Positions 1 through 46,411 of a stretch of 46,411 nt of DNA are shown here, in pieces. The notes beneath the pieces were generated by a model, which was not told the origin of the DNA, ran no database searches, and saw only the letters and a program-made list of their open reading frames with translations. The DNA comes from Kofleriaceae bacterium. GTDB lineage: Bacteria > Myxococcota_A > Polyangia > Haliangiales > Haliangiaceae. The stretch covers positions 1 through 46,411 of the forward strand of contig JANTGM010000042.1 of the NCBI GenBank assembly GCA_024762925.1, read 5' to 3'. How positions within the stretch are numbered: the first letter of the stretch is position 1; each line of letters starts with the position of its first letter. The position numbers were made by a program, and so were the translations under genes.

Positions 1-1500
1 CCGAGATTTCTTCTTTACAGGTTTGCTCTCCGAAGCCCCTGGTTCTGAAATGGGTACCGGCTTTGGAGCAGGAGCCGGCGTTGCTCCATTTGGCGCCTCT
101 ACGCTTGCAGCTCCAGGTAAGAGCCGAAACTCGATTCGGCGGTTCTGTTGTCGCCCGGCGCGAGTCTCGTTGGTCGCGACCGGCTTGTCCGGACCATGTC
201 CTTGCGTCCAAATGCGGTCAGCATCAATCCCTTTGTCCACCAAGTACCACTTGACGTAGTCGGCGCGCTTGCGACTTAGCCTGCGGTTTCCCTTGTCGCT
301 CCCTTTGTTGTCGGTGTGCCCACTAATCTCAATTCGGACACTGGGATTCTCGGTCATTACTTTGAAGGCCGCATCTAGCGTCTTGCGAGAGCGGCGCAGA
401 ATTCGGGCACTTGCCGTCTTGAATTGGATGCCTTGAATTGTCCCTGTGAACTCTGCCAGCTGTGCCGGAATTTCGTCAGGACAACCATCTTCGTCTTCAA
501 AGCCGTTTAGGTTCTCCGCCTCGTTTGGACACTTGTCGATGACATCGGGCCGACCATCCCCGTCGTTGTCAGGCTCGGGACAGCCGTCGTCATCTTTGAA
601 GCCATCAACATCTTCCGCCGCAGCAGGACACGTATCGAGACTTCCAACAAGCCCATCACCATCCGAGTCAACTTCAGGACATCCATCCTTGTCATCAATG
701 CCATTGAGAATTTCGGGAAGCTTTGGACATGCGTCGTCATCGTCGGCAATACCATCACCATCTTCATCAGCAATTTTCTGAGGCGCATCCGTCCTGGGAC
801 CACTGACAAGGGCGTCGTCTGGTGCAGGCGTTCCAAACGCGTATGCAACCCCAATATGCAGTTCGCCCAAAGTCGAAATCGCTCCCTCACGCGCTGCGGT
901 AAATCCAATCCGCAGATCGCCTCGGAGATCAATTTGCTTTGCCAGCGGATACCGAACACCACCGCCCAAGTACGTCGCAAAGTCCGTATCTGGGCTCGTC
1001 ATGAACTTGTTCTCGCCAAATACGGTTTCGCCGCCAATGCCCACCAAGGCGAATGGAACGACCTTGCGATCTGGCAACATGTCGAGCACCAGGTTGGCGC
1101 GCCACCCCATCACAGGAGAGGAAATCGACTCACGCGAGGCGTTGCCGTCGGTTGAAGAAATCGTAAATTTCGCTTCGAGTTCGGCGCTCAGCTGAGGGTC
1201 CAGCTTTGTATAAGGTGCCAGCGAATCGAACACGAGATAGCTCCCCCGAAGTCCGAACAAGAAGCCAGAACCCGGAACCTGATCCGCATGATATGAGTTA
1301 CCAAGCTCGTTCTGGCTAGAGAGGTAGTTACCGCCCAGGAAGCCACCAATTCGAATCCGAGAGGCAAAGTCTGAGCTGGCAGTCGCCTCGGAGGAACTTT
1401 CCGTCGCTATGAGCTCTTCTGCCAGCGCTGAGCTCATAGCAAGCGTCACGCCCGCAACAGGTAGGAGGACGGCCGGAAGCAGTTTCTTGAGTATTCGCAC
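1..1500 (-). CDS. OmpA-family outer-membrane protein with TSP3 repeats (C-terminus outside window)
   Basis: Partial gene read on the minus strand; it enters at 1500 and runs off the window after 500 codons. A GTG start at 1500 is preceded by GGAG 8 nt upstream and followed by a signal peptide (basic MRILKK, hydrophobic core, ALA-EE cut site). About residues 40-235 look like an outer-membrane beta-barrel with alternating strands and repeated glycines. Next come three to four thrombospondin type 3 calcium-binding units of the form DxDGDGxxDxxDxCP. The OmpA peptidoglycan-binding domain follows, with the diagnostic ISGHTDNKG, NRRLSRKRADYV and NRRIEF motifs. A Pro/Ala/Lys-rich tail is still open at the window edge. 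Family knowledge: such proteins tie the outer membrane to peptidoglycan. It is divergent from the phosphatase gene at 1689. Confidence 0.93.
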   Translation of the reverse strand, partial: MRILKKLLPAVLLPVAGVTLAMSSALAEELIATESSSEATASSDFASRIRIGGFLGGNYLSSQNELGNSYHADQVPGSGFLFGLRGSYLVFDSLAPYTKLDPQLSAELEAKFTISSTDGNASRESISSPVMGWRANLVLDMLPDRKVVPFALVGIGGETVFGENKFMTSPDTDFATYLGGGVRYPLAKQIDLRGDLRIGFTAAREGAISTLGELHIGVAYAFGTPAPDDALVSGPRTDAPQKIADEDGDGIADDDDACPKLPEILNGIDDKDGCPEVDSDGDGLVGSLDTCPAAAEDVDGFKDDDGCPEPDNDGDGRPDVIDKCPNEAENLNGFEDEDGCPDEIPAQLAEFTGTIQGIQFKTASARILRRSRKTLDAAFKVMTENPSVRIEISGHTDNKGSDKGNRRLSRKRADYVKWYLVDKGIDADRIWTQGHGPDKPVATNETRAGRQQNRRIEFRLLPGAASVEAPNGATPAPAPKPVPISEPGASESKPVKKKSR

Positions 1501-1688
1501 GAGGTTCTCCAACAAGATCTTGGCGACCGACTCTACCAAAATTTCCGGCGGGCAACCGACCAATGAGGGGCCCCAATCTTGCGCCTGTGGACCGAGCGCG
1601 TTCAAATGTGAGGGAAATCAGACCAGGCCGGTGTCCCGAGATCCGGTCGATGCCCAAGCACGGCGCCTGGGCAGGAAGTGCTACTGCC

Positions 1689-3380
1689 ATGCTCAAATTC
1701 AGTACAAATCCAGATGTCGCGGAGCAGCAGATGAACGCGATCATCTTCTACCTCACGGCCTTCGGCTATATCGACGGTGACTTCGATCGCAGCGAGAAGC
1801 TCTTTATCCGAGAGTACATCGCAAAACTGGTTGAGAGTCGCGCGACCGATGCAATGCCCGATGCAGAGCCTGAGCTACGAGAGGAAATCGCGGCGCGCTT
1901 CACGACCCACTTCCTGGAAGTCTTCGAGCAAACCGATCGCTACGTGCAAGAGCTCTTCACAGAAGTCGTTGCGAACGAAGAAAAGGTAGACGAGTTCGTC
2001 TACGCCAAGCTCAAACTCCGCAGCTACGAGATCTTTAAGAGTTTTGATGAAGAGAACCAGCTTGCATTACTCGACACCATCGATGAGCTCATCAATGCAG
2101 ATGGGCAGGTTCACCCGGCAGAGGCCAAATTCCGAAGCGAGGTCAATGCCCTTCTTGAGAGCGAAATCCCCTTGGACGATCACGAAATCGAAGTGGTCGC
2201 CTCTGATCTCAAGATTCACGCGCCCACAACACTCGACTCTGAACACGACAATCATCCGATTTTTGAACCTCTTGAGCGTCACTACTCTTCGGATCCATCG
2301 CGCATGGCCAAGCAGGCTGAGGCCGACCGGCAGCTCATTATGCGCACGATGGACACGCTCGCCGAGGCGCGGGCAAAAGGCGAAGGGAAACTGACAGGTA
2401 AGCAGAACGTGAGTGAGTTCGACGGTCAGGAGGCATTCCTCGATGGCAACATCATGGTGCATCCTGCCAAGGAGGGCGAGCGCTACGAACTTATCGTACT
2501 CGGCGATTTGCACGGCTGCTACAGCTGCCTCAAGGGTGCTCTTCTGCAGAGCAACTTCTTTGCAAAAGTTGAGGCCTTCCGACTGGACCCAAAGCACAAT
2601 CCAAACCCCAAGCTCATCTTGCTTGGCGACTACATTGATCGAGGGCACTTTAGTTATAACGGCGTTCTTCGCACGGTCATGCAGCTCTACTGCACCGCGC
2701 CCGACCACGTCATCCCACTTCGAGGCAATCACGAGTACTACCTCGAGTACCGAGGCAGAATCTATGGTGGCGTTAAGCCAGCCGAAGCGATCAACACGCT
2801 TCAGGGCCATATGCCCCAAGAGATGTTTGAGAACTACATGGCGCTCTTTGAGGCGCTTCCCAACGTGTGTTTCTTTGACCGAACCATGTTTGTGCACGCA
2901 GGCATTCCAAGAGATGCCGACCTGCGCGAGAAGTGGGTGGATTTGAGCACGCTCAACGATCCCGATTTGCGATTTCAGATGCTCTGGAGCGATCCAAGCC
3001 ACGCTAAGTACATTCCCGAGGAGCTGCAGGCACAAAACGCCCGCTTCCCATTTGGGCAAAACCAATTCGAGGCCTTCATGGCCAAGGTTGGCTGCTCAAC
3101 ACTCGTCCGAGGTCATGAGAAGGTCATCGAGGGCTTTCGCTCTGTCTATGAAGACGGTGGGGCTCGGCTCCTAAACCTCTTCTCGGCTGGTGGCGCAAAC
3201 AACCGAGACCTACCAGAGGATTCGAGCTATCGTGACGTGGTCCCGATGGCCATGACAATGCTGCTCGAAAGCGAGAATTCCAAGGTCACCCCATGGGTCA
3301 TCGAATACGAGAAATTCAACGACCCAAAGCGAAACCTATTCTTTGCGTCTGCGCCGGAAATTGCGCACAAAAGGGACTAA
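1689..3380 (+). CDS. TerB-like domain fused to PPP-type metallophosphatase
   Basis: A 563-residue cytosolic protein. The first ~190 residues hold two helical segments with TerB/DjlA-like acidic signatures (GYIDGDFDRSEK and INADGQVHPAEAK). The second half is a calcineurin-like phosphoesterase of the PPP type: GDLHGC, GDYIDRG, RGNHEYY and VRGHE supply the metal-binding Asp, His and Asn residues. Known PPP enzymes remove phosphate from phospho-Ser/Thr proteins or from diadenosine polyphosphates; the substrate cannot be told here. The start at 1689 is preferred because AGGAAG lies 10 nt upstream and the conserved part begins there. The frame stays open upstream to an ATG at 1563, which has no Shine-Dalgarno. 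It is convergent with sppA, 15 bp between stops. The TerB-like assignment rests on motif resemblance only. Confidence 0.85.
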   Translation: MLKFSTNPDVAEQQMNAIIFYLTAFGYIDGDFDRSEKLFIREYIAKLVESRATDAMPDAEPELREEIAARFTTHFLEVFEQTDRYVQELFTEVVANEEKVDEFVYAKLKLRSYEIFKSFDEENQLALLDTIDELINADGQVHPAEAKFRSEVNALLESEIPLDDHEIEVVASDLKIHAPTTLDSEHDNHPIFEPLERHYSSDPSRMAKQAEADRQLIMRTMDTLAEARAKGEGKLTGKQNVSEFDGQEAFLDGNIMVHPAKEGERYELIVLGDLHGCYSCLKGALLQSNFFAKVEAFRLDPKHNPNPKLILLGDYIDRGHFSYNGVLRTVMQLYCTAPDHVIPLRGNHEYYLEYRGRIYGGVKPAEAINTLQGHMPQEMFENYMALFEALPNVCFFDRTMFVHAGIPRDADLREKWVDLSTLNDPDLRFQMLWSDPSHAKYIPEELQAQNARFPFGQNQFEAFMAKVGCSTLVRGHEKVIEGFRSVYEDGGARLLNLFSAGGANNRDLPEDSSYRDVVPMAMTMLLESENSKVTPWVIEYEKFNDPKRNLFFASAPEIAHKRD

Positions 3381-3395
3381 GAACGTCCCGCAAAC

Positions 3396-5306
3396 CTACT
3401 GCCAGACAACTGGCAGCAGCATGGTGGTTTGTACGTTGGCGTCTCGAAACGAGTGAACTTGCGAGAGTGTGTTGGCGATCGTCACCGCTGCAGCATCTCC
3501 CAGCAAGAGTCGCACTTCGCCTAGAACCGAACTCTCGGTTGCCGACACACCGTTTGCGTATGAAGAGACAAAGTCCACGAGAGTGGGTTTTGGCGGATAG
3601 ACTTCAAGATCACCAGGGGATTCCATGCCTGCGAGCTCTGTGACGTGAGCCAGCGCTGCATCGAGGCCGCCAATCTCATCAACAAGCCCGTTCTCCAGCG
3701 CGGCCTTCCCCGTCCACACCCTGCCTTGGGCAATTGCGTGAATCTCTTCGTAGGTCTTGCCCCGACCATCAGCAACGCGCTGAACGAAGACTTTGTAGAT
3801 GTCTTCCATCATCTTTTGAATCGCGGCGCGCTGGTCTGCATTCCAAGCGCCCAAACTAGACCACATAAGAGAGCGCTTGCCCCGGCCCACAGGAAAACTC
3901 GTAACGCCGAGCTTCTCCAGGGCACCGCCAATAGCGAGCTTTCCTCCAACAACACCAATGGACCCCGTGAGGGTATTCTCATCCGCATAGATTCGATTTG
4001 CGCCAGCACTGATGTAGTACCCACCGGATGCTGCAACACCGCCCATTGATACAACGACGGGTTTCACCGCCTTTAGATCATTCATCGCATGCCAGATAAG
4101 TTCACTCGCTAAAGCGCTGCCACCGCCAGAGTCGACACGCAGCACAACGCCCTTGACCGATTCCGCTTCGGTGAGTGCTCGAAGAGCGGCGACAAGCGTT
4201 CGTGAGGCGATTTCCCCGCGAGCACCCAAGACACCATCGCCTTTGCCATCAATGATGCTTCCAACAGCGTACACCACAGCAATGTGATCTGCCCCGTCGC
4301 GTCTGTGAGGCTGAAGCCCCATAAGTTGCATGATCCTCGCGATGCCTGGCTCCTCCGCCTCTTCCACGCCAACCCTTTTCCATGGCAACTCACCGGCGAT
4401 CTTGCTTCGGTATGCCTCATACGTGATTTCCTCGTCTACGAGTTTTGCTAGAACGGCTTCGGGGGCCGTGAACATGGCAGTGTCGATAAGATCGCGCACA
4501 ACAGCGACATCCAAGCTGCGGCCAGATGCGATGCCCTCAACCAACGTGGCGTAGCTTTGGTCGAGAATGCCTGCAATTGTGGTATTCATAGCCTCGGAAG
4601 GTCTGTCGAGTGTGAGCGGCTCGGCAGCGCCCTTGTAGTCTCCAACGTGAAGAAAGTCGGCCTTGATTCCGAGTTTGTCCAAGAGCCCTTTTAGGTGCAT
4701 GGGCATTGCCGCAACACCGCTAATCACCACGCCACCTGTGGGTGCAATCGCAATGCTGTCGCACGCGGAAAGCAGATAGTACTGAATGTTGCTAGCGCTT
4801 TCGGTGTGACAGTGAAGGCCGCGCTTGCCCTCCCCTTTGAACGCAAGCAGCGATGCCCGAAGCTCCTGTGCCGTAGCCATACTGATACCAAGGTCACCCA
4901 CTCGCAAAAGCAGACTCTTGAGATCATCGCGCTCTGCAAGCTCACGCAGCCGATCTTGGAGCATGCGAAGAGGCGTGCTGCCCTTGGTAGAGAACAGCGA
5001 AATGTTCTCAAGCTCGCTGATGGAGCCGCTCAAGCCCATCGTCAGAACATGCGGTTTGTTTTTGCTGAATTCTGCGCTCGATCGAGGAGCGTCGTAGAGC
5101 CCAGGCTTGCCTAACTCCGAGAGCATCGATGACATCTTGAGTAGATTCGCTCCGCTCATCAGGTCACCACCAGCGCTTGACTGAGGCGCCGCAACTTCGG
5201 GCTCAGGTGGTGAGGAGGATGGTGCAGGTTCTTCGACCTTGGGCTTGCAGGCCACCAGTGCCAGAGTCGAAAGCGTGGCGAGGGCGAAGCGATTTCGTCG
5301 TTGCAT
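3396..5306 (-). CDS. sppA: Signal peptide peptidase SppA, 67K type, lipoprotein form
   Basis: A 636-residue member of peptidase family S49, near the length of the long (67K) SppA of E. coli. Two tandem crotonase-fold halves are visible. The general-base lysine sits in VGDYKGAAEP (Lys225) in the first half, and the nucleophile in SMGGVAASGGYY (Ser427) in the second, followed by the conserved TGSIGV stretch. Family knowledge: this Ser/Lys pair cleaves leftover signal peptides in the membrane. Instead of an N-terminal membrane helix it has a lipobox (LVAC, Cys20) followed by a Pro/Glu linker, so it is probably a lipid-anchored envelope protein. A -10-like TAGGCT 6 nt before the ATG hints at a leaderless mRNA. 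Monocistronic. Confidence 0.93.
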   Translation of the reverse strand: MQRRNRFALATLSTLALVACKPKVEEPAPSSSPPEPEVAAPQSSAGGDLMSGANLLKMSSMLSELGKPGLYDAPRSSAEFSKNKPHVLTMGLSGSISELENISLFSTKGSTPLRMLQDRLRELAERDDLKSLLLRVGDLGISMATAQELRASLLAFKGEGKRGLHCHTESASNIQYYLLSACDSIAIAPTGGVVISGVAAMPMHLKGLLDKLGIKADFLHVGDYKGAAEPLTLDRPSEAMNTTIAGILDQSYATLVEGIASGRSLDVAVVRDLIDTAMFTAPEAVLAKLVDEEITYEAYRSKIAGELPWKRVGVEEAEEPGIARIMQLMGLQPHRRDGADHIAVVYAVGSIIDGKGDGVLGARGEIASRTLVAALRALTEAESVKGVVLRVDSGGGSALASELIWHAMNDLKAVKPVVVSMGGVAASGGYYISAGANRIYADENTLTGSIGVVGGKLAIGGALEKLGVTSFPVGRGKRSLMWSSLGAWNADQRAAIQKMMEDIYKVFVQRVADGRGKTYEEIHAIAQGRVWTGKAALENGLVDEIGGLDAALAHVTELAGMESPGDLEVYPPKPTLVDFVSSYANGVSATESSVLGEVRLLLGDAAAVTIANTLSQVHSFRDANVQTTMLLPVVWQ

Positions 5307-5384
5307 GGGCGAAGCCTACCCCATCACACACACCCCGCTAGGCGCCAGATGTCAAACCGTTGTCACAGGGGACCGCTTTGGGAG

Positions 5385-8096
5385 CTACTCTGTAGCAGCA
5401 GGATCAGGCGTGGGTGTGGGCGTCGACTCTGGCGTCGACTCTGGCTTCGGCTCTGGCGTCGGATCCGGAGTCGGGTCAGGCGTCGGCGTAGGAGTTGGAG
5501 TCGGGTCAGGCGCCACGGGATCCGAGGTCACGGGATCCGGGCTTGCGGGATCCGGGCGTGGGTCCGGCGTGGGGTTCTCAGGCGGCTTCTCTTCGACACT
5601 GCCGCCAAGTCGCTCAATTTGACGCTTCGCCATCTCGGCCCGACGACTTGCTGGATGCTCGCTGATGAAGTTGCGGAACGCCTTGATCGCTTGGTCCTTG
5701 AGTCCTTGTTGCTGGTAGCCCTCGGCAACGCCCCAAAGAGCATCCTGGTATCGGCGGGAGATTCCAAGTGCAGCACGGAACCTCGCTTGTGCGCTCGCGT
5801 ACTGCTTGAAGTCTAAGTGGCAATATCCAAGGCCTGTGAGCGCAGCAACTCCGCTTGGCTTCGCATCAAGCGCTTTCTCGTACATCTTCACAGCTGCCGC
5901 GCAGTTGCCAGTTTCGGCAGCCTTATCGGCTCGAGCCAAGAGCGAGTCGTAGTCCGCTGGTCGGGAAGGTGTGGTCGGTCCATCACCGTTGCTGTCGCCA
6001 TCACCATCACCACCATCACCATCGCCATCGCCATCGCCATCGCCATCGCCATCGCCGAGCTTTCGATTCTCCTCAAGGAGCGCAGCTAGCTCTGTTGCAC
6101 CTTCGTGCTCTGGGTCGAGCCCAAGAATGGTTTGCATGTGTGCATACGCTTCGTCGTACTTCTTCTCTGCCATTGCCACCATTGCCAAGCGATAGAGAAT
6201 TCGTGGTGTCGGGCTACTGGACTGTAGGTCCGCCAGCAGAGTCTTCGCATCGCGAACGCGTTTGTCGCGAAGACGCAACATTGCCGATACGTATTTCCCC
6301 TCAGAACTATCCTTAGCATTGCGCAACCAGCGCTCAACTTCTCGGGTGGGAGAACCGTTCAATCGAAGCGCATCCGCCTTCGTCGCATTTGCCAGCGGGT
6401 TGGCCCGCTCCTGCGCCAGTGCAGCCTTGGCGAACGCTAAAGCGAGCTTTGCTTGCTTGCGAGATGCCTTGCTTCGCTTGCGAGCTTCCTTTGGAGCGAG
6501 CTTTCCCGCGTCGAGTTCGTGCTGCGCCAGTGCATTGTGTAGGCGTCCGCGGTTTACTGCGCGCTCAAACCCTTCTGGCAGCGCTTCCAACTCGGCTTGC
6601 AGTTGTTCAACACCACTTCGATCAAACCGGTCAAAAGCTGTTTGAAGCGCTCCAATGAACTCGCCAACATCTCCCGCACCGGCGTCTTTCGCAGTGGGTG
6701 TTGGGACCACAGCCGTTGTCCCTCCATCCACTTCTCGCTCGGCGGTGAGGGCCGCATCGATGGCAGTGGAAGCGGAGCGCTCTGACTCGGAATCCTTGAA
6801 GACCACGAAATACATCGCTGCTGCGGCACCTGCAAAAATCACGAGTGCGAGGAGGACAATCCACTTGCCAGCGCCACCACCTTCCGAGACATATGCGGCG
6901 CTCTCACGAGCCTGATCGGTGGGAACAAATCGGCCGTCCTTGAACTCGTTTGATTTGACCTTGCCAGGCGCAATGCGCGAGCCGGCAAACGCTGCGTCTG
7001 CAATGGGAACGGACGTTGCCAGACCACCCGTAGGGCCACTGGGCCCAGCTTGCTTGGGCGGAGCAGGTTTGGGGATGTTTCCAGCAGCCCAGCCAAGCTC
7101 GGTTTCACCAGGACCACCTGCAACCGGCGGCCCCAACGAAGCCGGCTCCGCGAGGGCACTGGGCACAGCGGGTGCAGTCGGTTCGGCGGGCTTTGATGGA
7201 GCAGCATTCCTCGGCGGAAACGGCGGAGGCTCTGATTTGGCTCTCCCGCGGCTTTCCGATTGGCTCCGAGCTCGAGACCCAGGAGCGGGTGGCGGAACCG
7301 ACTTCGCCCGAACCCGTGAAAGTGATGGTGCCGTTGCTTCGAGATCTGGCCCGCCCTGCCCCGTGAGCATCGAGGGGTCAACCTCGATGGATGGCGTCGC
7401 CATGTCCTTAGCAGTGATGCCTTCACGAGCCGCCTCGATAACGGCCGCAGCAGTCTCTGCCGACATCTCAATCGTGTCTTCTTCGGTTTCGGTGAATGGT
7501 GCTTTGGCTTCAACAGCACTCAGTTGCACTGTGTCTTCGTCCATGGCAAACGACTGTGGTTTGCTCACAGGAGCGGAAGAATCTCGTGGAATCGTATGTG
7601 GATGGCTATTGCTCGTTGGCGCTCGGGCTGGCGCTCGCGCGGGAGGAGGAGCATCGGCGGCTCGTGCTTCGGCCGCGATTGCAAAGAATGACGAAAGCTC
7701 CTTGAGGTCTGATAGCGGCTTCCACTTCTTGCCCGAGCGAGAAATCTCGCAATCGTCAGTGACGATTCCAGAGACGATCCAACGCTGTAGCGTTGCAAAC
7801 TCACGGCACACTTTGATCTCACCGTCAGCAAGCCGAATTAGCCAAGAGCGTTCTTCTTCACCATCAGAGGATTGTGCGCGCGGCCCCTTAGCGGCAGCGG
7901 CTGCAACGGGAGGAGCGACAGGTGGCCCTTTGGGCGCAGAGTCTTTGGGAGCTGTCACGCCCGCTGCAGTGTTTCCCCGCTTGCGAACGCGGAACACATG
8001 CTCACAGCTAGCGCACTTGACGGTGACCCCAGAGGGCTTAAGGCGGCTCTCATCGAGTTCGTACTCGGTTTGGCAATTTGGGCAGCGTACGTCCAT
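5385..8096 (-). CDS. MJ0042 zinc-ribbon, single-TM, TPR protein with low-complexity linkers
   Basis: A 903-residue protein of a type common in Myxococcota. Residues 1-36 are an MJ0042-type zinc ribbon (Cys5, Cys8, Cys28, Cys31). Residues ~82-140 resemble a GYF_2-like module (WLIRLADGEIKV and later a WKPLSDL stretch). A long Pro/Ala/Ser-rich disordered region follows. One membrane helix lies at about 412-434. The rest carries TPR-type helix pairs (about 500-680 and 710-835) and would face the periplasm. Two low-complexity tracts stand out: an Asp-Gly run near 681-706 and a C-terminal Pro-Thr/Pro-Asp tail. Some relatives work in motility or polar assemblies, but no specific role can be assigned. 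It is divergent from the PilZ gene. Start ATG 8096 begins directly with the zinc ribbon, so it is well fixed. Confidence 0.85.
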   Translation of the reverse strand: MDVRCPNCQTEYELDESRLKPSGVTVKCASCEHVFRVRKRGNTAAGVTAPKDSAPKGPPVAPPVAAAAAKGPRAQSSDGEEERSWLIRLADGEIKVCREFATLQRWIVSGIVTDDCEISRSGKKWKPLSDLKELSSFFAIAAEARAADAPPPARAPARAPTSNSHPHTIPRDSSAPVSKPQSFAMDEDTVQLSAVEAKAPFTETEEDTIEMSAETAAAVIEAAREGITAKDMATPSIEVDPSMLTGQGGPDLEATAPSLSRVRAKSVPPPAPGSRARSQSESRGRAKSEPPPFPPRNAAPSKPAEPTAPAVPSALAEPASLGPPVAGGPGETELGWAAGNIPKPAPPKQAGPSGPTGGLATSVPIADAAFAGSRIAPGKVKSNEFKDGRFVPTDQARESAAYVSEGGGAGKWIVLLALVIFAGAAAAMYFVVFKDSESERSASTAIDAALTAEREVDGGTTAVVPTPTAKDAGAGDVGEFIGALQTAFDRFDRSGVEQLQAELEALPEGFERAVNRGRLHNALAQHELDAGKLAPKEARKRSKASRKQAKLALAFAKAALAQERANPLANATKADALRLNGSPTREVERWLRNAKDSSEGKYVSAMLRLRDKRVRDAKTLLADLQSSSPTPRILYRLAMVAMAEKKYDEAYAHMQTILGLDPEHEGATELAALLEENRKLGDGDGDGDGDGDGDGGDGDGDSNGDGPTTPSRPADYDSLLARADKAAETGNCAAAVKMYEKALDAKPSGVAALTGLGYCHLDFKQYASAQARFRAALGISRRYQDALWGVAEGYQQQGLKDQAIKAFRNFISEHPASRRAEMAKRQIERLGGSVEEKPPENPTPDPRPDPASPDPVTSDPVAPDPTPTPTPTPDPTPDPTPEPKPESTPESTPTPTPDPAATE
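5997..6056. repeat. Hexanucleotide tandem repeat (ATCGCC/ATCACC) inside the zinc-ribbon TPR gene
   Basis: Six uninterrupted ATCGCC units (6021-6056) preceded by imperfect ATCACC units. On the coding strand they encode the Asp-Gly run of the 903-residue protein. The period is a multiple of three, so slippage would change linker length without a frameshift. Confidence 0.85.
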
Positions 8097-8205
8097 GAAT
8101 TTGCGACCCTAGCCTATCCCACCAAAGGGCAGTGCCACAGCTCCCACTGGCGGCTAATTTTCGCTAAATTCTAAAAACGAGGATCGTGCGGCCATTGCCA
8201 AGGAA

Positions 8206-8235
8206 TTGGAGCTTTCGGCGCCTATCCCCTATGAT
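8206..8235 (+). promoter_or_regulatory. Candidate promoter of the PilZ gene
   Basis: TTGGAG (8206-8211), an 18-bp spacer and TATGAT (8230-8235). The hexamer ends 7 nt before the GTG at 8243, so the transcript would start at or next to the start codon. No Shine-Dalgarno is visible. Confidence 0.45.
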
Positions 8236-8242
8236 CTTGGGC

Positions 8243-8626
8243 GTGTCCACCGACCTGCCAAGACCCGAGAACAACCGCGAAACCACCCGCATCAAGGTCG
8301 ACGCCTTCGTTAAGGTCCATGGCGGCAATGATCGTGAATACGTCTTTCGCACCCGAGATTTGAGTGATGGCGGCCTCTTTCTTTACACCAAGGTCACCCA
8401 CATCTATCCCATCAAGGTTGGCAGCCGGCTAACGCTCGAGCTTTATGATTACGACGATTCCATCTCCTGCACGGTGGCTGTGGTGCGTGTTGTGGAGCCT
8501 GGTAGCGCGGAGTCCGAGGACTATCCAACGGGTTTCGGCGTCAAAATCGCAGATATCGACGACGCAAACAGGGGACGTTTGCAGTCCATGCTCGCGCGAC
8601 TGGCTGAGGGTGTCCCGCCGTACTAG
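8243..8626 (+). CDS. PilZ-domain protein (c-di-GMP receptor candidate)
   Basis: A 127-residue single-domain protein. It carries both PilZ ligand motifs: RxxxR (Arg12-Arg16 in NNRETTR) and DxSxxG (Asp39 to Gly44 in RDLSDGGLFL), followed by the usual beta-barrel pattern. Family knowledge: PilZ domains bind cyclic di-GMP and alter partner activity. The GTG at 8243 was chosen because a TATGAT hexamer lies 7 nt upstream. The frame is open further upstream to a GTG at 8186, but those 19 codons would overlap the promoter and add no conserved residues. Its TAG stop lies in the CTAG end of a repeat element (8623-8732). Confidence 0.88.
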   Translation: MSTDLPRPENNRETTRIKVDAFVKVHGGNDREYVFRTRDLSDGGLFLYTKVTHIYPIKVGSRLTLELYDYDDSISCTVAVVRVVEPGSAESEDYPTGFGVKIADIDDANRGRLQSMLARLAEGVPPY

Positions 8627-8732
8627 CGCGTATCTCATAACCACTAACCGAGTATGTGTGATGGCCCGAGCTGCAAGCAGGTCCAGGAGCGAGAGCGCAG
8701 GCATTGCTCAATCTCTTTGAATCGCGCACTAG
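8623..8732. repeat. MITE-like intergenic repeat, copy C (short, mosaic)
   Basis: A 110-bp element bounded by CTAG at both ends. Its right end shares an identical 18-nt stretch with copy B (8706-8723 versus 42881-42898). Its left half shares a CTAG-GCGTATCTCA end and the 14-nt CCAGGAGCGAGAGC with copy D (8683-8696 versus 42937-42950). It therefore looks like a D-type left end joined to a B-type right end. The left CTAG contains the stop codon of the PilZ gene. Confidence 0.75.
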
Positions 8733-8780
8733 CAACTAGCAACGATCGCACAGCTAGCGGTGCCTTCTCTGGCCTCTGGC

Positions 8781-8786
8781 TATAAT
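8781..8786 (+). promoter_or_regulatory. TATAAT -10 box 8 nt before the lipoprotein start
   Basis: A perfect TATAAT ends 8 nt before the ATG at 8795. No good -35 hexamer is seen at 16-18 bp, and there is no Shine-Dalgarno. The transcript is predicted to begin within a few bases of the ATG. Confidence 0.5.
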
Positions 8787-8794
8787 GACTCGCA

Positions 8795-9667
8795 ATGAAG
8801 CATGAGCCCATCCTTGTTGGCATTCTTCTGGGGCTCACCGCCTGCTCGAATGGCAAGTCTGGCGACGAGAAGCAAACCGCAAAGACCAGTCCAACGGTGC
8901 CCTCAGCGACCGAGGACAGCAAGGCACTCGGTAGCCTCGTGATTCGAGTGGACGGTGAGGTTGTGCGATCGATTCGCGCAAGCGACCTCAGCACGCGGCG
9001 CACGCTCTTCTCGCTTTTGCCAAGCGAGCATCAAGGCAGAGAGAGCTGGCACAGCATCAATGCAAAGGGGAATTCGCGCACACTCAAGATTGCTCAGTCG
9101 ATGTATCCGGGCGCAACGATCTCCCTTGATGCGAAGGACAATGACTTCTCGATTGGGCTCTATCTGCCGATTCCGAGCGATGCAAAGCCCCATGTTCGCC
9201 AACAGCTCGAGAAACCGCACCTTCAACTTCAGAGCGTTGAAGAAGTCGACTTGCGCTCACAGGCCCCAAAAGCGAAAGCTCCAGTAGCGTTTCAACCACT
9301 AGAGCTACTGCTCGATGATTCGCAGGTTGCAGAGCTGACCGCAGAGAGTTTTGCGAAACTTCCAATCGGTTTGAAGTTCACAGAACGTCGCAACCCGGAG
9401 CGCCACCCAACGGAGCAATACCAGCTATCGGATGTTATCAGTGCTCACGTTCCACTTGAGAAGATCAAGTCGTTGACGCTGCACACAGCAAGGCGATCCA
9501 TTCGAATCGACGTTGATGCATTGGTGGCAGAGGACCAGCGACACTTGCTCAAGCGCAATCGTCGCGGCATTTGGGTGTACCGAAGCTACAAAGAAAAATC
9601 CCCCGGGGTTCAAGAGGAACTCCGAGGGATTGTTCGGGTGGAGACTCGCTCCACAATCAAGCCTTAG
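8795..9667 (+). CDS. Putative lipoprotein of unknown function
   Basis: A 290-residue protein with a lipoprotein signal (lipobox LTAC, Cys17) and a polar Ser/Lys linker. No family was recognised. Two similar parts may be present: each has a strand pair around a DGEVV/DDSQV turn followed by a 'DL...' helix (about residues 45-80 and 165-215), which would fit an internal duplication; this is a weak impression. Its 3' end overlaps the convergent beta-propeller gene by 4 bp. The last 25 codons contain a hairpin that works as a terminator for that opposite gene. A perfect TATAAT 8 nt before the ATG supports the start. Confidence 0.7.
   Translation: MKHEPILVGILLGLTACSNGKSGDEKQTAKTSPTVPSATEDSKALGSLVIRVDGEVVRSIRASDLSTRRTLFSLLPSEHQGRESWHSINAKGNSRTLKIAQSMYPGATISLDAKDNDFSIGLYLPIPSDAKPHVRQQLEKPHLQLQSVEEVDLRSQAPKAKAPVAFQPLELLLDDSQVAELTAESFAKLPIGLKFTERRNPERHPTEQYQLSDVISAHVPLEKIKSLTLHTARRSIRIDVDALVAEDQRHLLKRNRRGIWVYRSYKEKSPGVQEELRGIVRVETRSTIKP
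9590..9631 (-). terminator. Intrinsic terminator for the beta-propeller gene, inside the convergent lipoprotein ORF
   Basis: Read on the minus strand, a near-perfect stem (AATCCCTCGGAGTTC pairing with GAACCCCGGGGGATT, loop about 4-6 nt) is followed by a T-rich run. It lies about 33 nt after the stop of the 9664-11589 gene and within the last codons of the plus-strand lipoprotein. Confidence 0.7.
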
Positions 9668-11589
9668 AACGGCGAGATCACAAGCATGTGAGCTCGCATT
9701 TGCTCTTGAGCCGTAATGTCGGTGACACCGTTGCCTGCATCGCCGTCGGTATCAACGCGAACATCATCGGCAGCGGTGTACTTCATGATCGTGTTGTCAT
9801 CGATGACATAGTAGTGGATGCCGTTTGGATCCATGACCACACCATTCGTCTCGACACTCACACCGATATCACCATTCACTTGGGTTCCACCTGCAATGTC
9901 GAAGATGGTGACAGACCCTGTTCCATTGCGCAGTGGCATGTAGAGCTTGCCGTTGCCCGATGCCATCACGCCTGCTTTTTGGCCAGGTGTCGCTGGAGTT
10001 AGCAGCGTCACTGTGAAGGCCGCCACGTCCACGACGCTCACAACCGAAGCTGCCACATCATCCTTGCCACCGTTGACACCGACGAAGACCATAGCGCTGT
10101 CCTCTGACCAAGTTAGGTGCTCTGCAAAACCAACCACAGTGAGTGAGACCGGTTGGTCACCTGCAGTTCCCGCGTCAGTATCGATCAAGGTGAAGGTAGC
10201 AAGGTCAACGAGGAAGAGCTCGTCGATATCAACCGATCTTGATGAGACAATCGCTGCCAACGTGCTGCCATCCGGCGAAATCTCGATGTTCTTGATGGTG
10301 CGGCCTTGTGCATCGGCGGTGTAGAGCGTGAGGCGAGCTTGCTCAGTGAGAGCTGCGTCCATCTTAATGATGTGAACGTCAGCGGGGCTCGATCCAACGT
10401 CGCCACTCGCCCCGTCACCACCGTGATAGTGGGCGTTGTCGTTGTAGCCGATGTAGAGGTCCGCACCATCAGCGCTCATAGCAACTCCGCCACCACTACC
10501 GAGACCTGCCGTGGACAAGTCGGCACCCGCCACCGAGGTGTTGGTGCTGGTGTCAATGATGGCAAGCCCAGCTTCGTTCTTGCCAACGGCATAGATGAAG
10601 CGTCCATCGGGAGTCATTGTGATTTGCCGAACATTTTCCCCAGCCGTAATGTCAACGGCGAATCCTTCAGTGCTACCTGATGTATCAACCCCCACGTAGT
10701 CACCACCAAAGTTGCCACCATAGATCATCGGAGCATCAATGAAGCTAAGGTCGACAGTGATTGGATCCACGGTGCCATCAATCCCTGAGAGATCAATGGT
10801 GCGAACAGCTTGGCCGCCGACGATGAGTGACTCGGGCCCGTAGTATGTCGATGGCTCGCCACCGACAATTGGGAAGGTGTTGCCAGCTTGTGTGCCTTGG
10901 TTGATTGCTGTTGAAAGCCCCTTGAGATTGAAGAGCAAACGTCCTGTATCGTTTTGCACGGTGGTCTCAATGGCCAGCGTGTCGGCAAGGTCATCGAGAA
11001 CAGCCGTTGCTGTGATTGTTAGGTTCTCTGGGCTCACCACCGTGACGATTTGCGTTGCCAGATCAACACTGAGCGTGGCTGTTTGGGTACCAAGTGCGGT
11101 GTTCAAGCCACTGGTTAGCGCCACAGGGCTGTATGCGACATTGGTGTCGAATGCATACGCCGCGAAGTTGTAGCCAATGGCGGGAATCGAGGTGAGAAAG
11201 TCAAAGTCCGTGGCATTTCCGGCGAAGATGACCGTTTGGCCAGTGCCTGCTGGGTCACCTGCTGTGAGTGCTTCGCCATCGGTCGGCGTGAAATCGACTG
11301 GCACGTTTTCGCCAGCAATAATGACAACCCCATCAAAGGTCGACTCGGTGGGATTCACCCAGCTAAGCGCAAGGCCTCCTGTGGTAACCGCTGTTGCGGT
11401 GAAGTCAGTTACCGGGCCGAGTTCGACCGCGATCGCTGCATCGGTTGTGTCGGCATCCGCTCCACCCGCTGCGTCCGCCAAAAGCCCTGCGTCAATGTCA
11501 TCGGCTCCGCCATCATCGTCGCCACCGCCGCACGCAGCCAGAGAAAGCCCTAAGGCCAAAGAACATGAAATCGCTTTTACTCGCATCAT
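9664..11589 (-). CDS. Secreted beta-propeller lipoprotein (YVTN/SMP-30-like repeats)
   Basis: About 641 residues. A signal peptide ends in a lipobox (LAAC, Cys20) followed by a Gly/Asp-rich linker. A fibronectin-like stretch comes next (VTDFTATAV...LSWVNP). The remainder holds repeated propeller blades of the type DGRFIYAVGKNEAGLAIIDT, with 'D.....V....V.DVA' strands typical of the YVTN/cytochrome-D1 propeller fold. Family knowledge: such proteins are extracellular scaffolds or ligand binders; no catalytic residues are seen. Start: two adjacent ATGs (11589/11586) follow a G-rich Shine-Dalgarno-like run GGGGGGGA. Upstream in the same strand is a di-heme peroxidase gene, 209 bp away. Confidence 0.82.
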   Translation of the reverse strand: MMRVKAISCSLALGLSLAACGGGDDDGGADDIDAGLLADAAGGADADTTDAAIAVELGPVTDFTATAVTTGGLALSWVNPTESTFDGVVIIAGENVPVDFTPTDGEALTAGDPAGTGQTVIFAGNATDFDFLTSIPAIGYNFAAYAFDTNVAYSPVALTSGLNTALGTQTATLSVDLATQIVTVVSPENLTITATAVLDDLADTLAIETTVQNDTGRLLFNLKGLSTAINQGTQAGNTFPIVGGEPSTYYGPESLIVGGQAVRTIDLSGIDGTVDPITVDLSFIDAPMIYGGNFGGDYVGVDTSGSTEGFAVDITAGENVRQITMTPDGRFIYAVGKNEAGLAIIDTSTNTSVAGADLSTAGLGSGGGVAMSADGADLYIGYNDNAHYHGGDGASGDVGSSPADVHIIKMDAALTEQARLTLYTADAQGRTIKNIEISPDGSTLAAIVSSRSVDIDELFLVDLATFTLIDTDAGTAGDQPVSLTVVGFAEHLTWSEDSAMVFVGVNGGKDDVAASVVSVVDVAAFTVTLLTPATPGQKAGVMASGNGKLYMPLRNGTGSVTIFDIAGGTQVNGDIGVSVETNGVVMDPNGIHYYVIDDNTIMKYTAADDVRVDTDGDAGNGVTDITAQEQMRAHMLVISPF

Positions 11590-11798
11590 TCCCCCCCACA
11601 TATTTGGAATCCTGACTGTTGCTTCAGTGAGTTCCCCAGGCCCTTGGCCCAAACACCGAACTTGCAAAAACCAGGTCTAGATTGAAGGCGCAAGTTTACC
11701 AGGCTTCACGATGGAACGGAATTGGGCGCGCAGATCTGTGGGAGGTTGATACCAATTGCGATGGCTCATCCCAGGTAGCTCACAATGGAGCTTCCATC

Positions 11799-13004
11799 TC
11801 AGAGCTCAGTAAATGGATCACTAAACTTCGGATCCGTGATGAGCGCGTCATCGGTGAGTGTAAGCAAGAAGTCCACCATGGCATCCTTTTCCTGCTGTGT
11901 CATCGCAATCTGAGACACACCATCGCCGTTGGGAAAGAAGGGAGGACCCAGGTTCGGGCTGGGCTGGACGCCATCGCTGTAGTGAGCCACCACGTCCTCA
12001 AGAGTCGCAAAACGGCCATCGTGCATGTAGGGAGCTCTGAGCGCGACGTTTCGAAGCGAGGGCACCTTGAAAGTCCCATCATCCTGAGCGAGCTCTGTAA
12101 CGGCTCCGTAGCCAAGGTCCGACTCAGTAGTCGCATCGAGACCGTTGCTCGCCGCGGATTGTGCAACAAAGCCCTCACCTTGGTGACAGACAAAGCAGCC
12201 AAACCCGCCTCGTCCAGGTCCCGCAACAAAGAGGAACTTGCCGTGATTCTCAGATTCAGAAAAGTTCGGGAAGTCATCGGAGCGCCGAGCGACCATCGCG
12301 CGACCGGTGTCATACTTGCTTTGGGTGCTAATCATACTTCGCACAAACTGGGCCAACGCCAGCGACATGCGCTCAGTGCTGATTTGCGGGTCTCCAAAAG
12401 CCGCTTCGAATAGCTTGGGGTAGTAGCTGGCTTCGGCAGCTCTGGCCTCGAGTCCTGCGAGCGTCATTCCCATCTCAACGGGGTCCTGAAAGGGCATGAG
12501 TACCTGTTCTTCAAGAGTTGCTGCACGTTGATCCCAGAAGAAGCGTCCTTCCAAGTAGAAGCGTGCATTGGTGAGGCCCATCGAGTGGCGTCCCGTCTCG
12601 CCATCTTCAAATCCCAAGCTCAAGACCCGATCATCGGAAAACCCCTTTTCTTGGATGTGGCATGAGGCGCAGGAGACTGTGCGATTGGCGCTCATATTCA
12701 CGTCGTAGAACAACACTCTGCCAAGCGTCGCGCCGGCATCGGTGATCGGATTGTGTGCTGGCGTATTGTCACTATCCATGAGCGGCAGCTGGCCATGCAT
12801 GCCCTCGGTCTCGACCAAGAAGTGGGCGGGAATCTCTGGGTTGGCGTAGTTGTAAGGCGTGCTCGGCAAGATCGGCCCATCTTCAGGCTGAGTCTGTGGA
12901 GCGTCGGTGCTCACGCCAGAGGAGGAGGTACTTCCGCAGCCGAGGGCGGACATGGCAGATGCACTCAAAAAGGCCAGTGCCGCAATGGATCTTCGATAGC
13001 TCAT
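11799..13004 (-). CDS. Di-heme cytochrome c peroxidase family lipoprotein
   Basis: A 401-residue protein with two c-type heme sites: CASCH (Cys112, Cys115, His116) in TVSCASCHIQEKGFSDD and CFVCH (Cys270, Cys273, His274) in GFGCFVCHQGEGF. This spacing is that of the CcpA/MauG family. A lipobox (LGC, Cys23) suggests an outer- or inner-membrane lipoprotein facing the periplasm. Family knowledge: members reduce H2O2 or oxidise protein or metal partners. The C-terminal region has the usual FKVPSLRNVALRAPYMHDGRF motif. The start at 13004 gives a clean signal peptide; the frame is open further upstream, but that part is not signal-like. It may be co-transcribed with the beta-propeller lipoprotein downstream. 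Confidence 0.9.
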   Translation of the reverse strand: MSYRRSIAALAFLSASAMSALGCGSTSSSGVSTDAPQTQPEDGPILPSTPYNYANPEIPAHFLVETEGMHGQLPLMDSDNTPAHNPITDAGATLGRVLFYDVNMSANRTVSCASCHIQEKGFSDDRVLSLGFEDGETGRHSMGLTNARFYLEGRFFWDQRAATLEEQVLMPFQDPVEMGMTLAGLEARAAEASYYPKLFEAAFGDPQISTERMSLALAQFVRSMISTQSKYDTGRAMVARRSDDFPNFSESENHGKFLFVAGPGRGGFGCFVCHQGEGFVAQSAASNGLDATTESDLGYGAVTELAQDDGTFKVPSLRNVALRAPYMHDGRFATLEDVVAHYSDGVQPSPNLGPPFFPNGDGVSQIAMTQQEKDAMVDFLLTLTDDALITDPKFSDPFTEL

Positions 13005-13301
13005 GCTTTTCGTCTTTCGTTGGGGTGCGTAGCATCGGTGGCACATAGCGCTGGTGACACACGGCGTTGGGGTGACGTATAGCAACGTAGGCACCGGTAG
13101 TTGCGAAGGCAACGATCCGCGACTAAACGATGGCGAAGCAGGGTTCTCAGTGCGCCAAGATGCCGCACTTGAAGAGAATTCATGTTCTTCTCGCGCCCAC
13201 GCTTGAGTTTTCTGCATCCAAAAACAGGATGCCCCTCACTATGGTGGCTGCGCTTGCACAAAGGCTCGGTTGCCAATGCTTGCAACGCACAGGGAAGCGT
13301 C

Positions 13302-13508
13302 ATGAAGAAACACCTCGTTATCAGCATTGGCTTTTGTTTCCTCGTTTCGGGCTGCCTTGTGGTGGGCCCACGGCGCGGAAAGCGTCGACAAGGAGCCCAT
13401 TCTCACTCCTGCCATCCAAGCGAGTACTGGAATGGTCACAAGTGTGAACACAAGAAGCACAGGAACAAGAAGCGCAAACACAAACACAAACACAAACACA
13501 AGCGCTAG
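13302..13508 (+). CDS. Small Lys/His-rich lipoprotein
   Basis: A 68-residue protein: lipoprotein signal (MKKHLVISIGFCFLVSGC, lipobox Cys18), a short basic segment, a CHPSEYWNGHKC motif (Cys pair 11 apart, possibly disulphide-linked or metal-binding with nearby His), then a tail of alternating Lys and His. The tail is coded by ACAAAC-type tandem repeats. AGGGA about 8 nt before the ATG supports the start. The function is unknown; metal or nucleic-acid/polyanion binding is possible from composition alone. Convergent with the 13541-14197 gene, 32 bp apart. Confidence 0.7.
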   Translation: MKKHLVISIGFCFLVSGCLVVGPRRGKRRQGAHSHSCHPSEYWNGHKCEHKKHRNKKRKHKHKHKHKR

Positions 13509-13540
13509 CTTGAAAGCGGGGAGCGGGGAGAGCGGAGGTT

Positions 13541-14197
13541 CTATGCCCAGTGCAGGCCCAGAAGCCAGATCAACATACCAATCGCAACCGCAGCTCCACT
13601 ATAGCCAGCGGCCTTCGGCACCAAGCGATCATTGTCGTCGACGCCGCGCAGCGCGAATCCAAAGCCCCCGCCAATCCAAAGTGCGAGGCCAAAGAGCGCC
13701 ACGATGGACCAACCAACCGAGGGCATTTGGTCGCGCTTGAGCAGGGCGTGATGCCACTGTTCCGTCTCCTTAAGATTCGTGCTTGGATTGGATTGCAGCT
13801 CGATCTGGGCCATGAGCCTCGCAATGTGACGATCTGCCTCTTCGAGACGCTCCGAGTATGGCGTGTAGAAGCTGCGTGTGGCGCGAACCGATGAGCGAAT
13901 GCCCGTCCAGGCAGAGACCGCGAGCTGCGAATCGCCGTGCTCCTCAGCACTGAGCGCCAGACTTCGGAGTTTATCGTAGGCGGTCTCCACATGCGGAGCC
14001 AGCGGCAAGTACCAACGAGCTGCCCGCCTCCACAGGCGCACAGCGCCCTCGCTATCGCCGTCTGCGAGTAGTGCATCGCCTTGCTGCAGAGCGCTGCGTC
14101 CCTCCCAGAGTGCTCGCGTAGAGAGCACACCAACACAGAGAAAAACGCTCGCGAGAACAATGAGCATGCGCCGCTTTGTGCGTGCCCTGCGGCTCAT
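13541..14197 (-). CDS. Membrane protein with TPR-like helices, partner of an ABC transporter
   Basis: A 218-residue protein with one N-terminal membrane helix (about 10-30), a helical TPR-like middle (GDALLADGDSEGAVRLWRRA is typical) and two C-terminal membrane helices (about 160-180 and 195-215). The ATG overlaps the stop of the upstream permease gene as ATGA, so translation is probably coupled. This fixes the start at 14197 although the frame is open upstream. It is the last gene of the aminotransferase-ATPase-permease set and is probably an accessory subunit of that transporter. No named family was recognised. Confidence 0.72.
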   Translation of the reverse strand: MSRRARTKRRMLIVLASVFLCVGVLSTRALWEGRSALQQGDALLADGDSEGAVRLWRRAARWYLPLAPHVETAYDKLRSLALSAEEHGDSQLAVSAWTGIRSSVRATRSFYTPYSERLEEADRHIARLMAQIELQSNPSTNLKETEQWHHALLKRDQMPSVGWSIVALFGLALWIGGGFGFALRGVDDNDRLVPKAAGYSGAAVAIGMLIWLLGLHWA

Positions 14198-14985
14198 ACA
14201 AAATCTCGACGTGAGAAGATTAGAATCGAAAGCCCCATGAGAATGGCAATGTGGAGCAGTGCGTAGCCCGAAGCCATTCCCATATATCCCCAAGAGACAA
14301 AGTCGCCATGCACGCTCACATGATTGCCATCCACCGAGCCACCACTAACTGAGAAGAGATGCAGATCTGGGACAACGTAGAGCGCCGCCTCACATGCCCC
14401 CTTTACCACTGTTGACTCGGCGGTTTCCAAGACAGCTCGCAGATCGGGTGTGACCCGGCCTAGGTAGAAGAGCCCAAAGGTGAAGATTCCAGAGAGAAAC
14501 GGACTGGAAAACGAAGAGAAGAACACCGCGATGGCGGCAACGACCAGAACCTCCAAGAAAGCCAGTAGCAGCGCTTTTAGAAGCACTGTTGTCACTCCAA
14601 CGTCTTGCATCTTTAGCAAGAGCAGCATCACGATGGAGAACAATGCCAACAAGCAAGTGAGGGTAACCACCATACCAAGATATTTGCCTAAGACAAACTC
14701 GTAGCGTTCAAGTGGCTTTGTGACGATGGTGTGGATGGTGCGTTTTTTGATCTCGGTGTAGAGCAGCGAAACACCCAAGAAGATGGCGGTAATGCTGCCA
14801 AAGAGCGAAACACCACCAAGGCCAAGGTCGCGAGCAACACGCGCCTCTTGATGGAGAGACATCTCTCCTAAGACGATGGCGAAGAGATTTACGGCAAAAA
14901 CAACGGCCAAGATGCCGTAGAGCACGCGGTGTCGAATCGCATCACGAAAGGTATTGAGGGCGAGTGCCCAGATTCGCCTCATCAT
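14194..14985 (-). CDS. ABC-2 type transporter permease
   Basis: A 263-residue integral membrane protein with about six hydrophobic segments and an amphipathic N-terminus (MMRRIWALALNTFRDAIRHR). This pattern is typical of ABC-2 permeases of the NosY/gliding-type. The cytoplasmic loop KKRTIHTIVTKPLERYEFVLGKYLG matches the conserved coupling region of this class. Its start ATG overlaps the ATPase stop by 4 nt, and its own stop overlaps the next gene by 4 nt. It forms a transporter with the ATPase at 14982-15950; the cargo is unknown. Confidence 0.88.
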   Translation of the reverse strand: MMRRIWALALNTFRDAIRHRVLYGILAVVFAVNLFAIVLGEMSLHQEARVARDLGLGGVSLFGSITAIFLGVSLLYTEIKKRTIHTIVTKPLERYEFVLGKYLGMVVTLTCLLALFSIVMLLLLKMQDVGVTTVLLKALLLAFLEVLVVAAIAVFFSSFSSPFLSGIFTFGLFYLGRVTPDLRAVLETAESTVVKGACEAALYVVPDLHLFSVSGGSVDGNHVSVHGDFVSWGYMGMASGYALLHIAILMGLSILIFSRRDFV

Positions 14986-15950
14986 GACAATGCCTCTTCT
15001 TCCTCTCGCACCTTCGCTCGCTGCTCGCCATCGTTGGCAGCGCGAACAAAAACGTCTTCGAGGGTCTCATGCACTGGAGATACCGAGATGAGCTTGGCCC
15101 CAACATCAAAGCCACGACGAACAAAGGAGTCCACGTCGCTCTTTGGCCCAAGCATCGCTGTGAGCTCGCCATCGTGGTGCCGCACCTTCACTGCGAGGTC
15201 TCGCAGTTTGGATTCAGTCGCGTCATCCAACTCACGCACATCAAAGACCACCTCGGTGCCAACTTGTGCCGAGACAATATCCCGCAGTCGGCCGACGTCG
15301 TGAATGTGCCCTCGCACAATAATCGCGATGCGATCGGCAACACTCTCCACATCCGAGAGAATGTGTGACGAAAAGAACACCGTCTTGCCTTGTTCCTTGA
15401 GATCAAGAATTATGTCGCGCACATCCTTGCGGCCGATGGGGTCAAGTCCACTCATGGGCTCGTCAAAAACCACCAAGTCGGGGTCGTTCATGAGCGCCTG
15501 TGCAATGCCTGCACGTTGGAGCATTCCCTTAGAATAACTCTTAAGCGCACTGTCTCTTGCGTCTCGAAGGCCAACGAGCTCAATGAGTTCATCACTCCGC
15601 TTTGCCCGGTCTGCCGCCCCTTGCCCAAAGAGCCTGCCTGTGAAATCCAATAGCTCCGATACACTGAGATAGTCGTAGAAATAGGGAGCCTCGGGCAGAA
15701 ATCCTAGTCGTTGGCGAGCTTTGCGACTCGGAATCTCATGTCCCAGAATCCGCGCTGTCCCAGCAGTCGGTGCGATCAACCCCATGAGGATGCGCATGGT
15801 GGTTGTCTTGCCAGCGCCGTTGGGGCCCAAAAATCCGAACGCTTCGCCTTGGAGCACTTCGAAGTCGATATCGTGTACAGCGTCGACGCGTCTTCGCAAG
15901 AACCCTTTGCGGTAGGTTTTGGTCAGCCCTTTCACTTCAATCGCGTTCAC
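14982..15950 (-). CDS. ABC transporter ATP-binding protein
   Basis: A 322-residue ATPase. Walker A is GPNGAGKTT (about 42-50), the signature SYSKGMLQRAG, Walker B LVVFDEPMSGLDP and the H-loop FFSSHIL; all are intact. The last ~90 residues after the ATPase core form the extra C-terminal domain usual in ABC-2 exporter ATPases (CcmA/NatA type). The GTG start overlaps the aminotransferase stop as GTGA, and the stop overlaps the permease start as ATGA. It energises the neighbouring permease. Confidence 0.93.
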   Translation of the reverse strand: MNAIEVKGLTKTYRKGFLRRRVDAVHDIDFEVLQGEAFGFLGPNGAGKTTTMRILMGLIAPTAGTARILGHEIPSRKARQRLGFLPEAPYFYDYLSVSELLDFTGRLFGQGAADRAKRSDELIELVGLRDARDSALKSYSKGMLQRAGIAQALMNDPDLVVFDEPMSGLDPIGRKDVRDIILDLKEQGKTVFFSSHILSDVESVADRIAIIVRGHIHDVGRLRDIVSAQVGTEVVFDVRELDDATESKLRDLAVKVRHHDGELTAMLGPKSDVDSFVRRGFDVGAKLISVSPVHETLEDVFVRAANDGEQRAKVREEEEALS

Positions 15951-17044
15951 GGTAGCACCTCAGCCAAAGCATCGCACACTCGATCCAGTTCTGCCGAGCG
16001 CATGCCAATGTAGAGTGGAAGAGAAATCGCCTGCCGGTGCAGTACAGCGGCTTTGGGGGCCTCTCCGGGGCCTTCATGAGTTCCGATTTCCGCGAAGCTG
16101 TAGGTTGCAGGACCGCATCCGATTGCTTTGCTCTGCAGCACCTTGAGCACTTCGCCGCGTTGAAACTTGTCGGCAAGGAGAACAGAAAAACTCTGATTCG
16201 CATGCACAGCACCCTCTGGAAGCTGCTGCCACGATAGCCGTGACGAAGCGCGCAATGCCTCTAGTCGCTCCTTGTATCCCGTCACAAGCATCCTGCGTTC
16301 AACAAGCATCGGTTCAAGGCGAGCCAGTTGTGCCAAACCAAGGGCGGAGGAGAGTTCGCCCAGGCGTGCATTGGTGCCAATGCTCGCAAAACTTCCGCCA
16401 CCGGCTTGCCCGTGATTGCGCAACTGCCGAAGTCGTCTAGCAAGCTCCTCATCATCGCAAACGATGGCGCCTCCCTCCCCGGTCGTTATGAGCTTGCGGG
16501 GATGAAAGGAGAACGTTGCCATGCGTCCGGCTGCACCACCAGGACGACCATCCTCGTCAGCGCCACCAAGGCCACACGCCGCATCGGATAGAACAGGCAC
16601 TCCAGTCGAAACTTCGAGCGCTTCAATAGCGGCTCCGGACGTTACCGCTCCAAGCTGATCGATCGTCACAATCGCCTTGGTTCTTGGAGATACCGCTCGC
16701 TTAGCAGCCTCGAAGTCCATGAGCCAAGAATCGCTTGTGATGTCTACGGCGATGGCCCTGGCACCTCGAGCCGCCACTGCATTGGCTGCAGCGGGAAAGC
16801 CAAATGCTGTCACCAACACATCATCGCCAGGACCAACCCCAAGGGCCCAGAGCGACAATTCTAAGGCGCTGGTTCCCGAACTTGTGGCCACTGCATGGCC
16901 ACGGGCGGCGGTTTGCGCCAATCGCTCTTCAAAGCGCGTGAGTTCCGCCCCACCTGTGAGCATGGTACCGCTCAGGACTCGTTGCGCCGCACTGCGCTCG
17001 GCGTCGCCAATGGAAGGGCGCGCAAGTGGAATCCAATCAGGCAC
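15947..17044 (-). CDS. DegT/DnrJ/EryC1/StrS-family aminotransferase
   Basis: A 365-residue PLP enzyme of the sugar-aminotransferase family. The N-terminal IPLARPSIGDAE, the SSGTSALELSLWALGVGPGDDV stretch and the PLP lysine in SFHPRKLITTGEGG (Lys184) are present, with SDAACG (Asp154) for the cofactor ring nitrogen. Known relatives make amino sugars on nucleotide-sugars for polysaccharide or antibiotic pathways. The GTG start at 17044 lies in the CTAGTG end of repeat copy A, with no Shine-Dalgarno upstream. No later start would keep the family's N-terminus. The epimerase gene is 190 bp upstream on the same strand, so one sugar pathway is plausible; coupling to an ABC exporter is unusual. Confidence 0.88.
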   Translation of the reverse strand: MPDWIPLARPSIGDAERSAAQRVLSGTMLTGGAELTRFEERLAQTAARGHAVATSSGTSALELSLWALGVGPGDDVLVTAFGFPAAANAVAARGARAIAVDITSDSWLMDFEAAKRAVSPRTKAIVTIDQLGAVTSGAAIEALEVSTGVPVLSDAACGLGGADEDGRPGGAAGRMATFSFHPRKLITTGEGGAIVCDDEELARRLRQLRNHGQAGGGSFASIGTNARLGELSSALGLAQLARLEPMLVERRMLVTGYKERLEALRASSRLSWQQLPEGAVHANQSFSVLLADKFQRGEVLKVLQSKAIGCGPATYSFAEIGTHEGPGEAPKAAVLHRQAISLPLYIGMRSAELDRVCDALAEVLP

Positions 17045-17220
17045 TAGTGTCGGGTCCAGAATGGTTGATCGACGATCGCGACGGGAGTTCGTTCACTGGC
17101 AAGGCGCGAACAACGAGCTTGCTGGGGCAAGCGAGGCGCTGAGCAACACTGAGCCGAATGCGTCCAGAGGGCGAAGAACCGAGCGAGCGCGAGCAAGAGT
17201 TTTGAATCCGACACTAGTGC
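17041..17220. repeat. MITE-like intergenic repeat, copy A (complete)
   Basis: A 180-bp element with terminal inverted repeats: GCACTAGTGTCGG at the left and its exact complement CCGACACTAGTGC at the right, with weaker matching inward. Its core shares the 17-nt GAGCTTGCTGGGGCAAG (17115-17131) with copy B (42799-42815). Read in reverse it matches copy E over 46 nt with about five differences. There is no coding capacity for a transposase. It separates the epimerase and aminotransferase genes. Confidence 0.85.
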
Positions 17221-17233
17221 GTGATCCATTGCG

Positions 17234-18205
17234 CTAAAGCCCCATGTCTCGCCGATACCATTCGATGGTTCGGCCAAGCCCCTCTTCGAGATTTGTTTGT
17301 GCCACAAAGCCAAGCAACTCCTTCGACTTGCCAGAGTTGGGCACGCGCACTTCAACATCGGTATTGGGCCAGTCGATGAAATTCAACTTGGAAGAAGAGT
17401 TCGTTAGACGGACGATGAGCTCGGCAAGGTTGTAGATGGTCACCGTAGAACGCGCATTGCCGATATTAAATGCATGTCCAACCGCCTGGTCCTTCGAAAG
17501 GCATAGAAGCACCGCGTCGATGATGTCATCGATGTAGCACCAAGCGCGAATCTGCGAGCCTTCGTTGTGGATGGTGAGGTCTTCATTCGCGAGTGCGCGC
17601 CGAATGAAGTGGTGCACGGCGCCTTCGCCAACCTGTCGCGGACCATATACGTTGAACGGCCGAATCGAGCACGCAGGCAAGTCAAACTCTTTGTGGTAGT
17701 TCATCGCCAGGTGCTCGGTTGCAAGTTTCGCGACCGCATACGTCCAGCGAGCCTCGCCAACTGCTCCGAGCGTGGTCGAATCAAACTCCGTAACGTGGTA
17801 CGCATAGCGTCCGAAAACTTCTGAGGTACTAAAATCGATGAAGCGCTTGATCCCGCCAAGTTCTCTAGCGGCCTCCAGTGCGTTGTCGGTGCCAACCATC
17901 GCGATCCGCATCGTCTTGACCGGGTTCTTTAGGACGGTATCCACACCGGCAATCGAAGCCATGTGCACCACCGCATCACATCCCTGCATCGCTTCTCGGA
18001 GTGCGGCTGCGTCCATGACATCGCCCTTGATGATGGTGAGGTTGGGGTTCTCATCGAGCCCAGCCGTTCCCAGAGCATTTCGACGAAAGTTGTCAAAAAT
18101 CACCACATGATTGCCATCGGCGGGGGTTGCCAACAGTCGTTCCGCAAGGTGTGAGCCAATAAAGCCCGCTCCGCCGGTAATAAGCACGCGACGTCCCGAA
18201 ATCAT
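17234..18205 (-). CDS. NAD-dependent sugar-nucleotide epimerase/dehydratase (extended SDR)
   Basis: A 323-residue extended short-chain dehydrogenase. The Rossmann motif GGAGFIG sits at 11-17. The catalytic triad is visible as Ser/Thr in DFSTSEVFG, Tyr156 and Lys160 in YAVAK. Other marks are VHMAS and RPFNVYGPRQ. Known relatives are UDP-glucose 4-epimerases, dTDP-glucose dehydratases and UDP-glucuronate decarboxylases; the exact reaction cannot be told. The ATG overlaps the stop of the DNA methyltransferase gene as ATGA. Downstream, after repeat copy A, is an aminotransferase that may use its product. Confidence 0.9.
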   Translation of the reverse strand: MISGRRVLITGGAGFIGSHLAERLLATPADGNHVVIFDNFRRNALGTAGLDENPNLTIIKGDVMDAAALREAMQGCDAVVHMASIAGVDTVLKNPVKTMRIAMVGTDNALEAARELGGIKRFIDFSTSEVFGRYAYHVTEFDSTTLGAVGEARWTYAVAKLATEHLAMNYHKEFDLPACSIRPFNVYGPRQVGEGAVHHFIRRALANEDLTIHNEGSQIRAWCYIDDIIDAVLLCLSKDQAVGHAFNIGNARSTVTIYNLAELIVRLTNSSSKLNFIDWPNTDVEVRVPNSGKSKELLGFVAQTNLEEGLGRTIEWYRRDMGL

Positions 18206-19908
18206 TCGGAGAGTCTAATCAACTCGCGCTCGTTGGGCGAGATTTCGTAGGCGCTTTCCACCAGAGCATCCACCTCTTCGGCCACCGATGTGGCGCCGCT
18301 TGAAGACGCGACTTGGGCCAGCTTGGCAAGACGAGGCTCAACCTTGCTCCAGAGCGCAGGCGTTGGCAGCGGGAAGTCGCGCAAATGCCCAAGTTTGAGT
18401 TCGGCAAAGAGCCGCCCCCGCCTCGGCTGAACCGCGCGAAAGTACCAAGTCATGAAGCGACTATTGAGTAGGGCGACCAATGCCAACCGCCGCTCCACTG
18501 CTTCTTTGCTGTGTCCCTTGGCCCTATCGAGCAAGACAAAGAGATTGTTTGAGACGTAGTAGCCCTTGGCGTCAAAGGCAGCCATCACGCGGTCCCCCGT
18601 GCGACGCACGACAATCTTGTTGCGTCCATGCCACTCAGTTCGCCCGAGGTTGGCATAATACCCAGCACTTCGATCCACCGCCCTCGGATCGAGATTCAGC
18701 CACCGCCCATTCCAGCGGAGGGAATAGGGCGCCATCTCCCGGCCACCCACGACGATTCTTCGAGCGGGACCTGTGCCCTTCTCTTCCATAAACAGCCGCT
18801 TGCGAGCATTTCCTGTGTGCACGCCTTCATGCATTTCGAAGCGCTGCCCAAGTCGCGGAAGGGCTTTCAAACGCCGATAGAGCGCGAGCGCCGGCCCGTG
18901 GAGATAGAGGTTGAACTTGTGCCCCGGCAACTCGCGAAACACTGCTTGATGTTGCCGATGAGTCGGGAGCCTAGATTGTGACCACGTTGCGTCGAGCCTC
19001 GGCCAAACCCGCAGCTGATGCTCGGCACAAGGTGGCTTGGCAACGCGCTTTGCACAGATGGCGACAGCGTCGATATTTGCGCCTTCAAAAGCCTGGCCAC
19101 AGTGGGCGATTTCGGTGATGGCACTCCCATCGAGAATCAGATCGCGAACCTCCTGGAGGTTCTTCAGAAGCACGATATCGGGCAGTACGTAGCCCCAGGG
19201 AGCACCTACGGGCAGAATCTGGTGAGCGCGCTCAACAAAGAATTTAAAAGGATCCCAAACCCCGCGTGCTGTCAAAAAGAGTTCCTGGTATCGAGCTCGA
19301 GCTTGCTTCGATAGCTTCAACCCCTTCTGCCCCCACGGTGGGTTTCCGACGATTGCGTCAATGGAAGGGAGCGACGTCTCGGGCAAGAGGGCGTCGCCAG
19401 CGATGAGCGTGGCTCGACACTCCTGCCCAACCGCCAGCTGCAGAGCTGCACGGCTCACTTCGAGAGCGTTCGCATCCAAGTCCACTCCGACGAGACAGGC
19501 CGAGAGTTTTCGCCGAAGCGCTGGACCGCGCCGTGCCCCCCCCTTCAAGCAGTGGAATTCGAGGTACCGCAAGACGCCCAGCAGAAAGGCCCCTCCGCCG
19601 CAGCTGGGATCCAAAATGCGCAACGCTTTGATCTTCGCCGGCGTCTGCCCAACGACAAGATCAGCAAGTGCATGCTCTACCACGAAGTCCACCAGGTATT
19701 CGGGCGTATAGAAGCTCCCCTGACCTCGTTGCTGGGCCTTTTCGGTCGCCAGATGAGCCTCGTAGAGAGGTCCAAGACTGCCAGGATCCACCCAGTCCCC
19801 GCCCTCGAAGGCGCGAGAGAGCGTGTGCAGAAGTGGCGCCCCCAAACGCGCCTCGCGAGTGAGCGCTTCCAGAATGCGTCTCTGATCTCCCGGCCGGCCT
19901 CGAGACAT
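18202..19908 (-). CDS. N6-adenine DNA methyltransferase (Eco57I/TaqI-like, no nuclease domain seen)
   Basis: A 568-residue class I SAM-dependent methyltransferase. In order: GSFYTP (motif X, ~64-69), LDPSCGGGAFL (motif I, ~99-109), VGVDLD (motif II) and the catalytic NPPWG (motif IV, 189-193). The C-terminal half fits a TaqI-type recognition domain (VSNNLFVLL, LLNSRFMTWYF, LRDFPLP). No PD-(D/E)XK nuclease segment was seen and no restriction gene is adjacent, so it may be an orphan methylase or the modification part of a split system. GGAGG abuts the ATG with no spacing, so a leaderless start or another start is possible. It overlaps the epimerase gene by 4 nt. Confidence 0.85.
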   Translation of the reverse strand: MSRGRPGDQRRILEALTREARLGAPLLHTLSRAFEGGDWVDPGSLGPLYEAHLATEKAQQRGQGSFYTPEYLVDFVVEHALADLVVGQTPAKIKALRILDPSCGGGAFLLGVLRYLEFHCLKGGARRGPALRRKLSACLVGVDLDANALEVSRAALQLAVGQECRATLIAGDALLPETSLPSIDAIVGNPPWGQKGLKLSKQARARYQELFLTARGVWDPFKFFVERAHQILPVGAPWGYVLPDIVLLKNLQEVRDLILDGSAITEIAHCGQAFEGANIDAVAICAKRVAKPPCAEHQLRVWPRLDATWSQSRLPTHRQHQAVFRELPGHKFNLYLHGPALALYRRLKALPRLGQRFEMHEGVHTGNARKRLFMEEKGTGPARRIVVGGREMAPYSLRWNGRWLNLDPRAVDRSAGYYANLGRTEWHGRNKIVVRRTGDRVMAAFDAKGYYVSNNLFVLLDRAKGHSKEAVERRLALVALLNSRFMTWYFRAVQPRRGRLFAELKLGHLRDFPLPTPALWSKVEPRLAKLAQVASSSGATSVAEEVDALVESAYEISPNERELIRLSE

Positions 19909-19993
19909 CCTCCACCAGTAACACGCCCCAGTGCGTACTCACACTTTCTGCCGTTCTGCGCTAGTGTCTAGTGGGGCCGCCGCCTCATCCATG

Positions 19994-20785
19994 ATGACTA
20001 TCTCGCGTCGCAGCTTCTTTGGGCTCGCCCTCGCCGGGTGGGCGCTCTTGCGTTCGCGTGCTGCAGAGGCGATTGGCGAATCTTCGCTCCTTCAGCTCGG
20101 CCAGTTGGAGCTGGGCCAAAACTGGCAACCAAGGCCAACCGCACTTGGCAGGCTTGTTCGCGAGGTCGACAAGCGGACATCCATTCCGGTGAATCTCACA
20201 CCGCGCTCGGTCAAACTCAGCGATAAAAATCTGCACGAAACGCCCATTCTCTACCTTGCGGGAGATCGGGAATTCCCCATGCCAAGCCCTGAGGATGTTG
20301 CCAAGCTCAGGCGCTTTCTCACCTTTGGGGGCTTTTTGATCATCGACTCCGCAGAAGGCCGAAGTGATGGCGCCTTTGATGGATCGGTTCGCCAGCTCAT
20401 AGAGACGCTCTATCCACCTCCCAGTAAGGGCCTGCAGATCGTCTCAAAGAAACACGTCATCTACAAAAGCTTCTACCTTCTCGACAAGCCCGCTGGCCGT
20501 CTCTCGGTGAGTGCTGCACTTGAAGGTGTTATCCGAGATGAGCGCCTCTCGGTCGCCTACATCAAGAACGACATGGGTGGTGCGTGGTCGCGTGACGACT
20601 TTGGGAATTGGGAATTTCCGTGCACACCAGGGGGCGAAACCCAGCGTGAATACAGCTTTCGCATGGGCATCAATCTCATCATGTATGCGCTTTGTCTCGA
20701 CTACAAGGCCGATCAGGTGCACGTCGATTTCATCATGAAGCGCAGGCGGTGGCGCCCCAATGACGGCGCAGAGATTCCCGAGTAG
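19994..20785 (+). CDS. DUF4159-like protein with twin-arginine signal
   Basis: A 263-residue protein. The N-terminus MTISRRSFFGLALAGWALL is a twin-arginine (Tat) export signal. The mature part matches the DUF4159 pattern: ETPILYLAGDREFPMPS, LRRFLTFGGFLIIDSAEG, YSFRMGINLIMYALCLDYKADQV. Two adjacent ATGs (19991/19994) are possible. Family knowledge: DUF4159 proteins are usually coded beside large VWA membrane proteins in MoxR/BatA-type clusters. Here the next gene, 2 nt after the stop, is such a protein, so the two are likely co-translated and act together at the membrane. The function is unknown. Confidence 0.8.
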   Translation: MTISRRSFFGLALAGWALLRSRAAEAIGESSLLQLGQLELGQNWQPRPTALGRLVREVDKRTSIPVNLTPRSVKLSDKNLHETPILYLAGDREFPMPSPEDVAKLRRFLTFGGFLIIDSAEGRSDGAFDGSVRQLIETLYPPPSKGLQIVSKKHVIYKSFYLLDKPAGRLSVSAALEGVIRDERLSVAYIKNDMGGAWSRDDFGNWEFPCTPGGETQREYSFRMGINLIMYALCLDYKADQVHVDFIMKRRRWRPNDGAEIPE

Positions 20786-20787
20786 CC

Positions 20788-23286
20788 GTGTCGATTGAGA
20801 TATTCAGCGAAGGGCTACGTCTTGTCCTTCTCATCGTAACACTCTCGAGCTTTGGCCTCGGCGCGCTCTTCTTTGCACTTCGCAAGCATCAGTTCGCTGC
20901 ACCCATTGTGGCCTCATCCGCGCTTGTCGGTGCTGCTCTGCTTATTGAAAGAGTCACGGCCATCCTCGTGAGAGCCGCAGCGCCCGATTCGGTCGACTTT
21001 AACGAGTACCACTGGGTCTTCTTATCGCCCTGGGGGCGCACGGCGCTGGTGCTCGCGCTCATTTGTGCATGCGTAACCCTGGTACTAACCGCGATTTCAA
21101 CGCGCGCAAGTCATCGACCGTGGCGATGGTGGTTCATCGTTGCAATGCGGGCTGCAGCTCTCGCGGTGGCCTTGGTACTTTTCTTACAGCCCGCAGTGGA
21201 GTTGCGGCAAGTTGCCCGTGAACCAAACCACGTCGCGATCCTTATCGACGACTCCGCTTCGATGGAACTCGCCGATAGAAAAGGCACGGCTACGCGCCGA
21301 GAGCTGGTCCGCACACTCCTAAAGAAATCTGCCGATGCGCTGGAGAAGTGGCAACGTTCACACATCCTCGACATCTACACCTTCGCGGATGACCTCCTGC
21401 AGAGCAGCTTGGCTCGCGTTGGAGACTCGCCAAGCCAAGGCCCCGCTACGCTCTTACGTCACGGCCTTGAGACGGTTCGCAAGCGCTACAAGGACGACGA
21501 ACTCGCTGGCATCGTTGTCGTGAGCGATGGTGTTGTTACCGGCGATCTGGCCAAGATCGGAATGGGAGAATTTCAAGACTTCGCTCGCGAACTTGATGCC
21601 CCAGTGCACACGGTCTGGGCGGCGCGTCCAGGACTAAAGGACCTTTCGGTCGCCGAGGTCCGGGCTGATGAGTTTGCCTTTGTACGCACTGTTACGCGCG
21701 TCGAAGCCGTCATTCAAGCTACAGGGTATGGCAAGCGACGCATCCCTGTAACCCTCTCCAGCGAAGGCAAGGCAATGCGCCGAAAGTGGGTCGACGTGGG
21801 CCCGGGGGAAACCACGGTTGCTGTCGCATTTGAATTCACTCCGCCACGCGTTGGCAAGTTCGTTTATAAGGTCTCAATACCGGTCGACGAGGAAGAAGCT
21901 GTTACCGAGAACAACAGTGCGTGGTTCGTCGTCCGCGTTATTCGCGACAAAATCCGGGTGTTGCAGGTGGCGGGGCAGCCTTCTTGGGATGTGCGGGCAC
22001 TACGGGGAATGCTCAAGCAAAACCCCAACGTCGATCTAATTTCGTTTTTCATTCTTCGAACAGAAGATGACATCAAGCGCGCCCCAAACGCCGAACTTAG
22101 CCTCATTCCCTTTCCGACGCGCGAACTCTTCGCGCAAGAGCTGCCTTCGTTTGACCTTGTGGTGTTGCAGAATTTCAATTACGGCCCCTATGGGATCGGT
22201 CGCTACCTAGAGAACATCCGCTCTTACGTGGAGGGTGGCGGCGGTCTCATGATGCTCGGTGGTCCGCTCTCCTTTGCGTCGGGCAATTACACCGGAACTC
22301 CGATTGCCAAGGCTCTTCCCGTAGAATTGCCAAGCCCCATTGACGCTGCAGATCAACTGCTCGACACCGAGCGCTTTAGTCCCAAGCTCACCTCACTTGG
22401 GGCCATCCACCCCGTGACAGCGCTGCGTTACGAAACCTCAGACAATCGCGAGCTGTGGAAAAACTTGCCCCCTCTCGAGGGCGTGAACAAGGTCCTTCGC
22501 GCAAAGAAAGACGCTTCGGTGCTGGCAGTGCATCCGCGACTCCGCGACAAATCGAATGCACCGATGCCCGTCATCGTTGCAGGCGACTACGGAGAGGGTC
22601 GCAGCCTAGCCGTTACCACCGACTCACTGTGGCGATGGGATTTCGTTGCCGCCGCTGAGGCCGGAAACGATGGCCGCCACTACCTCAAGCTTTGGGACAA
22701 TGCAATTCGATGGCTCATTCAAGATCCCGAGCTTCGCTACTTGCATGTCAATAGCGACAAGAACTCCTATGCTCCAGGTGATTTGGTCCAACTCAACGTG
22801 CGCCTCCAAGACCAAGACTACAGCCCATTGCAACAGGGCTCCGTGAAGCTCACCATCTATCGCGGGTTCGACCCGGCCAATCTCGAGAACGTCGAAGTGG
22901 AGACCGTCACCACCGATGAAGCCGGGGAAGCGGGCCATGAGCTTCGCGGCCTTGAGGCGGGCGTCTATCGAGTGCACGCCGAAGCGCAGGTCCGAGACAA
23001 AATTGTCACCTCAGACGACATTTTCTTGGTTCATGAAGCGAGCACCGAGCACCTGCAACCAGCCGGACAGAATGCAGTACTCAAGATGGCCAGCCAGGCC
23101 TCTGGCGGCGAGTATTTGGGCACTATCGATGCGCTCCCGAGCGATCTGCCATTCACCGCTCCAAAGCTTGTAAGGGTCGATCGGCGCAGTGATGTGGCGC
23201 TTTGGAGCCGTCCTTGGCTATTGCTTCTGGCGCTGCTCTTCTTGGGGCTTGAGTGGGTCTTGCGTCAGCGAAGCGGCACCCTGTAA
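20788..23286 (+). CDS. Large membrane protein with VWA and GATase-like domains
   Basis: An 832-residue protein starting with GTG 2 nt after the DUF4159-like gene. Four hydrophobic segments lie at about 10-31, 38-62, 85-104 and 115-136. A von Willebrand A domain follows with a metal-binding DxSxS (Asp154, Ser156, Ser158 in LIDDSASM). Further on comes a class I glutamine-amidotransferase-like fold (VLQNFNYGPYGIGRYLENIR...GGGGLMMLGG) without a clear catalytic Cys, then an Ig-like region. A C-terminal membrane helix (WLLLLALLFLGLEWVL) closes the protein. This layout is known from MoxR-linked clusters. No moxR, DUF58 or batA gene is within the window. Confidence 0.85.
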   Translation: MSIEIFSEGLRLVLLIVTLSSFGLGALFFALRKHQFAAPIVASSALVGAALLIERVTAILVRAAAPDSVDFNEYHWVFLSPWGRTALVLALICACVTLVLTAISTRASHRPWRWWFIVAMRAAALAVALVLFLQPAVELRQVAREPNHVAILIDDSASMELADRKGTATRRELVRTLLKKSADALEKWQRSHILDIYTFADDLLQSSLARVGDSPSQGPATLLRHGLETVRKRYKDDELAGIVVVSDGVVTGDLAKIGMGEFQDFARELDAPVHTVWAARPGLKDLSVAEVRADEFAFVRTVTRVEAVIQATGYGKRRIPVTLSSEGKAMRRKWVDVGPGETTVAVAFEFTPPRVGKFVYKVSIPVDEEEAVTENNSAWFVVRVIRDKIRVLQVAGQPSWDVRALRGMLKQNPNVDLISFFILRTEDDIKRAPNAELSLIPFPTRELFAQELPSFDLVVLQNFNYGPYGIGRYLENIRSYVEGGGGLMMLGGPLSFASGNYTGTPIAKALPVELPSPIDAADQLLDTERFSPKLTSLGAIHPVTALRYETSDNRELWKNLPPLEGVNKVLRAKKDASVLAVHPRLRDKSNAPMPVIVAGDYGEGRSLAVTTDSLWRWDFVAAAEAGNDGRHYLKLWDNAIRWLIQDPELRYLHVNSDKNSYAPGDLVQLNVRLQDQDYSPLQQGSVKLTIYRGFDPANLENVEVETVTTDEAGEAGHELRGLEAGVYRVHAEAQVRDKIVTSDDIFLVHEASTEHLQPAGQNAVLKMASQASGGEYLGTIDALPSDLPFTAPKLVRVDRRSDVALWSRPWLLLLALLFLGLEWVLRQRSGTL

Positions 23287-23298
23287 AACCCACGAGCC

Positions 23299-24510
23299 AT
23301 GTCTCTCTCCATCGATAGTCTTGTCACCGATCTCATGTTCCAGTCGGGCGACGCACTCGACCCAGAAGTTCTCGTAGAAGTGCTCGGCGGCCAGGAGGAG
23401 TTGGCAAAGAAGCAGGTCCTCGATCCGGATATGCAGGACCCGCGCTTTGAAATGGAACTCTCTCCCTCCATGCCGTTCCGGCGACGCGGAGAGCGCAGGC
23501 TGATGCTGATTGACGATTCGGTGGCGCCAATGCGTCCCGATCCGCAGGCCACAACGGTCATCCCCATAGATCTTCGGCCTGCACGCGATGAGCTCATCAA
23601 AGTCTGTGCAGCGGTGCCTGTTCGAGTTGGCAGGCTGTTTGCGCTTGGCAGCTGGGGCGACGCGGTTTGGATCGTGCGCAGCTTTCGAGACTTGCGAGGA
23701 CTCTGCCTCATTTCTTGGGCGCTTGATCCAGCCATGGACATCGACGGTCGACGAAGAGCATCGCCTCTTGGCCAAAACGAATTTGAAGAAAAGCTCATGG
23801 CCTACGACAAGCGCCTTGACGAGCTTGATGAAGATCAGATCCGTGAGAGCCTTGGCGATGCGAAGATCGAGCAACGCGAAGACGGCTTGATCATCATCGA
23901 CATGCTCGAAGAAGACGGCACGTGGGATCAGAAGAACTCTCTTATGAGAGAAATGGCCGTTGCAGCGATCGACAGGTTCTCGCATTTCCCCGGCGCAAAG
24001 AACAAAGAGAAGGCACCGTCTGCGGAGACAGAAGCTGTTGCAGAAGAGCCTGCCAAGGTACAGGAAGAGCCTGCGCAAGTGGAAGAGGAGACCTCCGACC
24101 TGGTGCCTCTGCAGACAAAACAGCTCGGAGATTCTCTCCTCCTGATATTTCCCCAGGAACGGTTCGACCTTGAAGTCGCCAGCAAGCTCGGTAAGAAAGA
24201 CTGGGATAGCATTCTGGCTCCGGTGGACGGCATCGACGGAGCGACCAAAGACGAGCTGTTTCGCAAGGGGGCGGACTTCGTGGCCCCAATCGAGTTTTTC
24301 TCAGAAGTATTCTTAGACGGGAAGCCCCTTAGCAAACCGCAGTTTGAGAGCACAGCAAAGACCTATGAGGGAGCACACACCGGAGTTCGCAGCATGGAAG
24401 TGCAATTGCCGCGGTTTGGCCCGGTCATGCTCTTCGCTCGCCCCGATGGCTCTCGATTCGTGAGTTCGAATCTCGGCGAGACTGAGTTGCTCTTGGGAGT
24501 GTTGGAGTAG
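23299..24510 (+). CDS. Hypothetical protein with acidic linker
   Basis: A 403-residue soluble protein with no signal peptide or membrane segment. No family was recognised. The N-terminal part (to about 230) is alpha/beta-like with a short DLRGLCLISW core. An Ala/Glu/Pro-rich linker at about 234-268 separates a second domain (about 270-403). It follows the VWA-type gene by 12 nt and precedes the next gene by 7 nt on the same strand, so it is probably in one transcript with them. Confidence 0.72.
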   Translation: MSLSIDSLVTDLMFQSGDALDPEVLVEVLGGQEELAKKQVLDPDMQDPRFEMELSPSMPFRRRGERRLMLIDDSVAPMRPDPQATTVIPIDLRPARDELIKVCAAVPVRVGRLFALGSWGDAVWIVRSFRDLRGLCLISWALDPAMDIDGRRRASPLGQNEFEEKLMAYDKRLDELDEDQIRESLGDAKIEQREDGLIIIDMLEEDGTWDQKNSLMREMAVAAIDRFSHFPGAKNKEKAPSAETEAVAEEPAKVQEEPAQVEEETSDLVPLQTKQLGDSLLLIFPQERFDLEVASKLGKKDWDSILAPVDGIDGATKDELFRKGADFVAPIEFFSEVFLDGKPLSKPQFESTAKTYEGAHTGVRSMEVQLPRFGPVMLFARPDGSRFVSSNLGETELLLGVLE

Positions 24511-24517
24511 GTCAAAC

Positions 24518-25552
24518 GTGGGCATCGTGCACGCACTGCTCGGCGCAGCAACGGTTTGCGCGATTGCCCTCGGCACGAGTTCGAGAAGCCATGCAGGCCC
24601 AGAGGCCCCACCGCTCACCACCGATCGAATCATCTATGCCGAGGGCGAGGCACTCTGGAGCATCGCCAGCGATGCCAGTGCGCCCAGGATCTTGGTTTCG
24701 CTCAAGCGGCCTGCATCGGATGTCTCACGCATCAAAGTGGCGGCTTCAGGCACGGCCATGCTGGTCACGGTTGGCGGGGTTCAAGCATGGGCCGACTTGT
24801 CATCGCGAACCGCTCCCACCACGCTGCGTCCGTTGCCTTGTCGTGCCGGTCCCGACGCCGACATCAGTCGAGATGGCAACCAAGTCATCTGTGCCACGCA
24901 AGTTGCCAGCCGAATTGCTGTTTTCGAAATGCGCCCGACACTCAACGTTCGAATCATCGACAAGCAAGCCCTGGGCGCGATGTTTTTTGCGGGAAGCCGG
25001 CACGTTGCTCTGGGTCCACAGAACACTCTCGTGAACCTGGATACCGGCGACGTACTTGCCAACCATCCCCCCGACCGAGGGATGATGATTGCGCCCGATG
25101 GCATTCGCGCCATCGGTGCGTACAACGAAGGCGAGATCGACGTCGTCTATGCATTTCGTCTTGATGGCAAGGCAGTGAAACGCACACTCATGCAAGCAGC
25201 CCGTGTTGTGAGCATTTCTTCTGGGTCAAAGTGGGCAAGCCTTCAACAAGAATTCGACGCCTGCGCCGTGCGTGTGTCCGGAGGTCAGTACATGTGCTGG
25301 CGCCGCTTTGAAGCGATGGAAGTTAGCAGCAGCGCGCGCAACATGCTCTTATCGCGTGCGGGTGAGAAGTCGGGGCACGATCTATTTCTAGGTACTATTC
25401 GTGGAACTTCTGCGCGCAAGCCTGCGCCGCTTGTTCAATCTGTCGAACGAGCGGCGGCATTTTGGCCGGATCCAGCGCCCCCCCTATCCACTGTCGAGTC
25501 CAGCCGTGGAGTGCGCGAACAAGCGCCAGCTAACGTAGAAACCGAGCAATAA
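24518..25552 (+). CDS. Secreted beta-propeller-like hypothetical protein
   Basis: A 344-residue protein with a signal peptide (hydrophobic 5-20, cut near SHA-GP) and repeated short strands resembling WD40/TolB-type blades (IIYAEGEALWSIASD, DADISRDGNQVICAT, GMMIAPDGIRAIGAY). The GTG start is 7 nt after the preceding stop. It is the last gene of the 20-25.5 kb run. Its 3' end overlaps the convergent response-regulator gene by 23 bp. The role is unknown; the propeller call is by pattern only. Confidence 0.68.
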   Translation: MGIVHALLGAATVCAIALGTSSRSHAGPEAPPLTTDRIIYAEGEALWSIASDASAPRILVSLKRPASDVSRIKVAASGTAMLVTVGGVQAWADLSSRTAPTTLRPLPCRAGPDADISRDGNQVICATQVASRIAVFEMRPTLNVRIIDKQALGAMFFAGSRHVALGPQNTLVNLDTGDVLANHPPDRGMMIAPDGIRAIGAYNEGEIDVVYAFRLDGKAVKRTLMQAARVVSISSGSKWASLQQEFDACAVRVSGGQYMCWRRFEAMEVSSSARNMLLSRAGEKSGHDLFLGTIRGTSARKPAPLVQSVERAAAFWPDPAPPLSTVESSRGVREQAPANVETEQ

Positions 25553-25901
25553 GCGCCCGCAGTTCCGTGCTGCGCCAGGGCTTGCTCAACACCTCCACGA
25601 TGGCGCCGTCGCTCTTCGCCTCCACAACTTCGTCGTCCTGGTCGTAGCCCGTTAGCAACAGAAACTGCAGGTCTGCCCTAGTCTCGCGGGCCGTCCGCGC
25701 CAGCTCAACACCCGTCTTTCCGGGCATTAGATGGTCACACAACACCAGCGCCACGCCATCCTCACGAGAGAGAATCGCCAGAGCTTCATCGGCGTCTTCA
25801 GCCACCGAAATTCTGTAGTCAGCCGATAGCAGACGTCTGAGCAAATCGCGATTGAGCGGCTCGTCGTCAACAACTAGCAGATGTAGCTTCTCTGTACTCA
25901 A
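25530..25901 (-). CDS. Single-domain response regulator (CheY-like)
   Basis: A receiver domain of about 123 residues: acidic pocket Asp12/Asp13, phospho-acceptor Asp56 (LCDHLMPGKTG), Thr84 (LLTGYD) and Lys107 (LSKPW) are all present. No output domain follows. The start is uncertain: a TTG at 25901 places the usual 'LLVVDDEP' strand at the right distance. The open frame continues upstream into the neighbouring gene but without receiver sequence. It begins about 40 nt after the STAS-like gene on the same strand and is probably co-transcribed with it. It overlaps the convergent gene by 23 bp. Confidence 0.85.
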   Translation of the reverse strand: MSTEKLHLLVVDDEPLNRDLLRRLLSADYRISVAEDADEALAILSREDGVALVLCDHLMPGKTGVELARTARETRADLQFLLLTGYDQDDEVVEAKSDGAIVEVLSKPWRSTELRALIARFLR

Positions 25902-25941
25902 GTCGCATGCTGCCCGAGTGCGTGGGCATGGGATTGCCGTC

Positions 25942-26436
25942 CTATGCCTCGGCCAGGAAAGCGAGATAATGATCGGGCAAGTCATCAAACTCCAGTGGCT
26001 TACTGCATCGCTCACAGTTGAACTCTGGAGGCTCATTCTCGCCACGGTTGGGGAATGATGTTTCGATATCAAGCAACTTGGTGACTTCGATATTGCAGGT
26101 GTCGCAAATGTAAGGGGCGTAAAATGACCGAAGCTTCGCTGCTCCGCGAAAGTTGTAGATCATATTCAACTGAGCAACGATGGCCGGAGAGCAGTGGCTA
26201 AATGTTAGCTCCTCAACATTTGGAAGCTCGCGAACAAAATTTACCCACTCGCGTACGCCGCAGGAGTTGATGCGGTGAACTTGTTGCAAATGAAAGACAA
26301 CATGGCCTTGCAGCCTCGTACTTAGCTCTGAGAAATCGGTGTTCTTATCAATCTCACCTGAGAACTCAACGGTCGTAAAATCCGCCCGCTCTTTGATACG
26401 CCATGAGAGCGTCATCAAATCTGAGGCACTAGCCAT
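25942..26436 (-). CDS. STAS-like domain with C-terminal zinc ribbon (paralogue 1)
   Basis: A 164-residue protein. The first ~100 residues have an anti-sigma-antagonist (STAS/SpoIIAA-like) pattern: GEIDKNTDF, then [21 protein letters not shown], where the Ser of INSCGVR occupies the place of the regulatory serine. The C-terminal part has two CxxC pairs (Cys111/114 and 141/144) that could bind zinc, and ends in [17 protein letters not shown] longer paralogue lies at 27173-27994. Co-directional with the response regulator downstream; divergent from the PAS gene. Confidence 0.75.
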
Positions 26437-26560
26437 TTGTTTGCACCACTACTTCATCTCCACAAAGCAGCACATCGGCTCCCGGTCCCATTCCATTCAA
26501 TTTTAGAACGCCAAGCCATTTCGGTCAATTGGCCGGTGCCCTGCACGGGGTTCAAGCGTG

Positions 26561-26566
26561 TACAAT
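26561..26566 (+). promoter_or_regulatory. TACAAT -10 box 7 nt before the PAS gene
   Basis: TACAAT ends 7 nt before the ATG at 26574. There is no Shine-Dalgarno in the gap, which is consistent with a leaderless mRNA. No clear -35 box. Confidence 0.4.
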
Positions 26567-26573
26567 CTAGGCG

Positions 26574-27125
26574 ATGTCCGACGCTCTCAATGCCTTTCTG
26601 CAGGACTTTAAGCGGGTAGCCCCAGCGATTATCGACAGCTACTTCGTAGTGGATCGCCAGCGAAAGATCGTGGATTTCAACCGGGCATTCTACGCAATGC
26701 TGCCTAGGCAGATTGCCCGAGGCCTAAAGGGCAAAACCTGTTTCGAGGTGCTTGAGCTCAATGTCTGCCGCGATAGCTGCATCGCCGAGCAGTGCTGGAA
26801 AGAGGGCCGACAGGTACGACTCGATGAGATTAGCGGCACCATTATTGGTGACGCCGAGTCTCAAAAGATGAGATTTATTCTCTCTGCTGTCCCCATCACC
26901 GATGCTCAAGGGGCTCACGTTGGCGCCCTCGAAATTCAGCGAAACGTCACCGATGAGGCTGAAGTTCAGATCAAGTACCAAGAGATGCTTGAGACGGAGG
27001 CGCAAGAGCGAGAACGGCTGGCCACGCAAATCCGCCTGCGGACCAAAGAACTGCTTGAGACCAACCATCTTCTTCTACGCACACAGAAAGAACTCCTGTC
27101 GTATAAGAAGGGGCTCATGCTCTAG
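26574..27125 (+). CDS. PAS-domain protein with C-terminal coiled coil
   Basis: A 183-residue protein with one PAS domain (about 15-130: [19 protein letters not shown] ... [14 protein letters not shown]) and a heptad-like helical tail rich in Glu, Leu and Arg. The PAS loop holds four cysteines ([18 protein letters not shown]), a feature of some redox- or metal-sensing PAS domains. No kinase, cyclase or DNA-binding output is attached, so it probably signals through partners. The STAS/zinc-ribbon genes on both sides and the CheY-like gene are candidates. Confidence 0.8.
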
Positions 27126-27172
27126 CAGCTTGCGCTGGCGAGCATTGCACCCAACTTGAACTCCGCCTGTCG

Positions 27173-27994
27173 CTACGAAGAAAAAACGAGGAAGCCAAGC
27201 ACACCGATTGCGGCAAGCAACACGGCGACCAGAACAAACACCATAGAGTTGTACGTAGCCTGCGAAGGCTCCGCAGGCGCCACTTCGTACATACTGGGAT
27301 CGGTTTGCTCAATACCGCCCATCGTTCCAGGGTGACTTCCAACCCCAGTACCAACACCAGATATCGAAGGAAGGGATGGCACGCTGGGAAGCGCGGTGCC
27401 CGAAATGTTGCCAGTGGCGTTTGCGCCTACGCGTGAACGAATTCGAGACGGTTCACTGGTTGCTCCCCCGAACTCGTCGAGTACCGATTGCACAGCCTCA
27501 GGTTTGGCGATTTTCTTCTGATTCGATAGAAATGCGAAGTACGAGTCGGGCATGTCATCGAAGTCCATGACCAAGTCACAGCCATCACATCGACAGACAG
27601 GTGGTTCATGCGGAGGTGGGCCCATTTCTGCGGCTTCGCACAGAAGGACTTTCTCTTCATCACACTCAGGGCAGAAGTATGGAACGTAAAAACTCTTAAC
27701 CGAGCCATTGCCGGTGAAGTTGTTGACCAAGTTGATCTGTGCCACGATTGCGGGCGAACACTCCACAAGGACAATCTCCGCACCCTTGGCCTCCAGCGCA
27801 TTAAGCCAGTTCACCCAATCGCGAACACCGCAGGAATTGATGCGCTCGACTTCACCGAGCTCAATAACGACCATGCTGCCGGGAATGCTGTCAGTGAGAT
27901 CAGCAAGCTCATTGTCCTCGTCAATGACTCCAGAGAGTTTAGCGAAACCAACGTCGTCACGATGGTGTACCGATGCTTGAAACTTTTTACTCAT
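27173..27994 (-). CDS. STAS-like/zinc-ribbon protein with C-terminal membrane anchor (paralogue 2)
   Basis: A 273-residue protein. Its N-terminal ~155 residues are closely similar in layout to the 25942-26436 product: [38 protein letters not shown] and [14 protein letters not shown] all have counterparts. Cys108/111 and Cys136/139 form CxxC pairs. A disordered Ser/Gly/Pro linker leads to one C-terminal membrane helix (about 248-270), so this copy is tail-anchored while its paralogue is soluble. The start at 27994 lines up with the paralogue. Convergent with the PAS gene, 47 bp apart. Confidence 0.75.
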
Positions 27995-28183
27995 GGCTGT
28001 AATTCGAGTGACCCTGGGTACAGGCGCGCCACCCAAGTCTCTTACAATTCTAACCGATGATACGGGCCGGTACAGCTGAGGGCACCATCTTTGTTGCCCG
28101 TTTGGAGGAATCAGCGGGTCCGATGAAGGACGGTGGAATACACCGCGGATAAGGGGCGAGATTGGTGCCACGAGGCTCTCAGG

Positions 28184-31100
28184 CTAGGCCTGAACCCGAT
28201 ATAGCGCAGCACGCAATTGATCGTATTCGTCGCTGATGTGGAACTGGAAGAGGTCCTCGCCGCAGAATACGGTGCCAAGTGCAGCGTAGTTTTCACCAAT
28301 GTCCTCGCCGCCAATCACCGCTAGCATCCTGGCGCTTGCTCCAAGATCATCACAGGCGAGCAGCCCCGCACGTCGTGCGACAGCGTTCATACCGGTCATC
28401 CACCCCTCCATATCAAAGTCCTGAAACGCGCCCTCATGGAGGCGGATGATCTCCTGTGCCCCCGCGGGCAGCCCCTTGATGAAATCGCTGGTGGCATTTG
28501 AGCGCTCGCTTTCAGCCAGGAAGAGTGACCGCAACAGATTTGCGAGTTCCACACGCTGCTTCTCGCCAAGGTTGAGGATTGAGGAGTAGCCGCCACAAAT
28601 TGCTTCAAACGCCCACCCTAAAGCAAATCGGCGCGCAGCTTCGGGCTCTTTGAGCACAAGCTGGTCGATAACCACGATGGTTCGTGGGTAATCGATCGCG
28701 ATCACGCGTCCAGGAACATTCTCGCCGACATACACCTCAGGCTCCATTCCAAATAGGCGAACCATGTCACCCACGGCAATGTGCAGGGCATGGTCGTCAA
28801 TTGAGGGGAGCGGAGTGAGGTTCTCCCCCAGGCTCGCCTTGCGATTGACTTGACTCATTTGCTGATAAGACGACGCGAACAGTTCTCCAACCACGCTGCC
28901 AAGCGACTCATTTGCCAACAGCGTTGCTCGCAGCTCAGTGCTCAGCGTTTGATTCGGCTCTATCGGTCGAATGCCGGATAGCGCCGCCGATAGCATCTTT
29001 TGGTCTTCCTCCTCGGAGTAGCCCAGCAGGCTCATCGTCGAAAGAACTCTGGCAGCGCGAGTAGGTTCCCCCGCGAGCACATAGTAGCTCGCGAGGACTC
29101 GGTAGGCCGGCCCATGTCGGAGGTCGCCTTCGATCACTCTTCGTGTCTCGTCGATTGCTTTCTGCAGATCCGAGTCGGCATAGATTTCTGCCAGAGACAA
29201 CCGGTCAGCAGCCCCTTGATCGCTCACTTCCAAGATTCCGCGATAGGCCTCAATGGCCGCGTCTCGATCGCCGCCTTTGAGAAGAATTCTGGCCAAGCTA
29301 CGCTGAAGCTGAATTGCCGACTCACGATCGCCCTGCCCCATCGCGGCATGGGCCGAGTTAACAAGCCGTGTCTCGGCCGCTCGCACATCGCCACTGGCGA
29401 CCGAGTGTTGGGCAAGCGCCTGTGCCGGTGGTGCGTAGCCAGGATCGTAGTCCGCGGCGCGTCGATACTTGGAAGTCGCGCCACGGGAGTCTCCGTCTCG
29501 GTCCAGAATTCTTCCGAGATAGTAGTAGTACCGAGCAAGTCGCTCTGCTGAGATCTTGGACCCTGGGGCTGCTGCCAGCTCAATGACGCGTTCGATGGAT
29601 CCTCGCGCTTCGGGGAATCGTTCCAGAAGGAAGAACTCTTGGGCGAGCAGATAGTGCACTTCGGGATTCTCAGCGTCGATTGCGAGAATCTGCTGAAGCA
29701 CCTGCACAGCCTGTTCGGGGTCCATTTGGCCGTCAGCGTAGATTTGCGCCTGTCGCATCATCACCGCCACACGAGTCTCCTTCGAGCGCCCTGCGTTGAG
29801 AAACTCTTGCAAGACCTGGACGGCCTGCGCCCAGTTCCGAACACTGGTGTGAAGGTCAACAAGCGCTTCGGCAATCCCTAGATCGTCGGGACTATTCTCA
29901 GCGGCCTTTCGAAGCAGCGATTCAGCTTCGTGCAAGTTGCCAGCACGAGTCATTACCTGAGCCTGACCAACCATGACTCGCGCGAGTAGCTCTAGCGAAT
30001 TGCCACGCTTTCGGTAGATTTTTTCGAGTTCGCGAAACGTCGAAGGAAAATCATAGACGCCAGGCGACTGTGCCGCGAGGTCTGTAAGATCCTCCAGGGC
30101 AGCGACATTCTCTGGTTTGATCTCCAGTGAGATAACGATGCTCTCTGCCGCAGAGACAGGATCTCCCGTATGGGCGGCGACGACACCACGTTTCCGGTAA
30201 AACTCTGAGCGGCGAGTTGGATCCCCATCGCGCATGGCTCTTGGCGCAAGCGCTTGCGCTAGAGGCTGAGCTCGGGCCCACTCCTGGGCTGCAAAGTAGT
30301 GCTCGAACAAGGCTCGATTCGCCGGCACACAATCGGGATCTACTGCGAGAGCACACTCGTAGTAGTGCATGGCGCGATCTGGTTGGGTTAGCTCATCGCT
30401 GTAGATTCGACCGATTTGAGCGAAGACGCCTGCTCGCTCCTTGTCATCTTGCCAAAGCTTGACCTCAAGTTCGAGAGTCTGGATAACTCGCGCCCAGTCC
30501 TCCCGGCGAAGATACAGATCGCGAAGGCCATGCACAGCCGGTAGACATGCAGGTGATGTCTTGATCGCAGCATCGTAGTAGCGGATGGCGTCTTCTTCGT
30601 TGCCAAACTTCGCCTCGGTAACCGAGCCGCACTTAAAGTAGAGAAGCGCTTTTACATTGCGATCTTTCGTCACCTTGACCAGGCGCCGCGTGACCTCAAC
30701 AAACTCGGTCCAGCGCTCGGTCGATTCGAAGATTCGCGCCAACGCATCGAGCGAGCGTCGATTCTGCGGAGCCAACTCGATGAGCATCTCGTAGTACTTG
30801 ACCGCGCGACCATCATCGCGAAGCCCTTCCTCAGAAATCTTCGCAAGTCTCTTAAGAAGCTCAGTGCTTACATCGCCCTTCGCCTTCTCCCGCTCGAGCC
30901 TAGCCTCAAGAACTTTGATCAGCTGTGGCCAATTCTTGGTCTCCGAATAGAACTCTTCAAGGGTTTCACTCGCCCGGAGATCATCTGGATTCAATTCCGA
31001 GAGAGCCTGATAGAGCCTTGCCATCTCTACTCGGTCCTGAGTCTTGCTCCGTGCCATCTCCGCTGCCTGCCGCAGCGATTCCACCTTGAGTGCCACGTCT

Positions 31101-34100
31101 GAGGTTTTTTCTGCTCTCTGCTCGTAGGTAGAAATCAGTGCAGCCCAGTCTGCGCTCTCACTATAGATTTCCTGTAGCGCAGCCATCGCCTTCTCGTTTG
31201 CCGGATCGGCATCGAGAACTTGGACAAACGACTCAGCAGCTTCTGCAGGAAGCTTGAGGTACCGCAACTGCACCTGCCCTCGCCGTGAATACAAATCGCC
31301 AAGCCGATACGCCTGTGTCTTGCTAGTCTCGACACTGGCAAGGGCTTCGTCGTAAAGGCGCATGACATCTGGCCAGCGTTGTCTGCTGTAGCAGAGTTTT
31401 TCTAAGGAGGTGAATACTTCACGATTTGCCGGATCCTCTCCAAAGGCTAAGAAGTAGGTGCGGACCGCACCATCGATGTCGCCCGTATTTCCACGTAGCT
31501 CGGCGATCTCCTTCAAGAGTGCTTGGCTACCGGAACTCGCCTGACGGAGCTCGAGAATTCGTAGGAGTTCGGCATCCCGCCCCAGCGACTTGTAGAGCTG
31601 CTCCAACCCTTCGATTGCAACCGAGTTGGATTGATCGAGCGCTAGCGCTGCCTCGTAGGACACGGCCGCCTCGCTCTCGCGACCCAGTTTATGACGCCGC
31701 AAATCTGCCATTTTGCACAAGAGGTTCACGCGTTGAGGAATCGTCTTCTTTGCATCGGCGATCGATGCGTACTGCCCCTCCAAAACCTGCACTAGCTCGC
31801 GCCAAAGGCTACGACTCTCAAGAATCCTGACCAAAGCCTCGTAGCTCTCAGTTCGGCTTGGATCGTGCTCAATAGCCAAACGATGCGAAGCAATCGCGCC
31901 CTTGTCATCCTGCAGTTTCTCTTCGTAGATCTTGGCGTTCTGGGCTGCTAACTCAGTCTTTTCAGCCGGCGTCGTTGCCAGTGCGATACGGAGTTTTTGC
32001 ACCTCGACAAGGTTCTTCCAGTCTGAGAGTTCTTCGTACGCGTCACACAACACCCGGAGGTTGTCCGCTGTCTTTCGCGCTGAGGAGTATGCATTGACAA
32101 TGAGATCATATCGATTGTTCTCGCCTGCGGACTTGAGCAACTCCTCGAGCGCGACGGTGTTGTCGGAGTCAATTGCAAGAGCGTCGAGAAGCGCTTGCAT
32201 CACCACATCCTCGGGCTCATTGGTCTGCTTCGAGACTCGGGCTACCTCAAGCAAGAGCACAAGACGCTTCTCATCTTGAGTTTCCAACTCCAGCTCGGTA
32301 CGCAAGCTTGAAAGTTGATCTGCAGGGCGGTCTAGGGTCGCATAGAGATGTCTACAACGCTGCAGTACCTCGACATCCTCTGGGGTCATCGCCCTGGCGC
32401 GCTCGTAAGCAGCCAGAGCAGCTGATGGGTCCGTGAGTTCCTCTTGGTGAATTCGGCCAATCTCCACAAGGATAAGGCTTGTCTCCAGCTCATCAGGCAA
32501 AGCCTCAACAGCACGCTCGCGCAACGCTACAGACTCGCCCCACTCTTTGTTCGCAGATCTCAGCTCAGCCAGGGATAGCAGTAGCTGTGCATCGTCTGGC
32601 CGCAAAGCGCTCGCCTTGGCCAGAGTCTCACGCGCGCTTTTTTCGTCACCGAGGGTCGAATGAGCCTTGCCTAGGTCGCACAAGGCGCCAAAACGAATCT
32701 GCTCCGAAGTTGCTTGCTCGCTGATTGTGGCAAGACTCGCGCGTTGCTTCTCAGTATTATTCTGAGCGGCGTAGATCTCAGAGAGAGATATATGCGTCGC
32801 CAAGTCGTCCGGTGCGCGAACCATTCCCTCAGCGAGCATTGCAAGAGCCTGCTGCTCCCTACCAGCAGCCAGATCAAGAAGGCCACCAGCCTGCAAGAGT
32901 GGCACGGCGATTCGGTCGTCCGCCTCAAGGCTTGCCATCTCGCGATAGATCTCGGCCATCGCGTGTTTCTTGTCCTCTTTACTGCGAAGCCTAACCAAGT
33001 CGTGCAGATCTGCGGTTTGCTTGCTGGAATCTGCGGCCTTGCGAGCCAGCACAGCGGCCTGTGCAACATCTTCGAGCCGCGTCTCAACGACGGCAGCGGC
33101 ACGCCGAAGGTACACAAGCTCATCTCGGCGATTGACAGCAGCAATCTTCTGAAGCCACGCAGCGAGTTCTTTGGGCTTTGCCATCAAAAGCCGCAACAAG
33201 GGGGGAATGACATCCGCATCCGACGGCACTCGCTCGGCCAACCGTGTCCATGCACGCAACGCCTCGACCTTGTTTCCAATGCAGTGCTCTACAACCTCTG
33301 CTCGTCTTCGGCCGTAGGCAACCTCAAGCTCAGGCTCCTTTGCAAGGGTGGCAAGCTTGCCAAACTGATTGGCAACTTCCATCCAGTCGCGTCGATGGCT
33401 TGCAACCCGCAAAGCACTCACTTGCGCCGCGGAGGTTGACCAACCTGTCTTTGATGTGAGCGCTGCAAATGTCTTCTGTGCTTCCTCTTCTTCACCTGCC
33501 TGCTCCTGCGCGCTCGCATGTGCGAAACGTGTGGCGCTCAGTTCCGCCGAACTTGGAGCGCGTGCGGTGAGCAACTCAACCCGCCGCGCTAGCGCTGCAG
33601 CGCGCTCTCCTGGGCTCGCCCCGGTTTGCGCCAACAGCTGAGCTTCCAAGATCGATGCGTAGTGGGCCGTGGGAGACTCTTTGCCTGAATGCTCCTCTAC
33701 AAGGGAAAGGGCACGCGCGAGATCGTTGGTGTTGTCCGTAGCAATCTGCGCAGCTTGGCAAGCTCCTTTGGCATCCTTGTTCTCAGCATAGAAGAGTTCA
33801 AGATTGCTCCAATCTTCTTGGAGCGCTAGAGCCATTGTATAGGTGCTTGTCAGCTCGACACTGGGGTCGTCTTCAAGCCCCTCAGCGGCAACCTCTGCAG
33901 CTCGGTCCGAGCGCGCAAATCGATACAACCATGCGTTGGCGATTTCTTCGCGAATCCCTGCTGCATCTTTGGCGCTAGCACCACCCGCATGGCGTTCGAG
34001 AGCCTCCGTAATCTTCTCAAATTCCGCTTCGCTTGGTGCCCCCTTCGCCAAACTCACCAAAATGTTTGTCGTTAGTGGGTGCGCTTCAGCCTTTTCCAGG

Positions 34101-34426
34101 AGACCAAGGGCGACGCTAGTATTGCCCGAAATGTCGCGCTCAATGAGGGCAAGGCGAATCGCGAAATCAGCAATCTTCTTAGCGTCAGAGTCGCTATCGA
34201 TAAGCGCCTCAAGCTCCGACTGAAGATGAAGCCGGACCTCCTGGATTGCCGCGTTGGCCCCAGAACTGGTCAGACGACGGCCACCATCGACGTCGGTGTT
34301 CTCCATGTTTGTAGAATCTGGCCCAGGCGATGTCTGTGGAATCTTTGGCGGCCGAGCAGTTGCTGCCCTGCGCTTTGGGGGCACGGGCGGGGGCTTGCTC
34401 GGCAACTTGCCACTTCTATCAGCCAT
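28184..34426 (-). CDS. Giant TPR-repeat protein (about 2080 residues)
   Basis: The protein begins with a Pro/Lys/Arg-rich disordered N-terminus and then consists of tandem 34-residue-type TPR helix pairs over about 1700 residues (e.g. PSAALAAYERARAMTPEDVEVL, DDAIRYYDAAIKTSPACLPAV). The last ~350 residues are not TPR: a strand-rich stretch (PSIDDHALHIAVGDMVRLFG) followed by helices (RRFALGWAFEAICGG). A similar closing domain occurs in other large myxobacterial TPR proteins. No signal peptide or membrane helix is seen. TPR arrays are protein-binding scaffolds; the partner is unknown. The ATG at 34426 is preceded by GATAAT 10 nt upstream and no clear Shine-Dalgarno. Confidence 0.88.
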   Translation of the reverse strand: MADRSGKLPSKPPPVPPKRRAATARPPKIPQTSPGPDSTNMENTDVDGGRRLTSSGANAAIQEVRLHLQSELEALIDSDSDAKKIADFAIRLALIERDISGNTSVALGLLEKAEAHPLTTNILVSLAKGAPSEAEFEKITEALERHAGGASAKDAAGIREEIANAWLYRFARSDRAAEVAAEGLEDDPSVELTSTYTMALALQEDWSNLELFYAENKDAKGACQAAQIATDNTNDLARALSLVEEHSGKESPTAHYASILEAQLLAQTGASPGERAAALARRVELLTARAPSSAELSATRFAHASAQEQAGEEEEAQKTFAALTSKTGWSTSAAQVSALRVASHRRDWMEVANQFGKLATLAKEPELEVAYGRRRAEVVEHCIGNKVEALRAWTRLAERVPSDADVIPPLLRLLMAKPKELAAWLQKIAAVNRRDELVYLRRAAAVVETRLEDVAQAAVLARKAADSSKQTADLHDLVRLRSKEDKKHAMAEIYREMASLEADDRIAVPLLQAGGLLDLAAGREQQALAMLAEGMVRAPDDLATHISLSEIYAAQNNTEKQRASLATISEQATSEQIRFGALCDLGKAHSTLGDEKSARETLAKASALRPDDAQLLLSLAELRSANKEWGESVALRERAVEALPDELETSLILVEIGRIHQEELTDPSAALAAYERARAMTPEDVEVLQRCRHLYATLDRPADQLSSLRTELELETQDEKRLVLLLEVARVSKQTNEPEDVVMQALLDALAIDSDNTVALEELLKSAGENNRYDLIVNAYSSARKTADNLRVLCDAYEELSDWKNLVEVQKLRIALATTPAEKTELAAQNAKIYEEKLQDDKGAIASHRLAIEHDPSRTESYEALVRILESRSLWRELVQVLEGQYASIADAKKTIPQRVNLLCKMADLRRHKLGRESEAAVSYEAALALDQSNSVAIEGLEQLYKSLGRDAELLRILELRQASSGSQALLKEIAELRGNTGDIDGAVRTYFLAFGEDPANREVFTSLEKLCYSRQRWPDVMRLYDEALASVETSKTQAYRLGDLYSRRGQVQLRYLKLPAEAAESFVQVLDADPANEKAMAALQEIYSESADWAALISTYEQRAEKTSDVALKVESLRQAAEMARSKTQDRVEMARLYQALSELNPDDLRASETLEEFYSETKNWPQLIKVLEARLEREKAKGDVSTELLKRLAKISEEGLRDDGRAVKYYEMLIELAPQNRRSLDALARIFESTERWTEFVEVTRRLVKVTKDRNVKALLYFKCGSVTEAKFGNEEDAIRYYDAAIKTSPACLPAVHGLRDLYLRREDWARVIQTLELEVKLWQDDKERAGVFAQIGRIYSDELTQPDRAMHYYECALAVDPDCVPANRALFEHYFAAQEWARAQPLAQALAPRAMRDGDPTRRSEFYRKRGVVAAHTGDPVSAAESIVISLEIKPENVAALEDLTDLAAQSPGVYDFPSTFRELEKIYRKRGNSLELLARVMVGQAQVMTRAGNLHEAESLLRKAAENSPDDLGIAEALVDLHTSVRNWAQAVQVLQEFLNAGRSKETRVAVMMRQAQIYADGQMDPEQAVQVLQQILAIDAENPEVHYLLAQEFFLLERFPEARGSIERVIELAAAPGSKISAERLARYYYYLGRILDRDGDSRGATSKYRRAADYDPGYAPPAQALAQHSVASGDVRAAETRLVNSAHAAMGQGDRESAIQLQRSLARILLKGGDRDAAIEAYRGILEVSDQGAADRLSLAEIYADSDLQKAIDETRRVIEGDLRHGPAYRVLASYYVLAGEPTRAARVLSTMSLLGYSEEEDQKMLSAALSGIRPIEPNQTLSTELRATLLANESLGSVVGELFASSYQQMSQVNRKASLGENLTPLPSIDDHALHIAVGDMVRLFGMEPEVYVGENVPGRVIAIDYPRTIVVIDQLVLKEPEAARRFALGWAFEAICGGYSSILNLGEKQRVELANLLRSLFLAESERSNATSDFIKGLPAGAQEIIRLHEGAFQDFDMEGWMTGMNAVARRAGLLACDDLGASARMLAVIGGEDIGENYAALGTVFCGEDLFQFHISDEYDQLRAALYRVQA

Positions 34427-34436
34427 GCCCCAAGAG

Positions 34437-34442
34437 ATTATC
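34437..34442 (-). promoter_or_regulatory. GATAAT -10-like box of the giant TPR gene
   Basis: On the minus strand GATAAT lies 10 nt before the ATG at 34426. No convincing -35 box. Confidence 0.35.
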
Positions 34443-34808
34443 ACTGTTGCATCGAGGGTCGCCTCTTCCGCACCACGGAAAGGAAGTTGGGTAGCTGATG
34501 CCGAATTTCATGGCACATGGGCATACACGCACCTCTCAGGGCCCTATGGCATCGCACGGAGCCCACCGGGAAATTGGGGATATCCCGCGCGGAAGCGCCC
34601 AACTTCTTCGGACCCATTTGCGCTTCAAAGTTGGTCGGAATGAAGCCGCCGAAACAAACACCAACCCGTTCGTTGGCTTGTCGGTCTTCGGGCCCGAGAG
34701 AGCGGTGGTTGTGCCAGCGCAGGCCGGGCCTTGATATGTCTTCTTTGTGTTGGCTTCAGCCTCGCCCTACATCGCCAACATCCAGCAGGGCGTAACGACT
34801 GAAGTGAT
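34443..34808. other. 366-bp intergenic region, no gene supported
   Basis: Lies between the start of the giant TPR gene and the stop of the ABC permease, both on the minus strand. Several overlapping open frames on the plus strand (for example 34498-34734) have no Shine-Dalgarno, no recognisable domain and shadow-like composition. GC-rich inverted segments occur (around 34536-34580 and 34690-34735), but no stem followed by a T-run was found. Confidence 0.5.
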
Positions 34809-36098
34809 TTACAGCCGACGACACCAAGCCTGGCTAGCTGCAAGAGCCAACACGGTCACCGAAGCCACAAAGACAAGCGTGCCTGCGAAATCGGGCGCGC
34901 GGAGGATGAGCGGCACCCCACCAAGTGCAGCGATGAGGCCGATTCGCAACTGAGCAGCCCCCGTCTTTGCAGCGATAGCAGCTTGCGGAGAGATGGGTAG
35001 TGTGCGCAATAGCGATGGAATTTCAACAGGTTCAACCATATACCGTCTCGCCATCACAAGCGCGTAGACCACAAGCCCTGCGAGGATGGACCCACCCCAC
35101 GCGAGGTAAGCATCGGGTTCGGTACCGGCGACAATCCACAGAGCAACGATGCCAACTGGGATTAGGAAATACGGCGATGGGTAACGGCGACGAGCCAGAC
35201 TGGCGTCTTTGATGGCAACCTTGTGAGCACCGGGATTGCGCAACCAAACTCCAAAGAAGCCCCGCTCGAGTGCAGATGGTGTACTGCGCTCAATGTGCGC
35301 CAAGATCTCTTGGTCGAGGGCTGCTACTTCGCGCACTGCAGCAGGAACAATGTCGTCGGCTTTGGTCCAGGCCCAGACGCCTGCCACAATCGGAATGCCA
35401 AGGCCAAGCCCAGCAACTAGCATGATGGATCCTCCAGGTGGACGACCTCCTAGGGTCCACGAAGCGCAGGAGATGAGCGCGATAGCAACCGCGGTAGCAG
35501 CCAGGCCTGGCAAGATGCTCAACCAGGTTGTGCGCGGAGCCTGAAACTCTCCCCCCATGTTAGCGATCATCGATTGGGCTTTGTCGGAAGCCACGATGGC
35601 ACCTGCAGCAAGAGATGCCGCTGGCCCCAACCAAGCTGCACCTGCAAAGCCAATCGCGAGAGGCAATGTGTGTCTAGCGGCAACGTCCCAATCGACAAAG
35701 GCGCCCAGTGCAATGAGACCACAGGCAAGAGCAATGGAGACGTGCAATGCAACTCGCTGAGAACGCCACAAGGCAAGGGCAAATAGGCTGCGCCCAGGCA
35801 CGGGGAGGCTTGCGAGCAACTTGGAGTCACGACGCCAAAAGAGCCGGAACGACGCCCCAAAAACGCCAACAAGGTATCCACACACTGCGGCCGCAAACCA
35901 CAAATTTGACGCGGCGATCGCGGTAGGAACAACGTCGGAATCTGAGGCCATGAGTAGCCGCCGAGCGATTTCGACCGCCAGCAGAGTTCCCAGAAAAACA
36001 CTGACAATCACCCCGGGAAGCGCCTGAAAACCGCCTTTTTGCTGTCGTCTTCGGCGTTCTTCTAAGTTGGCCCAGCGGATGAGCGCGGACGGTCTCAC
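34809..36098 (-). CDS. ABC transporter permease (polytopic membrane protein)
   Basis: A 429-residue membrane protein with about ten to twelve hydrophobic segments arranged as two halves, with a hydrophilic loop near the middle (about 245-300). The GTG start overlaps the stop of the ATPase gene as GTGA, so it is the membrane partner of that ATPase. The family is not one of the common named permeases; the identification rests mainly on coupling. The substrate is unknown. No terminator was found after its stop. Confidence 0.8.
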   Translation of the reverse strand: MRPSALIRWANLEERRRRQQKGGFQALPGVIVSVFLGTLLAVEIARRLLMASDSDVVPTAIAASNLWFAAAVCGYLVGVFGASFRLFWRRDSKLLASLPVPGRSLFALALWRSQRVALHVSIALACGLIALGAFVDWDVAARHTLPLAIGFAGAAWLGPAASLAAGAIVASDKAQSMIANMGGEFQAPRTTWLSILPGLAATAVAIALISCASWTLGGRPPGGSIMLVAGLGLGIPIVAGVWAWTKADDIVPAAVREVAALDQEILAHIERSTPSALERGFFGVWLRNPGAHKVAIKDASLARRRYPSPYFLIPVGIVALWIVAGTEPDAYLAWGGSILAGLVVYALVMARRYMVEPVEIPSLLRTLPISPQAAIAAKTGAAQLRIGLIAALGGVPLILRAPDFAGTLVFVASVTVLALAASQAWCRRL

Positions 36099-36835
36099 TC
36101 GGCTCCTCCGGGCTCTGAGACAAGCGAGAGATACAATTCTTCAATGGCGCCCGGCCCCTTGGCAAGCAATGCTTCGAGTTCCGAGCCCGAGACATCGGCC
36201 TTGAGAAGACCTTGGTCCATGATGAGAATGCGTTGGCATAACCTTTCGGCGATGCCAAGAAGGTGCGTGGACATGAGGATGGCAGCGCCGCCCTCGGCAG
36301 CCTTGCTCAGTGCGCTGCGCGCGCGAACCGCCGCTCTTGGATCGAGCCCATTGAGCGTTTCATCAAGCAAGACAACATCGACTCCACCAACCAAGGCAGC
36401 TGCCAGCCCAACGCGTTGCCGCATACCAAAGGACAGCTCCCGACAAAGGCGCTTTCCGATTGACGCCAACCCCAGGTCGGCAAGAAGTGGAGTGTAGTCG
36501 GTTGCTTCGTCTGCTCCTCGGGTTTGACCAACAAACGCTAGGTGTTCTTCCACTGTGTAGAACTCGTAGAGGGATGGTGGCTGATCGGCAAAACCAATGC
36601 GAGAGCGCACTTTCAGAGGCGCACTGACCAAGGATGAACCGTCTACCTTGATCGTGCCAGCACTCGGCACCAGCGCGCCTGCAATAGCAAGCAAGGTTGT
36701 GCTCTTTCCGGCACCATTTGGGCCGAGCATCGCGACAATCTCCCCGGCCTGAAGGCTGAGGTCCAGTGCATCAACGGCAACCCGTTTTCCGTAGTGAACC
36801 GTGAGGCTCTCGACATCGAGCAAGGAAGTGGACAT
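36095..36835 (-). CDS. ABC transporter ATP-binding protein
   Basis: A 246-residue ATPase with intact Walker A (GPNGAGKST, about 38-46), Q-loop (FADQPPSLYEF), signature (ELSFGMRQRVG), Walker B (VVLLDETLNGLDP) and H-loop (MSTHLLG). The Q-loop/signature type is that of ABC-2 exporters. The start at 36835 (MSTSLLDVES) fits the family; the longer open frame would overlap the divergent promoter region. The stop overlaps the permease GTG by 4 nt. Divergent from the NTPase-HEAT gene, with about 94 bp between starts. Confidence 0.92.
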   Translation of the reverse strand: MSTSLLDVESLTVHYGKRVAVDALDLSLQAGEIVAMLGPNGAGKSTTLLAIAGALVPSAGTIKVDGSSLVSAPLKVRSRIGFADQPPSLYEFYTVEEHLAFVGQTRGADEATDYTPLLADLGLASIGKRLCRELSFGMRQRVGLAAALVGGVDVVLLDETLNGLDPRAAVRARSALSKAAEGGAAILMSTHLLGIAERLCQRILIMDQGLLKADVSGSELEALLAKGPGAIEELYLSLVSEPGGAE

Positions 36836-36917
36836 CTGGCGCGTTGTTACCACGGCAACCTTCCGGCTTGCAGCGCAACTGGGCGGTTTCAAACCGATCG
36901 GTGCTTGGGGAATTGGG

Positions 36918-36923
36918 TATAGT
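36918..36923 (+). promoter_or_regulatory. TATAGT -10 box before the NTPase-HEAT gene
   Basis: TATAGT ends 6 nt before the GTG at 36930, in the 94-bp gap between two divergent genes. No clear -35 and no Shine-Dalgarno. Confidence 0.4.
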
Positions 36924-36929
36924 CGGGCC

Positions 36930-39900
36930 GTGCCTGTCGCTACCTATTCTGGGACGGTGACGCCACTCCGCGGTCTGGGCTGTTTTGCCGAATCCGAGCG
37001 TGACGTCTTTTTTGGTCGAGATCGAGAACGAGAGGAACTCGCCCGTCTTGTGACGTCTCAAGGGTTTCGTGCCGGCCTTCTGTATGGGGAAGCGGGCGTT
37101 GGCAAGAGTTCACTCCTTCGTGCTGGATTGCAACCCGATCTTCGCGATCAAGGTGTGGTTGCTCTGCTCTGCGGCGACAACGCTCGTCCCCTCGATTCCT
37201 TTGCGCACGCCCTCGGGGCGGCTACGGGCCAGTCTCCTGTCGAGCGCGAGACCACAACAGCATTTCTTGCCCGAGTCATCGCCGAGTCATCGCAAATGTA
37301 TCTCTTCATTTTCGATGATGTGGATCTTGCGATGCAAACAAGCGAGCGAGTGACAACGGAGATTGCCGAACTCTTCACTCGTGTTGCGTCGCGTTCGGCA
37401 GGACGCGCGCGCTTTCTCTTCTCCTCTTCAAGTGAGCACGTGCATCGCTATGGGGCACTGGAGCAGCGCACAGGCTCGCTATTCCCACCCACGAGCCGAT
37501 ACGAACTTGGGAGAATGCTCGCAAGCGAGGCTCTCAACGTTCTAGAGCGCACCATTGCATTGTCAGGATTTCCCTCCGACGACGAGGTCACAAAGGCGCT
37601 TGTACAAGACCTGGCGCTGCGCGGCCCAGTGCTTCCCGCGGAGTTGCAAATAGCCGCGTTGGCCGTCAAAGAGCAGGGCATCACAAGTGCAATGCAACTG
37701 CACGAGGTGGGGGGCTATGCCGAGATAGAGCGACGATGGCTCACCTCTGCGGCGGCGGCGACCGGCAACGAGCGTGGTGCGATGCGCCTGCTTGGAGAGC
37801 TTGCTAGCGGTAGCTTCGGAACAGCGCACTCTGGGGCCGATGCCGCGAGTCGAGCCGGTGTCCCCCTCGAATTTGCAGCACGTGCGTTGGCGGTGTTTGA
37901 GAGCAAGGGATTGGTGCGCTCCCAATCCGCCTCGGTCGCAGGATCAGAAGAACTCCTATACGAATTTTCTCATGAGATTCTGCCCGCGCGGGTGCGAGAA
38001 GTAGCGGCCCCGGCAAGACGGGCAGCGGCACGCGCATTCAAACTCTTGGGCAAGAAGTCCAAGAGCGGCAAGCGCTTGTCAATTCGAGAGTATTTTGAAG
38101 TGCGACGCGAGGGCATTGTTCCCGCAACAACAGAAGAGAAGGCGGTCATCGATCGCACGCTGCTCCTCGGAAAAATCGTCGCTGCTGTAGTCTGCGCGCT
38201 TCCAATCCTGATCATCCTCATTGCCTATATTGCAATGTCTGGCAGCTACTACCTCGATACCAACAAGGGCAAAGACGGTGGTGAGACCATCGTCGTGCGA
38301 GCCGGCAAACCCAGCCTCTCGTGGTTTGACTGGCTTCCGAGTTCTCCCACCTTTGGATCCGTGGTCGCTGACACCGGCCTCTCTTCCAGAATGGTCTCGG
38401 AAACGTTCTGGAACAGGGCACGCGCTGGCGATGTCTCGGGATCGCTCGACGGCAGGGAGTATGCCGTGCAGTCCGCCAAAGCGTTGCAACCCAGGCTCGC
38501 GCTGCTTGTGGACTACGCGAAAGATGGAGATGGCGCCACACTTCAGGCTCTGCATGAGAGTGTCTCCAGCGCAGACGACTTTGCGCAGGTACTTAGCCAA
38601 CTTCGATCAATTGCCCAGGGGTCGCCAGAGGAAGAGCAACTCATCACCAAGGCACTGGCCGATGCCTCCCCCGCTGTGCAAACCGAGGCGCTTCTTGTAG
38701 CCGCAGCCGCTGCTGAACGGCGAGAAGGCAGCTATTCCGAGATCCTCACCAATGGACTCGCCTCTGCAGATGCAAGCCAACGACGCCTCACAATGTCCGT
38801 TGTCAGAACGCTCGGGGCGAAAACCGCGGAGAGTCTCTACCAAAGCGCACTCGCAAAGGCCCCCGATCCAGCGGCACGACGCGAACTTCTGGCGCTTATG
38901 AGTTCTGCTGACGACACACGTGGACCATCAGCGGCGTCGGCAACGACGGTTCTCCTGGGTGAGAATATTTCTGATGCGACTCGCAACAAGGCACGAGCGA
39001 TGCTTCGACGAGCCTTTCAGAGCGAAGCTGCAGCGGCATCTACCGACGCAAGCAAACTCATCGCAAACGCCTCTGCCAGTACAGAGGATCGCATTCTGGC
39101 AATGTCACTTGCCCGCGACTTTGCACCCGAAGAAAGCTACGCAGAGCTCGCCACAGCGGCCGAAGCAGCCCTCAAGTCTCAGGACATCAAAGTGCGAGCT
39201 GCAGCCCTTCCTCTCTACGCTCACGCTGCACCGCAAAACGCTGCTGGTGACCTAGCCCGCATGCTTTCCGAACCAGACCTGCCGCCAGAAATGAACATCG
39301 CCCTTGCCCTTGCTTGGGGGGAAGTCGCCCGAGGAGATAGCGCCAATCGTATGGCCGCACAGAGCGCGCTCGAGCAGCTTCTTCGCAGCGATCGACGCGA
39401 TGTTCGCGCAGCAGCCGCTCGCGCGTACGGCTACATCGGCCGCGGTGCACAAGCCAATCTCATCAAGATGGTGAAGACGGAGTTCATTGATGTTGCCGAG
39501 AGCGCTGCCTATGGCCTTGCGAACGGCGCAGAGATTGGTGCTCCAGTTGGCAACGCGGTCATGGGAATTCGCGATATGTGGAAGAGAAAGGGTCGCTTGC
39601 GTCGCATCGCAACTCGAGTCTTTGCACGCATCGCCCGCACAAATCCTGGGCCCGTCTACGCTTTGCTGGTGAGTGCAGCCCGGTCCAGTGATGATGAGAG
39701 CTTGCAACCAATTGGCATGGAGGGCCTGTGCAATGCACTCAAAGCTGGGTACCCAAAGGTTGGCAGAGACCTCGCAAACGCCGCCAACAATCCTCAGATC
39801 GATGTTCGTCGAATCGCCATCAACTGTGTGGTAGACAATCCGAAATACTCTGAGGTCGCTGCACGAGTCGCCGCAGCAATGGTCGATGATAGCAGCGGTG

Positions 39901-40883
39901 ATATCCGCACAGAGAGTGCTCGCGTCCTCGCCGCATTGGCCGCATCGGGACAAAGTGCAAAACTCGTTGGCCCAGCGCTGAGCAAGATGGTCAAGGACGA
40001 AAACCGTGGTGTTCGCATGGTCGCTATCCGAGCCCTCGCCGAGCTCGATGGTGGCGCCCCCAAAGCTGCGATGGCCGCTTTGCCCTTTGCCTTTGACAAC
40101 GGAGATGAGGGCGAGAAGCTAGCAATTCTCGAGGTGGCCGCCAAGATCGGCGCAGTCGATATTGTTCCGCTCGGCATCGCAGATGCCAGCCCTGTTGTCC
40201 GCATTCGAGCCTTGGATGCCTCGATCGCCACTGGTACTGATGTGAGTTCGGTGCTCAGCTCCTCTCTCACCGATCCTGATACCAGCGTCCGCCGTGCTGC
40301 TCTTCTCCGGCTCTCCGAAGGCAAACACGGTTTGCCACAGAGCGACGTGGACACCGCTCTGGCTCTAGCGATTCGCGACGTCGAGCCTGGCATCGCCGAC
40401 CTGGCAATGATGGCGAGCGCGCGCCTGGGAGCGCCGGATGCGGTGGCGGCTCGCCTTGGTAGAGACCTGGCAAGCCGCTCCGAGGCAGTTCGATCTAAAG
40501 CGGTGACGGCCAGCCAAGGACTGGTGACACAGGATTCAGCAGCAGCACGCACCTTGCTCGAACCAGTATTGCAAGATGAAAGTCACGATGTTCGTGTCGC
40601 ACTCTTAGAGCCATTGGCACGAGCCCTCGCGGCAACGATGGAGCCTGCAGCACTCACAAAGCTAATGATCAAGTCAGAGAGTCGAGCAAACCGCCGGTTG
40701 GTGGCAGCAGCAGCCTTGTGGGTACTCGCTTCCGATGATGCGACGCACGATGCAGCAACCACTCAGCTCCAAAAGGTGGCCAATGACGGGCCTCCTCTTT
40801 CGAGAGACCTTGCGGCACTTGTGCTCAGCTTGCGTCAGCGATCCGCTAGCGGCCTCGCCTTCTTGTCTCTCTTGGTTCCATAG
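36930..40883 (+). CDS. STAND-type P-loop NTPase with one membrane helix and long HEAT-repeat region
   Basis: A protein of about 1317 residues. Residues ~12-35 (LRGLGCFAESERDVFFGRDRE) match the lead-in of bacterial novel-STAND NTPases. Walker A is GEAGVGKSS (about 53-61) and Walker B FIFDDVD (about 126-132). A helical region follows, then a basic stretch (KKSKSGKR) and one membrane helix at about 413-436. The remaining ~880 residues are HEAT-type helical repeats (RDVRAAAARAYGYIGRGAQ, RGVRMVAIRALAELDGG). By the positive-inside rule the NTPase is cytoplasmic and the HEAT part periplasmic, which is unusual for a STAND sensor tail. The GTG at 36930 was preferred over an upstream GTG inside the divergent ATPase gene. 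The next gene starts 4 nt after the stop. Confidence 0.82.
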   Translation: MPVATYSGTVTPLRGLGCFAESERDVFFGRDREREELARLVTSQGFRAGLLYGEAGVGKSSLLRAGLQPDLRDQGVVALLCGDNARPLDSFAHALGAATGQSPVERETTTAFLARVIAESSQMYLFIFDDVDLAMQTSERVTTEIAELFTRVASRSAGRARFLFSSSSEHVHRYGALEQRTGSLFPPTSRYELGRMLASEALNVLERTIALSGFPSDDEVTKALVQDLALRGPVLPAELQIAALAVKEQGITSAMQLHEVGGYAEIERRWLTSAAAATGNERGAMRLLGELASGSFGTAHSGADAASRAGVPLEFAARALAVFESKGLVRSQSASVAGSEELLYEFSHEILPARVREVAAPARRAAARAFKLLGKKSKSGKRLSIREYFEVRREGIVPATTEEKAVIDRTLLLGKIVAAVVCALPILIILIAYIAMSGSYYLDTNKGKDGGETIVVRAGKPSLSWFDWLPSSPTFGSVVADTGLSSRMVSETFWNRARAGDVSGSLDGREYAVQSAKALQPRLALLVDYAKDGDGATLQALHESVSSADDFAQVLSQLRSIAQGSPEEEQLITKALADASPAVQTEALLVAAAAAERREGSYSEILTNGLASADASQRRLTMSVVRTLGAKTAESLYQSALAKAPDPAARRELLALMSSADDTRGPSAASATTVLLGENISDATRNKARAMLRRAFQSEAAAASTDASKLIANASASTEDRILAMSLARDFAPEESYAELATAAEAALKSQDIKVRAAALPLYAHAAPQNAAGDLARMLSEPDLPPEMNIALALAWGEVARGDSANRMAAQSALEQLLRSDRRDVRAAAARAYGYIGRGAQANLIKMVKTEFIDVAESAAYGLANGAEIGAPVGNAVMGIRDMWKRKGRLRRIATRVFARIARTNPGPVYALLVSAARSSDDESLQPIGMEGLCNALKAGYPKVGRDLANAANNPQIDVRRIAINCVVDNPKYSEVAARVAAAMVDDSSGDIRTESARVLAALAASGQSAKLVGPALSKMVKDENRGVRMVAIRALAELDGGAPKAAMAALPFAFDNGDEGEKLAILEVAAKIGAVDIVPLGIADASPVVRIRALDASIATGTDVSSVLSSSLTDPDTSVRRAALLRLSEGKHGLPQSDVDTALALAIRDVEPGIADLAMMASARLGAPDAVAARLGRDLASRSEAVRSKAVTASQGLVTQDSAAARTLLEPVLQDESHDVRVALLEPLARALAATMEPAALTKLMIKSESRANRRLVAAAALWVLASDDATHDAATTQLQKVANDGPPLSRDLAALVLSLRQRSASGLAFLSLLVP

Positions 40884-40887
40884 TGCC

Positions 40888-41961
40888 GTGTCGGTGAACC
40901 CCGAAGTACGCTGCTGGGCCCATGTCGCCGCAAAAACAAATGGACGCCTACAGGTTCGTCACATTTTCAAAGGCCCGAGGCAAGCGAGAAAACGCTTTGG
41001 CTTGCCCTCGCTTGAGACCACAATCGGCGGCATCCATGTGCAAGGCGAAGTCACTGGCGAGGGCGACCCACCAGCAACCTTCGCCCAACTCTCCGCGCGT
41101 GTTCCTAGCGCTATCGGATTGAAGCTAAGAATTTATCGCAACTACCTCGTTCCTCAGCGAGGGCGAGTCGTTGGTGTTGAAGGAGTGGTTACTGGTGCAC
41201 CGCACTTCGATCGCAACTTCAACCTAAAGTCCAATGATCCAGCCTATGCACGGGTTTGGCTTACAGCGCAATCTCGCGAAGCCATGTTGGCCGCCCCTGA
41301 CTACGCATTCGAAATCGACAACGGGCGAGTCACCGCTTCCAGCTACCGAGCTGACGATGCCGGGCAACTTGAGTCGGCACTCAATGCTCTCGCACTGCTT
41401 GCGAAACGCGGCTTCGAGCTCACGACCCAGATACGAGGCCTGGCGCGAAGGCTGGGCAGTGACGACACGATCGAAGATACACCGTGGCTTGAATGTGGCG
41501 GCCCTGAATTTGAATTCATCAGTGGCAGTCGACGAGTTTCGATCGCCATCGAACACGGACGCATTAGCCGTCGCGCAACTCGGAGATTGCTCTCGCGGCT
41601 CTGGTGTCGCAGACTAACGGCCCGCAGCGACCGCTTTGTCTTTTACGCGGACAGCTTGTCTCGAAAGGAGCGCCCTGTGTTGGCGAGCAAGCTTGCGCGC
41701 TGTCATTTGGGATCTCTGCATCCCCCTGGGTACTTTGTTCACGCGAGCAATCTAGAGCGACTTCATGAGCGCCTCACCGAGCCGTGGGCTCGAGCCATTG
41801 CACGACTGTCGCCACTAGTTTTCAGTTGCTCGGAGGCAGCGGTTGAACTGGTTTGGGCCGGAGCTGTGCTTCGCGAGCAAAAACTCCGCGATGCAGCCAG
41901 TCTCTGTGAGTACTTCGCAGTTGAGCAGCACGGTGTCGTTTCCAAAGGCCCCTATCGCTAG
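40888..41961 (+). CDS. Hypothetical protein co-transcribed with the NTPase-HEAT gene
   Basis: A 357-residue soluble protein with no signal peptide or membrane helix. A stretch near 120-165 (FDRNFNLKSNDPAYARVWLTAQ) resembles the 'FD..F.V.SDDP..A...L' pattern of several membrane-linked hypothetical families, but the match is weak. The rest is Arg-rich alpha/beta with no motif recognised. The GTG start is 4 nt after the stop of the NTPase-HEAT gene, which makes a shared transcript and function likely. A bidirectional terminator follows 28 nt after its stop. Confidence 0.72.
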   Translation: MSVNPEVRCWAHVAAKTNGRLQVRHIFKGPRQARKRFGLPSLETTIGGIHVQGEVTGEGDPPATFAQLSARVPSAIGLKLRIYRNYLVPQRGRVVGVEGVVTGAPHFDRNFNLKSNDPAYARVWLTAQSREAMLAAPDYAFEIDNGRVTASSYRADDAGQLESALNALALLAKRGFELTTQIRGLARRLGSDDTIEDTPWLECGGPEFEFISGSRRVSIAIEHGRISRRATRRLLSRLWCRRLTARSDRFVFYADSLSRKERPVLASKLARCHLGSLHPPGYFVHASNLERLHERLTEPWARAIARLSPLVFSCSEAAVELVWAGAVLREQKLRDAASLCEYFAVEQHGVVSKGPYR

Positions 41962-41988
41962 GGGCGAGTTGAGGTCCGAAAGAAAGAA

Positions 41989-42014
41989 AAGGGCCCGACT
42001 CTCGTCGGACCCTT
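41989..42014. terminator. Bidirectional intrinsic terminator
   Basis: Stem AAGGGCCCGAC / GTCGGACCCTT (11 bp, one mismatch) with loop TCTC. Plus strand: followed by a pyrimidine run ACTTCTTCTTCT. Minus strand: followed by TTTTCTTTCTTTC. It serves the 40888-41961 gene and whatever is transcribed from the minus strand at 42.0-42.3 kb. Confidence 0.8.
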
Positions 42015-42045
42015 ACTTCTTCTTCTGGGTAACTACCAGAAGAGG

Positions 42046-42093
42046 TTAGAAGTCAGCCTCATAGGCTGTATTGATAGGATTATGTTCATTCAT
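42046..42093 (-). CDS. Possible 15-residue peptide gene with strong Shine-Dalgarno
   Basis: On the minus strand AGGGGAGGTG (42101-42110) stands about 8-9 nt before an ATG at 42093, which opens the 15-codon frame MNEHNPINTAYEADF and stops with TAA at 42046. A hairpin (CTGGC-CGAAA-GCCAG) directly precedes the Shine-Dalgarno. A strong terminator lies 32 nt after the stop. The Shine-Dalgarno is the best in the window, which is unlikely to be chance before such a short frame. It could be a leader peptide, a peptide-coding small RNA, or a RiPP-like precursor. No modifying enzyme is adjacent. No homologue was recognised. Confidence 0.4.
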   Translation of the reverse strand: MNEHNPINTAYEADF

Positions 42094-42369
42094 CTTCTTG
42101 CACCTCCCCTGGCTTTCGGCCAGCGCCCGGCCATCTTGGCCCGCTCAGTCAACGCTGTTTCTTCTTCCAACGGCAGCGGTTCCCTGACTGGACGTTTGTA
42201 TATTCGACCCCAAAGGGTCAGTTACCAGAACACTCACGGGCAGCACAATCACTACCAGTTTGTCCCCTAGACGACACATGTCCGTACTCTTATGCTAAGA
42301 GAACTTTTCCAGGAACGCCAGAAAAGAACCAAAGACGGACCTGAAAAACCTAGAAGTACGAGTGACACA
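42094..42369. other. Divergent leader region between the 15-codon ORF and queF
   Basis: Contains the hairpin and Shine-Dalgarno of the minus-strand mini-ORF, a GACCC-TTTG-GGGTC palindrome near 42209-42222 and a perfect CTCTTA-TGC-TAAGAG palindrome at 42287-42301 that could sit between divergent promoters. A second minus-strand frame of 44 codons (42145-42279, starting [15 protein letters not shown]) has a CATAAG hexamer before it but no Shine-Dalgarno; it is not called a gene. Confidence 0.4.
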
Positions 42370-42732
42370 ATGCCCAGCAAGCCAACTAAGCACTTGGATA
42401 CGTTTGAAAACCCCAAGAGCAATCGCAACTACGAAATCCGTTTTGACTGTCCTGAGTTTACCTGTCTTTGCCCGGTGACCGGTCAGCCGGACTTTGCAAC
42501 GATCCGGATCAAATACGTTCCCGATCAAACCTGCGTTGAGTTAAAATCTCTCAAACTGTATTTGTGGAGCTTTCGCAATGAAGGCTGCTTTCACGAAGCG
42601 GTTACCAATCGCATCCTCGATGACTTGGTCGCGGCTATCGCCCCCCGACAAATGACCGTGACCGGCGATTTCTGGGTTCGTGGCGGCATCACCACCGTGG
42701 TTGAAGCCAGGCACCCAAACCCCGAGCTCTAG
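42370..42732 (+). CDS. queF: NADPH-dependent 7-cyano-7-deazaguanine reductase (QueF, unimodular)
   Basis: A 120-residue enzyme of the short T-fold QueF type. Catalytic Cys34 lies in [13 protein letters not shown] with Asp41. [17 protein letters not shown] is the QueF signature, and His75/Glu76 (CFHEAVTN) follow. It reduces preQ0 to preQ1 on the path to queuosine in tRNA. The ATG at 42370 gives the standard N-terminus ([12 protein letters not shown]). An upstream in-frame ATG at 42292 would add 26 residues not usual in the family. No other queuosine gene is nearby and no preQ1-riboswitch consensus was seen. Its TAG stop is in the CTAG end of repeat copy B. Confidence 0.93.
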
Positions 42733-42911
42733 TGCGTGATCCAGAGAGATTGAAATGGGATCGCGAAGTCAGCTTGTTCGCTGGCAACACATGCGAAGGA
42801 GCTTGCTGGGGCAAGTGACCGATCAAGCAACGATGCGCGTTGGCTCATCAACGCGAGCGGGCGAGAAGACGAGTGAGCACGCTCAATCTCTTTGAATCAC
42901 ACACAAGCTAG
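42729..42911. repeat. MITE-like intergenic repeat, copy B (complete)
   Basis: A 183-bp element bounded by CTAG, with imperfect terminal inverted repeats of about 25 bp: the left end reads CTAGTGCGTGATCCAGAGAG, and the right end, read in reverse, contains GTGATTCAAAGAGATTGA. It shares a 17-nt core with copy A and an 18-nt right end with copy C. It lies directly after queF and supplies its stop codon. Confidence 0.85.
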
Positions 42912-42956
42912 AGCGTATCTCACTGACCGAGTACGGCCAGGAGCGAGAGCACAGGC
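42908..42956. repeat. MITE-like intergenic repeat, copy D (partial)
   Basis: Begins with the same CTAG that ends copy B. It has the CTAG-GCGTATCTCA end and the CCGAGTA and CCAGGAGCGAGAGC blocks of copy C. No second end was found before the next gene at 43030, so it appears truncated. The remaining 70 bp hold nothing recognised. Confidence 0.65.
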
Positions 42957-43029
42957 GTGGCTCTGCGGCAAGGTTTCGCGATGCGCCGCAGATCGGGACT
43001 CAGGCGACCGAAGAGGTGTGGTGAGCGAG

Positions 43030-43659
43030 TCAAACGGACTGGGCTAGCGCAAGAACGACCGTGCCAAGCCCCCAGAGGAAACTGCCCGCAAGGACAAGGA
43101 ACGCATAGCTCGCCTTGCTCAGTGCACCGCGCTTATATAGGCGTGCCTGCACCCCGTACCCAACCACAATGACGACGAGCCAAGCGAACGCCATCAGCGC
43201 GCTGTCCAGAGCACCACTGCTGCTTCCCAGGACATGAGCCCAATCTCCGCGCCCAGCCTCTGACCAAGACATTCCCGCCATGGCGATGTCTCCCCATGCA
43301 CCGAGGAATCCCCACAAAAACAAGCTTGAGGCGAGTGGAAACGAGTAGCCCGAGCGACGCAGGCTCAAAAGGAAAACAACCGACATGCACCCACTCCAAA
43401 GGAGGTATGGCGCTATGGAGACGAGCTCGGTGGAGCCATCACTGCCTTCGGAGAAGACATAATTCATGTGCCCCAAGCTGCCTTCGCTTGGCAAAACTGA
43501 AACGTCGGTGATGGTGGCGCCCTGAAGCCAGGCTACGACCACATGCGCACACTCATGAGCGACGGTATAGAGCAGAAACGTGAGCGGACTGATGGCAATA
43601 TGAAGCCAATGTCGCCTCAGCCAGACGGAAACCTCAGCACCTGTGCTCTCCTCACGCAT
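43030..43659 (-). CDS. M50-like membrane zinc metalloprotease family protein
   Basis: A 209-residue protein with about five to six membrane segments. HECAH (His35, Glu36, His39) sits inside the first long hydrophobic segment, as in site-2/M50-type intramembrane proteases. The usual later Asp ligand motif is not obvious; WGDIAMAG near 125 may fill that role. Family knowledge: such proteins either cleave within the membrane or are inactive relatives. TATAGC ends 5 nt before the ATG with no Shine-Dalgarno. Convergent with queF across two repeat elements. Confidence 0.7.
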   Translation of the reverse strand: MREESTGAEVSVWLRRHWLHIAISPLTFLLYTVAHECAHVVVAWLQGATITDVSVLPSEGSLGHMNYVFSEGSDGSTELVSIAPYLLWSGCMSVVFLLSLRRSGYSFPLASSLFLWGFLGAWGDIAMAGMSWSEAGRGDWAHVLGSSSGALDSALMAFAWLVVIVVGYGVQARLYKRGALSKASYAFLVLAGSFLWGLGTVVLALAQSV

Positions 43660-43664
43660 GGCTA

Positions 43665-43670
43665 GCTATA
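43665..43670 (-). promoter_or_regulatory. TATAGC -10-like box of the M50-like gene
   Basis: On the minus strand TATAGC lies 5 nt before the ATG at 43659. A TTGATG is found 19 bp further upstream as a weak -35. Confidence 0.35.
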
Positions 43671-43710
43671 GCGTTGTGCTGGCAGATGGCATCAATTTCT
43701 TAGAAGGGAG

Positions 43711-43723
43711 GTATTGAGAATAC
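43711..43723. promoter_or_regulatory. Perfect palindrome GTATT-GAG-AATAC
   Basis: A 5-bp arm palindrome with a 3-bp centre, with partial outward symmetry. It lies about 50 bp upstream of the M50-like gene start and could be an operator. No known regulator box was matched. Confidence 0.3.
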
Positions 43724-43786
43724 TTCTCATCTCCACCGGCCGCACTGCTTAGCAAACACTGACGTTGGAAAACACACGTCCGAAAA

Positions 43787-43818
43787 CACAAAAAGGCGCA
43801 CTCCAAATGGGTGCGCCT
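43787..43818 (-). terminator. Intrinsic terminator of the RHH gene
   Basis: On the minus strand the stem AGGCGCAC / GTGCGCCT (8 bp, loop about 9 nt) is followed by TTTTTG. It lies 20 nt after the stop of the 43838-44320 gene. Confidence 0.85.
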
Positions 43819-43837
43819 CTAGTTGGTCAAGCAGGAC

Positions 43838-44320
43838 CTAGAAAGTGAAAATCTGGTCTGCCGAGAGCTTCTCGTCTGGGTCTTTGAGCATTGGCTCATC
43901 ACTGACAGGCTTTGGAGCAGGTTTTGGAGCCGCAACCGCCTGAGAGATGGGCTGGTTAATCGAGGAAGGCCGAGAAGGTGTCTTGGGATGTGGAGCTTGG
44001 GGATGTGGAGCTTGGGGATGTGGAGCTTGGGGATGTGGAGCCTGGGCTTGTGGAGCCTGGGCTTGTGGAGCCTGGGCTGCAATCGAGAATGCGTCAGTGC
44101 GCACAGGTTCGGGTGCAGGAGCTGGCCGCGCAGCTTGTGCTGGAGCCGAAGGAGCTGAGGCTGCTGGCTGAGGTGCTGCGCCAGAACGGCCCAGGTAGTC
44201 CCCAACTCGGCGCTCAACAAACTGGCTCATCGAGATTTGATTGGTTTCACAGTACGCCTTAAGGCGCTCATAGGTGCCACGGCTGACACTGATGCTTCGA
44301 CGGGTTTGCTTCTTCGCCAT
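43838..44320 (-). CDS. Ribbon-helix-helix-type regulator with Pro/Ala/Gln repeat tail
   Basis: A 160-residue protein. Residues ~1-45 ([37 protein letters not shown]) fit a CopG/Arc-type ribbon-helix-helix DNA-binding fold: one basic strand and two helices. The rest is a low-complexity Pro/Ala linker with tandem [10 protein letters not shown] units, ending in an acidic tail ([14 protein letters not shown]). RHH proteins bind DNA as dimers and often repress their own gene. An 8-bp inverted repeat overlaps this gene's promoter (44342-44368), which fits autoregulation. The repeat tail is coded by a 15-bp tandem repeat and may vary in length between strains. Confidence 0.78.
43987..44076. repeat. 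15-bp tandem repeat (6 units) in the RHH gene
   Basis: Three identical GATGTGGAGCTTGGG units followed by three variants (a GATG...CCTGGG unit and two CTTGTGGAGCCTGGG units). On the coding strand they encode repeated QAPHP and QAPQA pentapeptides. The period is a multiple of three. Confidence 0.9.
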
Positions 44321-44326
44321 ATGTAA

Positions 44327-44368
44327 ACGCTACGCCATCCCTAGTAGGTCGTCAAGGTCTACCTACTA
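44327..44368 (-). promoter_or_regulatory. Promoter and inverted-repeat operator of the RHH gene
   Basis: Minus strand: TTGACG (44350-44355), 17-bp spacer, TAGCGT (44327-44332), then 6 nt to the ATG at 44320, so a leaderless transcript is expected. The -35 lies in the spacer of a perfect 8-bp inverted repeat, TAGTAGGT (44342-44349) and ACCTACTA (44361-44368). A dimeric repressor bound there would block the promoter. Confidence 0.65.
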
Positions 44369-44910
44369 CTGCTAGTGGTTCAAGAGGTTGTATTCAATGC
44401 TTCGTGTTGTCTTGTGCAGCTTGTCGCCTAGGGCTCTAGGCTGCAGCTTGACTGTGTATCGCATGGAGACCATTACTGGAAGAGCACCTTGCCCTCTTCC
44501 ACCGTTGTTCTCCAAACGCGGGCACCATGCACGTTGGGTATGACATTTGACGCCCTGTTGGGGACTTCGCTCATCATACTTTTTTCGTTCCATGTCGATT
44601 GTCGGTCCCCACAGATTCATCGACCGCGTCCCTGCAACTCTCAAACGGATTTCCTGGCAATCCACATCTTTGCAAGCTGCTTACCTTCCAATCCCAACAA
44701 CACTTGTGAAGGGGAACAGAGACAAGCACCAATGAGCGATCGTGAGAATGAGTTTCTAGGAATCGCTGCCTGCTCGCAAGGGCAAAGCGGAGTTGCCTTC
44801 TAACAAAACGAACTTCTCTGTGTGTCCACCCACTCCCGCAAGACTCCCCAAAAAGTGAAACTGAGGCTTTCGCCTCTCCTGCGCTCTGGCGTGGTAATTT
44901 ACGGTCATTC
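44369..44910. other. 542-bp intergenic region, no gene supported
   Basis: Lies between the divergent RHH and UbiB-like genes. Open frames on both strands (44372-44665 minus, 44489-44803 plus) show no domain and no Shine-Dalgarno. A 23-codon frame at 44732-44803 (MSDRENEFLGIAACSQ...) has GGGG about 18 nt upstream, which is too far. A strong GAGGC-TTTC-GCCTC hairpin lies at 44863-44876; read on the minus strand it is followed by a T-rich stretch about 9 nt away. TAATTT (44895-44900) lies 10 nt before the next gene's GTG. Confidence 0.45.
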
Positions 44911-46323
44911 GTGTGGGCTGTTCTTAGATTGATTCGAGCCCTATGGCTCTTTGGCTGGATTTTTGCCAGCTACATGTTGCAGTTGACGCTGCGCCGAGTC
45001 TTTGGACGTGAGCGCATGCGCAAGCGGTGGAAGACCGTGCATCGTCGTAACGCGAGACGCATGTACAAGGGCTTCGTTCGGCTGCGAGGTGTCTACATCA
45101 AACTCGGGCAGATTCTCTCGATCATGGGCACCTTCTTGCCACGCGCCTATGCAGAAGAGTTGGAGGGCCTGCAGGACGAAGTGCCACACCGGCCATACCG
45201 AGAAGTAGAACGCGCCATCAAAGACGCGCTCGGGAAGTTGCCAACAGAACTCTTTGCAAGCTTTGAACGCGAACCCATTGCTGCGGCTTCGCTGGGCCAA
45301 GTGCACGAAGCCACCACTCACCAAGGAGAGAGAGTCGCCGTCAAGGTGCTCTATCCAAACGTCGCCACAATCATCAAAATTGATTTGCGTGTGCTTGGCT
45401 GGGCCATTCGCGTGTATCGCTGGTTTGTTCCAATTCAGCAGATTGAGCGTGTTCACCACCAGCTGACCGACATGCTTGAGCGCGAAACCAATCTCGACAA
45501 CGAAGCGGAGTGCTTGGTTCGCATGAGTGCAAACTTCGACGATGACCCCGATGTGCTTTTCCCAAAACTCTATCCTGAGCTGAGTTGCAACCGAGTAATG
45601 ACGATGAGCTTCATGGAGGGAAGCAAGATTTCCAAATCAGAACAACTCGCAAAGATGGCTTTAGATCCGGCGGATGTGGCGACCAAGCTTATTCAGGTGT
45701 TTTACAAGCAGCTCTTTTTTGACAAATTTTTCCACGCCGACCCACATCCAGGGAACTTCTTTGTGCAACGTGGGCCAGAAGGTCAAGCGCGAATCGTCGT
45801 GCTCGACTTGGGCTCGGCAAGTGAAGTCTCTGAGGACCTCGTCGATGGTATGCTCGATATTCTCTCTGGCGTCATGTCGGGCCAAGACGACTTGGTCGTG
45901 AAGGGCATCGAGACGATGGGGTTTGTCGCAGACAATGGCGATCGCAACCTGCTTGAGAAGGCGGTGCGTACCTACTTCGAAAAACTCATGAGTCTCGACA
46001 TCAAAGACTTCAGCAAGATTTCACCCGACGTTGCGCAGAAGCTCGCCGACCCAGAGGTCAAGCGTGAAGAGCTTCGTGAGTTGATGAAATCGGTGGCCTA
46101 CCCCGACGGCTGGTTCTTCGTTGAACGCGCAGTGGTCATTCTCTTTGGTCTCTCAGCTCAGCTCGCTCCAAAACTCAACACCGTCCATGTGGGCTTTCCC
46201 TACATCATGCAAGTCTTTGCCAAGCGCAATGCCGCAAAGATGGCCGTAGCTGCAGAGTCCAAAGCGCTCGCTCCTGCTGCAGAGTCTGCACGCTCGGACG
46301 ACTCGCGCGTTCTGCTCAACTAG
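44911..46323 (+). CDS. UbiB/ABC1 (AarF) family atypical kinase-like protein
   Basis: A 470-residue member of the UbiB/ADCK family. The family marks are in order: KxGQ (Lys64-Gln67 in YIKLGQILS), the Ala-rich loop AAAS (124-127), Lys145 in VAVKVLYP, the acidic ETNLDNEAE motif, FHADPHPGN and VLDLG. Family knowledge: these proteins are ATP-binding and support ubiquinone or other isoprenoid-lipid handling; KxGQ and the Ala-rich loop replace normal kinase features. A hydrophobic N-terminal helix (about 5-25) may attach it to the membrane. The start is GTG. Its TAG stop is in the CTAG end of repeat copy E. Confidence 0.93.
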   Translation: MWAVLRLIRALWLFGWIFASYMLQLTLRRVFGRERMRKRWKTVHRRNARRMYKGFVRLRGVYIKLGQILSIMGTFLPRAYAEELEGLQDEVPHRPYREVERAIKDALGKLPTELFASFEREPIAAASLGQVHEATTHQGERVAVKVLYPNVATIIKIDLRVLGWAIRVYRWFVPIQQIERVHHQLTDMLERETNLDNEAECLVRMSANFDDDPDVLFPKLYPELSCNRVMTMSFMEGSKISKSEQLAKMALDPADVATKLIQVFYKQLFFDKFFHADPHPGNFFVQRGPEGQARIVVLDLGSASEVSEDLVDGMLDILSGVMSGQDDLVVKGIETMGFVADNGDRNLLEKAVRTYFEKLMSLDIKDFSKISPDVAQKLADPEVKREELRELMKSVAYPDGWFFVERAVVILFGLSAQLAPKLNTVHVGFPYIMQVFAKRNAAKMAVAAESKALAPAAESARSDDSRVLLN

Positions 46324-46411
46324 TGTGGGATCCAGAGGCATAGAACGCCCTGGCTCGGTTCTTCGCCCTTTGAACGCCTTCGGCTCATCGTTGCTCAGAT
46401 CCTTCCTTGCC
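46320..46411. repeat. MITE-like intergenic repeat, copy E (cut by window end)
   Basis: Starts with CTAGTGTGGGATCCAGAG. From 46352 on it matches the reverse complement of copy A: the stretch beginning GCTCGGTTCTTCGCCC and ending GTTGCTCAG has about 41 of 46 positions identical. It continues past the window. The first four bases contain the stop codon of the UbiB-like gene. Confidence 0.8.

Follow-up and report, generated by a model that had tools for sequence, protein, structure and literature searches.

The window analysed here (46,411 nucleotides, the whole of contig JANTGM010000042.1 from a Kofleriaceae bacterium) encodes a 1317-residue protein, V, in which a STAND-type NTPase of the nSTAND1 clade is followed by a single transmembrane helix and a long HEAT-repeat arm that is predicted to lie in the periplasm (Table 1). 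STAND ATPases are known chiefly as switches of immunity and cell death. For V we put the chances at about even that it is instead an inner-membrane, nucleotide-switched envelope protein controlling a periplasmic scaffold. A more specific version is proposed only tentatively, namely that V is a transmembrane STAND machine working from the inside out, which would re-arrange a disulfide-stapled HEAT scaffold and form a core envelope part of one myxobacterial order. If true, V shows a STAND switch serving envelope housekeeping rather than immunity; the periplasm contains no ATP, and V would supply it with a scaffold under ATP control. No paper describing the V protein was found in the open-licence literature.

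Table 1. Coordinates of V, its parts and the neighbouring genes in the window
Feature	Position	Strand	Basis or remarks
V, nSTAND1-TM-HEAT protein	36930..40883	+	GTG start, 1317 aa
STAND/Cdc6-type ATPase module of V, residues ~10-350	36957..37979	+	PF20703, conserved residues, model, fold matches
Walker A of V, around G53-S61	37086-37112	+	
Walker B of V, D129	37314-37316	+	
MHD-like H348 of V	37971-37973	+	
TM helix of V, residues ~416-436, within predicted long helix 401-437	38175..38237	+	hydropathy, model
Juxtamembrane alpha/beta segment of V, residues 437-505, motif VVVRxGRxxL...FGxxVADTGL	38238..38444	+	conserved motif, modelled strands
HEAT alpha-solenoid of V, residues ~521-1317, predicted periplasmic	38490..40880	+	HEAT_2, modelled helices, Foldseek
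C934 (39729-39731) and C966 (39825-39827) of V, proposed inter-repeat disulfide	39729..39827	+	
W, unannotated, diffuse family; judged outside the system	40888..41961	+	357 aa, GTG start
QueF	42292-42732	+	same strand as V here; usually convergent to V in family relatives where the contig reaches
U-V divergent intergenic region, 94 bp	36836..36929	.	DUF4139 site in most family members
U, ABC transporter ATPase, conserved neighbour divergent from V	36095..36835	-	ABC_tran 1.2e-27, ATG start, synteny
T, probable ABC permease, conserved with U	34809..36098	-	hydrophobic, without Pfam match; synteny
S, TPR protein beside U/T, 2086 aa	28184..34444	-	present in several relatives where the contig is long enough

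Domain architecture and switch residues

An earlier note, made from the sequence alone, had read V as a STAND NTPase with a single membrane helix and HEAT repeats, and the profile searches bear out the NTPase and the repeats. Pfam places nSTAND1 (PF20703) at residues 12-237 (3.5e-20; 73.4 bits against a cut-off of 27.1), AAA_22 just passes its cut-off over the NTPase, and HEAT_2 is recognized above its cut-off in five stretches (3.6e-12). V is the only nSTAND1 protein in its own genome. V probably starts at the GTG at 36930, since the homologs share the same first residue in the alignment; an upstream start at 36801, offered by the list of open reading frames, was rejected because the homologs begin at the position of 36930.

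The features looked for as marks of the nSTAND1 clade are all present in V, comprising the profile itself, Walker A and B motifs, an MHD-like His, helical and winged-helix domains, and C-terminal repeats. The ATPase module is predicted to consist of the NTPase, the helical domain and the winged-helix domain in one unit. G53, G58, S61, D129 and H348 are invariant in 21 homologs, and K59 is kept in 20 of the 21. The remaining homolog, from a same-genus genome (L003, a single MAG), reads GVGRTS at Walker A (K59R) and is otherwise well conserved, which, if the substitution is genuine, implies that V may do without strict ATP turnover. Ahead of the NTPase, whose start is at about residue 10, neither an effector nor any other output domain was found.

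An AlphaFold model of residues 1-520, for which V was aligned with ten relatives, is confident (mean pLDDT 87.5). It displays the two wing strands of the winged-helix domain (329-336 and 339-346) followed by the invariant H348, a continuous helix at 401-437, and three juxtamembrane strands (439-446, 452-458 and 478-485). Over residues 9-370 the model matches Cdc6/Orc1 (Z 18), plant NB-ARC (Z 16.9), and Apaf-1 and NLRC4 (Z 15), with matches spanning roughly 300-330 residues and several of them carrying a large rmsd of 5-11 Å; judged from the model, the domains of V thus appear related to those of this set but in a different arrangement. In a second model, covering residues 1-1200, HEAT-type helix pairs are predicted from about residue 521 to the end of the model at 1200, and Foldseek matched the arm to SF3B1, karyopherins, CAND1 and PP2A-A. 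The alignments behind the models held 10-11 sequences. The longer model has a pTM of 0.44, and the overall curvature that it gives the solenoid is unreliable. Sequence searches of solved structures with V returned weak matches to designed repeats only.

Membrane topology, the cysteine pair and the direction of signalling

Residues 417-436 of V are strongly hydrophobic (GES mean 2.21), close to the 413-436 first proposed for the helix. A hydropathy scan detected one dominant hydrophobic segment per homolog in 21 of 21, always at the same alignment position, and the segment is therefore not a matter of chance. The basic residues that had been noticed ahead of the helix are likewise present, nine K/R falling within the 40 residues on its N-terminal side and four within the 40 on its C-terminal side; the corresponding ranges across the 21 homologs are 7-11 and 3-7. 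The NTPase needs ATP and has no export signal ahead of it; it must therefore be inside the cell, and a single crossing then puts the rest outside, which argues strongly for a periplasmic C-terminal part. The earlier estimate of about 880 residues of HEAT repeats outside the cytoplasm stands as to length (437-1317, 881 residues) and compartment, the latter supported by hydropathy and cysteines; its first 85 or so residues are alpha/beta rather than HEAT.

A separate argument for a periplasmic arm comes from its scarce cysteines, which are kept, lost or moved in pairs. The 881 residues past the helix hold exactly two, C934 and C966, spaced by 32 residues. Of 30 homologs that span the site, 27 keep both cysteines, three lack the two together and no homolog has just one, although these homologs are kin and the count does not amount to 30 independent trials. 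Two distant homologs without C934/C966 (L059 and L060) possess an alternative pair at 864/897, with the same spacing of 32 residues when each homolog is numbered by its own sequence; the arm of the third, L078, is free of cysteine altogether. In the 1-1200 model C934 falls within helix 925-938 and C966 within helix 957-968, and a single helix separates the two; the alternative positions, in helices 853-868 and 889-901, are likewise separated by one helix. We infer a putative inter-repeat disulfide: two cysteines that shift together, onto the corresponding helices of adjacent repeats, fit such a bond, and their relocation is hard to explain otherwise.

The mechanism we favour would place the nSTAND1 module in the cytoplasm, one helix across the membrane and some 880 residues, mostly HEAT, in the periplasm. 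Exchange of ADP for ATP would open the STAND module and permit self-association, which in turn would cluster or re-orient the periplasmic arms. The arms may then serve an unvarying partner in the envelope as its scaffold or adaptor; this partner is probably tied to the divergent ABC transporter and to the putatively exported DUF4139 proteins that are encoded beside V in most relatives. Given an NTPase that starts at about residue 10 and the lack of a cytoplasmic output domain, the likeliest output of V is the periplasmic arm itself. Self-assembly, the envelope role and the inside-out direction are each what we infer for V.

STAND modules are usually ligand-triggered switches in which the repeats are the sensor, and signalling could accordingly run from the outside in: the periplasmic HEAT arm would bind an envelope signal and set the cytoplasmic STAND switch, which would act on an unlinked cytoplasmic output. 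This direction draws on the same topology evidence (the helix and the cysteine pair), on the STAND-like fold of V and on the invariance of its MHD-like H348. It is weakened by the missing output domain ahead of the NTPase and by the want of any conserved cytoplasmic partner gene adjoining V, bar the ABC ATPase. We regard it as a possible reading, not much less likely than the inside-out direction.

It is improbable, in our estimate, that the helix is a mere anchor or a buried helix and that the HEAT arm is a scaffold within the cytoplasm. AlphaFold is blind to the sides of a membrane, and both the juxtamembrane segment and the arm were modelled without membrane context, which leaves room for this reading. 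Against it, the helix stands far above other hydrophobic segments in nearly all homologs and has a basic N-terminal flank, and a cysteine-poor arm with a co-varying pair is typical of an oxidising compartment. Nor can the NTPase be the outside part, with nothing ahead of it that could export it. The accompanying premise of the earlier note, that STAND sensors usually sit on the same side of the membrane as the NTPase, was too strong, as strong TM-like helices follow nSTAND1, or lie by NACHT-HEAT, in loci of other phyla, and a periplasmic case has been predicted before (PMC10907252).

Conservation, gene neighbourhood and the question of defence

V is a single-copy gene in 29 of the 30 genomes of its family, the one genome without it being 59% complete, and it was recovered from 31 of 35 genomes of the order; in a few fragmented genomes it was seen only as fragments divided between two contigs. 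Some, though not all, other families of the class have divergent homologs of full length (24-33% identity). The profile scan of the phylum scored only two candidates per genome, and its absences are weak evidence. Scanning the named genomes with V alone as query gave no match, whereas the V alignment retrieved 22 loci, about ten of them true relatives and some of these partial. One homolog (G020:C454 356-4276, L054) contains one in-frame TAG stop and may be a pseudogene or reflect an error in the assembly. The alignment carries 2.71 bits of information per column over the NTPase and 2.40-2.66 bits over the three parts of the HEAT arm, and residues 1201-1230 rank with the best-conserved stretches of V. 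By this measure the arm is conserved about as well as the NTPase and is not fast-evolving, which is not expected of a sensor of changing phage antigens.

On its upstream side V is divergently oriented from U, followed by T and then S, a gene order retained in relatives. U lies beside V, divergently, in nearly all family loci that have this flank, the exception being L043, where U is reversed. In most of the family, one or two DUF4139-type genes in tandem separate U from V (upstream of V at L037, L039-L042, L044-L054 and L063). Of two such genes tested, one passed the Pfam cut-off and the other was assigned by position and tblastn only; read from the sequence, their N-termini look like a putative signal peptide and a putative lipoprotein signal. 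The window's genus, like G006, G008, G003 and G030, has no DUF4139 gene between U and V, and the DUF4139 loci elsewhere in V's own genome included no ortholog of the inserted genes bar one weak match. A function for DUF4139 in such a context was not found in the open literature. U/T is thus the most constant neighbour of V in the order and DUF4139 the next. Since DUF4139 is missing in some genomes, and V sits among other genes without this neighbourhood in distant families, the functional tie of V to the ABC/DUF4139 cluster is positional only.

Downstream, W does start 4 nt past the V stop (GTG at 40888), as had been reported when the two were put forward as a candidate pair. The pairing itself did not hold up. 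W follows V in the window genome alone and in no relative examined; a same-genus genome (G001) has a convergent Sel1-like ORF after the end of V and no W. The relatives of W are weak (22-29% identity) and scattered, and none was beside V in the loci examined. Pfam, PADLOC and sequences of solved structures gave W no accepted family match; its residues 97-135 resemble DUF3137 below cut-off (E 0.063; 13.6 bits against 26.1), and two W relatives did not match DUF3137. QueF is inverted here relative to the family relatives, from which we take the 3' flank of V to have been rearranged in this genus. W is not part of a conserved pair, and its adjacency to V is a local accident. That W is a real partner recruited recently in this species alone would be compatible with the 4-nt gap and with a terminator-like hairpin 3' of W, itself within chance expectation, which together would permit co-transcription; the Sel1-like ORF at the same place in G001 and the flipped QueF speak against such recruitment, and we hold it to be quite unlikely. 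Farther along this flank, a small protein (43838-44320, minus strand) with a conserved N-terminus and a repetitive tail shows conserved synteny near V.

Defence, the other role suggested for V, receives little backing. With PADLOC the best value for V was E 0.03, and neither V nor W had a match at E 0.01 or better; among 20 other window proteins, the matches near V were generic ABC-ATPase matches only. About 17 kb from V lies a type II DNA methyltransferase-like ORF (18202-19908, minus strand; MTase_II in PADLOC, 6.2e-36), upstream of an ORF for an NAD-dependent epimerase (17234-18205, minus strand). The neighbours of V in the window and in relatives are ABC, DUF4139, QueF and other non-defence genes. 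The marks of conflict STAND proteins, namely an N-terminal effector or linked effector gene, a defence neighbourhood and patchy spread, are all absent from V. An Avs- or NLR-like anti-phage STAND with W as effector or partner would be in keeping with the proposed conflict systems of multicellular bacteria that contain nSTAND1 (PMC8195603, PMC7159879) and with the closeness of W to V, but W is not conserved, V is a single-copy core gene, and V offers neither a variable sensor nor an effector domain. Because V lacks both an effector and a variable arm and is conserved throughout the family, an anti-phage role is unlikely, and this particular form of it very much so.

Comparison with known systems

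The layout of V can be compared to that of ExeA/GspA from type II secretion. ExeA, an AAA-type ATPase, offers a precedent: it has its ATPase domain in the cytoplasm, a single TM and an extensive domain in the periplasm, and it is required for secretin assembly (PMC4098917). The order of cytoplasmic ATPase, TM and periplasmic C-terminal part is alike in the two, in the case of V by prediction, and homology is not claimed. The differences are that V carries a HEAT solenoid and no peptidoglycan-binding domain (no Pfam match), and that no ExeB or secretin gene was seen beside V. Closer in its components is a cyanobacterial HEAT-TM-NACHT-HEAT protein (L090, FACHB-63), which likewise has HEAT repeats and a TM-like helix in the same chain as a STAND-type NTPase; its domain order and NTPase clade differ, and it matched V through HEAT only.

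Membrane-linked or periplasmic STAND parts have been predicted before, in the DGR 3 target of Thiohalocapsa PB-PSB1, a predicted periplasmic STAND sensor (PMC10907252), and in the iSTAND systems, whose STAND proteins have predicted membrane or periplasmic parts (PMC7159879). V resembles both in this respect; theirs are variable sensors of the lectin type or conflict systems of several genes, in contrast to the constant HEAT arm of V. With the nSTAND1 clade (PF20703, named in PMC8195603) V shares the Walker A and B motifs, the helical and winged-helix domains, the MHD-like His and the C-terminal repeats. It departs from that clade in having no N-terminal effector, in a TM helix that puts the repeats outside the cytoplasm, and in being a conserved single-copy gene rather than a patchy conflict gene.
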